Below, piece by piece: positions 1 through 64,000 of a stretch of DNA of 64,000 bases. How positions within the stretch are numbered: the stretch's first letter is position 1; each line of letters opens with the position of its first letter. The translations under genes and the position numbers were made by a program. The notes beneath the pieces are model-generated. The model had not been told where the DNA came from, did no database searches, and saw only the letters and a list, made by a program, of their open reading frames with translations. This DNA comes from Serpentinicella alkaliphila (lineage in GTDB: Bacteria; Bacillota; Clostridia; Peptostreptococcales; Natronincolaceae), in the NCBI RefSeq assembly GCF_018141405.1, contig NZ_CP058648.1, positions 201,001-265,000 of the forward strand, in the 5' to 3' direction.

Positions 1-1024
1 ATACAATAACATTATCCTGCTTATATGCAAAGTTTATAAGTATTTGTCCCTCATATGCAATAGTATATGTTGGTACCATATGTTCATAGCCTGTATCGTT
101 TAAAAACTGTTGAGCTATTTCAATTGCTTCATCTTTATCTAGACGACTCTGATTTATTATTCTAGGGTTAATATACCATAATAGTTTTCCACCTTGTCTA
201 GTAACAACAGCAGAAATATTATCACCATTTCTATTTCCTGGTTTTTGCGCTCTGATATAATAACCAGTAAATACTGTGTTTTGTACATCACCTGCTATTT
301 CTATATTAGTCAAATCTTCTTTTATTGTATTACGAAGAACATCTATTGCTTGCTTTTCATCAATCTCCTTTCCAGTAAGCCTAGATTTTCTATCTGTCAT
401 ATGTTCAGAAAATGGTCCGTCATAAATTAACTCAGGATATTCCTGCATTCTCTCTTCCATATTTATTAATCCATTAAAAGTTTCCATTCTTTTATTTAAA
501 GCTTGTAAATTTCTATTCGCATTTCTTCTTAGATCCCCAAAGTTTACACCATCTTTTACAATTTGTTGTTGAAGTACAATAAGCTCTTGAGCTAATAGAT
601 TTACATAACTATGTAGATCTGTTAAAGTTCCCATTTCATCATCAGTTAAAACAACGCCATCTAAACTTTTATTCACCATTGCAGTGGAGTAATCACCCAA
701 TTGACTTAAAAACTTTTCAACTCTCCTAATGGCTAAATGGTCTAATGGAAGCTGGGTCAATTTATTTTGCGCCATATAGCTTTGGTAAACTGTGTCATTC
801 AAATACTTGGCTGTATCAGTAGTTGATCCCGCAACCATTGCCTTAGCCAAATCAACTTGAGCATTTTTAACATGCCCTATTAACTCATAAAATTGTCTTT
901 GAAATTGTAAATCTAAATATGTATGATAGTCAATTTTTTGATTATACTGATGTGCTCCCCAGCCAATGGATACTAGTAAAGCAAGTCCTAGGGCTATAGG
1001 TAGTGTATATCTTCTCCAGTTCAT
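1..1024 (-). CDS. ypeB: Germination protein YpeB (C-terminus beyond window edge)
   Basis: The reverse strand reads in frame from an ATG at 1024 (MNWRRYTLPIALG...) to the window edge without a stop, so about 341 codons are present and the C-terminus is missing. The N-terminus has one membrane anchor (about residues 7-22) followed by a long helical region and the start of a PepSY-like half. YpeB is needed for stable incorporation of the cortex-lytic enzyme SleB in spores; the gene lies directly downstream of sleB with a 15-bp gap, the classic sleB-ypeB operon. An RBS (AAAGGAGTGAGTAA) precedes the start. Recognition rests on sequence resemblance plus operon context. Confidence 0.93.
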   Translation of the reverse strand, partial: MNWRRYTLPIALGLALLVSIGWGAHQYNQKIDYHTYLDLQFQRQFYELIGHVKNAQVDLAKAMVAGSTTDTAKYLNDTVYQSYMAQNKLTQLPLDHLAIRRVEKFLSQLGDYSTAMVNKSLDGVVLTDDEMGTLTDLHSYVNLLAQELIVLQQQIVKDGVNFGDLRRNANRNLQALNKRMETFNGLINMEERMQEYPELIYDGPFSEHMTDRKSRLTGKEIDEKQAIDVLRNTIKEDLTNIEIAGDVQNTVFTGYYIRAQKPGNRNGDNISAVVTRQGGKLLWYINPRIINQSRLDKDEAIEIAQQFLNDTGYEHMVPTYTIAYEGQILINFAYKQDNVIV

Positions 1025-1039
1025 TATTTACTCACTCCT

Positions 1040-1729
1040 TTACACTCCAAATACGTGACGGCCGATTCTCAATGTAATTCTTCTTGTCCATATCCATGGA
1101 CTTGTTGCTGTTGCAGGATTCCAGAAGTATAATGCTCCTCCAGTCGGATCCCATCCATTTAAAGCATCTCTTGCAGCCCTATATGCACTTTCTCCTGGTT
1201 CTTGATTTATAGCACCGTTTTTAACTGGTTCAAAGGCACATGGTTGATAAACTACCCCTGCTAGTGTATTTGGAAACTGAGGACTTCTAACCCTGTTTAA
1301 TATAACAGCTCCCACTGCAACTTGTCCTTCATAGGGTTCCCCTCTTGACTCAGAGTGGATAGTTCTAGCTAGTAAATGGACATCATCACTTCGTGATACA
1401 CCTCTACTGGCAGGTGTAGTTGTGCCACCTGTACGAGTTGGTAATCCAATTGCTACCCTAGTCTGAGGGCCCACAATACCATCTGCAGCTAATCCATTTG
1501 CCCTTTGAAATCTAACAACCGCATCATAGGTTTGTTGACCAAAAATACCACTGATCGGTCCATCATAGAAGCCCCAATTTCTAAGTCTAGTTTGCATAAG
1601 CGTAACATCCTCTCCCTGGGACCCCCAAGAAAGAGTTTGTCCATGTACTAGCTCTGCTCCCATATAGCCAAAAACAGAGAATAGTATTATAGTTATAAGA
1701 AAAATAGAAATATTTTTAGTTCTACTCAT
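1040..1729 (-). CDS. sleB: Spore cortex-lytic enzyme SleB
   Basis: A 229-residue secreted protein. Residues about 8-30 form a signal peptide ending near AELVHGQ. Residues 34-92 are a peptidoglycan-binding domain (GSQGEDVTLMQTRLRNWGFY, then GIFGQQTYDAVVRFQ and DGIVGPQTR). The C-terminal half (about 115-229) is the SleB/CwlJ hydrolase domain with the hallmark LLARTIHSESRGEPYEGQVA, whose Glu is the likely catalytic residue. SleB is a lytic transglycosylase that depolymerises muramic-lactam-containing spore cortex during germination. It is the first gene of the operon with ypeB. Confidence 0.96.
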   Translation of the reverse strand: MSRTKNISIFLITIILFSVFGYMGAELVHGQTLSWGSQGEDVTLMQTRLRNWGFYDGPISGIFGQQTYDAVVRFQRANGLAADGIVGPQTRVAIGLPTRTGGTTTPASRGVSRSDDVHLLARTIHSESRGEPYEGQVAVGAVILNRVRSPQFPNTLAGVVYQPCAFEPVKNGAINQEPGESAYRAARDALNGWDPTGGALYFWNPATATSPWIWTRRITLRIGRHVFGV

Positions 1730-1837
1730 TTTTATCCTCCTTAGAAATTAATTTCAATTAACATTATTTTTATCAAAAGGATAAATTTTATCCCAAAAAA
1801 GTAGAAAATCTACGTGTAACACGTAGATTATATAATA

Positions 1838-3172
1838 CTAAAAACCTATTAATGCACCAGCAATATTGAAATATACAAGTAAAGCCATTACATCCACTAT
1901 TGTAGTAATTAGTGGACCTGCCATAATTGCAGGGTCTAATTTTAATTTTTTTGCAATAATTGGAAGGGTACCTCCAACCATCTTGGCCATCATTATGGTT
2001 AATAGTAAGGTAATCGAAACAGTAAATGATACATTCAATGGATTACCAAGTACAAGCATACGAGTTATATTTACTATTGCCAAGGAAGCACCAACAATTA
2101 AACTAACTCTAAATTCTTTAAAGAATACTTTCAAATAATCTGTAAGTTGAACTTCCCCAAGAGCAATACCCCTTATTATAAGGGTTGAAGACTGAGAACC
2201 AGCATTACCTGCAGTATCCATAAGCATCGGTATGGATGCAGCTAAGACAGCTACTGCTGTTAGTATCTCTTCATACCTACCAATAATCATTTCAGTAAAA
2301 GTTGCAGTAATCATTAATATTAAAAGCCATACAATCCTTCTTCTAGCCAATGAAAATACACTACTATTTAAATACTCCTCATCCATAGGCGTCATTGCAG
2401 CCATTTTTTGGAAGTCTTCAGTGTTTTCTTGATCAATAACATCAACGATATCGTCAATTGTAATAATTCCTACTAATCTTCCCTCTTTATCTACTACTGG
2501 TACCGTTAATAAGTCATACTTTTTAAATAATACAACTACTTCCTCTTGATCTGCAAACGTAGTAGTTGTGATAAAATCATCGTTCATAACATCTGAAATT
2601 AACAAATTTTCATCTAATAAAACTAGCTTTCTTAATGATATAATTCCTTCTAATTTTCTCTTCTCATCTAAAACATAACTAGTGTATATAGTTTCCTTAT
2701 CTACCCCGGTTTTCTTTATGTGATCTAGTGCCTGTTTAATAGTCATTTCCTTTTTTAAGTCTACATATTCAATTGTCATCAAGCTACCCGCAGAGTTTTC
2801 TGGGTAATTTAGAAACTGATTAATTAATTTTCTTTCTTCATCGGAAGCAGTTAATAAAATTCTTTTAACTACATTAGCAGGCATTTCCTCAAGAAAGTCT
2901 ATCATATCATCAAAATATAATTCATCAATAATATCATTTAAATGCTTTTCATGTATAGCAGCAACGATATCCTTTCTTTGCTGGGAAGATAGATATGCAA
3001 AAACATCTGCTGCAAAATCCTTTGGTAATAATCTAAATATAATAATGCAATACTTTACATCTAATTCTTCAAATATTTCTGCAATATCTACAGCTCTCAT
3101 TTCCTTAAGCTCTTCTTTTAATGCAGCAAATTTTTTAGCCTCGATTAGTTCTAATATTTTGTGTAGCATCAA
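1838..3172 (-). CDS. mgtE: Magnesium transporter MgtE
   Basis: 444 residues, usual length for the family. N-terminal helical MgtE_N domain (about 10-125), two CBS domains (about 130-250, including EEVVVLFKKYDLLTVPVVDKEG and LVGIITIDDIVDVID), then five membrane helices (about 280-444) with the conserved pore region PMLMDTAGNAGSQSS. MgtE is a dimeric Mg2+ channel gated by Mg2+ binding at the N and CBS domains. The gene lies 140 bp downstream of rodA on the same strand; that interval holds a possible leader peptide and a hairpin (separate entries). No M-box consensus is visible. Confidence 0.96.
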   Translation of the reverse strand: MMLHKILELIEAKKFAALKEELKEMRAVDIAEIFEELDVKYCIIIFRLLPKDFAADVFAYLSSQQRKDIVAAIHEKHLNDIIDELYFDDMIDFLEEMPANVVKRILLTASDEERKLINQFLNYPENSAGSLMTIEYVDLKKEMTIKQALDHIKKTGVDKETIYTSYVLDEKRKLEGIISLRKLVLLDENLLISDVMNDDFITTTTFADQEEVVVLFKKYDLLTVPVVDKEGRLVGIITIDDIVDVIDQENTEDFQKMAAMTPMDEEYLNSSVFSLARRRIVWLLILMITATFTEMIIGRYEEILTAVAVLAASIPMLMDTAGNAGSQSSTLIIRGIALGEVQLTDYLKVFFKEFRVSLIVGASLAIVNITRMLVLGNPLNVSFTVSITLLLTIMMAKMVGGTLPIIAKKLKLDPAIMAGPLITTIVDVMALLVYFNIAGALIGF

Positions 3173-3189
3173 ATCACCCTCTCATACTC

Positions 3190-3288
3190 TTAGTAAAGAG
3201 AGTTTTTACATATTGGTGATGAAAAAAACTCTCTCCCTATAAAAATGTACCAATTTCTTTTTAAATACCTATCGGGACTTGAGTCCAT
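3190..3288 (-). CDS. Possible 32-codon leader peptide upstream of mgtE
   Basis: On the minus strand an ATG at 3288, preceded by AAAGGTGGTGGTGAAA (a plausible RBS), opens a 32-codon frame beginning MDSSPDRYLKRNWYIF and ending at TAA 3190-3192, 17 bp before the mgtE start. The 3' half of the frame overlaps an 11-bp stem hairpin. Leader peptides with acidic and Pro residues control some Mg2+ transporter genes (mgtL in Enterobacteria), so a regulatory role is possible, but there is no direct evidence and the frame could be chance. Confidence 0.3.
   Translation of the reverse strand: MDSSPDRYLKRNWYIFIGREFFSSPICKNSLY
3197..3234 (-). promoter_or_regulatory. Hairpin in the mgtE leader
   Basis: AGAGAGTTTTT (minus, 3234-3224) pairs perfectly with AAAAACTCTCT (3207-3197) across a 16-nt loop; on the minus strand only a short U run follows (CTCTCTTTACT). 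It could be a weak terminator or attenuator between rodA and mgtE. It overlaps the 3' part of the putative leader frame, the arrangement expected for translation-coupled attenuation (inference). Confidence 0.45.
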
Positions 3289-3312
3289 TTTCACCACCAC
3301 CTTTATATATTT

Positions 3313-4428
3313 TTAGAAGTTAATTTTGTCTCTTCTCATATTTACGTTGAGAACTAATCCAATTGCCATCATATTTGAAAGCATGAATGTACCACCATAG
3401 CTTACAAATGGCAATGGTTTACCAGTTACCGGCATTAAACCAATAGTCATAGCAATATTAGCAAAGATATGAAATGCTAACATAAAAGTAACACCTGTTG
3501 CTAAGAAAGCCCCAAAATCATCTTTGGCATCCCTAGCAATTTTTGCGCATTTATAAAGTAGTATAAAATATAATACAACCAGCGTAGACACCCCTAAAAA
3601 ACCTAGCTCCTCTGCCATAACAGAAAAGATAAAATCATTATGCCTTTCAGGAAGGAAGCCAAGTCTGTTCTGAGTACCCTGAAATAACCCTCTACCAAAT
3701 AGCTTACCAGAGCCTACAGCAAGCTTAGACTGTATAATTTGATATCCTTTTCCAGTAGGGTCTAGTTCTGGATTTATAAAGGTTAGTATTCTCTCCTTTT
3801 GATAATCCTTTAAAACACCTAACCACATTAACGGAAAACTTAAAATACCAGCTACTCCTGTTATTATAATATATTTATATTTTAAACCTGCTATAAATAG
3901 CATACCAAATCCAAAAACTGCAAAAGCCATTGTTGTTCCCAAGTCAGGCTGGACAGCTATTAAAGCCATTGGAACAATAAGAAAGCCTATTATTTGCAAC
4001 AGGGTCTTAGGTTTGTTAACAGTATTTTTATTCTCACTTAGTATTTTAGCTAGACATATAATAATACCAATTTTCACAAAGTCTGCGGGTTGGAACTGAA
4101 ATCCACCAATTTTAATCCAACGATTTGCTCCCCATTCATCAGCCCCACGACCAAAAACCAAAACTCCAACTAATAGTGCATTACTAAAAATATATATTGG
4201 TAAATAAAATTTGGATAATATATTATAGTCAAATAATAAAATAAATACTATTGCAACAAAGCCAATAATTATAGATGCAATCTGCGTCCTAATAAAACCA
4301 GCACTACCTAGTGGGTGAGTATGTGTTGCACTAGCAACGACAAGCACTCCTATTAAGCATATGACTAATATATCTAATATTAAATAAAAGTCCATCTTTT
4401 TTAATAGTTTATTGTTTTTAATTCTCAA
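3313..4428 (-). CDS. rodA: Rod-shape determining protein RodA (SEDS glycosyltransferase)
   Basis: 371 residues with about ten membrane helices. Family hallmarks: FQPADFVKIGIIICLAKIL, AVQPDLGTT, LPERHNDFIFSVMAEELGF, and near the C-terminus TGKPLPFVSYGGT. The invariant Asp of the large extracellular loop is in the HNDFIF segment. SEDS proteins polymerise lipid II during elongation together with a class B PBP. The length and the NRLGFLPERHNDF motif fit RodA better than FtsW/SpoVE, although an additional sporulation role cannot be excluded. Confidence 0.9.
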   Translation of the reverse strand: MRIKNNKLLKKMDFYLILDILVICLIGVLVVASATHTHPLGSAGFIRTQIASIIIGFVAIVFILLFDYNILSKFYLPIYIFSNALLVGVLVFGRGADEWGANRWIKIGGFQFQPADFVKIGIIICLAKILSENKNTVNKPKTLLQIIGFLIVPMALIAVQPDLGTTMAFAVFGFGMLFIAGLKYKYIIITGVAGILSFPLMWLGVLKDYQKERILTFINPELDPTGKGYQIIQSKLAVGSGKLFGRGLFQGTQNRLGFLPERHNDFIFSVMAEELGFLGVSTLVVLYFILLYKCAKIARDAKDDFGAFLATGVTFMLAFHIFANIAMTIGLMPVTGKPLPFVSYGGTFMLSNMMAIGLVLNVNMRRDKINF

Positions 4429-4547
4429 AATAATTCACCTCATTCTAAGAGCATAATAATTATGCTACATAACTAGTTTACTCTAAGACATTTTCTTTTG
4501 CAATAATAAAAGATTTACATATGCTTAACCTTTATAATTATAGACAA

Positions 4548-4585
4548 ATAAAAGCGAAGCAATTCGCTTCGCTTTTATTGTTTGT
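4548..4585 (-). terminator. Rho-independent terminator after the SASP gene
   Basis: ATAAAAGCGAAGC (4548-4560) pairs perfectly with GCTTCGCTTTTAT (4566-4578) around a 5-nt loop. It lies just downstream of the SASP stop codon and the A/T-rich stem ends supply the U tract. Confidence 0.85.
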
Positions 4586-4593
4586 GTTTTAAA

Positions 4594-4821
4594 TTATTGT
4601 TGTCCACCCATGCTTCTTTCAGCTTGCTCAACTAATCTCTTAGTCATATATCCACCAACGTAACCATTTTGTCTTGCTGTTAAATTTCCTTTGTCGATTT
4701 GCTCATAATTTGATAAACCTAATTCACTAGCGATTTCAGTTTTCATTTGGTTTAGAGCTTGACGAGCTGCAGGAACTACGATTGAATTTCTTCCACTTCC
4801 AGAGTTATTATTGCTTGGCAC
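4594..4821 (-). CDS. Alpha/beta-type small acid-soluble spore protein
   Basis: 75 residues. It shows both SASP signatures: the germination-protease region KTEIASELGL with the TE-I-A cleavage site (residues about 28-36) and the C-terminal block LTARQNGYVGGYMTKRLVEQAE. The protein coats spore DNA, holds it in an A-like form and protects it from UV and chemicals; it is degraded by Gpr on germination. Monocistronic: a terminator follows, and an RBS (GGAAGGAGTGACG) precedes the ATG. Expression is expected in the forespore under SigG (family knowledge). Confidence 0.97.
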   Translation of the reverse strand: MPSNNNSGSGRNSIVVPAARQALNQMKTEIASELGLSNYEQIDKGNLTARQNGYVGGYMTKRLVEQAERSMGGQQ

Positions 4822-4956
4822 TTTTCGTCACTCCTTCCTTTGTAATTTTGTAGCCTGTTGACTACACTTATATTATGTGTTGAGTAATTCATTTTAATCA
4901 TTGTAATATAATACACTGAAGCTAGTTTTTGATAAAATTGTTATAATTTTCATAAA

Positions 4957-4983
4957 TAAAAAGACTGTCAAAATGACAGTCCC
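4957..4983 (-). terminator. Rho-independent terminator
   Basis: On the minus strand GACTGTCA-TTT-TGACAGTC is followed by TTTTTATTTATG. It ends transcription of the 70-residue Gly-rich gene upstream. Confidence 0.85.
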
Positions 4984-4999
4984 TCTTCCTATTAGTTAA

Positions 5000-5212
5000 T
5001 TAGAATCTAAAGAATCCGCCAGATCCGAATAAAACTAAGAATACAATTAAAATTAGAATTAGATTTTGGTCTCCAAATATTCCACCAATTCCACAACCTG
5101 AACCACCACTTAAGCACAGGATAAGAACTAGGCAGATAAGCCAACTATTATTTCCTTTACCGATTCCACCAAAAAAGTTGCTTAACAAATCATTTCTAGC
5201 TGCTTCACTCAT
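5000..5212 (-). CDS. Small Gly-rich membrane protein, unknown
   Basis: 70 residues. A polar N-terminus (MSEAARNDLLSNFFGGIGKG) precedes two very hydrophobic stretches (WLICLVLILCLSGG and LILILIVFLVLFGSGG) separated by a Gly/Cys segment SGCGIGGIFGD. It has a good RBS (TATAGGGGG) and its own terminator, so it looks expressed. The composition recalls small sporulation proteins of the YjcZ kind, but I do not recognise a family. The SASP gene next door makes a sporulation role plausible (inference). Confidence 0.7.
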   Translation of the reverse strand: MSEAARNDLLSNFFGGIGKGNNSWLICLVLILCLSGGSGCGIGGIFGDQNLILILIVFLVLFGSGGFFRF

Positions 5213-5311
5213 AATTTAAACCCCCTATATACAATTTTAATAGAATTCACTCTTACTCCATATTATGAACAACTCAAAAAGATGTTCCAAAAAAATATCG
5301 TAAAAATTCTA

Positions 5312-6070
5312 TTATATTGTACTTAGCTTGTCCTTGTTATCTTTTCTATAACATTCAACTTCATATATATAAGTAGCTTTAATTAACTTATTAAAAGCAT
5401 TGGTGGCTAAGTAGATTTCTTCATCCTTTGGCTCCTGAACTGTTATATATTGAAGTAAGTTTATATATTTATCAAAGGAAGTATCTTTTTTATTTATAAC
5501 TTTCATTATTTGTATACTAAGTAGCATTATAAACAAAATGGCTATTAAGGAATCATGGCCTATGGCACACATAATTAAATATAACAACAAAAATATTAAA
5601 ACTAAATTTGATCCACATCGTTTATTAAACCTAGATGCCTTTTTTACTAATTCATAATTAATATAGCCATGCTCACTATAACAGTTAATAACCTTATGTT
5701 CAGCTCCATGAAATCTAAAAATACGCATAATTATCTTTAAATTAAGAATAATACCTAAAGCGGTGATACCAAATAGATAATTATAATAGTTAGGGATTAT
5801 ATAAGCAAACTTCATAATCTCATCCAATATCATAAGTAATATTAAAAATGTATATATAAATTTAGTTCTTGTACTAAATATTTTCCATTGATAATACAAT
5901 ACAACCAGTCCACCTAAAAAAGGTACTCGCTCTAGCTTTACAAACCATTTAGTAGGAAAAATCCACTTTATGTCATCTAGCACTACACCATTTTTTAAGC
6001 ATGAGCTTACCTTAAATACTTTATTATAAAAGGTTATTCCACAACTATTTGCATAACCTCCAACTCTCAT
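5312..6070 (-). CDS. DUF1385 (YqhQ-like) membrane protein
   Basis: 252 residues. The central motif FRFHGAEHKVINCYSEHG and the following ASRFNKRCGSNLV (about 131-165) are the signature of DUF1385/YqhQ proteins. Several hydrophobic helices lie around 70-115 and 160-190. Most YqhQ homologues start with a GGQAVIEGVMMRG-like block; here the start reads MRVGGYANSCGITFYN, a divergent version. The function is unknown; conserved His and Cys residues suggest metal binding (inference). Confidence 0.8.
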   Translation of the reverse strand: MRVGGYANSCGITFYNKVFKVSSCLKNGVVLDDIKWIFPTKWFVKLERVPFLGGLVVLYYQWKIFSTRTKFIYTFLILLMILDEIMKFAYIIPNYYNYLFGITALGIILNLKIIMRIFRFHGAEHKVINCYSEHGYINYELVKKASRFNKRCGSNLVLIFLLLYLIMCAIGHDSLIAILFIMLLSIQIMKVINKKDTSFDKYINLLQYITVQEPKDEEIYLATNAFNKLIKATYIYEVECYRKDNKDKLSTI

Positions 6071-6261
6071 CTTTTCACACCCTTTAAACAGTAATGAACT
6101 GTTTTTAATATTTACTATTAACTTAATTATATATTATGTTTTGAAAAAACAAAATTTATTTAAATATTTATACTTTTTTTGACGAATATCACTGCTTAAA
6201 ACCTAACTATGAGTTTATACTAATACTAAATAAATCATACATAAATTTAGGAGGGGTATTA

Positions 6262-6822
6262 ATGAAAGCAACAGATGTTTTAGTAGCAGAACATAAAAAT
6301 ATTAAACGCATGTTAGTAGTTGTAAGAAAATTATGTCGTCAGGTGTTTTTTAATCAGGAAGTATATTATGAGGGCTTCTATGATGCAATTGACTTCATTA
6401 GAAACTATGCTGACAAATTTCATCATGGTAAAGAAGAGGACATTTACTTTGCTTCTATGTCGACAGAGCTTGGTCCTACAATTCAACAAGGTCCCATATT
6501 CGGAATGCTAGCGGAACATGATTTAGGCAGATTATTTATCAAAACCCTAGAGGAATCTTTAGAAAAATCAAAAAATGGTGATGAAGATGCAAAAATAGAT
6601 ATAATTTCAAATGCTATATGCTACACAGATTTACTTTACCGTCATATCGATAAAGAAGATAATGCTATTTTCACTTTTGCAGAAAGTAATCTTAATGAAG
6701 AAGCTAAAAAAACAGTAGATGAAGACTTCGAAAAAAGTAAAGATAGATTAAAAAGTGATGAAACTGAAAATAAATATGTTGAACTCTTAGAACGACTTGA
6801 AAAATACGTAGCATCTGTTTAA
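6262..6822 (+). CDS. Hemerythrin domain protein (HHE)
   Basis: 186 residues in a four-helix bundle pattern with the diiron ligand motifs AEHKNIKRM (about 9-17), KFHHGKEED (about 53-61), AEHDLGR and HIDKEDN (about 133-139). Stand-alone HHE proteins bind O2 or NO or act in iron handling; in anaerobes they are linked to oxygen and nitrosative stress. RBS AGGAGGGG lies 8 bp upstream of the ATG. Monocistronic, with its own terminator at 6865-6894. Confidence 0.92.
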   Translation: MKATDVLVAEHKNIKRMLVVVRKLCRQVFFNQEVYYEGFYDAIDFIRNYADKFHHGKEEDIYFASMSTELGPTIQQGPIFGMLAEHDLGRLFIKTLEESLEKSKNGDEDAKIDIISNAICYTDLLYRHIDKEDNAIFTFAESNLNEEAKKTVDEDFEKSKDRLKSDETENKYVELLERLEKYVASV

Positions 6823-6864
6823 ATATAGAATCTTTGACCACAGTAGTACATACTGGGTAATATT

Positions 6865-6894
6865 AAGGCACTGGTTATTCCAGGAGCCTTTTTT
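6865..6894 (+). terminator. Terminator of the hemerythrin gene
   Basis: GGC-A-CTGG-TTATT-CCAG-GA-GCC followed by TTTTTT, 43 bp downstream of the stop codon. Confidence 0.75.
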
Positions 6895-6911
6895 GTTTTT
6901 TAAATAAACCT

Positions 6912-6945
6912 AAAAACAAAAAACGACTATTTCTAGCCGTTTTCA
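6912..6945 (-). terminator. Terminator of the activase/DUF2229 operon
   Basis: On the minus strand AACGGCTA-GAAA-TAGTCGTT (one G-U pair) is followed by TTTTGTTTTT, immediately after the activase stop codon. Confidence 0.8.
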
Positions 6946-7908
6946 TTATAGACTATTTGTCCATTTACTACACCTATCGCCCCACATAGCCACAACTTCT
7001 TTATTTAACTCAACCTTAATTACTTCACAACCATTTGAGCAGTCTTCGCAATTAAATGTAGAAGGTACAAATTCAAAATCGGCTGCTTGGAACCCTCTAA
7101 ATTTAGTCTGTTCCCCAGTCTCAATCATATGATCCATAGCTAAAAGGGCTGCTCCAATTGCCCCCATTATATTAAAATGTTTCGGTATAATAACTTCATT
7201 ATTAATTTCTTTTTCAAAAGCACTTCTTATGCCTTTATTAGCAGCTACACCACCTTGAAATACAAATGGTGGCTCAATTTTCTTTCCCCTACCTAAGTTA
7301 TTAATGTAATTACGAACTAAGGCTTCACTTAAGCCTTTGATTATTTCCGCTTTTGAGAATCCAAATTGTTGCTTTGCAATCATGTCAGATTCTGCAAAAA
7401 CAGTACATCTTCCAGCTATACGGACATCCCTCTGGGCTGTTAATGCCATATCCCCGAATTCTTCAATAGGTATTCCTAACCGCTCAGACTGATGATCTAA
7501 AAATGAACCCGTCCCAGCAGCGCATACTGTATTCATTGCAAAATCAACGACCATTTGATCTTCTATAATAATAATTTTTGAATCTTGGCCGCCTATCTCA
7601 AAAATTGTTTTAACATTAGGGACCTCATGAATAGTCGCTGTAGCATGGGCAGTAATTTCATTTTTTACTACGTCAGCCCCAACCATAACCCCTATTAACT
7701 GTCTTCCACTCCCAGTTGTTCCAATACCCTTTACTACTATTTCATTACCAATTTCACTGTTTAATTCCTTTAATCCATTTTTCACTGAATCTAAGGGTTG
7801 CCCATTTGTTCTTATATATTTACTGTATAAAACCTCTCCACTCCTGTTAATCGCCACAATGTTAGTACTTACAGACCCAACATCGATCCCTAAATACACC
7901 TCTTGCAT
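6946..7908 (-). CDS. Acyl-CoA dehydratase activase (BadF/BadG/BcrA/BcrD ATPase)
   Basis: 320 residues of the ASKHA ATPase fold: GIDVGSVSTNIVAI (5-18), IGGQDSKIIII (105-115), the Fe-S-binding region NTVCAAGTGSFLDHQSERLG (about 126-145) and AGRCTVFAESDM. HgdC-type activases are homodimeric [4Fe-4S] ATPases that inject an electron into 2-hydroxyacyl-CoA dehydratases or benzoyl-CoA reductases. Family members carry Cys pairs around CxxGTG and RCTVF, both seen here. The C-terminus adds extra Cys (FNCEDCSNGCEV, DRCSKW). It is last in a three-gene operon with two DUF2229-type proteins and no HgdA/HgdB, so the partner is probably those neighbours. Confidence 0.92.
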   Translation of the reverse strand: MQEVYLGIDVGSVSTNIVAINRSGEVLYSKYIRTNGQPLDSVKNGLKELNSEIGNEIVVKGIGTTGSGRQLIGVMVGADVVKNEITAHATATIHEVPNVKTIFEIGGQDSKIIIIEDQMVVDFAMNTVCAAGTGSFLDHQSERLGIPIEEFGDMALTAQRDVRIAGRCTVFAESDMIAKQQFGFSKAEIIKGLSEALVRNYINNLGRGKKIEPPFVFQGGVAANKGIRSAFEKEINNEVIIPKHFNIMGAIGAALLAMDHMIETGEQTKFRGFQAADFEFVPSTFNCEDCSNGCEVIKVELNKEVVAMWGDRCSKWTNSL

Positions 7909-7921
7909 TTATTTCATCCCC

Positions 7922-9013
7922 TTATGATATTTTTTTTGAATGTTTTCCTCGAATTAAATCTAAAAAAGCTTCAACTCTTGTAAGATTATTTGCAACACCT
8001 GTTTGCTCATCAATTGATAAGGTTAATACGGGAATTCCTAAATCCTCAGTTATTCTAGGAATAATACTTTGAGAGACCAACTCTGGTAAACAACCAAAGG
8101 GCATCAAATGAACAACTCCATCAAAACCTCGCTTACTAAAATCAACAATTTGTCCTAAGGTTTGTTTAGCGTGTCCTCCTATTTCTATAGGTAAGTACTT
8201 TTCTCCTTTTTTGAGTACTTCTTTTTCATGGGTATAATTCATAAAATCAGGTAATACATTATAATCTACCCACTGGGATAAATATTGGGATCGCTCAACC
8301 TCAACACCTAATGACCCAAGCAATTCTTCCATCTTCATATTAATGGAAGGCTCCATAACAACGTATATTTCTCCAACAATACCAACTCTTAATCTATTTT
8401 GAGGCTTAACATCATGCTTTCTAACTTTAGAAAGAAGTTCCTTACCCTTTTCAAAGGCTTCTCTTATTTGTTTTTTATTATTTGCTTGATCAAATATTCT
8501 TTGAATATTCTCCCAAATTCTTGTAGTTTCACCTTTTTTAATCTCATATGCACGTATTACTTGAACTTCTTTTTCTAGTACATCAAGCTTTTTCATCATA
8601 TCGTATACAAGCATAAGTGATTTAGCAACCTTTATCCAAGAATTATCAGCTTTAATCCTCATTAGATTTTTATAGAAATTTTTAAAATCCCTAAACATCG
8701 AGTTAAAAACAATGAATTCAACATTATGTCCCTCTTGCTTTAATATTCTACTATGGACCTGTTCATAAAATCCTGCTCTACATGGGCCATGCCCACCAGA
8801 AGTTATAATAACCTCTGCTCCTTTTTCGATAGCCTCCATGTAGCTTCCCATAATAACTTTTAGTGGAAAGCAAGCAAATTCCGGACTATATTTAACACCA
8901 AGATTTATTGTTTTTTGACTTGGAATAGGGGGCATTATAACATCATGCCCTAGTTGCTCTAAAAGCTTTTTATAAATAACTGTTGTTCCCATATAAGGAA
9001 AAGACACCTTCAT
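7922..9013 (-). CDS. DUF2229/COG3581-type acyl-CoA dehydratase-related protein
   Basis: 363 residues. Conserved Cys segments: SPEFACFPLKVIMGSY, GGHGPCRAGFYEQ, and LMPFGCLPELVSQSI, followed by SIDEQTGVANNLTRVEAFLD. These belong to the 2-hydroxyglutaryl-CoA dehydratase-like fold often annotated CoA protein activase. In many bacteria this part is fused to two BcrA/D ATPase domains in one very large protein; here it is a separate gene 13 bp upstream of the ATPase. The chemistry is not established for this family; it probably carries an Fe-S cluster activated by the neighbouring ATPase (inference). Confidence 0.85.
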   Translation of the reverse strand: MKVSFPYMGTTVIYKKLLEQLGHDVIMPPIPSQKTINLGVKYSPEFACFPLKVIMGSYMEAIEKGAEVIITSGGHGPCRAGFYEQVHSRILKQEGHNVEFIVFNSMFRDFKNFYKNLMRIKADNSWIKVAKSLMLVYDMMKKLDVLEKEVQVIRAYEIKKGETTRIWENIQRIFDQANNKKQIREAFEKGKELLSKVRKHDVKPQNRLRVGIVGEIYVVMEPSINMKMEELLGSLGVEVERSQYLSQWVDYNVLPDFMNYTHEKEVLKKGEKYLPIEIGGHAKQTLGQIVDFSKRGFDGVVHLMPFGCLPELVSQSIIPRITEDLGIPVLTLSIDEQTGVANNLTRVEAFLDLIRGKHSKKIS

Positions 9014-9016
9014 AAT

Positions 9017-10021
9017 TCAGGCACCTCTCTTCATATTCATTTTTCTTCTTTTAAGCATATCTATAAAAGCCTCAATTCTAGTTTGTAGATGATTTTCTCC
9101 AGTATGTTCATCTACACGGACTGTCATAAATGGTTTATTGTATTCAACAGTATCCATATCTAGTAGCTTTCCAAGCATTGAATCAGGCCCACAACCAAAG
9201 GCCGTAACATGGATTAGTCCATCTACCTCAGGATTATTATAGAAAGAATATCCCGCAGCTAATAGTTTATCACTAAAGGTCCAAAACATTGTTTTATTAT
9301 TCATTCGTTGTAGTTCTTTTTCTAAACTATCTTCCTCAAGCATTTCAAAGGTTTTTACTTTTACTCCCATTTCTCTTAGACGATTAAGTATATCCATACT
9401 TATGAAGGAGTCATAAATATTATAGACATATCCGATAAGACCAATTGTAACAGAACTATTAGAGTCTGAATTAGTGCTAAAGCTACTTTCACCGTAACCA
9501 TCCAATACTATTTTCATAGCCTCAGTTATCGTATATCCCTTTTTAGAATATTCTCTAAATCTTAACCATACTTCATTTGCCTTCTCTAATGCCTTTATAT
9601 TTTTTTGACTTGAAATACCAAACATTTTTTCCATGAACTTATAATCACTAAATGTATTCCCAATGTTATCACTATTTGTTTTTATCATTGGTGATATCAA
9701 TTTTTCTTCAATACCTTTAAATGTGTATCGAACCATATCCGGTAAACCCATAAATTTAGGGCAAAAAAACTGCCCTTTTCTAATAGATACGAACCTAGGT
9801 ACAAATATATAGTCAACTTCTTCTAATAATGTTATTACATGCCCTAGATATATCTTAATTGGTACACAAATTTCAGGCACCGATGCCTTAACCCCTCTAT
9901 CTATAATCCCTTTAGTAGTCATTGGTGTTACTACAACTTCATGTCCCAATTCTTCAAAATAAGTCTTCCAGAAAGGAAAATAGTATGCATATAATAAACT
10001 TTGTGGTATACCTATTTTCAC
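9017..10021 (-). CDS. DUF2229/COG3580-type acyl-CoA dehydratase-related protein
   Basis: 334 residues, a distant paralogue of the downstream gene. It starts MKIGIPQSLLYAYYFPFWKTYFEELGHEVVV, typical of DUF2229. Cys motifs: VPEICVPIKIYLGH, GQFFCPKFMGLPD and AFGCGPDSMLGKLLD; the C-terminus VRVDEHTGENHLQTRIEAFID matches the last block of the family. The gap to the 363-residue gene is only 3 bp, so the two are surely translated together and probably form a heteromeric partner for the activase. Exact reaction unknown. Confidence 0.85.
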   Translation of the reverse strand: MKIGIPQSLLYAYYFPFWKTYFEELGHEVVVTPMTTKGIIDRGVKASVPEICVPIKIYLGHVITLLEEVDYIFVPRFVSIRKGQFFCPKFMGLPDMVRYTFKGIEEKLISPMIKTNSDNIGNTFSDYKFMEKMFGISSQKNIKALEKANEVWLRFREYSKKGYTITEAMKIVLDGYGESSFSTNSDSNSSVTIGLIGYVYNIYDSFISMDILNRLREMGVKVKTFEMLEEDSLEKELQRMNNKTMFWTFSDKLLAAGYSFYNNPEVDGLIHVTAFGCGPDSMLGKLLDMDTVEYNKPFMTVRVDEHTGENHLQTRIEAFIDMLKRRKMNMKRGA

Positions 10022-10155
10022 CTTTGTTTCCCCCTATCGTTTAAAAAATCAGCCATATTTAAGTAAATTATTTAATACAAAGACAACTTTTTAAAATACC
10101 ACTATTTACTATTTCAACACAAATCATTTTTTTCCTTTTTTTCTCAAAACTTTTA

Positions 10156-11427
10156 TCAGTTCGCCTGCCTAATAATCTGCTGTTCTCTTATGTACTCTCC
10201 ATCCAAGTCCACTAATTCCAATGTATTGTCTTTAGAATTTTTAATTCTCCATAGAGTTTCTTTAGGGAGGTTAAAGGAATTATTCTCCTCACTGTCTATA
10301 AATTCTAAAACGGGTAAAACCTCATATCTAAGTCTCCCAGCTTCTCTGTAGCGGTGTACCCAGGTAGGCATATACATTACATTATTTAAAGATATTTCGT
10401 TATTATTTAAATCTTTTTTAAACTCAACTGTTAAAATCATACCATCTTCAGTATAACGATTATTTACAGTCTCGAAACGTTGATTAGATATAAAGTTACC
10501 TAGTGAATATGCAACCAATGTCTTTGTTTGGCTTTCTTCTGACTCAATAATTTCTATTGGCTGCAAAACGTGGGGGTGGCTCCCAAATATGACATTTACA
10601 CCATAGTCTGATAATTTTTTGGCCATTTGGGTTTGATAACTATTTGGTGTCCTTTGGTACTCCTGTCCCCAGTGTACACAGAAAACAATAATTTCCGCCC
10701 CCTTATCTCTCATTAAATCAATTCTATCTTTAATCTTTAATAAGTCTTCCTCAAAGAATTCATATGAAAAGCTATCTATAAGATCCTCAGCCTCCTTTGG
10801 AACCTTTATACCATTTAGAGTCTTAAACGTACCAAATCTAGGAGTTTCATAGGTGTATGCTGTAATCCCCACTTTGATTCCGTTTACGTCCTTAATAGTA
10901 AAGCTGTCTTCTTCAACTTTACTTTTTGTACCTACTACAGATAATTCTTTGGAATCCAAAACTTCTAAAGTTCTGTGTAAACCTTTTATCCCTGTATCCA
11001 TTGTATGATTATTAACTGTAGATATGACATTAAATCCAGCCCAAACTAAGGCGTCTGCAAGTTCATCTGGAGAATTAAACATCGGATAACCCGAATAACC
11101 TCGGGCTTTTCCACCAAATGTTGTCTCTAAATTTGCTATAGATATATGTGACTGTCTAATATAGGGTGCTATTTTTCCAAAATTATGTGTAAAGTCATAG
11201 TTGTCATTTTGATAATATGCTTTTATCTGTGGATTGTGCATCATCACATCCCCTACGGCAGATATACTAACATATACAGGTTCAAGTTCAACAATTTCTT
11301 CTTCCATAATAGGGACTTGAGATTCTTTATACCCATAGGTGCATCCTACAAACAACTGGAATATAATGAGCAGTGAAAATATAGCTAAAAAGGCTTTATA
11401 TCTTTTACACGAAATCAATAATATCAC
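10156..11427 (-). CDS. CapA-family lipoprotein (metallophosphatase-like)
   Basis: About 423 residues. The N-terminal hydrophobic stretch ends in LFVGC, a likely lipobox, so the protein is anchored on the outer face. The CapA metallophosphatase core shows ISAVGDVMMHNPQIKAY (about 52-68), IANLETTFGGK, VNNHTMDTG, VFCVHWGQEYQ and FGSHPHVLQPIEI, the set of Asp/Asn/His metal ligands. CapA/PgsA proteins take part in poly-gamma-glutamate or capsule metabolism, but no capB/capC lie nearby. A TTG at 11418, better spaced from TAGGTGAT, may be the real start. Confidence 0.88.
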   Translation of the reverse strand: MILLISCKRYKAFLAIFSLLIIFQLFVGCTYGYKESQVPIMEEEIVELEPVYVSISAVGDVMMHNPQIKAYYQNDNYDFTHNFGKIAPYIRQSHISIANLETTFGGKARGYSGYPMFNSPDELADALVWAGFNVISTVNNHTMDTGIKGLHRTLEVLDSKELSVVGTKSKVEEDSFTIKDVNGIKVGITAYTYETPRFGTFKTLNGIKVPKEAEDLIDSFSYEFFEEDLLKIKDRIDLMRDKGAEIIVFCVHWGQEYQRTPNSYQTQMAKKLSDYGVNVIFGSHPHVLQPIEIIESEESQTKTLVAYSLGNFISNQRFETVNNRYTEDGMILTVEFKKDLNNNEISLNNVMYMPTWVHRYREAGRLRYEVLPVLEFIDSEENNSFNLPKETLWRIKNSKDNTLELVDLDGEYIREQQIIRQAN

Positions 11428-11433
11428 CTACCA

Positions 11434-12336
11434 TTAAAGTAGTACTACTTTAGAATTCTTAAACTTATCTAACGACTTTTCTAACAAACTCACATTAGTA
11501 AGTAATTTTTCTTCACTGTCCTTTGCAGAATCCAAATGGCTTTTTATATACTCTATATCCCTAGTTAAATATGAAATGGCCCTATTATGTAACTTCTGTG
11601 CTCGGTCAAAAATCATTTCATTTAACTCATTTTCTGTATCTATTTTTTTATTGATCATTAAATTTGCTACACCATAAGATAAAACACCTAAGGATACTGC
11701 TATTACTAAATCCGTTAATTTAACTTTCTTTCGTTTTCTTTTTATTAAACCCATCCTCTGTAGCCTTAGCATAATATCACTACTTTTTTTATAATATAAC
11801 ACTTCCTTTAAGTATCCTTTATAATATAAATAGGTTGCTGGAATTCCTATAGAAGATGTCAGGGCTATTTGCTCCTGTGCACATCTTAAAATATCCGTAT
11901 CCTCTAAGTTACCATTTAAAAACATTTGATCCTGCTCATATTCCTCTTCAAAATATCCAATATACTCATCTGGTACTAAAAATAATTCTTTGATTTTGTT
12001 AAATAGCTTCTTTTCTCCTAAGGAAGCTACCTCTCCTGCTCTAGTAAGAATCACTAAATCCTTCATTAAAGAAAATCTAACTATATTTTTCTCTTGTTCA
12101 CTTAAGTCCTTTAATATATCCATACAGAGATTTGCCATCTCATCCTTTGGATTATTAATATAGTTTAGTAGTATCATACGTCTTTCTGTATTCAATCTAA
12201 TTTGACTTAGCAATCTATAAAAGGCGATTACTTTATCCTCAATTAAATTTAAAGATAGCATTAGAGCTAATATTTTTGCGTATGCAATTTTTCTATCTGT
12301 TGACATAAATTCTAGCGATTTAATTTTCTGATCCAA
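11434..12336 (-). CDS. Hypothetical protein with one membrane helix and a C-terminal coiled coil
   Basis: 300 residues, starts with TTG behind a strong RBS (AAGGAGGTAATTTA). Residues 1-200 are helical and charged (MSTDRKIAYAKILALMLSLN, FEEEYEQDQMF); a basic patch RMGLIKRKRKKVKL precedes one membrane helix (about 207-227, VIAVSLGVLSYGVANLMI), and the last 65 residues are a heptad-like coiled coil. I do not recognise a family; the N-terminal half resembles TerB-like helical proteins only loosely. The stop overlaps an 18-bp palindrome and lies 6 bp before capA, so the two are probably co-transcribed. Confidence 0.75.
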   Translation of the reverse strand: MDQKIKSLEFMSTDRKIAYAKILALMLSLNLIEDKVIAFYRLLSQIRLNTERRMILLNYINNPKDEMANLCMDILKDLSEQEKNIVRFSLMKDLVILTRAGEVASLGEKKLFNKIKELFLVPDEYIGYFEEEYEQDQMFLNGNLEDTDILRCAQEQIALTSSIGIPATYLYYKGYLKEVLYYKKSSDIMLRLQRMGLIKRKRKKVKLTDLVIAVSLGVLSYGVANLMINKKIDTENELNEMIFDRAQKLHNRAISYLTRDIEYIKSHLDSAKDSEEKLLTNVSLLEKSLDKFKNSKVVLL

Positions 12337-12426
12337 ATAAATTACCTCCTTAGTTATAATTAAATTTCGTTATTTATTATGTCTATTTTATTCTCCAATG
12401 ATTTTTAAAAACCCTTTAAAATTGAC

Positions 12427-12466
12427 AAAAATGAGAAAGGTCATTAAATGTCCTTTCTCATTTTTA
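12427..12466 (-). terminator. Terminator after asnA
   Basis: AAAAATGAGAAAGG pairs with CCTTTCTCATTTTT across an 11-nt loop, directly after the asnA stop codon. Confidence 0.85.
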
Positions 12467-13477
12467 TTATAATAAAAATATATTAGCTTCTTCACATCTT
12501 TGTATCATTTCTTCTGGCCAAATAGAGGATTGAACTTCTCCAATATGAGCCTTTCTTAAGAAAAACATACAAATCCTTGATTGTCCTATTCCGCCACCAA
12601 CTGTATAAGGCAGCTTCTTATCTAAAATTAATTGATGAAATAATAAATTCATTCTATCTTCACAATTAGCTTCTTTTAACTGTTTTTCTAAAGCATCTTC
12701 ATCGACACGAATACCCATAGATGATAATTCCAATGCCATATCTAATACTGGGAACCAAAGAATAATATCACCGTTTAATGTCCAATCATCATAATCTGGA
12801 GCTCTACCATCGTGTTTTTCACCAGAGTTTAATTTACCTCCGATTTTCATTATAAATACTGCACCTTTTTCCTTAGCTATCGCATTTTCACGTTCTTTAG
12901 ATGTAAGATTTGGATATAAGTCCTCAAGCTCTTGAGTAGTTATAAAGAAAATATCCTTCGGTAGAAATTTTTCATATCCATCGTAAAGAGAGTCCATATA
13001 AGCCTCAGTTACTAAAAAAACTTTATAGATTCTATTTACTATATCCTTTAATGTTTCTTCGTTTCTATCTTCTTTTGTAATTATTTTTTCCCAGTCCCAT
13101 TGATCCACATAAATTGAATGAATATTATCTAGGTCTTCATCTCTTCTTATTGCATCCATGTCTGTATATAATCCTTCACCAGCCTCAAAACCATAGCGAA
13201 ACAAGGCCATTCTCTTCCACTTAGCTAAAGAGTGTACAATCTCAACCTCTTTATTATTTACTCCTTTAACTTCAAAAGCAACAGGCCTTTCAACACCGTT
13301 TAAGTTATCATTCATTCCCGTTTCAGGCATAACAAATAGTGGCGCAGATACCCTAGTTAGGTTTAATGATTCTGCTAATTGTCTTTCAAAAAAATCCTTA
13401 ATTCTTTTAATAGCAATCTCTGTTTCCTTAATAGATAGCTTCGACTTATAGTCTTTTGGTATTATTAAAGTCTCCAT
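12467..13477 (-). CDS. asnA: Aspartate-ammonia ligase (asparagine synthetase A)
   Basis: 336 residues, the normal AsnA length. It makes asparagine from aspartate, ammonia and ATP in the cytoplasm and has the class II aminoacyl-tRNA synthetase fold. Visible motifs: [22 protein letters not shown] (about 41-62), [37 protein letters not shown] and the C-terminal [18 protein letters not shown] (ATP-binding motif 3). An asparagine-specific T-box leader precedes the gene, so it should be induced when tRNA-Asn is uncharged. Confidence 0.97.
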
Positions 13478-13524
13478 TTAATATTTTCCTCCTATATTAT
13501 AAAATATGCAATTTTTTCCAAATT

Positions 13525-13795
13525 AAAAAAACCCTTCGCCCCATATGTAAGGGCGAAAGGTTAACTTCCGCGGTACCACCTTGTTTAGTAAAATACTCAC
13601 TCATCCAGTACAGAAAAATGTCTCGATACTGTTCAATTAATAACGGTTTGAATCCGCCTAAGCCTACTGTAATATTTCGGTTAGGAACTCCGAGATGTTC
13701 TTCAAGATAGACTTCGTATTGACCTCTCACCATCGTCAACTCGCTAAAACTACTTTCCATCCATACTCTTCTCTTCACAGTCTTTATTTTCTTTT
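13525..13795 (-). promoter_or_regulatory. T-box leader controlling asnA (Asn specifier)
   Basis: The minus strand carries the T-box core AAGGTGGTACCGCGG (within 13566-13585), an AGTA loop-E element in stem I, and a terminator CCTTTCGCCC...GGGGCGAAGGG followed by a T run (13525-13560). The basal stem GAGA/TCTC places the specifier at 13697-13699 (GTT on plus, AAC on the transcript), an asparagine codon, which agrees with asnA. Binding of uncharged tRNA-Asn should favour the antiterminator and transcription of asnA. An open frame across this leader is not a gene. Confidence 0.93.
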
Positions 13796-13849
13796 AATTA
13801 TAAAATATATTAAATTAAAAACAATATTCTGTCAATAGCAATTTTTTCA

Positions 13850-14716
13850 TTACAATCTTCTATGGTAGTCAGATTTAAATCCACCTCTTTGAAGAGCACC
13901 TTTAATTTGGTTTAACAAACGCTCTTTATCCTGTGGTAAAGTTCCCTCTAACGGAATGTAGTTTGAGGCATGGTTACTTCTAAAAACACAACCCTTAACA
14001 TTAAGCTTTTCAATTAACAACTGAGTTTCTAGCATTACTTGTTCTGGAGTTAATAACTTTAATTTACCACTTCTAATGTCCTGATACATTTCAACCTCAG
14101 GCTCTACCATAAGTGTTAATAAACCTAAGTAATGAGGATTTATTTCATTAACTACCCTTGCAGATTCAATCGCATGCTCTTCCCAAAGCTCTTGGCCACC
14201 TAAACCAGAAATTATAGTTACTGAAAGTTTAATACCTGATTCCACCATTTTTTTTCCTGCTTCTATCATTTGCTCTGAAGTAACGCCTTTATTTATGGTT
14301 TTTAATATTTGTTCACTTCCAGATTCAATACCTAAATAAGCTATACCTAAGCCAAGCTCATGAAGCTCCTTTAGTTCCTCTTTAGTTTTTCTTAAAATAT
14401 CCTTAGGTGCACTGTAAATACCTACTCTTTCACACTCAGGAAATAACTCCCTAATTTTTATAAGTATTTGCTTTAGATATTCAGTTTTTAATGCCAATGC
14501 ATCACCATCAGCTAAAAAAATTCTTTTAATATGTCTGTATGATTTTCTAGCCATTTCTAAATCTTCAATAATTTCTGTTAAACTTCTCATTCTAAACCTT
14601 TTTTCTTTATACATATTACAGAATGTACATTTATTATGTGAACATCCTATCGTTGCTTGTATAATTAAGCTATACGCTTCACTTGGTGGTCTATATACTG
14701 CACCTTCATATCTCAA
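13850..14716 (-). CDS. Radical SAM protein (Elp3/YgiQ-like superfamily, short)
   Basis: 288 residues. The cluster motif is CSHNKCTFCNMY (about 25-36), a C-x4-C-x2-C spacing rather than the standard C-x3-C-x2-C. Further radical SAM features: RIFLADGDALAL, and GLGIAYLGIESGSEQILKTINKG, the SAM-binding GxIxGxxE-like strand, then SVTIISGLGGQELWEEHA. No extra domain is fused. The substrate is unknown. It is monocistronic, transcribed away from the ferritin gene. Confidence 0.85.
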   Translation of the reverse strand: MRYEGAVYRPPSEAYSLIIQATIGCSHNKCTFCNMYKEKRFRMRSLTEIIEDLEMARKSYRHIKRIFLADGDALALKTEYLKQILIKIRELFPECERVGIYSAPKDILRKTKEELKELHELGLGIAYLGIESGSEQILKTINKGVTSEQMIEAGKKMVESGIKLSVTIISGLGGQELWEEHAIESARVVNEINPHYLGLLTLMVEPEVEMYQDIRSGKLKLLTPEQVMLETQLLIEKLNVKGCVFRSNHASNYIPLEGTLPQDKERLLNQIKGALQRGGFKSDYHRRL

Positions 14717-14761
14717 AAATACTACCTCCTTAAAACTAAATAAATATTCGACATATTAATT

Positions 14762-14777
14762 ATAATACTAGTATTAT
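14762..14777. promoter_or_regulatory. Perfect 16-bp palindrome between radical SAM gene and ferritin
   Basis: ATAATACTAGTATTAT is a perfect inverted repeat in the divergent intergenic region. It resembles PerR/Fur-type operators in size and A/T content but does not match either consensus exactly. A role in iron or peroxide control of ferritin is inference. Confidence 0.4.
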
Positions 14778-14824
14778 GCCATAAGTACAAAACAAATTTC
14801 AACATAATTAATGGATATAATTGG

Positions 14825-14853
14825 TTGACATGAGTATTTCTTCATTATACCAT
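14825..14853 (+). promoter_or_regulatory. Predicted SigA promoter for ferritin
   Basis: TTGACA, 17-bp spacer, TACCAT; the -10 box is 42 bp upstream of the ferritin start codon. Confidence 0.55.
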
Positions 14854-14895
14854 AGTATTAGGTTTTAATTTACATAAATTAAAGGAGGTTTTTTA

Positions 14896-15405
14896 ATGTT
14901 ATCAGAAAAATTACTTAAAGAGTTTAATGATCAAATGAAGTATGAATTTGCTTCAGCGAATTATTACTTAGCAATGGCTGGATACTGTTTAGATCAAGAT
15001 TTAGACGGATTTGCTAACTTTTTCAAAGTACAAGCAGATGAGGAAAGATTCCACGCTATGAAATTTTTTAATTTTATTAATGATGCAGGTAGCCGTCTTG
15101 AAATCCAAGGATTTGAAGATCCTAAAAATGAATTTAGCTCATTAGAAGAGGTTTTTTCTTTCGCGTTAAATCATGAAAAGTTTGTAACTAGCAGAATTAA
15201 TCTTCTAATGGATATTGCAGTTCAAGAAAAAAACTATGCCTGTGTTAGCTTCTTAAACTGGTTCATTGATGAGCAAGTAGAAGAAGAATCAATGTTTAAT
15301 GCATTATTAAACAAGGTAAAAAGAATAGGAAACAATGATGCTGCTTTATTTTTACTAGATGCTGAATTAGCCCAAAGAACATTTACACCACCAGCTGCTG
15401 AATAA
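14896..15405 (+). CDS. ftnA: Ferritin
   Basis: 169 residues. Ferroxidase ligands are visible in the usual positions: Glu in QMKYEFASANYYLAM (about 17), ADEERFHAMKF (Glu 49-50, His 53) and later NWFIDEQVEEESMF. No haem-ligand Met typical of bacterioferritin is obvious, so it is a non-haem ferritin that stores iron as a 24-mer shell. RBS AAAGGAGG is 8 bp upstream of the start. Followed by a bidirectional terminator shared with the Spo0E-like gene. Confidence 0.95.
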   Translation: MLSEKLLKEFNDQMKYEFASANYYLAMAGYCLDQDLDGFANFFKVQADEERFHAMKFFNFINDAGSRLEIQGFEDPKNEFSSLEEVFSFALNHEKFVTSRINLLMDIAVQEKNYACVSFLNWFIDEQVEEESMFNALLNKVKRIGNNDAALFLLDAELAQRTFTPPAAE

Positions 15406-15406
15406 T

Positions 15407-15444
15407 AAAAAAAATCCTCTAATCTAAAAATTAGAGGATTTTTT
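15407..15444. terminator. Bidirectional terminator (ferritin / Spo0E-like gene)
   Basis: AATCCTCTAAT-CTAAAA-ATTAGAGGATT, flanked by A runs on the left and T runs on the right, between convergent genes. Confidence 0.85.
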
Positions 15445-15606
15445 ACACATTCTATTTCTCATGGCTTCTACTATTATGATATCAAGTTTCTGACTAAGTT
15501 CTACAACTTGTTTAGTTATTATTCCATTATTTAATTCAATTAATTGATTCAATTCTTCTCTTAATTGTTCTAATTGCAGATTTAAACACGCCTTCTTCTT
15601 TTTCAT
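15424..15606 (-). CDS. Spo0E-like aspartyl-phosphate phosphatase
   Basis: 60 residues. The helical-hairpin pattern LREELNQLIELN...VVELSQKLDIII matches Spo0E-like sporulation regulators, whose signature SQxLD is present as SQKLD. These proteins dephosphorylate Spo0A-P and delay sporulation. The stop codon lies inside the shared terminator hairpin. Small size makes the call mainly motif-based. Confidence 0.85.
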   Translation of the reverse strand: MKKKKACLNLQLEQLREELNQLIELNNGIITKQVVELSQKLDIIIVEAMRNRMCKKSSNF

Positions 15607-15913
15607 ATGTACGTATCCTTTCTCATTTGTTATAGAATACCATACAACTCTTAGAACTCTTGTTCTGGTTAAAATTAATTAATTATCCCGTATATTTATT
15701 GCTTCTAGTACTTATTCAATACCCGGAAATAATATTATATAAACAATAAATCATTAGTCATTTAGTCCCAGTTTTTTTCTTTAATCGTCAATATATCATA
15801 ATTTTTGTATTTTTTTGCCACAAATTAAAAATATATATATGCTATACTATTTTAATAGAACTCCTGTCATTTTTGTTTTTTAATTTTCGTTTATTACGTC
15901 GGAGGTAGTTAAC
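15607..15913 (+). other. Intergenic region with a probable promoter for the hydrolase gene
   Basis: No gene seen. An extended -10 (TGCTATACT, 15840-15848) lies about 65 bp upstream of the hydrolase start, in a very A/T-rich stretch; no convincing -35. GGAGGT at 15901-15906 is the RBS of the downstream TTG start. Confidence 0.4.
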
Positions 15914-16804
15914 TTGATTATCATTTTCTCCATATTATTAATACTATTAGTTATTTCTTTATATTTTTCATCAATAATTATATATCCTAAAACTATAGAC
16001 CATCATAAAGGACTTGCAAGAGAAATAAAGCTAGGAAGAATTAATGAAGAGGATTTTAATTCTATTGAAAAAGAAGAAGTTATTATTAAGTCACCTTTTA
16101 ATTACTCTCTTTTTGGTTTATTCTTTAATAATAATTCAAACAAAACAGTTATAATTTGTCATGGAATATCTTTAAATCTGTACAGTAGCATCAAATATTT
16201 GCCTCTTTACTATATTAAGGGATTTAATGTCCTTGTATACGACCATAGAAATCATGGGAAAAGTGGCGGTAAAACAACTACTTATGGCTACTATGAAAAA
16301 TATGATTTAAAAGCCTGCGTAGACTGGGTGAAAGGTAGGTATGGACCTGATGCATTAATTGGTATTCACGGAGAATCCATGGGGGCTGCCACAGTAATTC
16401 AATATGCAGCATTAGAGGATGTAGCAGCTTTTTATGTTGTTGATTGCCCCTATTCTGATTTGAAATCCGAGCTGGTAATTAGATCTTGGGAAGATTACAT
16501 GCTCCCAAAGTTTCCTATAATTAATATTTGTAATTTAATAAACAAAGTTGTTACGGGAGTATTTTTCGAACAAGTCTCCCCAATTAATGAAATTAGTAAA
16601 ATAAAAACACCTATGTTATTTATTCATGGCGCTCTCGATAAGTATGTGCCAACAGAAATGACAATAGATTTGTTTAATAAAAAAAATGGATTAAAAGAGC
16701 TTTATATTGCTCCGAATTCAGGTCATGTTGAGTCATATAGTAATAATAAGGATGAGTACAATCTAATTTTAGATAAATTTTTAAAACTTATAAAAATAAA
16801 TTGA
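15914..16804 (+). CDS. Alpha/beta hydrolase, membrane-anchored
   Basis: 296 residues; starts with TTG 7 bp after GGAGGT. One N-terminal membrane helix (MIIIFSILLILLVISLYFSS). Hydrolase features: VIICHGISLNLYSSIKY with the oxyanion HG, VYDHRNHGKSGG, the nucleophile elbow IHGESMGAA (Ser about 158), the acid in HGALDKYVP and the catalytic His in NSGHVESY. This is the pattern of BAAT/Peptidase_S9-like esterases (YqkD-type). Substrate unknown. Confidence 0.88.
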   Translation: MIIIFSILLILLVISLYFSSIIIYPKTIDHHKGLAREIKLGRINEEDFNSIEKEEVIIKSPFNYSLFGLFFNNNSNKTVIICHGISLNLYSSIKYLPLYYIKGFNVLVYDHRNHGKSGGKTTTYGYYEKYDLKACVDWVKGRYGPDALIGIHGESMGAATVIQYAALEDVAAFYVVDCPYSDLKSELVIRSWEDYMLPKFPIINICNLINKVVTGVFFEQVSPINEISKIKTPMLFIHGALDKYVPTEMTIDLFNKKNGLKELYIAPNSGHVESYSNNKDEYNLILDKFLKLIKIN

Positions 16805-16835
16805 AGCACCGTAAGTGTGCTTCAATTTATTTTTC
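16797..16835. terminator. Bidirectional terminator
   Basis: TTGAAGCAC-CGTAAGT-GTGCTTCAA with flanking A and T runs between the convergent hydrolase and DUF2935 genes. Confidence 0.85.
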
Positions 16836-17641
16836 TATTCAGATCTTGGTTTTGTAGGATCACAATCAGGCATTGTAACATTTGAGCTTTCTGCTAACTT
16901 TATTAAATAGTAGCATTCTTCTCTATACATATGGTCTAATAGTAAAGGAAATAACGTACCTAACACCTTATTACAAATTTCCAGCCCTTCTAGTTCCTTT
17001 AAGAACTTTTTAAACAATGTAATTTCCAGCTCTACTTGATTATTAAATCGGTCTAGAGCAGGATATCTGTCTAAACACGTTCTCATATATCCAGCCATTT
17101 CCACTGATTTAATATAGAAATCTTCAAAGTTCTCCATAAATTTCTCGCTTTTTTTAATTAACTGCTTTTCAACCATATCTAAGTCTCCAGATATTGCACT
17201 TGCATGCCCAGCAGCATCTAATAACCAGAGGAGATGTAAATAAATTGGGTGGTTTGGTGGTATTTGATTCATAAGTAAGTAACTTAAAACACGAATATAT
17301 TCTTCTACCTCATTTACCATATGATTTAAAAAAGTTGGTGGTAGTTGAATCTTTATGTCTCCGATAAGATGTATTTTAATAATATCAAGCTTAAAAGCCC
17401 TTATTTCTTGGGCATAGTAATAGGCTTGATTTGTTAATACCTTAAGTTGCTCGTCAGTTAAAGGTTTTCTGGACTCGTTTAATAAACTGTCAAATATAGT
17501 AATAAAGTATTGAGCTCTTTGAATATACTGAATTTCACTGGGAGCAAGGGAATCAAAAATAAATCTAGCATGGTCACCTAAAACCTGTAACCAAAACTGG
17601 TTCTCAAATATAGTTACCGCTTTAATATCTTTTTGGTGCAA
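16835..17641 (-). CDS. DUF2935 family protein
   Basis: 268 residues, TTG start behind GGGGGGATTTTTT. Two helical-bundle halves: FENQFWLQVLGDHARFIFDSLAPSE (about 12-36) and LLWLLDAAGHASAISGDL... (about 143), with HMYREECYYLIKLAE near the end. Conserved His and Glu in WLQVLGDHARF, LLDAAGHA and DHMYREE suggest a metal-binding ferritin/hemerythrin-like bundle (inference). DUF2935 proteins are common in spore formers; function unknown. Confidence 0.87.
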   Translation of the reverse strand: MHQKDIKAVTIFENQFWLQVLGDHARFIFDSLAPSEIQYIQRAQYFITIFDSLLNESRKPLTDEQLKVLTNQAYYYAQEIRAFKLDIIKIHLIGDIKIQLPPTFLNHMVNEVEEYIRVLSYLLMNQIPPNHPIYLHLLWLLDAAGHASAISGDLDMVEKQLIKKSEKFMENFEDFYIKSVEMAGYMRTCLDRYPALDRFNNQVELEITLFKKFLKELEGLEICNKVLGTLFPLLLDHMYREECYYLIKLAESSNVTMPDCDPTKPRSE

Positions 17642-17792
17642 AAAAATCCCCCCAAATACTTATTAGTTTACTCATTTTTTCCTTATTAAAATTATATGTA
17701 CATTTTATTTACTGTAGAAGTGTTCTAAAAGTATTATTTAACTACCAGGATTATTTCTCCTGATAACCCACTGAATAAATATTCATAATATA

Positions 17793-17822
17793 TTGACTTT
17801 ATTAGTTCAATTACCTTATAAT
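17793..17822 (+). promoter_or_regulatory. Predicted SigA promoter for aspartate kinase
   Basis: TTGACT, 18-bp spacer, TATAAT, 32 bp upstream of the start codon. The leader is too short for a lysine riboswitch. Confidence 0.55.
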
Positions 17823-17853
17823 TATAATATTATTTATAAATAGGGGGTTTACT

Positions 17854-19179
17854 ATGTCAATTAAAGTATCTAAGTTCGGCGGAACTTCCTTAGCGAGTGC
17901 CGAACAATTTAAAAAAGTAAAAGAAATTATACTCAGTGATGAATCAAGACAATACGTAGTGCCTTCCGCACCTGGTAAAAGATACTCCTCAGATACAAAA
18001 GTTACTGATATGCTATACAAATGTCATCAATTATATAGTGAAGGTTTGGATTTCAAACCTACTTTCGATATAATTTGTAATCGATATGAAGAAATTGTTA
18101 ATGATTTAAAATTAGGTTTAGACCTTACGCCTCATTTTAATGAAATATATACTACTATAGTTAAAGGCACAACTTTAGACTATGTTGCAAGTAGAGGTGA
18201 GTATCTTAACGGAATAATTTTAAGTGAGCTTATTAATTTTCAATTTATTGATGCAAAGGATATAATTTTCTTTAATGAAGAAGGAAGACTGGATTTAGAT
18301 AAAACTAAAGAAGTTATGAGGCAAAGATTATCAAATACTCCTTTTGCTGTTATTCCTGGATTTTACGGGGCTCTTCCTAATGGAGAAGTAAAAATATTTT
18401 CTAGGGGAGGTTCAGATATTTCTGGGGCAGTAGTAGCTAGAGCTATTAAAGCTGAAGTCTATGAAAATTGGACTGATGTTTCTGGACTATTAATTGCGGA
18501 TCCTGGGGTTGTTAACAATCCAAAACCTATAGATAAAATTACATATAGGGAATTACGTGAATTATCCTATATGGGAGCAAAAGTACTTCATGAAGAAACA
18601 ATCTTCCCTGTTTTAGAAGCAGGTATTCCTATAAATATAAGAAATACAAATATACCAACGGACCCTGGTACTTTAATATTAAAACATGCAGAAGTTAATA
18701 TTGAAAAAATACCTATAACTGGTATAGCAGGTAAAAAAGATTTTACTGTGATTGCCATTGAAAAAAATCAAATGAATGCGCAAATTGGATATGTAAGAAA
18801 GCTATTATCAATTTTTGAAGAGCACAGAGTAAGTTTCGAACATATACCTTCAGGAATTGATTCTGTTTCTGTTGTAGTTGATGATCAACAATTACAAAAT
18901 GGCAAACTTGAAACTTTAGTAAAGGAAATTAGAAATCAATGCTGTCCTGATTTACTAGAAGTACATCCAAATATGGCTTTAGTCGCAACAGTTGGCCACG
19001 GAATGGCTTATCGTCCTGGTATAGCAGCAACAATATTTTCTGCACTTTACGAAGCTAATGTGAATATACGAATGATAGATCAAGGTGCTAGTGAAATTAA
19101 TATAATAGTTGGAATTGAAAATGAAGATTTTGAAAAGGCTATACAAGTAATTTATAAAGCCTTTGTTCCAGAAGAATAA
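17854..19179 (+). CDS. Aspartate kinase
   Basis: 441 residues. It phosphorylates aspartate, the first step toward lysine, threonine, methionine and diaminopimelate. Motifs: VSKFGGTSLAS (5-15), ASRGEYLNGIILSEL, FSRGGSDISGAVVARAI and VSGLLIADPGVV. The C-terminus has two ACT domains (about 300-365 and 375-441; MIDQGASEINIIVG) for feedback control. The residue block VVPSAPGKRYSSDTKVTDML is typical of the clostridial long-form aspartokinase. Monocistronic with its own promoter and terminator, so which end product inhibits it cannot be told. Confidence 0.95.
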   Translation: MSIKVSKFGGTSLASAEQFKKVKEIILSDESRQYVVPSAPGKRYSSDTKVTDMLYKCHQLYSEGLDFKPTFDIICNRYEEIVNDLKLGLDLTPHFNEIYTTIVKGTTLDYVASRGEYLNGIILSELINFQFIDAKDIIFFNEEGRLDLDKTKEVMRQRLSNTPFAVIPGFYGALPNGEVKIFSRGGSDISGAVVARAIKAEVYENWTDVSGLLIADPGVVNNPKPIDKITYRELRELSYMGAKVLHEETIFPVLEAGIPINIRNTNIPTDPGTLILKHAEVNIEKIPITGIAGKKDFTVIAIEKNQMNAQIGYVRKLLSIFEEHRVSFEHIPSGIDSVSVVVDDQQLQNGKLETLVKEIRNQCCPDLLEVHPNMALVATVGHGMAYRPGIAATIFSALYEANVNIRMIDQGASEINIIVGIENEDFEKAIQVIYKAFVPEE

Positions 19180-19185
19180 TTATTT

Positions 19186-19226
19186 AGAGAGGCTGATCTT
19201 TGAAAAAAGAATAGCCTCTTTATATT
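19186..19226 (+). terminator. Terminator of aspartate kinase
   Basis: AGAGGCT...AGCCTCT stem with an 18-nt loop followed by TTTATATTTAT; it overlaps the 3' end of the convergent gene's region and may serve both. Confidence 0.6.
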
Positions 19227-19229
19227 TAT

Positions 19230-19631
19230 CTACCTTACTATCTCTTCTATTAATCTAATTTCTGCCTCAATAGGAGACACAATCATTATATCTGCTTTTT
19301 CATATATCCTAGTTTCTTTTTCGTCTAAATACTTTCTATACATCTTTTTTTCCTTCTTAGAAAATTTAGAGAAACCTAAATTGTAACTATCCCTTTCTTC
19401 TATTAAGGATACATACTCCTTATTTAACTCTGAATAAGTAAGATTTAAATAATATAAATCTCTACCTTCTTGCTTTAGTTTTTCATAATCAGATTCTACT
19501 TTTTCTCTTAGTTCCTTTTCCCAGTCTTTATACATTTTAAAAGTTTTCCAATGAAGATAATAACTTAACCCTATTGATAGTAAATATAATATCGGAATAA
19601 TTACTCTAAATAATTTATCATATTTATCCAT
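19230..19631 (-). CDS. Hypothetical membrane-anchored protein
   Basis: 133 residues. One N-terminal helix (about 8-25, LFRVIIPILYLLSIGLSYYL) followed by a highly charged helical region (KEKKMYRKYLDEKETRIYEKAD) ending MIVSPIEAEIRLIEEIVR. RBS GGGG upstream of the ATG. Not recognised. Confidence 0.65.
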   Translation of the reverse strand: MDKYDKLFRVIIPILYLLSIGLSYYLHWKTFKMYKDWEKELREKVESDYEKLKQEGRDLYYLNLTYSELNKEYVSLIEERDSYNLGFSKFSKKEKKMYRKYLDEKETRIYEKADIMIVSPIEAEIRLIEEIVR

Positions 19632-19730
19632 ACTTTAAATACCCCTTAATAATTGAATTTATCAGCATTATTATATTATATTAAGAAATATAAATTATAC
19701 ATAGTTGAAATATTTTCATTTAAAAAAGCA

Positions 19731-19757
19731 ACAAAAAGAGCCCCACAAGGAGACTCA
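19731..19757 (-). terminator. Terminator of the DUF401 gene
   Basis: Minus strand GAGTC-T-CC-TTGT-GG-GGCTC (one G-U pair) followed by TTTTTG. Confidence 0.6.
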
Positions 19758-19774
19758 ATATAAAAATTCAAAGA

Positions 19775-20977
19775 TTAAAGCACATAAAGTAAATAACCCC
19801 AACCAATCATAATTGCTACAGGTATAAGTACCATAGCGATAACCTTTTCCAGCCTAGCTTTAAAATAGTCTACTGTTAAAACCAAGCAAAAATGCATTGG
19901 GGATATCATTATTCCCCCATATCCGCTAATAAACCCTAGGGCCATCAGTCTTAAATTTATATCACCATTTAATCCTACTAGTATAGGAAAGGTTATGGCG
20001 GCATATGCCTGGGACATACCTGTTAAAAATCCAACCAGAAATGGCAACAGTATTACAACCCAAACAGGTGGTATTCCTAGTCTTTCGAAGACAAAAGGAA
20101 GCTCCGTTACTATATTAGTAACTTCTAACATATTTTTAAACAACATTACACCTAATACTAACAAAATTATTTTTAATGAGACCGATTCTTTTAAAGAACT
20201 TTTGATTTGTTCCCAGCTATATTTATATACTAACCACAGAGCAACAATTACGATAAACAAACCATATACTAAATCAATATCAAATACAAAAAATAAGAGC
20301 AAAATAGAAACTATTGGCGAAATACCAATGCATAATTGTATTAAATGATTAGTCATTTTAAAGTTTTTAGATTTACTAGTCTTTACAGGTTTCTTTAATC
20401 CTAAGGTAATAAAGGGTATACCAGTAACTACAGCTACAATAGAAAATGAGTACAGTACCTTAATAAAATCAATTAAATGTACCCCTAAAACTTCTGTAGT
20501 TATGATTACTGCTGGATATAATGGTAGCACACATTCCCAAATATGCCTATACCAATAATTTATAGCACTTTTTCTTTCAGGTGAAATAGAATCATCTTCA
20601 CAAGTATCCTCTACTAAAGGAGCAGAGAACAAGGCTCCACCGGCTGAAGGTAGTAACCCCATAAAGGCTGGTAAAATAGGCATAATGACTCTATAATCAC
20701 CTATTAAACTCTTTAGAGAGATTACTATTTTACTAAGCATATTTCTATTTCTCATTATATTCTCTAAAACCATAATCAAAGTTAAAATCCCAGCAGTTCT
20801 AATTGTTGTACTTTCGTAGGATGTTGTCACAAAAATTCTACCTATACTAAAAAAATCTAGCCTAAACATCAATCCTAAGATAACAGAAGATATAATCATA
20901 GAATAGCTTAAATGTATCTTAAAGCGTAACAATACAATAATTAAAATAAAGATAGCTAATAGCTTTACTAGTGCCAA
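19775..20977 (-). CDS. DUF401 family membrane protein (predicted transporter)
   Basis: 400 residues, about eleven membrane helices. The segment ILPAFMGLLPSAGGALFSAPLVE (about 98-120) and the distal GFLTGMSQAYAAITFPILVGL plus YGGIMISPMHFCLVLT are the repeated half-site motifs of the DUF401 group, related to ion-transporter (IT) superfamily carriers. It starts with TTG behind AAAAGGGGACC. Substrate unknown. Confidence 0.85.
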   Translation of the reverse strand: MALVKLLAIFILIIVLLRFKIHLSYSMIISSVILGLMFRLDFFSIGRIFVTTSYESTTIRTAGILTLIMVLENIMRNRNMLSKIVISLKSLIGDYRVIMPILPAFMGLLPSAGGALFSAPLVEDTCEDDSISPERKSAINYWYRHIWECVLPLYPAVIITTEVLGVHLIDFIKVLYSFSIVAVVTGIPFITLGLKKPVKTSKSKNFKMTNHLIQLCIGISPIVSILLLFFVFDIDLVYGLFIVIVALWLVYKYSWEQIKSSLKESVSLKIILLVLGVMLFKNMLEVTNIVTELPFVFERLGIPPVWVVILLPFLVGFLTGMSQAYAAITFPILVGLNGDINLRLMALGFISGYGGIMISPMHFCLVLTVDYFKARLEKVIAMVLIPVAIMIGWGYLLYVL

Positions 20978-21057
20978 TTTACAGGTCCCCTTTTCTATAG
21001 TCTATCTCTATTCTATTACTTTTTCATATTTACGTAAATAATAAATAAAAAATATGA

Positions 21058-21450
21058 TTATTTCTCAATCTCATATGGCCAGTCAATTATTCCACCTAAA
21101 TCATAAACCTTTTTATATCCCTTATCTACTAAAAGTTTTCTAGCTGTATCACTTCTAGCACCACTTCTACAATAAATTATTATTTCCTCGTTTTTATCCG
21201 CTAGTAATTGGTCTGATTTTTTTTCTAACTCATCTAGCGGAAGTAATACACTTCCTGGAATTCTGCCCTGCTCATACTCTTCTTTAGTTCTTACATCTAA
21301 TAGGGTAAAGTTTTCATTCTTATTTAATTTTTCTTGCACTTGTTTAGCAGTTATCATGTGGTTACTCTCCTGTTTAACATTACTAAGAAATTTATATGCA
21401 ATAGCTATAATTATAACAACTATAACAATGCTTAATATTCTCCTATTCAT
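21058..21450 (-). CDS. Membrane-anchored rhodanese-like protein
   Basis: 130 residues. A signal anchor (about 5-22, ILSIVIVVIIIAIAYKF) is followed by a single rhodanese domain: FTLLDVRTKEEYEQGRIPGSVLLPLDEL and the active-site loop IYCRSGARSDTA with the catalytic Cys. The domain should face outward. Sulfur donor and acceptor are unknown. Confidence 0.92.
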   Translation of the reverse strand: MNRRILSIVIVVIIIAIAYKFLSNVKQESNHMITAKQVQEKLNKNENFTLLDVRTKEEYEQGRIPGSVLLPLDELEKKSDQLLADKNEEIIIYCRSGARSDTARKLLVDKGYKKVYDLGGIIDWPYEIEK

Positions 21451-21490
21451 TATATTTTCCTCCCAATTTAAGCTATATGCAATTTTAAAC

Positions 21491-21919
21491 TTATGTAATC
21501 GGAATATCTTTTATATAACCATTTTGAAAGTTACTAAATTGATATATTTTTCCCTCTTTCTCATTTAAATATAAATATGTGAAGCTTTCTACTTTTTCTT
21601 CCTCGTCCCAGGAAATAAAAAAATGGCCGTATAATAAGTTATTTAAAATCCCTTCTATATCTGCAAAATCATATTCTTGGTGAAACTCATAATCCCATGA
21701 TTTTTTGAAATCATATCTCCATACTTCTGTATCGTCCATACTACTTAGGACTACCGCAAAATCTTCACCAAGTATTTCTTTAACATCATCTTTTGTCATC
21801 TCAATTTTAATGAACTTTTTAATATATTCTTTATCAATCTCTTGTGATGATATATTCTTAGTTTTACAACCAGCTATTAAAAATAGAGTAATTAAACATA
21901 ATGCAATTAATTTTTTCAA
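21491..21919 (-). CDS. Hypothetical lipoprotein with a BamE/SmpA-like motif
   Basis: Start taken as TTG at 21919, 6 bp after AAGGTGGG; it gives MKKLIALCLITLFLIAGC, a clean lipoprotein signal with lipobox IAGC. The mature part contains IKIEMTKDDVKEILGEDF, a helix-turn pattern like SmpA/BamE-type domains, followed by beta-rich sequence (VWRYDFKKSW, FFISWDEEEKV). Product about 142 residues; family not otherwise recognised. Confidence 0.7.
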   Translation of the reverse strand: MKKLIALCLITLFLIAGCKTKNISSQEIDKEYIKKFIKIEMTKDDVKEILGEDFAVVLSSMDDTEVWRYDFKKSWDYEFHQEYDFADIEGILNNLLYGHFFISWDEEEKVESFTYLYLNEKEGKIYQFSNFQNGYIKDIPIT

Positions 21920-22015
21920 ACTTAATCCCACCTTATTTTGCTTTATTCATATATAAGTAACCTTAAACGAATTATTACATAGTGTATACTATAATGAAAA
22001 TTTGGGGGTATTACT

Positions 22016-22294
22016 ATGATTGAATATAATATACCTATTCTGATTTCAATAATTATTGGTATTTCAAGTACTTTAAAAAGAGTTTTCGATCATAAATACG
22101 ACAGATTCGAGCCACTCTTCAAGTTAAGTTTAGGCATATTAGCCGGAGTAATATATACTAACCCACACAATATAAAGTTAGGCATTCTAGAGGGTATTAT
22201 AATTGGATTAGCAGCAAATGGATTCAATATATATGCTCAGGGTATTAAAAATGGGTATGCGAATATTAAAATGTATAGAAACAATAAGCGTTAG
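22016..22294 (+). CDS. Small membrane protein, holin-like
   Basis: 92 residues with two or three hydrophobic helices (IPILISIIIGISSTL, LFKLSLGILAGVIY, LGILEGIIIGLAAN) and a basic tail (MYRNNKR). RBS GGGGGTATTACT. The topology resembles phage holins and the DRFEPLFKLSLGILAGVIY segment is holin-like, but there are no other phage genes nearby. Function not assigned. Confidence 0.6.
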   Translation: MIEYNIPILISIIIGISSTLKRVFDHKYDRFEPLFKLSLGILAGVIYTNPHNIKLGILEGIIIGLAANGFNIYAQGIKNGYANIKMYRNNKR

Positions 22295-22329
22295 TAGATT
22301 TAAAAAATTCAAATTAAATTTTATTAGTT

Positions 22330-23232
22330 TTAAATAACTTTTACTTTCTCTCTTTCTACTTCAGCTAGCCCTAACCTTACAAATAAAAATGGAGCAAATA
22401 GCGATGCCCATAATCCGATAATACAGTATCTCAAAACATCACTGCCCAAAATAGTAAGCTCACTTATGCCTAGGGTTATAAACAACTGTTTTAAAGCTAT
22501 TCTAAATCCAACAAAACCTATCATTCCTATAACAAACTTTATAACCTGCTTTAAAATAGTTGTTGTATTTTTAAATTTTACATACTCATTTTCTAATTGA
22601 TAACCAATTAGTAATCCTATAAAGAAACCAATTAGCAATCCTTTGTCATGGGCGGGTATAGACAGTAAGATCAAAGGTAAAAAAATAGAAAGTAGCATTT
22701 TTGTACTCCGCTGGAGTTTGTTTAATCTTATTACTATAAGATCGTAGCTTAGATTAAATATAATTAATAGTAAAATTGATATTACTAGCCCCCCAATAAC
22801 GTCCATAGGATAATGCAATCCCAAGTACATTCTTGATACCCCAACTAATATAATAATTGCTAATGCACATATAGTAAATAATCTATTTTTAAAATATAAA
22901 GTCATATATCCCCAAAATGAGGCTGACCCTTGGGTGTGACCGCTAGGAAATGATGAAGAACCATAAGTAGACTCATTATAAAGAATTCTAATTTCTTCAC
23001 CGGATGGTCTAGCTACAAAAGTTATTGCCTTTAGTGCTGAATTAATATACATTGAAAATAAAAAGAACATCGCAAATCTAAATGCATCTCTTTTATTAAT
23101 ACACCAATAAAATAACGGAACTACAATCATGTAATACTCAGGATTACCTATTTTAGTTACCAGAGTAAAAAAACTATCTAAAAAACTATTTGAATATTGC
23201 TGTAGCCATACTATAAATGAAATGTCAGTCAT
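22330..23232 (-). CDS. PAP2 family phosphatase
   Basis: 300 residues, eight or so membrane helices. All three PAP2 phosphatase motifs are present: K-x-RP as LKAITFVARPS (about 65-78), SSFPSGHTQGS (about 92-102) and SRMYLGLHYPMDVIGG (about 132-147) with the catalytic His residues. Likely dephosphorylates a lipid phosphate such as undecaprenyl-PP or phosphatidate. The C-terminal membrane extension is longer than in the minimal enzyme. Confidence 0.92.
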   Translation of the reverse strand: MTDISFIVWLQQYSNSFLDSFFTLVTKIGNPEYYMIVVPLFYWCINKRDAFRFAMFFLFSMYINSALKAITFVARPSGEEIRILYNESTYGSSSFPSGHTQGSASFWGYMTLYFKNRLFTICALAIIILVGVSRMYLGLHYPMDVIGGLVISILLLIIFNLSYDLIVIRLNKLQRSTKMLLSIFLPLILLSIPAHDKGLLIGFFIGLLIGYQLENEYVKFKNTTTILKQVIKFVIGMIGFVGFRIALKQLFITLGISELTILGSDVLRYCIIGLWASLFAPFLFVRLGLAEVEREKVKVI

Positions 23233-23260
23233 AGAATCCTCCCTTTAACTTGCGTTTCTC

Positions 23261-23761
23261 TTACAAGTAATTTAAAATTATACTCCATTCATGAAGTTTA
23301 TCATCGAAGCTTTTTATATTACGTCCGGGTATTGGACTAGTCGAAGGTAACTGCTTGTATTCTACCTTATTCAAAAACTGTATACCTATATGCTTTTTAA
23401 GTGTACTATATGCTTTAGTGCCATTAAATCCAATAAATCTAATGTTTGGATAGTACTCTAATAAACTTTCTACTTCATTTACTTCTTCCTTCTTTATATT
23501 TGAATCTAAGCTACCTTCTCTAAAACAGGTGTTAATTACATCCCAAAGGGCAATCCCTTTTTTCATTAAAAAAGCCTTTTTCTGTTCGTAATGTTCATCC
23601 TCTATCTCATTAAACAAACTATAAATTATTTTCCAAAAATGATTTCTTGGATTACCATAGTATTGCTGCTTATCCAAAGACATTACCCCTGGCATTGAAC
23701 CAAGAATTAAAACCTTACTCTCTTTATTGATTAATGGCTCAAAGGACTTTAATTTATCCAT
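23261..23761 (-). CDS. DNA-deoxyinosine glycosylase (UDG superfamily)
   Basis: 166 residues. SKVLILGSMPGVMSLDKQQYYGNPRNHFWKII (about 14-45) is the active-site region of family 6-type hypoxanthine/deoxyinosine glycosylases, followed by FIGFNGTKAY and the leucine-loop equivalent QLPSTSPIPGRN. It removes deaminated bases from DNA. 20 bp separate it from the upstream VanW gene on the same strand. Confidence 0.9.
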   Translation of the reverse strand: MDKLKSFEPLINKESKVLILGSMPGVMSLDKQQYYGNPRNHFWKIIYSLFNEIEDEHYEQKKAFLMKKGIALWDVINTCFREGSLDSNIKKEEVNEVESLLEYYPNIRFIGFNGTKAYSTLKKHIGIQFLNKVEYKQLPSTSPIPGRNIKSFDDKLHEWSIILNYL

Positions 23762-23780
23762 GTGTTATCACTCCATACTA

Positions 23781-24587
23781 TTATTCAGGGCTAGTTGTAA
23801 GAAAAGGTTGATACATCATAATCCCATGGTTTTCAGTTATATATTCATCTTTTACAAGATGACCATCTACATTATATATTTTCCTATATATTGTATTATG
23901 CCTTACATATCCCCCCCAATATTCTAATGTTATTTTATGTTCTTTCTCGTATACTTCATAGGTATACATTGGTTTTTCTATAGTAGTCCACTCACCTACT
24001 AAATATTCATCTGTTAAATATACATTTAATTGGTATGGCTGATCAGTATTATTATATATTTTTAAATCTAAATAGTTGTATGCACATGTTGCCCCACTCC
24101 CAAAGGGTTGACTTCTTTTGGAATCAGGAAAAACATCATAACTATGACGGTGTCTTTCCACAACCTCGAGGGGTGTATGTAAAGAAAGCCAATAAATTAA
24201 ATTTGAAAGTTGGCATAAACCACCACCAATCCCTGGCTTAAATGATCCATAAAATAAAACCATTCCATCAACATAGCCTTTATTTTTAGTTGGTTTACCA
24301 ATCAATTTCCAATATGAAAATGTCTCCCCTGGGTATAGTACTATTCCATTTATATTTTTTATTGCTATTTTTAGATTTTTAACTTTATTATATTGATACC
24401 ACATATCAACATCTTTTAAGCTTCTAAACAATGGAGTTTTATGACTAAAAACCGTATAATCAAGTTTATAATTTAATAGTGTTTTAGCATATTTAATTTT
24501 TCCGAAATACCATTCACCATATCTTTTTATGGTATAATATGTCTTGCCTAAAGCTATTCGAATCTTAGAGCGGGTTTTAGGTTTCAC
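23781..24587 (-). CDS. VanW family protein
   Basis: 268 residues. The VanW core is clear: GIVLYPGETFSYWKLIGKPTKNKGY (about 86-110), GIGGGLCQLSNLIYW and VVERHRHSYDVFPDS, then ATCAYNYLDLKIYN. VanW-domain proteins are cell-surface associated and found next to glycopeptide-resistance genes, but no van cluster is present here. Function unknown. GTG start behind GGGAGGATTTAT. Confidence 0.92.
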   Translation of the reverse strand: MKPKTRSKIRIALGKTYYTIKRYGEWYFGKIKYAKTLLNYKLDYTVFSHKTPLFRSLKDVDMWYQYNKVKNLKIAIKNINGIVLYPGETFSYWKLIGKPTKNKGYVDGMVLFYGSFKPGIGGGLCQLSNLIYWLSLHTPLEVVERHRHSYDVFPDSKRSQPFGSGATCAYNYLDLKIYNNTDQPYQLNVYLTDEYLVGEWTTIEKPMYTYEVYEKEHKITLEYWGGYVRHNTIYRKIYNVDGHLVKDEYITENHGIMMYQPFLTTSPE

Positions 24588-24687
24588 ATAAATCCTCCCT
24601 TATCAATTATTAATACATTCATTATTATAACACCACAAATAGTATATGTGTTATTTTTTTCCATTTTAATTTCAGGACTTTCTCCTA

Positions 24688-24727
24688 AAAACAAAACTCT
24701 AACTTCAATTGAAATTAGAGTTTTTTA
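24688..24727 (-). terminator. Terminator of the LysM-deacetylase gene
   Basis: Minus strand AAAACTCTAA...TTAGAGTTTT with 12-nt loop and following TGTTTTT. Confidence 0.8.
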
Positions 24728-24728
24728 T

Positions 24729-26141
24729 TTATCTATATGCCTTTACACCTAGTAAATTATCTACTGTTACAAATTCATAACCTTGTGATCTTAAGGTTAT
24801 TATAATTTCTTCTATCCCTTCTACAGTAGCACCTCTTGTTTGCTCATCTCCACCAGCGTCATGGAAAAGTATTATGTCATTACCAAGGATAGGTGATAGG
24901 GAGTTTATTAATATAGTATCAACCTCTTGGTCTCGCCAATCTACAGAATCAATTGACCAATGAATAACCTTATAATTTAAGTCCCTTAAACCCTCTAAAG
25001 CCTGTTGATTTATTCCACCATATGGGGGGCGCATTAAAGCAGTTCTAACCCCAGTAACTTTTTGAATAATATTTTCTGTTTCAGTCATTTCAGTTACTAG
25101 TTGGCTTTGTGATACATTCCTTAAGTTTGGATGAATCCAAGTATGATTTGCTATCACATGACCTTCATTCACTATACGTTGCGCAATTGCTGGGTGTCTT
25201 TCAACCCTACTACCCATTACAAAAAAAGTTGCTGGAACATTATGTCTTTTTAAAACATCCAATAGCTGTGGAGTGTATGTTGGATTAGGTCCATCGTCAA
25301 AGGTTAAGGCAATTTTATTTCCATTACCAGTACCTTTCATAAATAGTGTGTCTGGATACATTCTAGCTAGTTGTGAAACACTATGCTGTGGGCTTGATGG
25401 TGGCTGTGAAACTACTTTATTTGGTATATTTAACACTTGGCCAACAAAGAGTAGATTTACATTAGTAATGTTATTCTCTTTTACTAAATCGTTCATTGGC
25501 ACAGCCAAATCTTGAGAAATCTTAAAAAGCGTATCCCCTGGTTTAACAACATACTCATCGCTTACTGTTTGAGTTTGATTAGTATCATTATTTGGGATTT
25601 TTAGATTCTGTCCTACAAAAATATTATTCCAATTTGATAATTGATTTTCTTTAGCTATAGCTTCCATAGATACGCCTAACTGTTGGGATATCTTAAATAA
25701 TGAATCCCCTGCCTTAACAGTATAAGTGTTATTTGTTACGGTTGTATTTGTTTGACTAGTATTTGTTGGTACCTTTAATGATTGCCCAACAAACAGGTTG
25801 TTTATATTAGTTATTTGATTTTCTGAGGCAATTGCTTCTACTGTAACTCCTAGTTTTTCGGAGATTTTAAATAATGTATCCCCTGGCTGAACAATGTAAA
25901 TTCCATTATTATGAGTCTGTGGAATAATTAAAACTTGTTTTGGAAAAATAGTGTTATGATTTCTCAAATATTTATTTTGAGTCAGTATGGCGTTTACTGT
26001 TACTCCATGCCTTTGAGCAATCATAAATAAACTTTCACCTGGTGCAACACGATGTACTTGAGCCGCAGATGCCGTATATGGGAAAATAAATAACCCTACT
26101 AGCAATAGTGCTAGTATTGATTTTAATTTTTTATCCTTTAT
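24729..26141 (-). CDS. LysM x4 - polysaccharide deacetylase, possible AUA start
   Basis: A secreted wall enzyme: four LysM repeats (each with V-x-PGD/E-S/T-LF-x-I and ending LFVGQ-x-L-x-IP or similar) bind peptidoglycan, then a NodB-type deacetylase domain with ALTFDDGPNPTYTPQLLDVL, HTWIHPNL, RPPYGGINQ and ILFHDAGG, including the Asp and His metal ligands. The first ATG/GTG/TTG in frame is TTG 26105, inside the signal peptide and with no RBS. The reading frame extends to a stop at 26147; a strong AAGGGGGG lies exactly 9 bp before ATA at 26141, which would give a complete signal peptide KDKKLKSILALLLVGLFIF...ASAA. I extend the gene to this ATA. From TTG the product would be 458 residues. Confidence 0.85.
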   Translation of the reverse strand: MKDKKLKSILALLLVGLFIFPYTASAAQVHRVAPGESLFMIAQRHGVTVNAILTQNKYLRNHNTIFPKQVLIIPQTHNNGIYIVQPGDTLFKISEKLGVTVEAIASENQITNINNLFVGQSLKVPTNTSQTNTTVTNNTYTVKAGDSLFKISQQLGVSMEAIAKENQLSNWNNIFVGQNLKIPNNDTNQTQTVSDEYVVKPGDTLFKISQDLAVPMNDLVKENNITNVNLLFVGQVLNIPNKVVSQPPSSPQHSVSQLARMYPDTLFMKGTGNGNKIALTFDDGPNPTYTPQLLDVLKRHNVPATFFVMGSRVERHPAIAQRIVNEGHVIANHTWIHPNLRNVSQSQLVTEMTETENIIQKVTGVRTALMRPPYGGINQQALEGLRDLNYKVIHWSIDSVDWRDQEVDTILINSLSPILGNDIILFHDAGGDEQTRGATVEGIEEIIITLRSQGYEFVTVDNLLGVKAYR

Positions 26142-26324
26142 AGCTTACTACCCCCCTTCAATATTACCTTAAAAGGCTCATAACTATGATACACTACTAT
26201 ACTCACTATACATAGAAGTAATAAGTGGGAGTGATGCCATAAATGCCATATTGACATAAATACAATATATGTCAAAAGATATATACTAGTCGTGCTTAGA
26301 GTATAACTCAAAAAACTCAAAAGG

Positions 26325-27422
26325 ATGGTGTTTCTTATTAAAGTAGCAATAATGGGTGCTGGTCTATCTGGATTGGCTTGCGCAATAACCTTAGAACAAA
26401 ATGGAATAATACCTACTATATTTGAAAAGAGAGAAGTAGTTGGAGACAGATTCGTTAATTTAGAAATATTTCTTTCTATTTTAACAAAACCAGTAACTGA
26501 TGTTATCTCCTTTTTTACAGAAAATTATGGTATCATAATTCATCCTGTAAGTAATATAAAAAACCTACATATCTATTCTGAAAATGAAAAATCTAAAATT
26601 CAAGGAAATTTGGGTTTTATTTCTCTCAGAGGACGTGATAGTGATTCCTTAGAGAATCAGTTTTCAAGACAATTGAAGAGTAAAATTATTTTTAACTCTA
26701 AGCACACTTATGAGGAATTACTTCAAGAATATACCCATGTAATTATAGCAACTGGAGATGCAGCTTACACTTCAAAAATTCAGGTTTTCAATGAAAGCTT
26801 AACAGTCTCCCTAAGAGGGGCAACAATAGAGGGCGACTTTGATAAATACTCCGTTTGTGCATGGTTAAATAACAAACTAGCTCCAAAAGGGTATGGTTAT
26901 TTGATCCCGTTATCAGAAAAAGAGGCTCAAATTGTTATAGGCTATCCTGATTACAATGGTATTAAAAATATTAATGAAGATCAATTATGGGAAAATTTCT
27001 ATAAGGAAGTATGTACATCTTTAGAGCAAGATTTAAGAATAACAGATCAATTTAAAGTAAAAAATTATATAATAGGCCTTTGTAATACTCCTAGAATTGG
27101 CAACACTTTTTTCGTTGGAAACTGCTTCGGCTCTGTTATGCCTTTTTTAGGTTTTGGACAATTCGCTTCCATATTAACTGGCATATACGCTGCACTGGAT
27201 ATATGCGGAAAAGGTAATTATGAACAACTAACTCATAAATTAAGAGAAAGTTATAAAAACTCCTTAGCTTTAAGGCGTGGTATAGAATTACTAGATAATA
27301 AAAAGCTTGATTTATTTGTTTCTGGACTTGAAGGCAAGCTTGGAGAAAGGCTTTTTAACTCGAAGTACGATTTCCTAAGAATAGGGGGAGCTATTTTAAG
27401 ACCAATAACAAAAACAAAGTAG
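26325..27422 (+). CDS. FAD-dependent oxidoreductase
   Basis: 365 residues with an N-terminal Rossmann motif VAIMGAGLSGLACAITLEQNG and acidic end EKRE (about 7-37), and a distal FAD motif GNTFFVGNCFGSVMPFLGFGQF (about 262-283) like geranylgeranyl-reductase or lycopene-cyclase-type flavoproteins. Start uncertain: ATG 26325 is only 2 bp from AAAAGG. Substrate unknown. Convergent with cinA and sharing a terminator with it. Confidence 0.8.
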   Translation: MVFLIKVAIMGAGLSGLACAITLEQNGIIPTIFEKREVVGDRFVNLEIFLSILTKPVTDVISFFTENYGIIIHPVSNIKNLHIYSENEKSKIQGNLGFISLRGRDSDSLENQFSRQLKSKIIFNSKHTYEELLQEYTHVIIATGDAAYTSKIQVFNESLTVSLRGATIEGDFDKYSVCAWLNNKLAPKGYGYLIPLSEKEAQIVIGYPDYNGIKNINEDQLWENFYKEVCTSLEQDLRITDQFKVKNYIIGLCNTPRIGNTFFVGNCFGSVMPFLGFGQFASILTGIYAALDICGKGNYEQLTHKLRESYKNSLALRRGIELLDNKKLDLFVSGLEGKLGERLFNSKYDFLRIGGAILRPITKTK

Positions 27423-27449
27423 TCAGCCTAGCTACTACTTTGTTTTGTT
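27409..27449. terminator. Bidirectional terminator
   Basis: AACAAAGTAGT...ACTACTTTGTT, perfect 11-bp stem between convergent genes. Confidence 0.8.
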
Positions 27450-27454
27450 ATAAA

Positions 27455-28702
27455 TTATATTTGTTTAAAGTTTCTTAATACTTCTCTTCTAAGCCATCCT
27501 AATCCAAACAAAGTGGTTAAATTACGAATCTTTTGTCTATCCCCCCAAAGCATAAGCCTTTTAGATTTTACATTCCCTTCAATATATAGTCCTAGATAAA
27601 CCAAACCAACAGGCTTCTCGTCAGTTCCTCCTTCAGGTCCTGCAATACCTGTTACAGACAACCCGATATTCGTATTAGCCAGTTTAGCTACTTTTACAGC
27701 CATTTCCTTAGCAGTTTCTTCACTAACAGCCCCATATTTATTTATTGTATCCTCACTTACATTTAACCTTTTTACTTTAGATTCATTGCTATATGTTACA
27801 AGACCCTCCATAAAAACTGAAGAAGCCCCTGGACAGTTTACTAATCTAGCGGAAAATAAACCTCCAGTACAGGATTCAGCTATAGATATAGTCAAATTAT
27901 TTTCAGATAATAGCTTTATTACAGAGTCTTCGATAGTACTCTCATCTTCTCCATATATGTAAGTACCTAGTCTTTCTCTAACTTTATTTTCCACAGGTTT
28001 GATTAAATTTAATGCATCAGCACTTGTTGCACCTTTAGCTGTAATTCTTAGGGTAACCTCTCCTTCTTTTGCGTAGGGAGCAATTGTTGGATTACTTTGC
28101 TCCTCAATAATATCTTGAACCATTTCTTCCATCTGACTTTCACCTAAACCATTGACTTTTAATGTCTTAGATTTAATAATACCATCGCTATATTTAGTCA
28201 AATAAGGAAATACTGTAGTTTCAAACATGCCCTTTAATTCCTTAGGTGGCCCAGGTAACAATATAACTACCTTATCTCCTTCCTCAATTATACATCCAGG
28301 AGCCGTTCCATTATCATTATTAACGATAATAGAACCTATAGGTAACATCGCCTGTTTTATATTTGATTGGGGCATATCTCTATTTATATTTTTAAAGAAT
28401 GCTTTTACCTTTTCTAAGGCATCATTATTTAGTATTAGTTCCCTATTAAAATATTCAGCTACTATCTCCTTCGATAGATCATCTTTAGTTGGTCCTAGCC
28501 CACCGGTTGTAATAACAATATCCGACCTATTTATTGCAATCTCTAAAACCTCTTTTATCCTACCTGCATTATCACCTACAGCAGTTTGATAAAATGTAGA
28601 TATTCCTAATTCCGCTAATTTTTTAGCTATGTATTGTCCATTAGAATTAATAATATCTCCAAGTATAATTTCTGTACCTATTGCTATTATTTCTGCCTTC
28701 AT
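27455..28702 (-). CDS. cinA: CinA family protein (NMN amidohydrolase)
   Basis: 415 residues, the standard length of two-domain CinA. N-terminal MoCF-biosynthesis-like domain: AEIIAIGTEIILGDIINSNGQYIAKKL and TTGGLGPTKDDLSKE (COG1058, ADP-ribose pyrophosphatase). C-terminal CinA domain: LTISIAESCTGGLFSARLVNCPGAS and SVTGIAGPEGGTDEKPVGLVYLG, the pyridine nucleotide deamidase that recycles NMN to NaMN. No recA follows, which is the common neighbour in other species. Confidence 0.96.
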   Translation of the reverse strand: MKAEIIAIGTEIILGDIINSNGQYIAKKLAELGISTFYQTAVGDNAGRIKEVLEIAINRSDIVITTGGLGPTKDDLSKEIVAEYFNRELILNNDALEKVKAFFKNINRDMPQSNIKQAMLPIGSIIVNNDNGTAPGCIIEEGDKVVILLPGPPKELKGMFETTVFPYLTKYSDGIIKSKTLKVNGLGESQMEEMVQDIIEEQSNPTIAPYAKEGEVTLRITAKGATSADALNLIKPVENKVRERLGTYIYGEDESTIEDSVIKLLSENNLTISIAESCTGGLFSARLVNCPGASSVFMEGLVTYSNESKVKRLNVSEDTINKYGAVSEETAKEMAVKVAKLANTNIGLSVTGIAGPEGGTDEKPVGLVYLGLYIEGNVKSKRLMLWGDRQKIRNLTTLFGLGWLRREVLRNFKQI

Positions 28703-28944
28703 CTCTTCACTTCCCCTTTATCTATTTGCCTATACTACTTATTATACTACCTTTATTGTCTTTTTTCTTTATTATTCTTATATCTATATATTTTAATACA
28801 AAAACGACAAAAAGTTCGGTTTTATAAAAACTGAGTAGACCTATGCAATATATATATTTTATTTACTTACATTGTTTTTTTATTATTATTTCAAGGTTTC
28901 AGGCACATTTCAGAATAAGTTTTAAATTTTCTGAAAATTTACTG

Positions 28945-28973
28945 TTGACATTATATAATTATCGTAATATAAT
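28945..28973 (+). promoter_or_regulatory. Consensus SigA promoter of the PII-amtB operon
   Basis: TTGACA, exactly 17 bp, TATAAT: a perfect SigA consensus about 92 bp upstream of the PII start codon. The rest of the 28703-29065 gap holds no gene, only this promoter and the leader hairpin. Confidence 0.8.
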
Positions 28974-28990
28974 GAATACAAATTAAAACA

Positions 28991-29025
28991 CGAACATTAT
29001 TCAAATTATAAAGTTATAATGTTTG
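28991..29025 (+). promoter_or_regulatory. Leader hairpin upstream of the PII gene
   Basis: CGAACATTAT pairs with ATAATGTTTG (one G-U) across a 15-nt loop in the transcribed leader. No U run follows, so it is not a terminator; an RNA-binding regulator such as an ANTAR protein is a possible but unproved reader. Confidence 0.45.
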
Positions 29026-29065
29026 TAATATTCTTAACGATTTAAATTCTGAGGGAGGTGTTCAT

Positions 29066-29413
29066 ATGGAAAAAATAGTGAAGATTGAAATTATCACTCG
29101 CCAAAACAAATTCGAATTATTAAAGGAAGCTTTAAACAAAATCAACGTTAGTGGTATGACAGTAACACAGGTATTAGGTTATGGAAATCAAAAAGGAAGA
29201 ACAGAGGTATACAGGGGCACAGAATATAGTGTAGATCTTTTACCTAAGATCAAAGTAGAGGTTGTCGTTCCAGAGTCACTAATTGAACCGATCGTTTCTG
29301 AAACGACTAAGGTTTGTAACACTGGGCATATTGGTGATGGTAAAATATTTATCTATCCAATAGATAGGGTTATTCGTATTCGTACTCAAGAAGAAGCTGG
29401 TAATGCAATATAG
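29066..29413 (+). CDS. glnK: PII nitrogen regulatory protein (GlnK/GlnB type)
   Basis: 115 residues. T-loop QKGRTEVYRGTEYSVDLLPKIKVEVVV (about 40-66) with the conserved Tyr, and the C-terminal signature TGHIGDGKIFIYPIDRVIRIRT. PII trimers sense 2-oxoglutarate, ATP and ADP and block AmtB when nitrogen is plentiful. It lies directly before amtB (41-bp gap), the classic pair, so GlnK is the best symbol. RBS GAGGGAGGTG. Confidence 0.96.
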   Translation: MEKIVKIEIITRQNKFELLKEALNKINVSGMTVTQVLGYGNQKGRTEVYRGTEYSVDLLPKIKVEVVVPESLIEPIVSETTKVCNTGHIGDGKIFIYPIDRVIRIRTQEEAGNAI

Positions 29414-29454
29414 TCTTTATACATTTAACTTATATTGAAAAAGGAGGTTTTATT

Positions 29455-30720
29455 ATGGAAACAAATTTAGAAATGATTACAGCTATAGATACCCTTTGGG
29501 TGGTATTATGTGCGGCTTTAGTATTCTTCATGCAAGCAGGATTCTGTATGGTTGAAACAGGTTTTACGCGAGCAAAGAATGCAGGGAATATTATTATGAA
29601 AAACTTAATGGACTTCGCCATTGGTTCATTAATATATTGGGTTGTAGGGTTTAGTATTATGTTTGGCGTAAGTGCAGGTGGATTTATAGGTAGTTTAGAT
29701 TTATTTTCAACAGGTACTTTTGAACATCTAGGATTAACTGTACCAAAAGAAGCATTTTTAATCTTCCAAACAGTTTTCGCAGCTACTGCAGCAACTATCG
29801 TTTCCGGTGCGATGGCAGAAAGAACTAAGTTTAGCTCTTATTTAATCTATAGTTTCTTTATAACTTTAATTATTTACCCTGTAGTAGGACATTGGACTTG
29901 GGGTGGTGGCTGGCTAAGCGAACTAGGATTTATGGATTTTGCAGGATCAACTGTTGTTCACTCCTTAGGTGGATGGTCTGCTCTAATGGGCGCATGGATT
30001 CTTGGGCCTAGAATTGGTAAATATTCGTCCGACGGAAAGTCTCAAGCAATACCTGGTCATAGTTTAACTTTAGGTGCTCTTGGGGTATTCATACTTTGGT
30101 TTGGTTGGTTCGGATTTAACCCTGGTTCAACTTTATCAGGAATGGCAAGTGTAGACATATCTCACATCTTTGTTACTACAAACCTTTCAGCAGCAATGGC
30201 AGCGACAGTAACAATGATTATAACTTGGATTAGATACAAAAAACCTGATGTTAGTATGACTCTAAACGGTGCCTTAGCTGGTTTAGTAGCAATAACAGCA
30301 GGAACTCATGCAGTAAGCCCTGTAGGAGCAGTATGTATTGGAGCAATAGCTGGGGTTGTAATAGTATATGCCATAGAATTTATTGATAAAGTTCTTAAAA
30401 TAGATGATCCGGTTGGAGCAATAGGAGTTCATGGAGTTTGTGGGGCAACAGGGACATTATTAGTTGGAGTATTTGCAGTAGACGGTGGGTTATTATACGG
30501 TGGTGGATTTGATTTATTAATCGTTCAAGCAATAGGTGTATTTGCAGTAGCAGCTTGGACTTTAACAACAACCTTTATCCTATTTAAAACAATTAAGGCT
30601 ACGGTTGGTTTAAGAGTTCACGCAGAAGAAGAAATTAATGGTTTAGACATTGAAGAGCACGGAATTGAAAGTTATGCAGACTTTCAGCCGAAAAACATAT
30701 CCTTAACTCAACAGATATAA
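29455..30720 (+). CDS. amtB: Ammonium transporter AmtB
   Basis: 421 residues, eleven membrane helices expected. Signature GHWTWGGGWL and GSTVVHSLGGWSALMGAWILGPR with the first pore His; second pore-His region AIGVHGVCGATGTLLVGVFAV. N-terminus DTLWVVLCAALVFFMQAGFCMVETG is typical. It moves ammonium across the membrane and is gated by the PII protein encoded upstream. RBS AAAGGAGG. Confidence 0.97.
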   Translation: METNLEMITAIDTLWVVLCAALVFFMQAGFCMVETGFTRAKNAGNIIMKNLMDFAIGSLIYWVVGFSIMFGVSAGGFIGSLDLFSTGTFEHLGLTVPKEAFLIFQTVFAATAATIVSGAMAERTKFSSYLIYSFFITLIIYPVVGHWTWGGGWLSELGFMDFAGSTVVHSLGGWSALMGAWILGPRIGKYSSDGKSQAIPGHSLTLGALGVFILWFGWFGFNPGSTLSGMASVDISHIFVTTNLSAAMAATVTMIITWIRYKKPDVSMTLNGALAGLVAITAGTHAVSPVGAVCIGAIAGVVIVYAIEFIDKVLKIDDPVGAIGVHGVCGATGTLLVGVFAVDGGLLYGGGFDLLIVQAIGVFAVAAWTLTTTFILFKTIKATVGLRVHAEEEINGLDIEEHGIESYADFQPKNISLTQQI

Positions 30721-30726
30721 TCATTG

Positions 30727-30759
30727 ACAGGTGCCATTGGGAGTGGCACCTGTTTTTTT
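30727..30759 (+). terminator. Terminator of the PII-amtB operon
   Basis: ACAGGTGCCA-TTGGGAG-TGGCACCTGT followed by TTTTTT; a perfect 10-bp stem. Confidence 0.92.
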
Positions 30760-30782
30760 ACTCTTCAATGTCTATTTAAATA

Positions 30783-31484
30783 TTATACAGAAATATCGTC
30801 TGTGTCAAATTGTATTTCCATCATCTCTTTACTCCTTCTAATTTCTTGCAATTTTGACTTGATTAAGGAAACTACTTTTTTTGCATCCTCTTCACTATTT
30901 ACAATATCAGTCTTGTCCATATCAACAATTATAGTGTCACTTGCCCTATAATGATTTTTAAGCCAATCATCATAACCTTCCCATAATGTTCGATAGTATT
31001 CTATCAAAGACTCATCCTGTTCAAAATCCCTACCACGCAAGCTAATTCTATGCATTACTGTATCAAAACCTGCTTTCAAATATACGTTTAAGTCAGGGGC
31101 CTTTTTATAGGGTAACCCATCTATTTCTGACATCATTGAAGATAGCAGCTTTTCATATATATCCATTTCTAAATCATTAATTCTGCCTAGATTATGATTA
31201 ACCTTTGCAAAGTACCAATCTTCATATATACTTCTGTCTAATACATTGTCGTCTTCCTTATATGCTTGCTTAATCGCCTCAAAACGAGTATGTAGAAAAT
31301 GTAATTGAAGTAAAAACGGGTAACGTTTTGCTTGTATTTCCTCAGGACTTGCAGTATAAAAAAGAGGTAGAATCGGATTATTGTCTACATTCTCAAAAAA
31401 CGCCTTTGAATTTAACTCTTTAGCTAACAACTCAGAAACTGAAGTTTTTCCTATACCTATCATTCCACTAATTACAATCACCAA
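30783..31484 (-). CDS. Deoxynucleoside kinase
   Basis: 233 residues of the thymidylate-kinase-like dNK family: P-loop VISGMIGIGKTSVSELLA (4-21), the (D/E)RS motif NVLDRSIYEDWYFAK (about 78-92) and the lid-type RGRDFEQDESLIEYYRTLWEGY. It phosphorylates deoxynucleosides for salvage; dAdo/dGuo or broader specificity cannot be told. Confidence 0.92.
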   Translation of the reverse strand: MVIVISGMIGIGKTSVSELLAKELNSKAFFENVDNNPILPLFYTASPEEIQAKRYPFLLQLHFLHTRFEAIKQAYKEDDNVLDRSIYEDWYFAKVNHNLGRINDLEMDIYEKLLSSMMSEIDGLPYKKAPDLNVYLKAGFDTVMHRISLRGRDFEQDESLIEYYRTLWEGYDDWLKNHYRASDTIIVDMDKTDIVNSEEDAKKVVSLIKSKLQEIRRSKEMMEIQFDTDDISV

Positions 31485-31686
31485 AATGGCCCCCTCTTTC
31501 TTATTAAAATCCTTTACTTATAGTATTTAAAAGATCACAGCATTATATATGTTTTAAAACAATCTCAATACAGTATTTGCTACTCTTATAAAATAACTGC
31601 TCCTTTTAATTATATACCATTAAATGAATTAGTTCTATTTTGTTATATATTTTAACGCATTGTAAAATTATATCATATTGTCTCGA

Positions 31687-31723
31687 TAAAAAAAGAGAGT
31701 AATTGCTCTATAACAATTACCCC
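31687..31723 (-). terminator. Terminator of gltBD
   Basis: Minus strand GTAATTG-TTATAGAG-CAATTAC then TCTCTTTTTTT, just after the gltD stop. Confidence 0.8.
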
Positions 31724-31738
31724 CTTATAAAATAATCT

Positions 31739-33217
31739 TTAATTTTTCATATCTGCTCTCATTAAATATCTATCACATTCTTTAGCTACGGATATACCTT
31801 CTTTCATTGCAGTCACTACTAAGCTTTGGCCTCTACGCATATCCCCTGCAACAAATACCTTAGGATTATTCGTACTAAATTTTCCACGACTAGGCTTATT
31901 GTTATATTTTAATGACTCTTCTATTTTAAACTTTTCAACTAAGTTTTCTTCTGGCCCCACAAATCCCATGGCTAATATAACCAGCTGAGCTGGCCACACC
32001 TTTTCCGTACCAGGAATCTCCTTTAATGCAAATCCTTTTTCACTTTGTTCCCAGGTTACTTTAATAGTGTGCACCTCTTTAACATTGCCATTATTATCAG
32101 AAATAATCTTTTTAGTCAAAGTAGAGTACTGTCTAGAATCCTCCCCGTAAACCTCTATAACTTCTTCCTGTCCATAGTCAGTTTTAAATACTTTAGGCCA
32201 TTCTGGCCACGGATTATGAACGCTTCTATAAACATCTGCCTTTGGCATAATTTCTAATTGAGTTACACTTTTACAGCCTTGGCGTATTGATGTAGCTATA
32301 CAGTCAGTACCTGTATCTCCACCACCAATAACAATAACATCCTTATCTTTTGCACTGAGCTCTAATGTAACATTTTTAGGATCTAAGACTGTTTTAGTAC
32401 TAGCAGTTAGAAAGTCCATTGCAAAATGAACGCCCTTACTCTCCCTACCTTCACAAACTAAATCCCTAGGCTTTGTTGCTCCACAACATAATACTATTGC
32501 ATCAAAATCCTTACTAAGTTGTTCTACATCATAGTCTTTACCTACTTCGGTATTTGTTAAAAAGGTTAAGCCCTCTGCTTCTAAAATGTCAATTCTTCTT
32601 TCAACAGTCTTTTTGTCTAGCTTCATATTTGGAATACCATACATTAATAATCCACCAGCTCGATCTGCTCTTTCAAAGACAGTAACCCTATGGCCTAGTT
32701 TATTTAAATATGATGCACAAGTTAAACCAGAAGGGCCTGAGCCTACTACGGCCACTCGTTTATCAGTCCTCTTTTTTGGGGGTTGGGGCTTAACCCACCC
32801 ATTTTCGAATGCCTTATCAATGATATGACATTCTATACTCTTTATAGTAACTGGTGGGTCATTCAGCCCCAGTGTACATGACCCTTCACAGAGTGCAGGG
32901 CAAACTTTGCTTGTGAATTCTGGAAAATAATTTGTTTCCTCTAATCTTTTATATGCTTCATACCATAGTCCTCGATAAACTAGATCATTCCATTCAGGAA
33001 TTAAATTATTCAAAGGACAGCCTGACATTACACCATTCATAGATACCCCAGCATGACAGAATGGCACACCACAATCCATACATCTTGCCGCCTGAGTTTG
33101 TAACTTTTCCTCCGGAAAAGATTGATGAAATTCCTGCCAATCCTTTATTCGTTCACAAGGAGTACGATCCGCAGGAAGTTCTCTGCTATATTCTAAAAAA
33201 CCTGTAGATTTTCCCAT
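31739..33217 (-). CDS. gltD: Glutamate synthase [NADPH] small subunit
   Basis: 492 residues. N-terminal Fe-S region ARCMDCGVPFCHAGVSMNGVMSGCPLNNLIPEWN and VCPALCEGSCTLG; FAD motif VAVVGSGPSGLTCASYLNKLGHRVTVFERAD; NADPH motif VIVIGGGDTGTDCIATSIRQGC; distal FAD motif VFVAGDMRRGQSLVVTAMKEG. It feeds electrons from NADPH to GltB. 18 bp downstream of gltB in one operon. Confidence 0.97.
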   Translation of the reverse strand: MGKSTGFLEYSRELPADRTPCERIKDWQEFHQSFPEEKLQTQAARCMDCGVPFCHAGVSMNGVMSGCPLNNLIPEWNDLVYRGLWYEAYKRLEETNYFPEFTSKVCPALCEGSCTLGLNDPPVTIKSIECHIIDKAFENGWVKPQPPKKRTDKRVAVVGSGPSGLTCASYLNKLGHRVTVFERADRAGGLLMYGIPNMKLDKKTVERRIDILEAEGLTFLTNTEVGKDYDVEQLSKDFDAIVLCCGATKPRDLVCEGRESKGVHFAMDFLTASTKTVLDPKNVTLELSAKDKDVIVIGGGDTGTDCIATSIRQGCKSVTQLEIMPKADVYRSVHNPWPEWPKVFKTDYGQEEVIEVYGEDSRQYSTLTKKIISDNNGNVKEVHTIKVTWEQSEKGFALKEIPGTEKVWPAQLVILAMGFVGPEENLVEKFKIEESLKYNNKPSRGKFSTNNPKVFVAGDMRRGQSLVVTAMKEGISVAKECDRYLMRADMKN

Positions 33218-33235
33218 AAACTAATCTCCTCCTTA

Positions 33236-36200
33236 TTAATTCCCACTTACTCTAGCTAATTTTTTATTGTTTTTATCAAAAGCTATCATTAAAGCTTCTC
33301 CCTTGCTAATTCCAGAAATACTAGATTGTTCAAATAACTCAAGCATACGTTTATAGTCTCTCGGAATTACTCTTACAAATTTATGTCTTAAAGTTTCCCA
33401 ATTTTTAATTATATAAGTTGCCTTTTCGCTACCTGTATATGACATGTGACGCATAATCATTTTTTTAACTTCGTAAAATTCTTTATCATCTACGATTTTT
33501 TCTAAATCTACCATATCTTTATTACAACGGGATTCAAAGTTACCTTTTTCATCAAAGATATATGCAATACCACCTGACATCCCAGCCGCAAAGTTTCTAC
33601 CCGTTGATCCCAGTACAACTACTCGGCCACCTGTCATATATTCACAACCATGATCTCCAACAGACTCAACTACTGCTTTTACACCACTATTTCTTACACA
33701 GAAACGTTCACCCGCAGCCCCTCTAATATATGCCTCTCCAGAAGTAGCACCATAAAAAGCTACGTTTCCTATGATTACATTATCCTCTGCTGCAAAAGTT
33801 GCAGATTTAGGTGGACAAACTATTATTTTACCCCCTGATAATCCTTTTCCGATATAATCATTTGCATCACCTTCTAGGATCATCGTCATACCACTTGGAA
33901 CAAAAGCACCAAAGCTTTGACCCGCTGAACCCTTAAAGTTGAATGTTATTGTATTTTCTGGCAAACCTTTTGATCCATATCTTTTTGTAATTTCACTTCC
34001 TAATATAGTCCCAGTAGCTCTATCAGTATTTTGTATCTTTACCTCTTCTTCAACAGGCATTCTATATTCTAATGCAGGTTTACTTAATCCTAACAATAGT
34101 CTATAGTCTAAAGTCTTCTCGATTTCATGATTTTGTTTAGTTGTACAATGTCTTTCCGTTGTAGCAGGAGGATTGTAAAGGATACTTGAGAAATCAACCC
34201 CTTTAGCTTTCCAATGATCAATTGCACTCTTAGTTTCCAATCTATCTACTCTACCAACCATCTCGTCAATAGTTCTAAAACCAAGCCCAGCCATCCACTC
34301 TCGTACATCCTGTGCAATGAACTTCATGAAATTCTCAACATATTCAGGCTTGCCACAAAACCTTTTTCTAAGTTCAGGGTTTTGTGTAGCTATTCCAGTA
34401 GCACAAGTATCCTTATGGCATACTCTCATCATTACACATCCCAAAACTACGAGTGGGGCTGTTGCAAATCCAAACTCCTCTGCCCCTAGTAAAGCTGCTA
34501 CAACTACGTCTCTTCCTGTCATTAACTTTCCGTCAGTTTCAAGTCTAACTCTATTTCTTAATCCATTTAACATAAGAGTTTGATGAGCTTCAGCTAAGCC
34601 TAATTCCCATGGTAATCCCGCATATTGAATACTTGTTCTTGGGGATGCACCTGTACCCCCATCACAGCCACTTATTAATATTACATCAGCTCTACCCTTT
34701 GCTACCCCAGCGGCTACAGTACCAACTCCAACTTCAGAAACTAGTTTAACACTAATATTTGCATCACAGTTAGCATTTTTTAAGTCAAAGATTAGTTGGG
34801 CTAAATCCTCTATAGAATAAATATCATGATGTGGTGGCGGAGAAATTAGTCCTACTCCCGGTGTAGAATATCTCGCCTTTGCAATCCATGGATATACTTT
34901 TAACCCTGGTAATTGCCCACCTTCTCCCGGTTTAGCACCTTGAGCCATTTTTATCTGTATTTCTTTAGCATTTACTAAATATTCACTAGTAACACCAAAT
35001 CTTCCTGATGCCACCTGTTTTATAGCACTTGAACGGGAGTCTCCATTTTCATCTAACAAGAATCTATCCGGATCTTCGCCACCTTCTCCAGTGTTACTTT
35101 TACCACCAATTCGATTCATAGCAATTGCTAAAGTCTCATGTGCCTCTTGACTGATCGAACCATAAGACATAGCACCTGTTTTGAATCTCTTACAAATTGA
35201 TTCTACTGACTCTACCTCATCTAAAGGGATAGGTTCCCTATCTTTTTTAATTTCAAGGAGACCTCTCAATGTACAGAGTCTCTGGGTTTGGTCATTTAAA
35301 AGTTCACTATACTCTTTATATAGCTCATAATTACCTGTTCTGGTAGCATATTGTAATTTATATATAGTTTCTGGATTATATTGATGGTATTCCCCATCTT
35401 TACGCCATTGATAATTTCCGCCGGCTTCTAAAACATCAGATACGGAATTATCTACAAAGGCATTTTCATGCTTTTTACGAGTCTCTAAAGATAGCTCCTC
35501 AATACCAATACCTTCTATTCTAGTAGGTGTCCATGTAAAGTATTTATCTACTAACTCTTTCTTTAATCCTAAAGCCTCGAATATTTGGGAACCTTGGTAG
35601 CTTTGGAATGTTGAAATACCCATTTTCGATAATACTTTTACTACACCTTTAGTCGCTGCCTTAACATAGTTGTAAACAGCTTTCTCTGTACTCACGCCCG
35701 TTACAATGTTTTTATCAACACAATCTCTTATTGTTTCGATTGCCAAGTACGGACAAACCGCACTTACTCCATATCCAATTAGCAATGAGAAATGATGTAC
35801 TTCTCTAGGCTCTCCAGACTCTAAGACTAAGGCTACACTAGCTCTTGACCCTTCACGAATTAAGTGATGATGCAATCCAGATACCGCTAGTAATGAAGGT
35901 ATTGCTGCGTATTCCTTATCAATTCCTCTATCAGATAATACAAAAATATTATATCCTTCTTTAATTGCATCACTTACTTTTTCAAACAAGTTATCTAGAG
36001 CCTTTTCTAGTCCCAAGGAACCTTCATTTACTTTATATTTAATAGGTAAAGTAAGAGCTTTAAATCCTTCTTTATTAATATTACGAATCTTCTCTAACTC
36101 TTCCTCTACAATAATTGGAGTTTTAAGTTTAATTTGAAAACAATTTTCAGGTTTTGTATCAAGTAAATTCGCCTCTGAGCCAAGTACAGTCTCCGTGGAT

Positions 36201-37831
36201 GTAATTATCTCTTCTCTCAATGCATCAATCGGCGGATTTGTTACTTGAGCAAATAACTGTCTAAAATAATTAAATAGAGATTGAGGTCTATCAGATAATA
36301 CAGCCAATGGAGTATCTGTTCCCATCGAGCCAATTGCCTCTTCTCCATTTTCAGCCATAGGTCCTAAAATAATTCGTAAATCCTCAAAGGTATATCCAAA
36401 GGATTTCTGATATTGTAATAGGTTTTCAACCCCATACTTAACACTTTCTTGTTTACCTAAATCATCTAAAGATAATAGGTTTTGATCTAACCATTCTCTA
36501 TATGGATGTTGACTAGCAACCTTCTCCTTAATTTCTTCATCTAAAATAATACGTCCTTCTTTTGTGTCAACTAAAAACATTCTACCTGGCTTTAATCGAC
36601 CCTTTTCCTTTATCCTCTCCGGAGCAATTTCTAACACTCCAACCTCAGATGCAAGTACTACCATGTCATCCTTAGTAATATAGTATCTCGCAGGTCTTAG
36701 ACCATTTCTATCTAGTATAGCACCTACAACAGTACCATCAGTAAAACCAATTGCCGCAGGTCCATCCCATGGTTCCATTAAACAGCTATGATATTCATAA
36801 AATGCTCTTTTTGTGTCACTCATACTTTCATGTTTTGACCATGGCTCAGGTACTGTCATCATCATAGAATGAGGTAGAGAACGACCACCAAGGGTCAAGA
36901 ATTCAACACAGTTATCTAGCATAGCTGAATCACTACCATCTTGATTTACAATAGGAAATACTTTATTTAAATCTTCTCCAAATAAATCAGATTTTAGATT
37001 TGCTTCTCTAGCATGCATCCAGTTAACATTTCCTCTAATCGTATTAATTTCTCCGTTATGAATAATGTATCTATTAGGATGTGCTCTTTCCCAACTTGGG
37101 AATGTATTAGTACTGAATCTCGAATGCACTAATGCTATAGCCGACTCCATATCAGCATCATTTAAGTCTAAATAAAAGTCCTTAACCTGCTCAGGTGTTA
37201 ACATCCCTTTGTAGACAATAGTCTTTGGGGATAAACTTGCGATATAAAAACATTTATCAACAGGGGCTTTTCCATTTCTTATTAATTTTTCTGCTCTTTT
37301 TCTTATTACATAAAGCTTTCTTTCAAAGCTTTTTTCATCTTGAATTTCTGCGCTTTTTTTAATAAACATTTGTTTAATTAGAGGCATACTCGCCTTAGCC
37401 GAATCCCCCAAACTACTTGGATTCGTTGGTAGCGTTCTCCAACCTAAAAAAACTTGACCCTCATCTTCAATAATTTCTTTTAATAATTTCTCGCTTTGCT
37501 GTCGAATTTTTTCGTTAGGAGATAAAAAAACCATGCCTACAGCATATTCTCCTTCATTAGGCAAGTCAATTTTCTCCACATGACATACCTTAGTTAAAAA
37601 TTTATGGGGTACCTGTATAAGGATTCCTGCTCCGTCTCCGGTTTGCTCCTCAGCTCCACAACCACCTCGATGGGTCATATTAATTAATATTTTAATAGCT
37701 TGATCAACTACATCGTGTGATTTTATCCCCTTTATATTAGCCATAAATCCAATCCCACAAGCATCGTGTTCAAATTGCGGATCGTATAAACCCTGTTTTA
37801 CCGGTAACCCTAACTCTTTCATGGTCTCCAC
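33236..37831 (-). CDS. gltB: Glutamate synthase large subunit
   Basis: 1531 residues. The class II amidotransferase nucleophile is Cys25 ([14 protein letters not shown]), exposed by propeptide cleavage. Then the central domain, the FMN-binding synthase domain ([39 protein letters not shown]), the [3Fe-4S] motif [19 protein letters not shown] and the C-terminal beta-helix GXGXG domain (about 1250-1480). It makes two glutamates from glutamine and 2-oxoglutarate. With PII-AmtB and asnA nearby, part of a local nitrogen-assimilation group. Confidence 0.98.
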
Positions 37832-37997
37832 CCTTTCTTTACTATTCCTAAGAGAAAATTAATCCATTATATAAATGGATTATGCATCTCGAACTATTTT
37901 TATAGTACGTATTTATAAATAATTTTAATGTTTACTAATTTATTTTAATTGTTAGAATATTTAGTTAAATTTATGTTACAAATAATTATATCAGAAT

Positions 37998-38019
37998 TTA
38001 TTCGTTTGTCAACGAATAA
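37998..38019. promoter_or_regulatory. Palindromic operator candidate upstream of gltB
   Basis: TTATTCGTT-tgtc-AACGAATAA, a perfect 9-bp inverted repeat with 4-bp spacer, 167 bp upstream of the gltB start. It could bind a dimeric nitrogen regulator; it is not the TnrA box (TGTNAN7TNACA). Confidence 0.45.
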
Positions 38020-38188
38020 TAGTAAAATATTTTAAATAATAGTTTGTATTATTTCTAATATTTCTCTTTTTCTTTTTTATAGTAATTGACAAAACTAATC
38101 TGTTAATTTAAAACCATAAATCATTATATCGTTTTTTTACGAACAATAACTCGTATTTCTATTCTAAGATACGGATTAGTTTTAGTCA

Positions 38189-38222
38189 TAAAAAAACACC
38201 CTAAGTTATAACTTAAGATGTT
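38189..38222 (-). terminator. Terminator of the trkA-trkH operon
   Basis: Minus strand ACATCTTAAGTTATAACTTAGGGTGT followed by TTTTTTTATG. Confidence 0.8.
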
Positions 38223-38236
38223 AATGATAATTTTAA

Positions 38237-39679
38237 TTAATCTTTCCAAAAGCCCGGAACTAAAAAGATAATCATTGTGAATAATTCTAACCTACCAAAC
38301 AACATTAGAAGTGAAAAAAACATCTTGCTCGCTCCAGTAAATTGGCTATATGTGTGAGTAGGCCCGACAAAACCAAATCCAGGCCCAATATTTCCTAGGG
38401 TTGCAGCTACAGCACTCATCGAACTAATTAAACCAATATCTTCTAAAGATATTACTAAAGTTCCAACAGCAAAGATAACTAAATATAAAAAGAAGAAACT
38501 AATTACACTTGCAATTACATCAGACGTTATCATCTTATCATTTAAAGTTACAGGAATATATGCCTTCGGATGGAGTAACTTTAAGGTTTCTCTTTTTACT
38601 AATTTTACTAGTATAAGCAAACGTATTACTTTTATAGACCCTGCTGTAGAGCCTGCGCTACCACCAACAAACATTAAAAAGAATAAAATCCCTTTACTAA
38701 AATTAGTCCATTCATCATAATTTGCCGTTGTGTACCCTGTAGTTGTCGTAATTGACGCTACTTGAAATAAGGAATGCTCAAAGGTTTCACTAAATGAATT
38801 GTAGATGGAACCACTCATGTTAATAGTTATTAACAATATACTAATTAGCACAATAGCTATATATAACTTAAATTCTGAGTTTACAACTACTTTTCTCCAT
38901 CTACCCTTATATAGTTCATAATATAACCCAAAATTAACACCTGAAGCAATCATAAATATCGCAATAACATAAGTTATATAACTACTGTTAAAAGCCCCCA
39001 CGCTCGCATTTCTAGTAGAGAATCCACCGGTTCCTACAGTTCCAAAGGTGTGGATTAAAGACTCATATAAGGACATTCCTCCAAAATACAATAATACTAC
39101 TTGTAATATAGTTATTCCCAAATATGCTGTGTACAAAATAGTTGCTGTATCTTTAACTCTTGGAACCAGTTTATCCGAAATTGGTCCAGGACTCTCAGCC
39201 TTAAAAATCTGAAAACCACCCACCCCTATAGTAGGAAAAATAGCTAGTGTTAAAACTAGAATACCCATCCCACCTAACCAATGGGTAAAAGACCTCCAAA
39301 ACAGGATTCCTCTCGGCAGCACTTCTATATCATCTATTATTGTTGCTCCTGTTGTTGTCAAGCCTGATACAGTTTCAAAAAAAGCATCTATAAAAGAAGG
39401 TATGCTCCCTGATAAGATAAATGGAATAGATCCAAAAACAGATACCAAAATCCAACCAAAAGTTACTATGGTCAAAGCATCTTTTGCTCTAATTCTATTA
39501 TTCTTTTTCGGAAATCTCGACATAGGAATTCCTACAGCCAGTACTATTAATATGGAATATATAAAAGCTAATCTATCATGACTTTTATCCAATATCGCTA
39601 TATATAAAGGAAGAACAAATGCTATTGCTTTAAATAGAAGTAGATTTCCCAGTACCTTTATAACTACTCCATAATTCAT
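38237..39679 (-). CDS. trkH: Potassium uptake protein TrkH/KtrB
   Basis: 480 residues, about ten to twelve membrane helices. The four P-loops with their selectivity-filter Gly residues are visible: ETVSGLTTTGATII, HTFGTVGTGGFSTRN, ITTTTGYTTANY and ATLGNIGPGFG. It is the membrane channel subunit of K+ uptake, gated by the TrkA-type protein encoded upstream. The gene overlaps trkA by 50 bp; its own RBS (AAAGGAGGACTATTAC) lies inside trkA, so the start is well supported. Confidence 0.96.
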   Translation of the reverse strand: MNYGVVIKVLGNLLLFKAIAFVLPLYIAILDKSHDRLAFIYSILIVLAVGIPMSRFPKKNNRIRAKDALTIVTFGWILVSVFGSIPFILSGSIPSFIDAFFETVSGLTTTGATIIDDIEVLPRGILFWRSFTHWLGGMGILVLTLAIFPTIGVGGFQIFKAESPGPISDKLVPRVKDTATILYTAYLGITILQVVLLYFGGMSLYESLIHTFGTVGTGGFSTRNASVGAFNSSYITYVIAIFMIASGVNFGLYYELYKGRWRKVVVNSEFKLYIAIVLISILLITINMSGSIYNSFSETFEHSLFQVASITTTTGYTTANYDEWTNFSKGILFFLMFVGGSAGSTAGSIKVIRLLILVKLVKRETLKLLHPKAYIPVTLNDKMITSDVIASVISFFFLYLVIFAVGTLVISLEDIGLISSMSAVAATLGNIGPGFGFVGPTHTYSQFTGASKMFFSLLMLFGRLELFTMIIFLVPGFWKD

Positions 39680-41036
39680 GTAATAGTCCTCCTTTAACCT
39701 TATAAAAATACTTCTCTATATGTGAAATTTCAGATTCCAAGCAAAACACAATCATTCTGTCTCCTGGATATATTATAGTCTTGCCGCTTGGTATTGTAAC
39801 TACTCCCCTATGGACAACAGCCCCAATAATTATTCCTTGAGGTAAACCAACATCACTTAGTGGTTTACCAACAATATTTGAACTTTCATTAGCGATTAAT
39901 TCTAATACTTCAGCTTGTCCTCCTAGCAATAATGATATCGATATAACTTTTCCACCTTGGATGAATCTTAAAATCTCACTAGCAGTAATTAATACGGGAT
40001 TAATAGCTACGTCTATACCTAATCTCTCTATTATTGGTATATAGTTAGGTCTGCTTACTTTCGCTATAACCTTGTTTAAACCATACCTCTTACTTAATAA
40101 GGCTAGTAGCAAATTTTCTTCATCAAAACCTGTCAATGTAACCAAGGCATCCATATCTGTAATATTTTCCTCAGTCAATAGGTTAACATCAGTACCATCA
40201 CCATGAATAACCAATGTATTTTTTAGTTGTTCTACTAAATACTTACATCTTTCTTTATCTCGCTCAACAATCTTAACTGTTACACCATGATTAGTTAATT
40301 TTTTTGCTAAATAAAACCCTGCTTTACCACCACCAAGAATTAGAACCTTTTTTGCCTTTTTATGCTCTGTTGGTTTATCCATAGTTTTTAATAATGTATT
40401 TATACTTTCTTTTTTTCCTATTACATAAACAGTATCCTGATTTGATAACTCTGTCTCCCCATGAGGTATAATAACCTCACCATCCCTTTGTAACGCCACA
40501 ATTAATAGAGACTCTGGCATTTTAATTTCCTTAAGTTTTTTTCCGGCAAAGCCTTCATAGCAATAAGCTTTAAAATCTGTCATACTCACTTTACCTTTCG
40601 CAAACTCTTCCATATGTAATGCCTGGCCCTTTAGTAAGTATTTAAATATTTCCTTAGCTGTTTCTAAATCCGGATTCGCAACGTAATCTATTTTCATTTC
40701 TTCTTTAACAAATTCAATTTGAGTCGAATATTCAGGATTTCTAATACGGGCTATAACTCTTTTCGCTCCCATTCTTTTCGCCATAGTACATATTAGCATA
40801 TTTGTTTCATCACTATCTGTAACTGCAATAACTAAATCGGTATTTTTAATATTAAATTGTTCTAAAACCGATAACTGCACCCCATTTGCCTTTATACTCA
40901 AAACGTCCAGATTGTTATTCACCCGTTCTAAAGCCGATTCATCATTATCAATAATAATAACATTGTTATTTACGTTTGATAAGGATTCCGCTAGCTTATA
41001 TCCTAATTTACCAGCACCAACAATAATAATTTGCAT
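39630..41036 (-). CDS. trkA: Trk system potassium regulatory subunit TrkA
   Basis: 468 residues with two RCK units: IIIVGAGKLGYKLAESL (3-19) and DNDESALE of the first NAD-binding domain, a TrkA_C domain, then VLILGGGKAGFYLAKKL (about 228-244) and a second TrkA_C domain. It binds nucleotides in the cytoplasm and gates TrkH. Upstream of trkH in the same operon. Confidence 0.96.
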   Translation of the reverse strand: MQIIIVGAGKLGYKLAESLSNVNNNVIIIDNDESALERVNNNLDVLSIKANGVQLSVLEQFNIKNTDLVIAVTDSDETNMLICTMAKRMGAKRVIARIRNPEYSTQIEFVKEEMKIDYVANPDLETAKEIFKYLLKGQALHMEEFAKGKVSMTDFKAYCYEGFAGKKLKEIKMPESLLIVALQRDGEVIIPHGETELSNQDTVYVIGKKESINTLLKTMDKPTEHKKAKKVLILGGGKAGFYLAKKLTNHGVTVKIVERDKERCKYLVEQLKNTLVIHGDGTDVNLLTEENITDMDALVTLTGFDEENLLLALLSKRYGLNKVIAKVSRPNYIPIIERLGIDVAINPVLITASEILRFIQGGKVISISLLLGGQAEVLELIANESSNIVGKPLSDVGLPQGIIIGAVVHRGVVTIPSGKTIIYPGDRMIVFCLESEISHIEKYFYKVKGGLLHELWSSYKGTGKSTSI

Positions 41037-41057
41037 TTTATCATCCCTTCTAAGGTG

Positions 41058-41498
41058 TTATAAATGAATGCTATAACTCGACTCCCAATCTTGCGTATAA
41101 GTTTGCTTTAAAACATCTAAAGCCTCTTTATCATCATAACTAATTATTACTAAATTGTCTGAGAAACACTCCTCCTTATTCTTTATGCCGGATACTATTA
41201 AAAAAAGATTATCTATAATAATGAATTGAGTGTTACACTTCGGATTAATTCTTACTTCACAACTCTTATCCATTTTACTTTGATTCATATATATCAATGA
41301 GGACTTATAATATTGTATTTTAGGAATAATAAACTTATATGAAACATTTCTATTTTCATCTGTAAAAAATTCATTAAGTTTTTTTAGTAAGGCTTTATCA
41401 AGAAATCCATAAATTAAAATTTCTGCAACACTCTCATTATGTTTAATATACTCAGTAATTTTGTCAAACAGTCCATTACTTCGAATTAAAACTTCCAT
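41058..41498 (-). CDS. Hypothetical protein, first gene of the trkA-trkH operon
   Basis: 146 residues, no membrane helix. The fold looks alpha/beta: VAEILIYGFLDKALLKKLNEFF, YKFIIPKIQYYKSSLIYM, CNTQFIIIDNLFLIVSG. The last pattern recalls the D-x-x-x-x-x-x-S strand of phospholipase-D-like proteins but no HKD motif is present. It lies 21 bp upstream of trkA on the same strand, so a role in K+ homeostasis is possible (inference). Confidence 0.65.
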   Translation of the reverse strand: MEVLIRSNGLFDKITEYIKHNESVAEILIYGFLDKALLKKLNEFFTDENRNVSYKFIIPKIQYYKSSLIYMNQSKMDKSCEVRINPKCNTQFIIIDNLFLIVSGIKNKEECFSDNLVIISYDDKEALDVLKQTYTQDWESSYSIHL

Positions 41499-41743
41499 AG
41501 TTCGCCCCCCTTAGTAACATCCTTTATACCAGTATATAACTTTTACCAATTCATTACAATTCACCTTTGTTAATAAAACTAATTTTTATTTATTTATTTC
41601 CATTTTATGTATAAATATGTTTAATAGTAACTAATCTGGATATATACAAATAATAGAGCTTAAAGTCAATAAAACGTTCATATATGTATTGTTTCAAAAT
41701 TCTGAATTTGATATAATATTGAATAACACGGGGGTGAATGCTT

Positions 41744-42751
41744 ATGAAAAATGTCGAAAAAAATGAAATTAATGCATCAATTCTAATTAGAGAACTTAAG
41801 CAAGCAAACAACGAGATGAAAAGTGTTATAGAAAGCATTGAACAAATAGCATCTCAAACAAAATTACTTGCTTTAAATTCTGCTATTGAAGCAGCTAGAG
41901 CTGGAGAGATGGGAAGAGGCTTTTCAGTAGTAGCTGATGAAATAAAAAAACTCGCTGAAAGAAGTACTGTATCAAACAACCAAAATAAATCTTTAGTAGA
42001 AAATATTCAAAACAAGGCAAACGAAGTTATCGCGGTACGTACAATAGACTTATGCTTTGATACTATTGATAAGATTGAAAGAAATCTATTTGAAAGAAAT
42101 TGTGATGTACAGGCTTGGTCAACATTCGAACCCTTTAAAGCAGCGATCGAAAATAAAACTAAGGAATCAATTGATAAAGCTTCATCCTTATTAACAGAAA
42201 TTTGGCGTATATATGAAGTATATCATGATATTATACTTTCAGATGCGGAAGGTACTATTATTGCTGTAGCCAAAAATAAAAACTTAGTAAACAAAGATGT
42301 ATCAACAAAATCCTGGTTTAAAAAGGTTTTACAAGAGAACAATGTAAATGTTACTGATATGTATTACTCAGATAATGTAAATGATTACACTATTTCTTAT
42401 TCTACGTCAATTAAAAACGACGCAGGAAGAACGATCGGGGTTTTATCTACTCGTTTTAACTGGAACTATATTTACGATATAATTGACAAAGCAAAAATTA
42501 GCTCAAATGCAGATATATATTTGATAAATAGTAATGGAATCGTAATTGCCTCAAATAACAAATCTTTAATTTTAAAGGAAGATTTGAAGTTTTTAGAAAC
42601 TGCAAAACGAGCAATGAATGGTGAGCCTTTAGGATATAAAATTGAAAGCAACAAACTTGGTGTTCAAAGTCTATATGGTTTTGCACACACACAAGGTTAT
42701 AACTCATATAAAGGAAAAGGTTGGTCTATAATTATTAGAGAACCCTTTTAA
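41744..42751 (+). CDS. Soluble methyl-accepting chemotaxis-like protein with C-terminal Cache domain
   Basis: About 335 residues. Start chosen at the third codon of the open frame, 9 bp after GGGGG. Residues about 25-80 hold the highly conserved chemoreceptor tip: [43 protein letters not shown]. From about 120 a PDC/Cache-type sensor follows ([77 protein letters not shown]). There is no membrane segment and only one half of a signalling hairpin, and the order is reversed compared with normal receptors. It may be a cytoplasmic sensor or a remnant of a larger receptor. A 42783-42813 terminator follows. Confidence 0.8.
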
Positions 42752-42782
42752 AATATGAATACATAAGTTCTTTTATATTAAA

Positions 42783-42813
42783 GCACATCAATTTAGATTC
42801 GGTGTGTTTTTTA
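42783..42813 (+). terminator. Terminator after the chemoreceptor-like gene
   Basis: CACATC...GGTGTG (one G-U pair) followed by TTTTTT. Confidence 0.55.
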
Positions 42814-42973
42814 TATTTCTAAAAAATATTCTCGAAAAAATTAAATTATAGTTGATTAAAAGTAATAATATTTTCTATTTTATTATTATTTTACAAATTA
42901 TAATAACTCTAAAAAAACAGATAATATTAAAGTAAGATTCAATCTTACAAATAAAATTAATGGAGGTAATTCA

Positions 42974-43312
42974 ATGAAATATACTAATGACTTTAGTTCA
43001 ATAAACCTAAGTAACTCTACTTCTTCGAAACAAGGTGAGATACAAAAAGTGAGAGAAAACATGAGTAACAATAGTTTATCGAACAGTTATAACAATATGA
43101 ATACCTCTCAGTTTAATTTGTCAAACTCTAGTTCTGTAAATCAAGGAGAACTACAAAATGTTAGACAAAACATGAATACTAGTAACAACTATTCTAACTC
43201 TTCATTTTCAAATGGTATGGGATTAAATAGTTCAAGTTCTGTAAATTCTGCTGAAATACAAAATGTAAAAAACAATATGAAAAATAGTCAAAATAGCCCT
43301 TACCAAAGATAG
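42974..43312 (+). CDS. Asn/Ser-rich protein with three internal repeats
   Basis: 112 residues, about half Asn or Ser. Three repeats of about 20 residues: LSNSTSSKQGEIQKVRENM, LSNSSSVNQGELQNVRQNM and LNSSSSVNSAEIQNVKNNM, separated by Asn/Ser/Met-rich linkers. No signal peptide or membrane segment. RBS TGGAGG and a strong terminator show it is a proper gene. The layout (short repeats with Gln/Asn-Val-Arg cores) resembles gamma-type SASPs such as SspE, used as amino-acid stores in Bacillus spores, but the sequence is different; assignment is inference. Confidence 0.75.
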   Translation: MKYTNDFSSINLSNSTSSKQGEIQKVRENMSNNSLSNSYNNMNTSQFNLSNSSSVNQGELQNVRQNMNTSNNYSNSSFSNGMGLNSSSSVNSAEIQNVKNNMKNSQNSPYQR

Positions 43313-43320
43313 TTCTCCTA

Positions 43321-43359
43321 TATCCTGAGCACAATGTGCTCAGGATACTCATTTTTTTG
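43321..43359 (+). terminator. Terminator after the repeat protein
   Basis: TATCCTGAGCAC-AAT-GTGCTCAGGATA then ACTCATTTTTTT; perfect 12-bp stem. Confidence 0.92.
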
Positions 43360-43430
43360 TGTATTAATAGAATAAGTTTTCCAGTATTTGTTTATAATCT
43401 CTATGAAATATATTTTGAGGAGGAATATTT

Positions 43431-43988
43431 ATGAGTGTAAACAATGCAATGACTGCAGACTTTTTACGCTCTGCCTACGGTGGAGAAAGTATGGCCCATA
43501 TGCGTTATTTAATTTGGGCAGACGTAGCTGATAAAGAAAAAATGCCAAATATAGGGAGACTTTTTAGAGCTATTGCCTATGCAGAGTATGCTCATGCAGA
43601 TAATCATTTCAAAGTACTCAAAGACCAAAAAGGGGATTTCACCGTACCTGCAGGAGCGATTTTCGGCATAGGTAACACTGTAGAAAATTTACAGGGAGGA
43701 ATAGATGGGGAATTACATGAGATAGAACAAATGTATCCAGTATATTTAGAAACTGCACGTTACCAAAAAGAAAAAGGAGCAGAAAGAACTTTTCACTACG
43801 CTTTAGAAGCTGAAAAGGTACATGCTACTCTATTTAAAAAAGCACAAGACACTGCAAGAGAAGGTAAGGATATGGATGTAGCAACAATATATGTTTGTGA
43901 AATTTGTGGTCACACTACTACAGATGGATTACCGGATAAATGCCCAATATGTGGTGCTAAAAGTCAGGCATATAAAGCCTTTGATTAA
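43431..43988 (+). CDS. Rubrerythrin
   Basis: 185 residues. Diiron four-helix bundle: AYGGESMAHMRYL, AIAYAEYAHADNHFKV, EMYPVYLE region and HYALEAEKVHATLF; C-terminal rubredoxin-like site with VCEICGHTTTDGLPDKCPICGAKSQAY (two CxxC knuckles). Reduces hydrogen peroxide in anaerobes. The order is standard (bundle first, rubredoxin last). RBS GAGGAGGAAT. Confidence 0.96.
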   Translation: MSVNNAMTADFLRSAYGGESMAHMRYLIWADVADKEKMPNIGRLFRAIAYAEYAHADNHFKVLKDQKGDFTVPAGAIFGIGNTVENLQGGIDGELHEIEQMYPVYLETARYQKEKGAERTFHYALEAEKVHATLFKKAQDTAREGKDMDVATIYVCEICGHTTTDGLPDKCPICGAKSQAYKAFD

Positions 43989-44006
43989 TTTTTACATAAA
44001 GTAATG

Positions 44007-44038
44007 AAGCTACTAGAAAATTCTAGTAGCTTTTTTTA
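44007..44038 (+). terminator. Terminator of rubrerythrin
   Basis: AAGCTACTAGAA-AA-TTCTAGTAGCTT followed by TTTTTATG. Confidence 0.9.
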
Positions 44039-44135
44039 TGTAAATAATGAAATGAAATAAGAGAACTAACTATCACAATATTACTAATAGTAATATTATG
44101 TACTATACAATATTATTCTAAGGGGGGACCTAACA

Positions 44136-44513
44136 ATGTATACCTATTTATACTATAGCCCAGACTATTGGATACTAAATAATATCTATAGAATTTCAGT
44201 TGATATAAACAAAAGATTACTAACACTTTATTTAAATAACAAGATTCACAAAACATACCCTGTTGCAGTTGGCAAACCATCAACCCCTACACCCACTGGA
44301 ACCTATACTATTAAAAATAAAGCCTTAAATCCAGGAGGTCCCTTTGGTTCTCGTTGGATGGGGCTTAGCATTCCACACTACGGTATACACGGTACAAACA
44401 ATCCAGCTTCCATTGGCCAGGCAGCATCCAAAGGATGTATTCGAATGCATAATCACAATGTAATAGAATTATATAATATTGTCCCTATAGGTACTGTTGT
44501 AAGAATTATATAA
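44136..44513 (+). CDS. L,D-transpeptidase (YkuD domain)
   Basis: 125 residues, nearly only the catalytic domain: [33 protein letters not shown], then the active-site block [25 protein letters not shown] with the catalytic Cys in KGCIRM and the conserved His. It forms 3-3 cross-links or attaches proteins to peptidoglycan. No signal peptide, as in several spore-cortex L,D-transpeptidases. A decayed second copy of this gene is found at 48736-48835. Confidence 0.92.
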
Positions 44514-44560
44514 TAGTCTTAACCTTAAATATAAACGAGCGTCTCATAGAAGGGTCTATT

Positions 44561-44600
44561 CCACATATTCTTTTGACAAATATAATCTTAAAGCAAAAAC
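44561..44600 (+). repeat. Direct repeat flanking the decayed zone, left copy
   Basis: About 38 bp (CCACATATTCTTTTGACAAA... to AAAGCAAAAAC) match 48690-48730 with about five differences. The two copies bracket the pseudogene/transposon zone. Confidence 0.6.
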
Positions 44601-44621
44601 AAAAATGCTATTGTAGATAAG

Positions 44622-44667
44622 TCCCTCACCTTTTCTTTATAATCCAAGAAAAAGCGAGGGGTTTTTA
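44622..44667 (+). terminator. Terminator of the L,D-transpeptidase gene
   Basis: CCCTC-A-CCTTTTCTT...AAGAAAAAG-C-GAGGG followed by GTTTTTAT. Confidence 0.6.
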
Positions 44668-44769
44668 TCTCACAATGAAACTATATAAATGTTATGCATT
44701 TTAATATCACTCTCAAAAACCCCAGTCATTTATGGTATGGTTTACCACATCGCAGTATCGACAAATAAT

Positions 44770-45191
44770 TTAAAACAAAATACTAAGTCTACACTTTTAT
44801 TGACGGTTATAACAGCTATAATGTGGGTGATATTGACAAGAGCTTTAATTTCGGCTTTTGGTTTTACTCATCCATCTCAAACTAAGCCATAGGAAGGCTT
44901 AATTTCATTACTTGCACTATCCGAACTTTGTATTTGGAATTCCATAATGGTAGTTTGGTATACTAATAGATCTATTTACATAGGTAAAAAGCTGTTTTTC
45001 AATATTTTCATTCTTTTTTTTGGGTTATTAGCTTTATGACACAAATAGAAACAGTATTTTTTAATGATGCAATAAAAATGCCTATGCTTATGATAGCTAT
45101 TACTGTTTTTGTTGGAGCTTTAGTGGAAATTGTAAGTGGATAGTTTGCAGTAAATTTAAAAAGAAAGTTAAAAGGTACTTCTACAAAATAA
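44770..45191 (+). pseudogene. Broken membrane-protein gene (unknown family)
   Basis: Continuous protein similarity to one membrane protein can be read across damage: STLLLTVITAIMWVILTRAL, a TAG stop near 44890, then GLISLLALSELCIWNSIMVVWYT, a one-base shift near 45035, then MTQIETVFFNDAIKMPMLMI, a second stop (SG-TAG) and the tail LKRKLKGTSTK. So it carries two stops and at least one frameshift. Four membrane helices would be expected in the intact product. It precedes a second broken membrane gene (45196 onward). Confidence 0.6.
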
Positions 45192-45195
45192 TAAT

Positions 45196-45286
45196 GAGGA
45201 TATATCCTTAAAAGATAATATACGTAAAATTATACTTATATCCATAATATATATGATTCTTATTTCTTTTTTGGATATTTGATTGC
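45196..45286 (+). pseudogene. 5' part of a membrane-protein gene split by a transposon
   Basis: Reads KDNIRKIILISIIYMI, then after a one-base deletion near 45261 YFFFGYLIA. The frame continues exactly at the far side of the transposon (48318 onward: IACQFPEIRN). Joining the two at the duplicated GATTGC restores GYLIACQFPEI. The intact gene encoded a small integral membrane protein; the family name is not known to me. Confidence 0.65.
45281..45286 (+). repeat. Target-site duplication, left copy
   Basis: GATTGC (GATTGCT if the next base is counted), repeated at 48318-48323; removing one copy and the interval restores the split reading frame. Confidence 0.65.
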
Positions 45287-45465
45287 TGTTGTTCTTCAAA
45301 TTAAATGCGGTTAACTTCTTCGTTTTATTTAATGTTTACTTTAAGACCAATCTTTACATTATTCAACGTACTTAATGGAACATAATCACAATAAATAAGG
45401 TTAAGTTATATGTTATTTCGCTTAAATCCATGAACATCTTTAAAGACATCCATGGATTTATTATT

Positions 45466-46271
45466 ATCCTAATTCAATTTCATTTACTGCAAGCATTACT
45501 ATGTCAGAATCTACTATATTGGCATTTTTGCTATTAGCAATAATAAGACTTGAATTGCATATCTTATTAATAAGTCTTGGTATACCATTTGATGCATTTA
45601 TTATAGCTTCTAGTGCATTGGCGTTAAAGATTTCCAAAGTAGATTTTGCACCCGAAAGTTTTCCTTTTATATAAGAAAGTGATTCTTCTCTCCGAGACTA
45701 TCGAGATTATAGTTCATAGTAACTCTTTGTCTTAATGGTTCATTAGCAACTAATCTTAAAGTATTATTAAGCTGAGGCAAGCCTACAAGAATAACTACGG
45801 CTCTATCTTTTGAATCCATATCAAAATTAAAAAGCATTTTAAGGTCATTAAGTACAGCATTGTTGATGTAGTTAGCTTCATCTATTATTATTACTGGGGT
45901 TATACGTTTCTCAATGGAATACCTGTTTATTTCTGCTTGTATATTTTTAAAGTTGTCTGTTTTTTTATGCATTGGCTCAAGGCCTAGTTCTGATGACAGA
46001 TGTTTGTAGAACTCACTCACTGTAAGTGTTGACAGTGAAGTATATATAACCTTGTATAAAGAGTTATTAAGCCCATTAACCCTTGACTCCTAATTGCCGT
46101 AGTCTTACCCCGTCCTGGACCACCTGTAATTACTCCGAAACCTTTATTGTTTAAAAGATAATTAAGCCTGTAGATTATTTCATTGTATTCAGATGTCTCC
46201 ACTACGATATCTTTTGTGTTCTTTATGAATGGGTTAAAGTCAAGCCCATATCTGCTAATGTAATCGATCAT
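45466..46271 (-). pseudogene. ExeA/TniB-like AAA ATPase of the transposon, frameshifted
   Basis: Two shifted pieces plus a tail: MIDYISRYGLDFNPFIKNTKD with Walker A ITGGPGRGKTTAIR; then SEFYKHLSSELGLEPMHKKT, Walker B PVIIIDEANYI and NEPLRQRVTMNY; then, in another frame, SYIKGKLSGAKSTLEIF to a stop near 45466. In related elements this protein selects the target and activates the transposase. At least two frameshifts. Confidence 0.82.
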
Positions 46272-46272
46272 T

Positions 46273-47516
46273 TTAATATTTGCCTCCCGTAAATTTTACT
46301 TTTTCTCTTTTTATCAGTGAATTTTCCTGCTTATTTAACAGTTTTATAGCCGTAAGTTCACCGGTATGCTTGTCAACTACATAGATTTTACTAAGGTCAG
46401 GTGAATACCTTAAGGTAACTTTCTGTTTTGAATAACGATAAGGCCTTATCATACTCAATTTCATCTATCATTACTACGTTATCGGCAGATACACGCCTCT
46501 CGTACTCAAGAAGAAATGTTGTTTCAATCAACTCTTCAGGTAATCTTTTTATAAGATATGATTCATTAAAGAACCTATCTTGGGGGCACAACCCGTTAAG
46601 AGAACTATGTATGCTCTGATTATAATGATTAACATAGTTTAGTAAGGCTTCACGAAGTTCAAGCAATAGATGAGTAATCACTCATGTTTAGTGAGACATC
46701 CATTGATCTTTCAATGTTTTAAACCACCTTTCTACTTTCGCTTTACTGGTTGGAGTGTATGGAGCACAGTAATTTATGGTTGAACCTATCCTTGCAACTA
46801 GAAGTTCCATCTGTTTATTTTTATAGCATGATCCATTATCAAAATTTAAAATCTTTGGTCTTCCAAATCTTGTGACAGCTGTTTTCATGATAGACATAAG
46901 ATTTATGAAGGTATCATTAAAAAAGATATCAATTCCAACAATATATCTTGAAGCATCATCAAGTAGTGCAATGATATAGGTGCGTTTTTTTGTTCCATCT
47001 ATTTTAATATAAGGACCAACACTACTGTCGCCACACCATACTTCATTTATGTGGGCTCTTTCATATCGCCTCATATCTTTGTTACCTGTATATTTATTTT
47101 CAATTTTAATTTGATTTACAAATCTATTGATTGTGGAGAGAGATATATCACCTTTATTTATATGCCATTATCAATTAACTTCTGATGTATTAAAGTTGCA
47201 GGTATTCGTGGGTATTCCTTTTTAGAAAGCGAACCTGCTCCATTATATCTTCGTCAATTTTTCTGGGCTGTCCGGTGTCACGCCTTCGTTGTGGAATAAG
47301 GGCATCAAAGCCACTTTGCCTATAACTGTAGTACCACCGTTCAAGAGTTGAGGCAGAAATTTTTGTATCTTCACCTCTTGGATTGGTATAGGTTTTTTTA
47401 GCCGTATCAGAAAAAAACTCTTTTATACTTTTATCTTCATCGTAGGTTCCACTTACTATTGGAGCGATGATCCCGTATCTAAAAAGCGCAATATTTCTTC
47501 TTGCTTCATCATTCAT
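46273..47516 (-). pseudogene. DDE integrase-type transposase of the transposon, frameshifted
   Basis: Starts at ATG 47516 after GGAGG. N-terminal helix-turn-helix part MNDEARRNIALFRYG...STLERWYYSYRQSGFDALIPQRR; then in shifted frames the catalytic core with VWCGDSSVGPYI (first Asp), ILNFDNGSCYKN (second Asp) and TSKAKVERWFKTLKD (Glu), and the mu-C-like tail (EYERRVSADNVVMID, RYSPDLSKIYVVDKHTGEL). At least four frameshifts along its length. Confidence 0.85.
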
Positions 47517-47596
47517 CTTTAAAATCCTCCTTCTATTTAAAGTATATTTAGAGTTTAGAATATAAAAAACAAATGGTAAAACAGGCTTATGTGGTT

Positions 47597-48112
47597 TTAT
47601 GTAAATATAATATTTGGTATGCATTTAATCTGCATAAACTGCCGTTTGAATGTAGAAAGACAGTGTCTTATGATGGATACGATATCATCGGCAATAGAAA
47701 ATCCGAAAGCAGCAAGAGCTTCCTTCCAGTACCTTAAATACATACTGATAACATATCTGATGTTACTTTCATCTATATATTCATTGGTAGTCATAATGGA
47801 TTCAAATGAATCATTGGAAATATATGCTCTTATAATTGATATATGGTCATTAAGAAGTATTTGGGAGTAAGGAACGATAAACTTAGGGAATATGGCATGC
47901 GTCTTGCCACAGCGTTTACATTTCATGCGCAAAATGGACAGTGTAATGAAACCTTCGGGTGTCTTAATAGAACGGTTATAGTAACCATGTTTAATAAGGC
48001 AGCCAGACAAGGTACAGGAGCAAGATAATTGGTAGAGGTTTATAGTATCAAGAAATTTATTATATGAAATTTGATTAAATGTATTGATTTTATCTGTAAT
48101 TAGAGTTATCAT
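47597..48112 (-). CDS. DUF6431 domain protein of the transposon
   Basis: 171 residues, the only intact frame of the element. Zinc-ribbon-like Cys pairs: SCSCTLSGCLIKHGYYNRSIKTPEG and MKCKRCGKTHAIFP. DUF6431 proteins are typically encoded next to this transposase type and may bind the transposon ends (inference). Confidence 0.8.
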   Translation of the reverse strand: MITLITDKINTFNQISYNKFLDTINLYQLSCSCTLSGCLIKHGYYNRSIKTPEGFITLSILRMKCKRCGKTHAIFPKFIVPYSQILLNDHISIIRAYISNDSFESIMTTNEYIDESNIRYVISMYLRYWKEALAAFGFSIADDIVSIIRHCLSTFKRQFMQIKCIPNIIFT

Positions 48113-48202
48113 AATATTGTTTTATGGGGACAGAAGTTGAATTGTGGTAGAGGAGACTTCTGTCTTTCTTTCTAAATAAATATAGACTGTAATAATAACA
48201 TA

Positions 48203-48263
48203 AAAAGGATAACCATTAAATAGGTTGACAAGAATTTAGTCAACTACTTGATGTTTATCCTTT
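48203..48263. repeat. Long imperfect hairpin near the transposon's right end
   Basis: AAAGGATAACCAT (48203-48215) pairs with ATGTTTATCCTTT (48251-48263) and inside it GTTGAC (48224-48229) pairs with GTCAAC (48239-48244). Located between the DUF6431 start and the element end; it may be a transposase-binding or expression-control site. Confidence 0.5.
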
Positions 48264-48317
48264 ATTTATTTCAAATAGATTTTGTCAATTGAGTTGCACA
48301 TAAAATGCCGTTCTATA

Positions 48318-48678
48318 GATTGCTTGCCAGTTCCCGGAAATCAGAAATTAGAGAGTTTACTCAGGCAGCAAAAGAAATACTTCCATTTTTTACACATACG
48401 AAAAATCAATTTACACAAGAACCTTCATTGATTATATTCCAAGTATTTAGAGGGTTTTTATGAACGATTATAGACTATACCCTTTTAAAAGGTTTATCTG
48501 TTAAGAATAATATAGAGAAACATATACTGGTAGGACTTCTTTTAAGTATCTCCTAGCAACTCCACAATTTGCACCAAATGAATTCATACCTTCAAGTGTA
48601 AGATTTGAACATTTTTTTGAGCTATTAATAGAGATTTTCTTATTTGGAGTTATATTAACCTACAACCTAGCTAAGTAG
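48318..48678 (+). pseudogene. 3' part of the membrane-protein gene split by the transposon
   Basis: Begins with the second GATTGC copy. Readable pieces in shifting frames: IACQFPEIRN, AAKEILPFFTHTKNQFTQ, PSLIIFQVFRGFL, TIIDYTLLKGL, KHILVGLLLSI and finally FIPSSVRFEHFFELLIEIFL...YNLAK then TAG at 48676. Several stops and frameshifts, so the gene continued to decay after the insertion. Confidence 0.65.
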
Positions 48679-48689
48679 AAACAGCTTTC

Positions 48690-48730
48690 TACATATACTT
48701 TTGACCAATATAATCTCAAAGCAAAATACA
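48690..48730 (+). repeat. Direct repeat flanking the decayed zone, right copy
   Basis: Matches 44561-44600 (TACATATACTTTTGACCAAT...). Directly follows the broken membrane gene and precedes the relic of the L,D-transpeptidase. Confidence 0.6.
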
Positions 48731-48735
48731 ATAAC

Positions 48736-48935
48736 TAAGCAAACAAACCTAAACCTCAAAGTAGCTTATACAATAAAAAATAACGCCTAAATCCAGGGCC
48801 CCCTTTATCTCGTTGAATGTTGCCTTAGCCAATTCCGTATAACTCATTTAATCGTTTGGCAAATCATTTTTTTTCCAATAATATTAAGGCTTCGACTAGA
48901 ATGCCATCCTAAGGAGATAAATGCAAAGTACTTCA
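48736..48935 (+). pseudogene. Relic of an L,D-transpeptidase gene
   Basis: Nucleotide similarity to the intact gene upstream: GCTTATACAATAAAAAATAA, then CGCCTAAATCCAGG, CCCTTTATCTCGTTGAATG and GCCTTAGCCAATTCC line up with 44285-44370 at most positions with small indels. After about 48835 the match fades. No reading frame survives. This and the 48679-48977 stretch hold no live gene. Confidence 0.6.
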
Positions 48936-48977
48936 TTATACAGCAGGAGTTATAAATCAACCTCATTAGATCAACAA

Positions 48978-49577
48978 TCATCCCTTGATTCTATTTTTCT
49001 TCATGAAATGATAGATGATATATATCCCAATACCGACAGTAATCAAAATAGTTAAACTATCTGAATATCTACTAAGTGTGAAGATGTGATCGCCTAAGAA
49101 TACATACAGCACCGTCCCTGGCAGCATTCCAATTCCCGTAGCTATTAAGAAATCTAAAAACCGTATATTACTTAAGCCCGCAGCATAGCTTAAAAAATCA
49201 AAAGAAATAAAAGGTATTAGTCGACCAATCAAGATTACTTTCATGCCATGTTCTGTACTGATTTCTTGGACTTTAACTATTATAGAATTATTTTTCTGGA
49301 ACCACCTTTGTACAAAACCCATACCAAGACTACGAGCAAGGTAAAATGTACCTGCAGCACCAAGCATAGCACCGCTCCAAGAAATTATGGTTCCCCCAAC
49401 GAGTCCAAAAACAACACCATTTGCTCCAGTAATTAAAAATGCAGGTATTGGTGCAACAAAAGCTTGTAATATCATCAAGAGTATACTGACAACCGGTGCG
49501 GCTACCCCCCATCTACGAATTATTATAACTACATCGTCTAAAGAACCATAGGAAAGTATATTGTAAAAATTCTTCAA
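48978..49577 (-). CDS. TVP38/TMEM64 (VTT domain) membrane protein, 5' frameshift
   Basis: 199 residues from a TTG at 49577, carrying the VTT core: LMILQAFVAPIPAFLITGANGVVFG, GAMLGAAGTFYLARSLG, ILIGRLIPFISFDFLSYAAGLSNI and GTVLYVFLGD. VTT proteins are DedA-like and are thought to move lipids or act in redox-linked membrane processes. A proper RBS and ATG at 49665 open MKQKIKNKKLVITIVLTLLS, the expected first membrane helix, but that frame stops near 49580 and is offset by one base. The natural gene probably ran 48978-49665 and has a frameshift. Confidence 0.8.
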   Translation of the reverse strand: MKNFYNILSYGSLDDVVIIIRRWGVAAPVVSILLMILQAFVAPIPAFLITGANGVVFGLVGGTIISWSGAMLGAAGTFYLARSLGMGFVQRWFQKNNSIIVKVQEISTEHGMKVILIGRLIPFISFDFLSYAAGLSNIRFLDFLIATGIGMLPGTVLYVFLGDHIFTLSRYSDSLTILITVGIGIYIIYHFMKKNRIKG

Positions 49578-49842
49578 ATCATTTCCATAAATGAATCACT
49601 GCTATACTCAACAGTGTTAATACAATCGTGATTACAAGTTTTTTATTCTTTATCTTCTGTTTCATCTTCTTCACCTCTCACTATTGCGACTTATACCTCA
49701 TCTATTAGTGTTTTATTATATTAACATACATGAAATACACTGTACCTTCAGCTAATCAGAAATATTACCTATACCTTATGGTTTGCTATTTAATCATAAA
49801 TGATTCTTTTGTCCTAATCTTACACAATTTTTCATACCATCT

Positions 49843-49876
49843 AAAAAACCGTGACTCTTTAACTTGTCACGGTTCT
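49843..49876 (-). terminator. Terminator of the second VTT gene
   Basis: Minus strand AACCGTGAC-AAGTTAAAGA-GTCACGGTT then TTTTAG. Confidence 0.85.
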
Positions 49877-49886
49877 TCCTTACAAC

Positions 49887-50603
49887 TTATTTTAAATCAT
49901 TCATGTCAATTCCTTTTTTCTTCGCAATATATTTAGGTATCAGTGAAATAAGGAATAGAATTATACCTGCAATTGCAAATTTTACAAGTAATCCTGCTGA
50001 GAAACCATTTGTTACTATTTCACCAGCCATATAAGCATAGATGAATGCTCCAGGTGTCATACACAATAACGACACGATAAAGTAAGTGGATAGGTCTATT
50101 TTGGTTAATCCATAAGCATAGTTTTGAAATGAGAATGGGAAAACAGGAACCAAACGAGTTAATATTAAAAAACTAGTGCCGTTCTTTTCTACACCATCAT
50201 CTATTTTTTTGAACATTTGATTTTGACCAATCTTGTCTTCGATCATTCCCCTCGCAACATATTTCGCAACTAAGAATGCCGCCGTAGCACCAAAGGTTGC
50301 ACCGATAAGAGAAACTACTCCACCTATGATCGGTCCAAAGGCAATTCCACCTACAATTGTAAGCATAGACCCTGGTAACATAAATACACAAGCAACAATA
50401 AACACAAATATGAATACCAAGTAACCCCATATGCCAAATGATTTTAAGAATGCTTGCATTGCCTCTACATCCTGTAGTTTACTTACAACACCAGTCTTCC
50501 ACGCTATAAAAAATCCTGTGGCTATCAGCAATACTACAGCAATGAGCTTACCTGTATTAGACTTCTTTTCTTGTTCGACTACTTCCTTTGCCATTAACCG
50601 CAC
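49887..50603 (-). CDS. TVP38/TMEM64 (VTT domain) membrane protein
   Basis: 238 residues, about five or six membrane helices. VTT motifs: FIVACVFMLPGSMLTIVGGIAFGPIIGG (about 69-95), IGATFGATAAFLVAKYVARG, FLILTRLVPVFPFSFQNYAYGLTKI and TPGAFIYAYMAGEI. A paralogue of the neighbouring VTT gene; RBS AGGAGGTGCG. Followed by a strong terminator, so it and the next VTT gene are probably separate transcripts. Confidence 0.9.
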   Translation of the reverse strand: MRLMAKEVVEQEKKSNTGKLIAVVLLIATGFFIAWKTGVVSKLQDVEAMQAFLKSFGIWGYLVFIFVFIVACVFMLPGSMLTIVGGIAFGPIIGGVVSLIGATFGATAAFLVAKYVARGMIEDKIGQNQMFKKIDDGVEKNGTSFLILTRLVPVFPFSFQNYAYGLTKIDLSTYFIVSLLCMTPGAFIYAYMAGEIVTNGFSAGLLVKFAIAGIILFLISLIPKYIAKKKGIDMNDLK

Positions 50604-51099
50604 CTCCTATTTAATATAAGATTTAATCCAGGTAGTGGGAGGCCTATAGACCCTCCCACTAATAATGACTTGACTTGATCGCTCCACTTTATAATTCAAA
50701 TTTACTAGGAAACTCCACTCAATACATGAACAATCAATTCTAAACTTTCTAAACCGTACTGGGATTTAGAGCACTATAATCATCTCTCGCCGGACGTTTT
50801 AGTACATTGGGTTATGTACTAATATTAATCTGCTGACTTTCTGATTCAGTCATTGCCTTTCCTTTTACTACACTTATAATGAAGACTTTGTTTGAATATG
50901 CGTCATACTTCATTTCTTATTTACTAAGCTGTGTATCCGTTTCACCTCTGGCGGCTTTCAACCACCAATTTGCCAACACATACTAAAGCTAGGGATAATA
51001 CAATTAATAAAAATCTTTTCATGTACTCTTCAATCTTCTAGTTGTTAAATTTTTAACCACTCTATCCATACAGAAATTTTATTATCTATTTAACTTTTA
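50604..51099. other. Intergenic region with hairpin and a possible gene remnant
   Basis: 496 bp. It contains the perfect hairpin TAGTGGGAGG...CCTCCCACTA (50633-50661) without a U run, and on the minus strand near 51020 a short frame MKRFLLIVLSLALVCVGK, a signal-peptide-like start broken after about 26 codons; further similarity-like pieces (KVFIISVVKGKAM) suggest a decayed secreted protein. Nothing here is a live gene. Confidence 0.45.
50633..50661. repeat. GC-rich hairpin between the redox genes and the VTT genes
   Basis: Ten-bp perfect stem TAGTGGGAGG/CCTCCCACTA, loop 9 nt; lies 30 bp upstream of the VTT start. No T run on either side, so it may be an mRNA-processing or stabiliser hairpin rather than a terminator. 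Confidence 0.55.
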
Positions 51100-51873
51100 C
51101 TACAGTACTTTATTGATGTTTTGTTTAGACTTATATCTGTTTATCCAGCTTTTTATTGGACTTGAAGGTACTCCTGGGAATTCAGTTTTTGAAGTATATA
51201 CAGGCCCGAATATCAAATCTAATATATGAACTGCTTTTTTGTCTCCCTTAACCATAGATTCCCTACATGCAGCGCAATAAGCAACAACATGGTCCGATTT
51301 CATTTCATCCGTTCTTCTCTTCATAACCCGTAATGCCAAATCTGGGTTAGCAGGCACTACCATTCCACCAAAACCACAGCATCTTGTATTCTCCCTGGTA
51401 TGAGGTGGTTCTTCAACCTTATATCCTAGTTCATTCATAATCCATCGAATTCCATCATGGATTTCTTTTTCATCTCTGGTTGGACAGGAGTCGTGAATTG
51501 AAAATACGACATCACTGCTTTTCCCTTTACCGATGGCTTCCTTAGGAAGGCCAATTTGAGGTAATAATGTCCATAATGAAATTACTTTCTGATTCGAGCT
51601 ATATTGTGACATCGTCTTATAGCATGATTGGCATGCCACTATTATTTCCTCAGCCCCTAAGTTATCAACTTCCTTTTGAAATTCTCCATATCTTTCCTGA
51701 AATTTTTTGATTTGACCTAATGCCTTAGTAGGTTTCCCACAACATTTTAGTATCGAGCCAGTTCCTGGTAGCTCTACTTGTAAATATTCAATTACGCTTT
51801 TAACAGCTTCAGGATTATATGAAGGTAAACTACATCCTGGTATGAACACTCTCTTTGTTTCAGCCATTGTCAT
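51100..51873 (-). CDS. (Fe-S)-binding CCG-domain protein, HdrB-like
   Basis: 257 residues with two CCG repeats: IPGCSLPSY...ILKCCGKPTK...VACQSCYKTM and IHDSCPTRD...TRCCGFGGMVV...YCAACRESM. Such repeats bind a non-cubane [4Fe-4S] cluster in HdrB and related thiol/disulfide or quinone-linked redox proteins. The gene starts 8 bp after the flavoprotein gene, so they form a two-subunit unit in which the flavoprotein probably passes electrons to this protein (inference). Confidence 0.88.
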   Translation of the reverse strand: MTMAETKRVFIPGCSLPSYNPEAVKSVIEYLQVELPGTGSILKCCGKPTKALGQIKKFQERYGEFQKEVDNLGAEEIIVACQSCYKTMSQYSSNQKVISLWTLLPQIGLPKEAIGKGKSSDVVFSIHDSCPTRDEKEIHDGIRWIMNELGYKVEEPPHTRENTRCCGFGGMVVPANPDLALRVMKRRTDEMKSDHVVAYCAACRESMVKGDKKAVHILDLIFGPVYTSKTEFPGVPSSPIKSWINRYKSKQNINKVL

Positions 51874-51881
51874 ATCCCCCC

Positions 51882-53708
51882 TTACTCGTTTTTAGCAGTT
51901 GCTTTTGTTTTGGCACTAATTTTTGCTGGTTTTGCAATATTGAAAAATTTTGAGAAACCTAATGTCTGATGCATTTCTATTGCACCGTGTCCCTTCATCG
52001 GTGACTTACCCCCGTTTGCATTAATCATTAGCTTTCTAACATCAAAGAATCGATCTGCCATTACAAAGTCTTTTGGACAGGCTATTGTACATTGATTACA
52101 CATATTACATGAATAAGGTATAATAGGGTCTACTTCCCCAGACTTTAATATATTTGCAAATAATTCCTTTGGACATTCACAATAGTCGTTAAGCATTAAA
52201 CATTCTTTCATACACAGCTTACATTCACATTTTAAACATCTTGATGCTTCTTCTATCGCCTGCTTCTCAGTTAAACCCAAATCAACTTCTACAAAACTTT
52301 TTATTCTGTCCTTGGGAGCAAGCTGTTGTGTCTTTACTCTTGGCAAATCTTCAACATCTAAGTTAATATCTGTTTCTAACCAAGTTTTATATGCTCCCTC
52401 ATATTCTCTGTTCTCCATCATATCTACATTATTTAAATATCTATCTACTGATATGGCAGCTTTTCTACCTTCAGCCATGGCTTCAATTACGATAACGGAT
52501 CTGCCACTGGCATCTCCAGCTATGCAAACATTTTTCAGTTTCGTTTGAAGTGTAGTAGGATCCGCATTAAACCTTCCACCTCTAATCGTTTCAAGCATTC
52601 CTTGAGGAATAAAAGAATTGTCTACCTCCTGACCAACTGCAAATATTACATTATCAACATCTAAAGTTTTCATCATGTTCATATCAAACTTAGGATTGAA
52701 TTTACCTTCTTTGTCAATAATAGATACGCATTTCTTAATTTCAAAGCCAAAAACCTTACCATCTTTTCCAATTATTTGTTCTGGTCCAAAGCTATCATGA
52801 ATAATAACACCTTCTTCTTCAGCTTCTTCTATTTCCCAATCATGGGCAGGCATCTGTTCCTTTGGCTCTAAGCATACAAGATGTACTTCTTCTGCACCAA
52901 CTCTTCTAGCACTTCTTGCAACGTCTATTGCAACGTTACCTCCACCTATAACGGCTATTTTCTTGCCTATTTTAAACTTTCTCGTTAAGCTAACTTCTCT
53001 TAAAAAATCAACTGCATTTGAAACTCCCGTAAGATCATGTCCTTGTACGGGAATTACCACACCTTTATGAGCGCCTACAGCAATAATTACTGCATCGAAC
53101 TTATTTCTTAATTCCTCAAAGGAAATGTCCTTACCTATTTCAATACCTAGTTTTATTTCTACGCCTAGTTTAGTAAGAAAACTATATTCAAAGTCAATAA
53201 TATTTCTAGGTAATCTATATTCTGGAATACCGACTCTCATCATCCCCCCTACTACTTGAAGCTTTTCAAATATTGTTACATTATAACCTTTCTTTCTTAA
53301 GTCCAATGCAGCTTGAGCACCTGCAGGACCTGCTCCAATAATAGCGACCTTCTTAGACTTATCAGGATTTTTACTAAGATCCCAATTACTTTCGTTGTCA
53401 TACTTATCAGCAACAAATCTCTTTAAGGCAGCGATGGACATCGGCTGTCTAAATAACTCCCCTCTCTTACAGTTTTCTTCACACGGATGGGCACAAATTC
53501 TTCCTAAAGACCCGGGCAAAAAAAGCTTTTCTCTTATTCGTCTAATTGCTTCTTCATGCTTGCCTTCACAAATAAGATTTACATAACCTTTTACATCTGT
53601 ATGCATAGGACAAGTAGCTTCACAATAAGCGGGTGCATCTCCCATGCAATCATCCACAATATCTTTCATCTTATCTAAGACTTCTTTTGGATATGTAAAC
53701 TTCTTCAC
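51882..53708 (-). CDS. Fe-S/FAD NAD(P)H oxidoreductase (GltD/NfnB-like) with C-terminal ferredoxin-type domain
   Basis: 608 residues from GTG 53708, chosen because AAAGGGGG lies 7 bp before it; an in-frame ATG upstream would add 15 residues. N-terminal Fe-S helical domain YCEATCPMHTDVKGYVNL and GRICAHPCEENCKRGE; FAD motif VAIIGAGPAGAQAALDLRKKGYNVTIFEK; NAD(P) motif IAVIGGGNVAIDVARSARRVGA; distal FAD VCIAGDASGRSVIVIEAMAEG; then a C-terminal domain with ten or so Cys (RCLKCECKLCMKECLML, YSCNMCNQCTIACPKDF) holding two clusters. It should accept hydride from NAD(P)H and pass single electrons to the HdrB-like partner. Confidence 0.9.
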   Translation of the reverse strand: MKKFTYPKEVLDKMKDIVDDCMGDAPAYCEATCPMHTDVKGYVNLICEGKHEEAIRRIREKLFLPGSLGRICAHPCEENCKRGELFRQPMSIAALKRFVADKYDNESNWDLSKNPDKSKKVAIIGAGPAGAQAALDLRKKGYNVTIFEKLQVVGGMMRVGIPEYRLPRNIIDFEYSFLTKLGVEIKLGIEIGKDISFEELRNKFDAVIIAVGAHKGVVIPVQGHDLTGVSNAVDFLREVSLTRKFKIGKKIAVIGGGNVAIDVARSARRVGAEEVHLVCLEPKEQMPAHDWEIEEAEEEGVIIHDSFGPEQIIGKDGKVFGFEIKKCVSIIDKEGKFNPKFDMNMMKTLDVDNVIFAVGQEVDNSFIPQGMLETIRGGRFNADPTTLQTKLKNVCIAGDASGRSVIVIEAMAEGRKAAISVDRYLNNVDMMENREYEGAYKTWLETDINLDVEDLPRVKTQQLAPKDRIKSFVEVDLGLTEKQAIEEASRCLKCECKLCMKECLMLNDYCECPKELFANILKSGEVDPIIPYSCNMCNQCTIACPKDFVMADRFFDVRKLMINANGGKSPMKGHGAIEMHQTLGFSKFFNIAKPAKISAKTKATAKNE

Positions 53709-53996
53709 AACTATACCCCCTTTTCCACAATTTAAAATTTTCGATTGCATCACTACGTTTATTTAACGCTATTCAATTTATTGGATATTATTATAATACA
53801 GATATTTGCATTAACATTAACAGATATCATTCATAGAATATAATAATGTGTATGTGGTATAATGGAATTGTTAGAATTAAAACTTGTTAAGGTGAGTTAA
53901 CCATTACTAAAATTTATTATTGTTAAATATTAAACAGTACTTCTATGTTAATTATAATATAAAGCCTGTTAAATGTTTAATAAGTGTTCATTATAA

Positions 53997-54012
53997 CATG
54001 AGTTATGCAGTT
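53997..54012 (+). repeat. IS4-type left inverted repeat
   Basis: CATGAGTTATGCAGTT; exact inverse of 55665-55680. Confidence 0.93.
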
Positions 54013-55493
54013 GACTCCATATACTGGGAATTTTGCACAGTAAACCAACCTAACAATAAATTCTTCGGCCAAAATTTATCAATAAGTCTTGCAAATTGCC
54101 TAACTTCTGTGTCAAAATGTACTTGTATAGTTTGAAAGCATTGCTGTGCTTTTATAACGATACGGTATGTGGCGTTGAAAAAGTTTCGGACCATTTCGCC
54201 GTGGGTGAAGCCTTCTTGACGCCTTTATTATTGAGTTCCCATCTTGCATAGACAAGTAAAGTTTTCTTTGTAAAAATGAGCTCAATATGGGCGTAATGAT
54301 GACTTTCCGACGTTGAGTGGCAAGAATTCAACCCCAGTTCTTGTTTTGCAGTTCTAAAAAAAACCTCAATGCTCCAACGCTTAATATATGCATCTAAAGC
54401 TTCTTCAGGATTATCGACCCTATTACTAATCAAAAGGTAAGCCCCACGATATGTAGCCGCAACCTCTTTGTTTTTCTCAAATTCATCCTTCATCATTTCA
54501 GTATCTTCTTTGAGTCTTGTAGCTACAACTGCCGCAATAGGCGTATAACGATACTTAGTTACTACTTTACCCTGCTTTCCAACTAAACGGTAGGGTAACT
54601 TGATATAAATATTAGGTATGGATATAGCACTTACTTTATCTTTTAGACCACTAATAAGAAGTTTGAAAAAAACTTCTTTAATAAGCATTGAAGGCTTTAC
54701 AGGGATAAAGCGTTCTCGGCCTGTAATATTCTCAATTTCTTTTCGATAAAAGTCAGTATTACGTTTTGCCTTAGTAACCCAATCATATTGATGATCTGTG
54801 AGCCAATTAAAAAAGTCTTTGCATAAAAACCCGGCGGTCCATGGCAACCCATAGTACCCCTGTGTAAATCCGGCGAATATCCATTAGCATTTCTTTTGAA
54901 AGATCTATTTTTGTCTGTTTTTCATCGCTATTTTCTACCTTACGCCAAATACGCCAAAACAATGGATATTTAAGTCCGTTCTTTAATACAACAGTTGTAG
55001 CAACTATATTCATACACCAGATATTTATTTTAATGGAGCTATCATATAACCAACAAAGGAAAGGGATTTTCTTTCCATGGGCATGAGCCACCTTTGTATC
55101 ATCAAGTACAATAACATCTCCTTCAGTAAATGCAGTTTCTTCTTCTTGTTGTAGTCTTTGTACTCTTTTAAAACTAAATAAACCCCAATTATAATCAGTT
55201 GTAAAAAAGCGGCTAAAGGTATATTGAGCCATTTTAAGATTCCGAAACATCGGTTGTAATAAGCTATCCTTAGTAGCATAATCAGAAATACGTGAGACAG
55301 AATTTTTATTAGCAATAAGTCCTACCACATAAGCAAAAGCAATAAGCCAAGTGGGTACACCATTACGTTTTACAATACCCGATTGCGTAAGCAGAAGTGA
55401 AAAATCAAATTTATCCCAAATTGCTTTTAAAACTGGCGTTCCGCCCCCATTTCCTTGTTGTAAATTTCTATATTTCGGTTTCCCAAGAGTCAT
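54003..55493 (-). pseudogene. IS4-family transposase, two frameshifts
   Basis: About 497 codons from ATG 55493 (MTLGKPKYRNLQQGNGGG, RBS GGGTGAT). First Asp region GDVIVLDDTKVAHAHGKK; second Asp in WVAMD, where the first frame breaks (GACCGCCGG near 54845 has one base too many for D-A-G-F); the frame resumes AGFLCKDFFNWLTD. The YREK signature YIKRWSIEVFFRTAKQELGL supplies the Glu. A second shift near 54215 moves to the frame EGFTHGEMVRNFFNATYRIVIKA ending at 54003. Likely inactive. Confidence 0.88.
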
Positions 55494-55664
55494 ATTTATC
55501 ACCCATTCATCAAGAGTAATGGCTATTAATACCATTCACTTTGATTATTGGGGCGGGTTTAAAAAGTCAAGTCTTTTTTGCTATTTCAAGACATATAAAA
55601 CAAAAATATTTTTTAGTATATTATAATATACGATACATCAGTCTTATTTACATTTATTTACACG

Positions 55665-55680
55665 AACTGCATAACTCATG
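55665..55680 (-). repeat. IS4-type right inverted repeat
   Basis: AACTGCATAACTCATG; exact inverse of 53997-54012, followed by the ATTATAA duplication. Confidence 0.93.
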
Positions 55681-55788
55681 ATTATAATACATAATAGTTA
55701 TTTATTGTAAAATGTATGGTATAATAAATTACTGCTACTTTATATCCAGCATCGGTCTACAGATAAAACTGACATGGTGGGTGATTAT

Positions 55789-56679
55789 ATGAATCTTCAG
55801 TATATGAAAGCATTTTATGTAACCGTAAAGGTAAATAGTATTTCAAAAGCTGCAAAAATTCTTCACCTGACTCAACCTGGCTTAAGCATGCAAATCCAAG
55901 CTTTAGAAAAAGAGCTTCAGGTAAGCTTGCTCAACAGAAGTAACAAAGGAGTAGAGCTAACTGACGCCGGGAAAGTTGTCTTTGATTATGCTACAACAAT
56001 ACTTTCATTAAAAGATAATATTGAACGGGATTTAGAAAGCTTAAAGACTGACAAGAAAAGCCTACTCATTGGCTCTTGTAAAGCCTTAGGAGAATATGCC
56101 CTGCCATGCAGTATCTATGTTTTTAAGCACAACCATAAGGATGTAGATATTAATATTGAAATTAGCAATACTGCAAATGTTGCAGAGAACATCATTAATA
56201 AGACCATTAACATAGGTATACTCCATGGCATTGTGAAAAGTAAGGGACTATGTATAGAAAAAATTACCTCAGATAGACTTCTTCTTGTTACATCACTGCC
56301 TTTGGTAAAGAACGAAGTTAGCTTAGAAGATTTTAAGCGCCTTCCACTAATTTTTAGAGAAAATGGTTCAGGTACAAGAAAAACAATTTTAGATGCCTTA
56401 ACTCCATTTAAAATTGGCTATGAAGATCTTAATATTATTTATGAGCTAAACTCTATGGAAGCTATTAAGACATCTGTTCTATCAGGAAAAGGAATCTCTT
56501 TTATCCCAGAGCTAACTATAAAAAGAGAGTTAAAGGATGGACTCCTGAAAGAAATAAAAATTGATAAGCTAGATTTAATAAGCGATTTTTATTTAGCATA
56601 TAATCCTGACCATTACATCATTAACTATGAACAGGAATTTATTCATTTCATCAAATCTTCAAAACGGGGTTTCTGCTAA
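55789..56679 (+). CDS. LysR family transcriptional regulator
   Basis: 296 residues from ATG 55789 (RBS GGTGGGTGAT; an in-frame ATG 15 bp upstream has none). N-terminal winged helix-turn-helix: MNLQYMKAFYVTVKVNSISKAAKILHLTQPGLSMQIQALEKEL (1-43); C-terminal LysR substrate-binding fold (about 90-290; LLIGSCKALGEYALP, FRENGSGTRKTI, GKGISFIPELTI). CysL/CbbR-like ligand pocket. Originally divergent from the flavoprotein operon (start 53708), now separated from it by the IS4 element; LysR genes often control the divergent operon (inference). Confidence 0.92.
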   Translation: MNLQYMKAFYVTVKVNSISKAAKILHLTQPGLSMQIQALEKELQVSLLNRSNKGVELTDAGKVVFDYATTILSLKDNIERDLESLKTDKKSLLIGSCKALGEYALPCSIYVFKHNHKDVDINIEISNTANVAENIINKTINIGILHGIVKSKGLCIEKITSDRLLLVTSLPLVKNEVSLEDFKRLPLIFRENGSGTRKTILDALTPFKIGYEDLNIIYELNSMEAIKTSVLSGKGISFIPELTIKRELKDGLLKEIKIDKLDLISDFYLAYNPDHYIINYEQEFIHFIKSSKRGFC

Positions 56680-56857
56680 TAGAACTCTTATCCTTTGTAT
56701 TCATAATTACAAGTATTGATAAAAACAATAATAGCAACACCCACGATATCTTCTATATCATAGGTGTCTGGTGCTAGAATATAAATAGTACAAGTAGAAA
56801 GTGGAAAATTCCAAAAATAAAGTTATAATGAAATTAGTGAAAGATGGAGGAATAGAC

Positions 56858-57145
56858 ATGAGTAAACAGTATACAAAAGAATTTAAAGAGGATGCAGCTA
56901 GGTACTATTTAGAGCATAAAGACTTAGGATTAATGGTTTGTGCAAAGAATTTGGGGGTAAGTAGAACAGCATTATCAGCTTGGGTAAAAGAATCAAAGTC
57001 AAATAATGGTGAGGTGCCTACGAGAGGATCTGGTAATTACCAAAGTGATGAAGCTAAAGAAAATGCAAGACTACGTAAAGAGTTAAGAGATGCGCAGGAT
57101 GCATTAGAAATACTAAAAAAGGCAATCAGCATTCTGGGAAACTAA
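56858..57145 (+). CDS. IS3 transposase OrfA
   Basis: 96 residues from ATG 56858 (RBS GGAGGAAT). Helix-turn-helix KQYTKEFKEDAARYYLEHKDLGLMVCAKNLGVSRTALSAWVKE and a C-terminal leucine zipper ENARLRKELRDAQDALEILKKAI. It ends in the slippery region where a -1 shift gives the OrfAB fusion. Confidence 0.92.
   Translation: MSKQYTKEFKEDAARYYLEHKDLGLMVCAKNLGVSRTALSAWVKESKSNNGEVPTRGSGNYQSDEAKENARLRKELRDAQDALEILKKAISILGN
57115..57121 (+). other. Programmed -1 frameshift site of the IS3 element
   Basis: AAAAAAG heptamer near the end of orfA; orfB lies in the -1 frame. Typical for production of the OrfAB transposase. Confidence 0.7.
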
Positions 57146-57225
57146 CAGAGGCTCTCTTTATAGAAACATCCCAAAAGGAAGATGAATTAAATGGAGAGGG
57201 AAAACGCCGGCTTAATGTTAGCGGA

Positions 57226-58059
57226 GTGCTTAAAATACTAGGCGTTTCTAGGAGTGGTTATAATTCTTTTAAGAAAAGGATTCCTTCAGATATGAATAAG
57301 AGAAAAGAATATATAAAGGTTCAAATTAAGCAAATACATGATGAGTCTTATCAGAACTATGGAGCTCCTAAAATAACACAGCTTTTACAACAAAATGGAG
57401 AAACCATATCAGAAAAAACAGTAGGTAACTATATGAGAGAAATGGGAATAAAAGCCCAATATGTAAAGCCATATACGATTACAACAATAGATTCGAATTT
57501 TAGTGAGGAACTTACTAATATATTGAATAAGGAATTTAACCCATCCGAACCAAACGCAGTATGGTATTCTGATATTACATATATTTGGACCTATGAAGGG
57601 TTTGTATATTTAACTAGTATAATGGACCTGTATTCAAGAAAAATAATATCTTGGGTGCTTAGTACTACCCTAGAAGCAAAATGGGTAATAGAAGCAATTA
57701 ATAAAGCCAAGGCATCACGGAATATAAGTAAACCATTAGTTATGCATTCAGATCGCGGGGTGCAATATACATGTACAGCATATCAAAAATCTACAGAAAA
57801 ATTTATAAATAGTTATTCTAGGAAAGCTAATCCATGGGATAATGCATGTATAGAATCATTCCATGCATTAATTAAAAGAGAGTGGATAAATAAATTCAAG
57901 ATATTAGATTATAATCATGCATATCGATTGGTTTTTAACTATATAGAAGCATTTTATAATACAGTAAGAATACATAGCCATTGTGGATATTTATCTCCAA
58001 ATCAGTATGAAGCTGAATATAACAAGGAGCTAAGCAAATTATACCAAGAAGCGAGTTGA
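57226..58059 (+). CDS. IS3 transposase OrfB (DDE integrase core)
   Basis: 277 residues. HTH_21 region DESYQNYGAPKITQLLQQNG, catalytic DDE core: AVWYSDITYIWTYEGFVYL (first Asp), VMHSDRGVQYTCTAY (second Asp) and NPWDNACIESFHALIKREW (Glu, DDE spacing about 35), then YIEAFYNTVRIHSHCGYLSPNQYE. Frame intact, so the element could still move. Normally translated as part of OrfAB. Confidence 0.93.
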   Translation: MLKILGVSRSGYNSFKKRIPSDMNKRKEYIKVQIKQIHDESYQNYGAPKITQLLQQNGETISEKTVGNYMREMGIKAQYVKPYTITTIDSNFSEELTNILNKEFNPSEPNAVWYSDITYIWTYEGFVYLTSIMDLYSRKIISWVLSTTLEAKWVIEAINKAKASRNISKPLVMHSDRGVQYTCTAYQKSTEKFINSYSRKANPWDNACIESFHALIKREWINKFKILDYNHAYRLVFNYIEAFYNTVRIHSHCGYLSPNQYEAEYNKELSKLYQEAS

Positions 58060-58136
58060 CATAATGTTGAATGATGAGAATATTAAGAAAATCCTAATTT
58101 AACTTGTACTTTTTCTTGACATAGTACCAGTCGCTA

Positions 58137-59150
58137 TTAAATATTTACCTTGAAGTAGTCTTTCAAAAGATTCTTCATGAAGTATATATCTAAATACTCT
58201 TGTATCTTTCTAAATGTGTCCATATTTTTTATTTCCTTATCAGGCTTTTGATATTCCAGCCACGCATAGGCACACCAGGATAATGCCCTTAGGTAGAGAT
58301 AAGGGTTATAAAGGCGTACCCTTTCTTTTATATGGCGGTCCTTCCCCTCTAAATTTTCAATATAGGTTCTGAAGAATGTATTTTTTTCCTCTTCACTTAA
58401 TAAATAGTTTGCTTTCCATAAAGTAGTGGTAGGTGCAAGAAATTGTGACAAGTCTTGACATGGGTCACTAATAACAGGCTTTTCCCAGTCTATCAAGTAG
58501 TTATTTTTAGGGCCTATGATAAAATTATGGGAATTAACCTCTGTATTGTTAATAACAAGCCATTTGTTATCAGCAAAATATCTTTCTCTATCTTTATTTT
58601 GTTGAGCCCAATCTAAAAACATTTCAAAGAATATCTTTAATTTTTTATCTGGCTTTGGAGATTTTAAATATTCCCTTAGTAGTCTACTTCCTTCATCAAT
58701 TCTATCCGTAAATACGTTATGTTCTGTTATGAAATTATTTTTTATACTATTTACATCTATCGAATGAATTCTTGAAAATACCTTTGCTGCTTTCTTCAGA
58801 TCTTTATCATATTCTAAAGGTCTGCCTTCTAGATATTCCATAATCAATATCCCATAATCAAAGTAGGATTTCGTATCATCTACAAAGAATACCTTTGGGG
58901 TCACGCTGCTTGATTCCAATGACTTAAGGGCATTATATTCATATTTTATTTGATTTTCCAATTCTAGCTGACTTCCTGTGTTTACCCTAAAAACATACTT
59001 ATTATTTTTATCTTCTAAGGTGAAATTTATATTATACTCACCTTGAGCCAAAAACTTTACTTTAAAATGATTCTCTATTGTAAGATATTTTCGCAAATCA
59101 TTTGCCTTCACATAATCTCTTATTTTAACCTCTAATGTATTTATTAGCAT
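58137..59150 (-). CDS. APH/choline-kinase-fold phosphotransferase, atypical catalytic loop
   Basis: About 337 residues from ATG 59150. Kinase-like N-lobe FLAQGEYNINFTLEDKNNKYVFRVN; catalytic-loop region WLVINNTEVNSHNFII replaces the usual HGDxxxxN, so the catalytic Asp seems to be Glu, while the Mg-binding DWE (YLIDWEKPVISDPCQDLSQFL) is kept. The substrate is probably a small sugar or amino-alcohol made or imported by the neighbouring genes (inference). The 3' end lies 5 bp from the IS3 right end; the start overlaps the next gene by a few codons, so they are co-transcribed. Confidence 0.8.
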   Translation of the reverse strand: MLINTLEVKIRDYVKANDLRKYLTIENHFKVKFLAQGEYNINFTLEDKNNKYVFRVNTGSQLELENQIKYEYNALKSLESSSVTPKVFFVDDTKSYFDYGILIMEYLEGRPLEYDKDLKKAAKVFSRIHSIDVNSIKNNFITEHNVFTDRIDEGSRLLREYLKSPKPDKKLKIFFEMFLDWAQQNKDRERYFADNKWLVINNTEVNSHNFIIGPKNNYLIDWEKPVISDPCQDLSQFLAPTTTLWKANYLLSEEEKNTFFRTYIENLEGKDRHIKERVRLYNPYLYLRALSWCAYAWLEYQKPDKEIKNMDTFRKIQEYLDIYFMKNLLKDYFKVNI

Positions 59151-59832
59151 TGTATTTATCACTCCATAATTTATTTATAAAAGTTATGGTATTAGTTGGT
59201 AATGTCTTGTCTTTGAAGTAACCAACATCTGCCCTTTGCTTCAAGTCAAACAAATCCTCTTTTGTGTCTATGTCTCTATGCTTATATGTTAGAGCTAGCT
59301 TTAAATCCAAATTATTTACAATATCGATGGTTCCTTCTAACACAGACTCATTTCCCCATTTAAGTTTATTACTAAAAATACCCCCATTATATTTCTTTAT
59401 GCCGATAAAGTAGTAGCCTCCATCCAATGTTGGACCTAGAACTACATCACTTTTCTCTAGCTTATTAAACGAGTCCTTAATTTCATAGGGTTGTATATAC
59501 GGGATATCCGCTCCCATCAAGCAGACTTTTTCATATCCTTTTTCAAAAACATATCTAAAGGCATTAGACATTTTTTTACCCAGGTCATCTCCTACCTGTG
59601 GAAAGCACCGAACAGTTTCTGGCACCATATCCTTAATTAATCCAAAAGCTTGTTCTGGCGTATAGGTAAGGAAGATTTGAATATCATCATTTATAAAACT
59701 AAAAATTTTAAATAAGTCCATTAAAAAGCATTTGTGTAATTCAGCGCATTCGTCTCCCGTTAGGATCTCCATTAATCGAGTTTTTGTACACCCTGGAATC
59801 GGTACCCTTGTCATGAGTATTAATGCTTTCAC
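59125..59832 (-). CDS. DUF2064 / TIGR04282-type glycosyltransferase
   Basis: 235 residues. KALILMTRVPIPGCTKTRLMEIL (2-24) is the nucleotide-binding start of TIGR04282, followed by VCLMGADIPYIQPYEIKDSF and DVVLGPTLDGGYYFIGIKK and, near the end, HRDIDTKEDLFDL. Such proteins form a pair with TIGR04283 in arsenosugar-biosynthesis-type loci. It starts with GTG overlapping the upstream stop (TAGTG). No arsS-type radical SAM gene is in the window, so an arsenosugar product is not shown. Confidence 0.88.
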   Translation of the reverse strand: MKALILMTRVPIPGCTKTRLMEILTGDECAELHKCFLMDLFKIFSFINDDIQIFLTYTPEQAFGLIKDMVPETVRCFPQVGDDLGKKMSNAFRYVFEKGYEKVCLMGADIPYIQPYEIKDSFNKLEKSDVVLGPTLDGGYYFIGIKKYNGGIFSNKLKWGNESVLEGTIDIVNNLDLKLALTYKHRDIDTKEDLFDLKQRADVGYFKDKTLPTNTITFINKLWSDKYNANKYIRG

Positions 59833-60506
59833 TACCTCACCTCCCTATACATTTTGCTAAGTTTTGAAGGAGGAACACCTAGAACATACAATAACTTTAT
59901 TTTATGCATAAATAAAAGGGTTCGTAGTTGACCTCCATTTTGAAACCTTCTTGCAGAGGTTCCAATTGGAATACTCAGAATCTTAATTTTCCCACTTTTA
60001 AATAGTCTCTTGGATAGCTCCCAATCTTCCATTAACTCTATGTTTGGATATCCTCCTAGTTCTAAAAATACGTCTTTTCTAACAAAAATTCCTTGGTCTC
60101 CAAAATAAATTCCGAGATACTTTGCCCGTATATTTGATGTTGCTGCTACAAACTTCATAAATATAGTATCATAGTCATAAAAATAAAGAGAAAATCCTCC
60201 GCCTGTATATCCACTCTTTATAGATTCTTCAATAGCACTTAATGCTTCTACGTTTATTATAGAATCTGAATGAACAAACCATAATATATCTCCATTTGAT
60301 TCTTTTGCGCCACTATTCATTTGTTTAGACCGACCCTTTTCGCTATGAATGACCCTTCCATATTTAGACGCAATGGCTACAGTATTATCCGTACTCCCTC
60401 CATCTACAATGATGATTTCCTTTTCCCCACCTAACAGGGTGACTTGTTCTAGTATTCCTCTAACTTTTCTCTCTTCATTTAATACTGGGATAATAATTGA
60501 AACCAT
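59832..60506 (-). CDS. Family 2 glycosyltransferase, TIGR04283 type
   Basis: 224 residues, cytoplasmic GT-A fold: MVSIIIPVLNEERKVRGIL (1-19), EIIIVDGGSTDNTVAIASKYG, HSEKGRSKQMNSGAKESNGDILWFVHSDS (the DxD-like HSDS) and YFGDQGIFVRKDVFLELGGYPNIELMEDWELSKRL. This matches TIGR04283, partner of the DUF2064 gene downstream. RBS strong; first of the three-gene minus-strand unit with the kinase. Confidence 0.88.
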   Translation of the reverse strand: MVSIIIPVLNEERKVRGILEQVTLLGGEKEIIIVDGGSTDNTVAIASKYGRVIHSEKGRSKQMNSGAKESNGDILWFVHSDSIINVEALSAIEESIKSGYTGGGFSLYFYDYDTIFMKFVAATSNIRAKYLGIYFGDQGIFVRKDVFLELGGYPNIELMEDWELSKRLFKSGKIKILSIPIGTSARRFQNGGQLRTLLFMHKIKLLYVLGVPPSKLSKMYREVR

Positions 60507-60680
60507 AGTGATACCTCGTTTCAGAAAAAAGTGACTACTGTATATATTATTGTAAATTACAAATGCACCATCAACATTTACATAAGATGATACCAGATAA
60601 AGAGAATGGGTCCCTTTGTCTTATGACTCATATGATTTTAAAAGACTTTCAATAAAGGATTAAACACCAATCCTTATCTA

Positions 60681-61697
60681 TTAAACAGGGAACAAGACTG
60701 ATCTATTCGTATCGAATAGTACGGTAACCACATCTCCTATTTGATATGGAGAAGGAAAAGGGATAGTAGTATTCAACTTGATTTTGGTTTCATTATGCTC
60801 TAGTCTAGCGCTATAGTTTTCTCCCTGATAGCTAAGGTCGCAGATTCTAAAATTCTTATTACCATTTGACATTATTTGGACTGCCGAAGGACGAAACATT
60901 ACCTCATATAAACCGTCTGGCTTATCCACACTAAATGAGATAATTTCACTTTGGAAAATATGATCTTTCACAATACCATCTATATAAATTACATCACCGA
61001 AGTAATCTGCCACTTGACGACTGACAGGTGATTCAAAAATTTTCTCAGGTGTATCATACTGTAGAATTTTACCGTCCATCATCAGTGCTACTTTATCGGA
61101 CATGGTTAGCGCTTCATGTCGGTCATGAGTCACCAAAACTGTGGTGATTTTAAACTCCTTCTGTAGCTTTAACACAAGACTGCGCATCTCTTTCCTAAGA
61201 TTTACATCTAGGCTAGAAAAAGGCTCGTCTAATAACAGTACATTTGGCTTTGCGGCCAGGGCTCTTGCAAGGGCTACCCTTTGGATCTGCCCCCCTGACA
61301 TCTCATAGGATCTGCGATTTTCAAAACCAGTAAGTTGTACTTTCTCCAACAATTCCGATGCAATCTTCAGATATTCTTCTTTGGATACCCCACGCATTTT
61401 TAATGGGAAGCTTATATTTTCCACTACCGTCATATGCGGGAATAGACGGAAATCTTGAAATACAATAACGGTGCCTCTCTTGTGACACGGCAATTTATCT
61501 GCAGATTTTCCATCCAGTATAACAGATCCCCTCGTTTGTGGTATGATCCCAGCAATTGTTTTTAAGAGGGTGCTTTTACCACAACCTGATGCTCCTAAAA
61601 GAGAAACAAAGATACCTTCTTCCACTGTGAGGCTAATAGATTTTAAAATTTCCTTCCCGGAAAGAGACACAGAAATATTTTGCAAAGAAAGTTCCAA
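60681..61697 (-). CDS. ABC transporter ATPase, YnjD/PotA-like
   Basis: 338 residues from TTG 61697, chosen because GGAGGAAACATA precedes it. Walker A LLGASGCGKSTLLKTIAG (about 34-51), Q-loop VFQDFRLFPHMTVVENISFPL, signature YEMSGGQIQRVALARALAAKPN, Walker B VLLLDEPFSSLD, H-loop VTHDRHEA, then a C-terminal TOBE-like domain (about 230-338). Belongs to the Fe3+/putrescine/thiamine importer group. It is the last gene of the ABC operon. Confidence 0.92.
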   Translation of the reverse strand: MELSLQNISVSLSGKEILKSISLTVEEGIFVSLLGASGCGKSTLLKTIAGIIPQTRGSVILDGKSADKLPCHKRGTVIVFQDFRLFPHMTVVENISFPLKMRGVSKEEYLKIASELLEKVQLTGFENRRSYEMSGGQIQRVALARALAAKPNVLLLDEPFSSLDVNLRKEMRSLVLKLQKEFKITTVLVTHDRHEALTMSDKVALMMDGKILQYDTPEKIFESPVSRQVADYFGDVIYIDGIVKDHIFQSEIISFSVDKPDGLYEVMFRPSAVQIMSNGNKNFRICDLSYQGENYSARLEHNETKIKLNTTIPFPSPYQIGDVVTVLFDTNRSVLFPV

Positions 61698-61710
61698 TAT
61701 GTTTCCTCCT

Positions 61711-62517
61711 TTACTCCTTTTTATGATGCCAGAAGGCAAATTTCTTAATACAGGCTTCTATCACCACGAAAACTGCCAAAGTAGACAGTACAAATAGTAA
61801 AGCATATGCAGAAGAGATTGTGCGGTCACCACTCTGGATAAAGGGTACCATCATGACAGCGAAGGTTTTGACACTGCCACCTCCAATCATCAGCGTTAAA
61901 AAATACTGACTGAATGAGATAATGTAACCGATACTGATAGAGGCCATAAACCCCGGTAAAAGCAGGGGGAATGTCACATGAGAAAAAGCTTGTCTTGGTG
62001 CAACACCCAATACATGGGCCTGAACTTCTAGACTATCTCCTAAAGAACTGGTGATGTCAATCATAATATTAATTGTATATGGCAATGCATAGATTATATG
62101 TACCAAGATAACGCCAATTATACTATCTGCAATTCCCATTCGAATGAATACCACGTGTATGCCCATGGCGAATACCGTTCCAGGCACAATAATTGGTAAA
62201 ACACTACCAAAAGAAAGAAATTTCTTACCCATAAAGTCATAAAATACCAGCGCTCGTGCAGTCATTGTACCAACTACTGCCGCAAGTACTGCAACAACTA
62301 ATGAAAGTCCAATACTTGAAAACAGTACGGACATCACTCTAGAATGAGGTCCGAACAATTCTTCAACAGCTCGCATAGAGAACCCTTCTGGTATAAGACT
62401 AGGCCAATGCCACCGACTAACAAAACTCCATACAACCAGAATCAAAATGGGTGTTAAAATAGAGAAGACCGATATATATAGAAACAGTTTGAACATTCTA
62501 TACTTTCTAGATATCAT
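61711..62517 (-). CDS. ABC transporter permease, YnjC-like (second half)
   Basis: 268 residues, six membrane helices, starts at ATG 62517 behind GGTGGTGACAAGG. The EAA loop QAHVLGVAPRQAFSHVTFPLLLPGFMASI (about 175-203) contacts the ATPase. In E. coli YnjC the two permease halves are fused; here they are separate genes that overlap slightly. Ends 14 bp before the ATPase start. Confidence 0.9.
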   Translation of the reverse strand: MISRKYRMFKLFLYISVFSILTPILILVVWSFVSRWHWPSLIPEGFSMRAVEELFGPHSRVMSVLFSSIGLSLVVAVLAAVVGTMTARALVFYDFMGKKFLSFGSVLPIIVPGTVFAMGIHVVFIRMGIADSIIGVILVHIIYALPYTINIMIDITSSLGDSLEVQAHVLGVAPRQAFSHVTFPLLLPGFMASISIGYIISFSQYFLTLMIGGGSVKTFAVMMVPFIQSGDRTISSAYALLFVLSTLAVFVVIEACIKKFAFWHHKKE

Positions 62518-63382
62518 CCTTGTCACCACCGGTCTGAAAGATATTTTTTCGCACCATCCAGTAATAAAAGACTGCCATCGCCAGTGTAATTAGTAGCATG
62601 ATGCTATTCATAGCCATTGCATAGGGTCTATGGCGCAAATCAGGATGCATGTACTCAACATAGGCCTGCACAGGCAGAGCCTTTGGCAAAGTCGGTCCCA
62701 GCAGAAAAGGTATCTCATATGCTCCAAAGGAAAAAGCAAAAATAATTAGAAATGCTTTCTTTATAGCAGGCATACATAATGGTAGCGTAATGTAGAAGAA
62801 AGTCTTTAATCTAGAAGCACCTAGGTTTTCTGCAGCTTCACCCAAGGTAGTATTGATACTGGCCATCAGTGCAAGTACAAAATACGCTACAAAAGGTATC
62901 TCTTTCCATAAATAAGCAATTATAATACCTACATTATTTGTACTAAATAATAAGGTAGGAAAGTCTCCCTGTGTATCTAATAGCCCTAGTGCATACATAA
63001 TTCGAGCAAGCAAGCCGTTTTGAGACAAGATTGTAATAATGAATAATGCCACAATGGTATGGGGAATAAGAATCGGTAGCTTTATAATCTGCAAAACTTT
63101 CCCCCTAACATTACCAGTATAGACTAGGACAGCACAAAGCAATACCCCTAGAACTATCGCAAGCACTGATGAAACCAGGGCTATTACAAAACTGACTCGG
63201 ATAGAGTCTATAAACACTGGTTTTTGAAGGATCTCTTCGTAATACCGTAATGTAAAATCCATCATATCAAAAGCGGGGATATATCCGAAACTTTGTACCA
63301 ATGCATTACCAATTCCTAAAAGAAAAAGCAACCCCAACAAAATCATAGGTAAGAGCAAAAAATAAGGTGTCTGATTTTTCAC
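62507..63382 (-). CDS. ABC transporter permease, YnjC-like (first half)
   Basis: 291 residues, six or seven membrane helices, GTG start at 63382 overlapping the upstream small gene's stop (GTGA). EAA loop AENLGASRLKTFFYITLPLCMPAIKKAFL (about 190-218), and the substrate-side helix GAYEIPFLLGPTLPKALPVQAYVEYMHPDLRHRPYAMAM. RBS AAGGAG sits inside the end of the upstream mini-gene. Confidence 0.9.
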   Translation of the reverse strand: MKNQTPYFLLLPMILLGLLFLLGIGNALVQSFGYIPAFDMMDFTLRYYEEILQKPVFIDSIRVSFVIALVSSVLAIVLGVLLCAVLVYTGNVRGKVLQIIKLPILIPHTIVALFIITILSQNGLLARIMYALGLLDTQGDFPTLLFSTNNVGIIIAYLWKEIPFVAYFVLALMASINTTLGEAAENLGASRLKTFFYITLPLCMPAIKKAFLIIFAFSFGAYEIPFLLGPTLPKALPVQAYVEYMHPDLRHRPYAMAMNSIMLLITLAMAVFYYWMVRKNIFQTGGDKDDI

Positions 63383-63540
63383 AGATGGTTCACTCCTTCA
63401 GAAGCATGAAGCAAATTATCAATCCACCCATACTCCTTTGAAATTTCTTCGTAATGGTACGTCTCCACTGGTCGACCCATGGCATCCCCAATAGCTGCAC
63501 CAATCAGCGAGCCATAAACCTTATAATATAAACGGTCCAT
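63379..63540 (-). CDS. Truncated ADP-ribosylglycohydrolase-like mini-gene (53 residues)
   Basis: Too short for routine calling but well placed: ATG 63540 lies in TAATG with the upstream binding-protein stop; the stop TGA at 63379-63381 overlaps the permease start GTG (CTGTGA). The start, MDRLYYKVYGSLIGAAIGD then AMGRPVETY, is the N-terminal signature of ADP-ribosylglycohydrolases (DraG family). Full proteins have about 300 residues; only the first 53 remain, ending ASEGVNHL. Overlaps on both sides suggest an internal in-frame deletion that kept translational coupling. Confidence 0.72.
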   Translation of the reverse strand: MDRLYYKVYGSLIGAAIGDAMGRPVETYHYEEISKEYGWIDNLLHASEGVNHL

Positions 63541-64000
63541 TACTTACCTACAACTTCTTCCGCCCAAATTTCCTCAATTAGTGGGACTAACTTTGCAGGC
63601 ATTTCTGGTAATCGCTTAGAGAGCAATTCATCTTGAGGAATCGTTCCTTTACCAATATGTACCTTGTCAAATAATGCTTTCTCGTCATCCGTCAGCTTAT
63701 CATATTCCACCACAGGTAAAGACTTTAGGGCAGAGAATTGACTTGCCTGCAGTTCCACTGAAATGATTTCGTTAATCGCAACCATAGCGGCTGCCTTATT
63801 CGGGGAGTTTGCTGCAATGGCAATATAATTTGTATTACCTATCATACCATTGTCAAATATAAATGTACGGGCAGTATCAGGAACAATTCCCTTTTCAATA
63901 TCAACAGCTACGGAATAAGACTCATAGCTCATACTCATTACTAATTCACCATCGACAAACATGTTTTCTACCTTCGAAGAAGTGGCAGGAAAGGTTTTCC
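63540..64000 (-). CDS. ABC transporter substrate-binding protein, YnjB-like (partial, 5' end beyond window)
   Basis: The frame runs to the right edge: KTFPATSSKVENMFVDGELVMSMSYESYSVAVDIEKG then FDNGMIGNTNYIAIAANSPNKAAAMVAINEI and the C-terminus RLPEMPAKLVPLIEEIWAEEVVGK. This is the C-terminal third of a YnjB-type periplasmic/lipoprotein binding protein. It begins the transporter operon together with the two permeases and the ATPase; the ligand of this group is not settled (YnjBCD is sometimes called a thiamine-like transporter). Confidence 0.82.
   Translation of the reverse strand, partial: KTFPATSSKVENMFVDGELVMSMSYESYSVAVDIEKGIVPDTARTFIFDNGMIGNTNYIAIAANSPNKAAAMVAINEIISVELQASQFSALKSLPVVEYDKLTDDEKALFDKVHIGKGTIPQDELLSKRLPEMPAKLVPLIEEIWAEEVVGK

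Follow-up and report, generated by a model that had tools for sequence, protein, structure and literature searches.

The YnjBCD importer, TIGR04283, TIGR04282 and APH-fold genes at one end of the window (the whole 64,000-nucleotide stretch of DNA analysed here) are, judging from gene order, part of a single, widely conserved locus that also contains VTT, redox and LysR genes. This locus is related to the unexplained ydjXYZ-ynjABCDEF operon of E. coli. YnjBCD loci have switched many times between two partners, the CDP-alcohol phosphatidyltransferase YnjF and a nucleoside hydrolase. Our preferred reading, plausible but still tentative, is that the genes form one functional locus that would import a ribosyl-type solute, remove its base, activate the sugar and pass it to an acceptor, in a process linked with sulfur/redox chemistry. 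Our searches of the literature on TIGR04282/TIGR04283, on ArsS clusters and on ydj/ynj genes turned up no work on the function of this gene set.

Layout of the locus

The genes at 58137-64000 are all on the minus strand and encode YnjBCD, the TIGR04283 and TIGR04282 proteins and the APH-fold protein (the last three are called the trio below). Profile scores confirmed the genes that a first-pass annotation had named there (importer, TIGR04282/TIGR04283, APH-fold protein and DraG relic; Table 1). The VTT, GltD-like and CCG genes occupy positions 48978-53753. The APH-fold gene is 1.46 kb from the LysR gene, with an IS3-type element in between, and about 4.4 kb from the nearest VTT/redox gene. Beyond position 64000, the adjoining stretch (L002) contains the rest of ynjB, two YeeE/YedE halves flanking a TusA-like gene, the nucleoside hydrolase gene and a gene for a lipoprotein rhodanese. 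An Rfam search of the locus and the downstream DNA found no riboswitches above gathering scores.

Table 1. Positions of genes, relics and IS elements in the window and in L002
Feature	Position	Strand	Remarks
VTT1, YdjX/YdjZ-like membrane protein, DedA superfamily	48978..49577	-	PF09335, E 1e-26
VTT2 membrane protein	49887..50603	-	PF09335, E 2e-29; 85-88% identity to syntenic copies in L036 and L039
Probable rhodanese relic	50770..50943	-	tblastn 34% over 67 aa, E 0.002; weak, supported by position
CCG (HdrB-like) protein	51100..51873	-	PF02754; partial NF045663 match, under cut-off
GltD-like NAD(P)/FAD oxidoreductase with Fe-S domains	51882..53753	-	
IS4-type element, LysR/GltD-like intergenic	53997..55680	-	16-bp perfect inverted repeats; 7-bp target site duplication ATTATAA; DDE_Tnp_1
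LysR regulator	55774..56679	+	76% identity to L036
IS3-type element, two orfs	56781..58116	+	rve, HTH_21; imperfect inverted repeats, no clear target site duplication; ends approximate
APH-fold protein (putative kinase)	58137..59162	-	PF01636, 47.7 bits
TIGR04282 / DUF2064 protein, CofC-like nucleotidyltransferase-type	59125..59832	-	180.7 bits, cut-off 134
TIGR04283 GT2 glycosyltransferase	59832..60506	-	238.7 bits, curated cut-off 182
YnjD-type ABC ATPase	60681..61739	-	profile matches
YnjC-type permease, homologue of C-terminal half of E. coli YnjC	61711..62529	-	
YnjC-type permease, homologous to E. coli YnjC (N-terminal half)	62507..63382	-	
DraG (ADP-ribosylglycohydrolase) relic	63382..63540	-	53-codon frame between ynjB and ynjC
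YnjB solute-binding protein, 3' part	63540..64000	-	gene extends to 64778
YeeE2	L002 4910-5500		sulfur/selenium transport family match, PF04143 half
TusA-like gene	L002 5439-5666		between the two YeeE halves; sulfur/selenium transport family match
YeeE1	L002 5687-6379		sulfur/selenium transport family match, PF04143 half
Nucleoside hydrolase	L002 6591-7496	+	PF01156
Rhodanese (lipoprotein)	L002 7539-8453		

Conservation and exclusive modules

The genes form one block with the LysR, GltD-like/CCG and VTT genes in relatives without the IS elements (L036, L039, L041, L046 and L049). This gene order bears out two earlier proposals, that the importer and glyco genes belong together and that they are part of one larger locus with the VTT/redox and LysR genes, split by IS elements. 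The recurring block comprises ynjBCD, the nucleoside hydrolase, the trio, LysR, GltD-like/CCG, VTT, rhodanese and YeeE/TusA. The refutation proposed earlier, that transporter and glycosyltransferases would occur in unrelated places, was not borne out: a TIGR04282 and/or APH-fold gene is near ynjB in 44 of the 97 ynjB loci. In many trio loci, however, no importer was seen inside the stretch viewed around them, which counts against our preferred reading.

It is very improbable that these are neighbors without a shared function whose conserved order is inherited hitch-hiking. Some members do stand alone, as with the trio in L042 and the importer plus hydrolase in L146. However, the gene set is kept in differing orders across Clostridia, Halanaerobium, Fusobacteria and Spirochaetes, and it includes mutually exclusive modules. 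Several gene fusions already disfavor hitch-hiking: TIGR04282-TIGR04283 (24 cases), VTT-TIGR04282-CCG (two), and VTT-TIGR04282, VTT-CCG and rhodanese-YdjY (one each).

The YnjF and hydrolase modules exclude each other. YnjF is present in 39 of the 97 YnjBCD loci, the hydrolase in 46 and both in none, and a second, phylum-wide sample agrees. On the YnjB tree, the YnjF label has to change at least nine times across well-supported branches; the pattern therefore does not reflect one single split. We consider this count of changes a fairer measure of exclusivity than Fisher p-values, which ignore shared ancestry. Most hydrolase-bearing ynjB loci also have a trio of the window type (eight do not), and the CDP-alcohol phosphatidyltransferase is an alternative module that almost never co-occurs with the trio. 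A gene for such an enzyme had been proposed as something to look for beyond position 64000; there was no YnjF-profile match in L002 or L003, and the hydrolase and trio are there instead. Because the swap between YnjF and hydrolase/trio is strict among closely related YnjBCD importers, it suggests that both modules use the same imported solute or yield comparable products. It also limits the candidate substrates to a few classes and offers a direct genetic test.

In a third class of loci, the radical-SAM protein ArsS takes the place of the importer. Twelve loci with glyco genes and without ynjB have ArsS, often together with TIGR04169, and ArsS loci mostly lack the nucleoside hydrolase. NCBI names TIGR04282 and TIGR04283 as arsenosugar biosynthesis proteins. 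The 5-deoxyribosyl unit of arsenosugars would fit a nucleoside hydrolase and sugar activation. The locus could belong to a pathway for arsenosugars or other organo-metalloid sugars in which an adenosyl-metalloid precursor is imported rather than made by ArsS. We regard this as quite unlikely. ArsS and ynjB share none of the 97 ynjB loci, and we found no literature report that these anaerobes take up such compounds. A search for the radical-SAM gene, as the first-pass annotation had suggested, found no ArsS (TIGR04167) above cut-off in 13 genomes, the window genome (best score 35 bits, cut-off 300) and 12 relatives, and no ArsM gene was noticed at the locus. The earlier view that there is no support here for an arsenosugar product holds.

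The three classes of loci might be variants of an undescribed general anaerobic pathway, in which a shared membrane-redox core of VTT, CCG and rhodanese would put a ribosyl or alcohol unit on a membrane acceptor by way of three interchangeable front ends: YnjBCD with YnjF, YnjBCD with hydrolase and trio, or ArsS with trio. We think this rather unlikely; if true, it would yield glycolipids or phospholipids of a new class that carry sulfur or a metalloid.

Importer and nucleoside hydrolase

The importer has the composition of YnjBCD, with one ATPase, two permeases (a single fused protein in E. coli YnjC) and a YnjB-type binding protein. YnjB is truncated by the window end and complete in L002, where its score with the YnjB-type model NF008633 is 451 bits (cut-off 203). 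The transporter YnjBCD is uncharacterised (COG4134-4136; PMC9207381). The YnjB structural model resembles sugar/glycoside-binding proteins, including UgpB and SmoF (Z 26-28), in broad and nearly tied matches, and the sequence profile matches polyamine-binding proteins. A PDB sequence search gave no clear substrate hint (4edp and weak polyamine-binder matches). The nucleoside hydrolase belongs to the inosine-uridine type family (PF01156, 135 bits), and D19, D21, D32, D33, N159 and D234 are kept across 48 sequences.

The importer was probably exchanged in the window genome, because the glyco, LysR and redox genes follow one lineage and ynjBCD falls with another. The nearest relative of the window ynjB is that of L146 (78%), one of several loci with ynjBCD and hydrolase alone (L146-L148, L172 and L173). 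These loci are consistent with a nutritional role, in which YnjBCD with YnjF or the hydrolase would take up and break down glycosides and DraG would be a former helper hydrolase. So is L210, where, besides ynjBCD and the hydrolase, DraG is intact and is accompanied by a transketolase gene and by sugar isomerase-like, epimerase-like and ComA-like genes. We nonetheless judge this role fairly improbable: L210 is one distant case, the window-type locus has no sugar-breakdown genes, and TIGR04282 and TIGR04283 are non-catabolic families.

The TIGR04283, TIGR04282 and APH-fold trio

The trio had been described as two glycosyltransferases and a kinase. The assignment of TIGR04283 stands. The TIGR04282 protein is CofC/MobA-like and looks more like a nucleotidyltransferase than like a glycosyltransferase. 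It shares with CofC and MobA-like nucleotidyltransferases matches to the CofC model, a CofC-like fold match, and invariant basic and acidic motif residues (K17, R19, D109, D187 and D189), but it scored 40 bits against the CofC equivalog cut-off of 105. The closest solved relative is 3cgx, annotated as a nucleotide-diphospho-sugar transferase.

The APH fold was upheld by PF01636 and by an AlphaFold model (pLDDT 92) with Z 19-22 to APH, choline and homoserine kinases and NahK, but the canonical catalytic Asp is missing. N206-T207-E208, invariant across 67 aligned sequences, replaces the catalytic HxD; it aligns with the HxD of 7s3l, with Glu in place of the catalytic Asp. Kinase activity is therefore putative. 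A PDB sequence search gave no clear hint of a substrate.

In our preferred reading, the solute that YnjBCD imports would be small and of ribosyl type; the nucleoside hydrolase would release its sugar, the APH-fold enzyme would phosphorylate it, and TIGR04282 would add a nucleotide to give an NDP-sugar. An APH fold could phosphorylate a sugar, since the anomeric kinase NahK (N-acetylhexosamine 1-kinase) has such a fold. TIGR04283, often fused to TIGR04282, would then glycosylate an acceptor, probably together with a VTT protein at the membrane, and the rhodanese, TusA, YeeE and the GltD/CCG pair may provide sulfur or thiol redox chemistry of the compound. In ArsS-type loci, the trio would take an intracellularly made adenosyl-derived sugar and not an imported one.

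Sulfur and redox genes

Several genes of the locus resemble sulfur and selenium genes. The YeeE halves match the selenium YedE/FdhT and TsuA models, and the rhodanese partly matches ExtH (selenite reduction). The GltD-like and CCG proteins resemble a split NF045663 protein (282 and 230, cut-off 530), a family named for its position near Sec genes. The LysR regulator scored 236.5 against the "selenium metabolism-associated LysR" model NF040786, close to the cut-off of 250. In addition, ynjE of E. coli carries a sulfurtransferase annotation. It is possible, although doubtful, that the locus serves mainly in sulfur or selenium acquisition, with a sulfur or selenium metabolite as the solute and sugar enzymes that only tag or store it. 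All of these matches are below curated cut-offs, and YeeE was seen in just 17 of the 97 ynjB loci. A genome profile search found no SelD above cut-off in the window genome, versus 12 of 12 relatives with SelD. Because SelD is missing, we rejected selenocysteine metabolism as the purpose of the locus here.

Insertion sequences, relics and decay

The locus is probably decaying in the window genome, based on two IS elements, two gene relics, the exchanged importer and the missing SelD. Both IS elements are intergenic and interrupt no locus gene; the transposase of the IS4-type element is split over two frames. The DraG relic is not a complete domain: of the 287 positions of PF03747, it matches the first 32 and no more (E 2.4e-8). 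We rejected it as a recent copy of the intact DraG of the genome, as there was no BLAST match between them. The probable rhodanese relic is at the site of an intact rhodanese gene in L036 and L039.

Comparison with known systems

The YeeE proteins share PF04143 halves and a TusA-like gene between them with the TsuA/YeeE-TsuB thiosulfate uptake and YedE/YedF selenium transport systems, but the window-type YeeE is split in two proteins that score far under the curated cut-offs of those models. ArsS (TIGR04167) loci have the same glyco genes, and most also have VTT, CCG and rhodanese; they differ in having ArsS, often with TIGR04169, and no ynjBCD.

The E. coli K-12 locus ydjXYZ-ynjABCDEF (b1750-b1758) shares two VTT proteins, the YnjBCD importer and a rhodanese (YnjE), and VTT, YnjBCD and rhodanese genes were found together in the locus described here. 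The E. coli locus differs in having YdjY, the AhpD-like YnjA and YnjF, and in lacking the window-type nucleoside hydrolase, trio, GltD/CCG, YeeE/TusA and LysR. That E. coli has neither trio nor hydrolase there counts against our preferred reading and implies that the core function can do without the trio. The genes ydjXYZ-ynjABCD and ynjE are FNR-activated (PMC3688515), and the literature that we searched held no description of the function of the operon as a unit. The logic of the locus described here could make that function testable.

Gene organization

The importer, sugar, LysR, redox and VTT genes almost certainly belong to one locus, by our own estimate. In the window (G000:C1:201001-265000 of a 3.26-Mb, single-contig genome) we recovered every gene assigned to the minus-strand set by the first-pass annotation (see table), and both TIGR04282 and TIGR04283 exceeded curated cut-offs in family profile searches. 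The ynjB gene is truncated by the window end and completed in L002, the overlapping neighborhood. The DraG relic is a 53-codon frame in the ynjB/ynjC interval, and its match to PF03747 is confined to positions 1-32 of that family. A CDP-alcohol phosphatidyltransferase (YnjF) and a radical SAM (ArsS) gene had been named as ones to look for beyond 64000; neither profile had a match past the window end in L002.

Features of the locus and adjoining sequence (window coordinate = L002 coordinate + 59999)
Feature	Position	Strand	Remarks
ynjB, DraG relic, two YnjC-type permeases, YnjD-type ATPase, TIGR04283, TIGR04282, APH-fold gene	58137-64000	-	transcription order
APH-fold gene	58137-59162	-	
IS4-type element	53997-55680		16-bp perfect inverted repeats, 7-bp target duplication, transposase over two frames
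Rhodanese remnant	50770-50943		weak match; intact gene at same place in relatives
Transposase-like frame	47597-48112		directly downstream of VTT1
Two half YeeE/YedE proteins, 75-aa TusA-like frame between	L002, upstream of ynjB	ynjB strand	
Nucleoside hydrolase, then lipoprotein rhodanese	L002, past YeeE/TusA-like genes		hydrolase divergent
Three tandem methyl-accepting chemotaxis genes	L002 9137-16271		highly alike; middle one in two frames

Gene order in relatives bore out the proposal of a larger accessory locus broken by IS elements. In neighborhoods L036, L039, L041, L046 and L049, the genes for the nucleoside hydrolase, YeeE/TusA, YnjBCD, TIGR04283, TIGR04282, the APH-fold protein, LysR, GltD-like and/or CCG (HdrB-like) proteins, rhodanese and VTT proteins form a single contiguous, IS-free block (as assembled, that of L036 is without ynjB). 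The window block is divided by the IS4-type element, in the LysR/GltD-like gap, and an IS3-type element, in the LysR/APH-fold gap, and neither interrupts a gene of the block. Because the IS4 copy lies in the divergent LysR/GltD-like promoter region, regulation of the block may have been lost.

The importer appears to have a different ancestry from the rest of the block. The APH-fold gene clusters with those of L036, L037 and L038 (support 99/90; 71% identity to L036), and T4282, T4283, LysR, GltD-like, CCG and VTT2 are 70-85% identical to their L036 counterparts. The window ynjB clusters instead with that of L146 (78% identity, support 99/93); none of the 29 loci in their clade has YnjF, and most have the nucleoside hydrolase. 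It is likely that ynjBCD was replaced in place, the DraG fragment presumably coming with it; in L210 an intact DraG gene lies near ynjBCD and the hydrolase gene. L210 (5635-19797) also encodes sugar isomerase-like, epimerase-like, aldehyde ferredoxin oxidoreductase, transketolase and ComA-like (phosphosulfolactate synthase) proteins, possibly a sulfo-sugar pathway.

The absence of ArsS held genome-wide in G000 and in 12 relatives (13 genomes searched). SelD was present in 12/12 relatives, where selD is itself read through TGA, and no selD exceeded the family cut-off in G000; all matches to selenium-named families were under cut-off. Because SelD is missing from G000, the locus there does not depend on selenocysteine, and the species may have lost selenium use.

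Predicted functions

Gene fusions argue strongly for joint action of the sugar, redox and membrane proteins. T4282 and T4283 were joined in a single reading frame in 24 cases, VTT-T4282-CCG in two, and VTT-T4282, VTT-CCG and rhodanese-YdjY in one each.

Two enzyme assignments need qualification. TIGR04282 and TIGR04283 had both been called glycosyltransferases, but family matches indicate that TIGR04282 is CofC-like, with invariant lysine/arginine and aspartate motifs; its nearest solved structure is 3cgx, a putative nucleotide-diphospho-sugar transferase. Fold comparison of the APH-fold model (pLDDT 92) gave matches at Z 19-22 to APH, choline, homoserine and N-acetylhexosamine 1-kinases, but N-T-E replaces the catalytic H-x-D in 67/67 sequences (the window gene and 66 relatives), which, judging from this motif, are an unusual subfamily. 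The nucleoside hydrolase retains its catalytic residues. The YnjB model (from L057, pLDDT 91) resembles, at Z 26-28, proteins that bind sugars and glycosides; UgpB with glycerophosphocholine is one of these and SmoF with sulfoquinovosyl glycerol another. Because matches less than 1 Z unit apart count as ties, the fold does no more than suggest a sugar-like ligand.

We propose that an imported solute would lose its base, be activated, and then undergo nucleotidyl transfer and, at the membrane, glycosyl transfer; rhodanese/TusA/YeeE/GltD-CCG are the putative source of sulfur or thiol redox chemistry. This whole chain is tentative and, on balance, somewhat doubtful. Direct observation covers only the association of the genes, the mutual exclusion of modules, the fusions and the state of the active sites; we infer the substrate, acceptor and direction.

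Exchangeable modules

YnjF and the nucleoside hydrolase were mutually exclusive. We sampled neighborhoods of TIGR04282 relatives and of ynjB genes found in the order (297 genomes) and in the phylum (398 genomes), taking one genome per species and annotating with profiles and thresholds built for this analysis; some contigs stop inside the locus. Among 97 distinct ynjB loci, YnjF (PF01066) was in 39, the hydrolase in 46 and both in none (Fisher 8.6e-17, a value inflated by shared ancestry). YnjF, the hydrolase or the trio (TIGR04283, TIGR04282 and APH-fold genes) was present in 90/97, and YnjF and the trio were together only in L045. In the phylum sample, drawn after the pattern had been noticed, a module was present in 27/27 loci and YnjF with the hydrolase in 0/27; one of these 27, L186, covers the genome region already counted as L045. 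The YnjF label required 12 changes on the YnjB tree, at least nine over well-supported branches, and therefore modules switched repeatedly among closely related importers.

The trio stands alone, with no importer, VTT or redox genes nearby, in L042, L066 and L072, and is there a minimal unit. ArsS accompanied T4282/T4283 genes in 12 loci and was in no ynjB locus. Candidate arsenosugar-type clusters, which combine the trio with ArsS and TIGR04169 in one locus, occur in the clostridial neighborhoods L060, L064, L084, L106, L119 and L121, several of them of gut origin.

The ydjXYZ-ynjABCDEF region of E. coli K-12, where FNR activates ydjXYZ-ynjABCD and ynjE (PMC3688515), is of the YnjF type, whereas the window locus has the nucleoside hydrolase and the trio.
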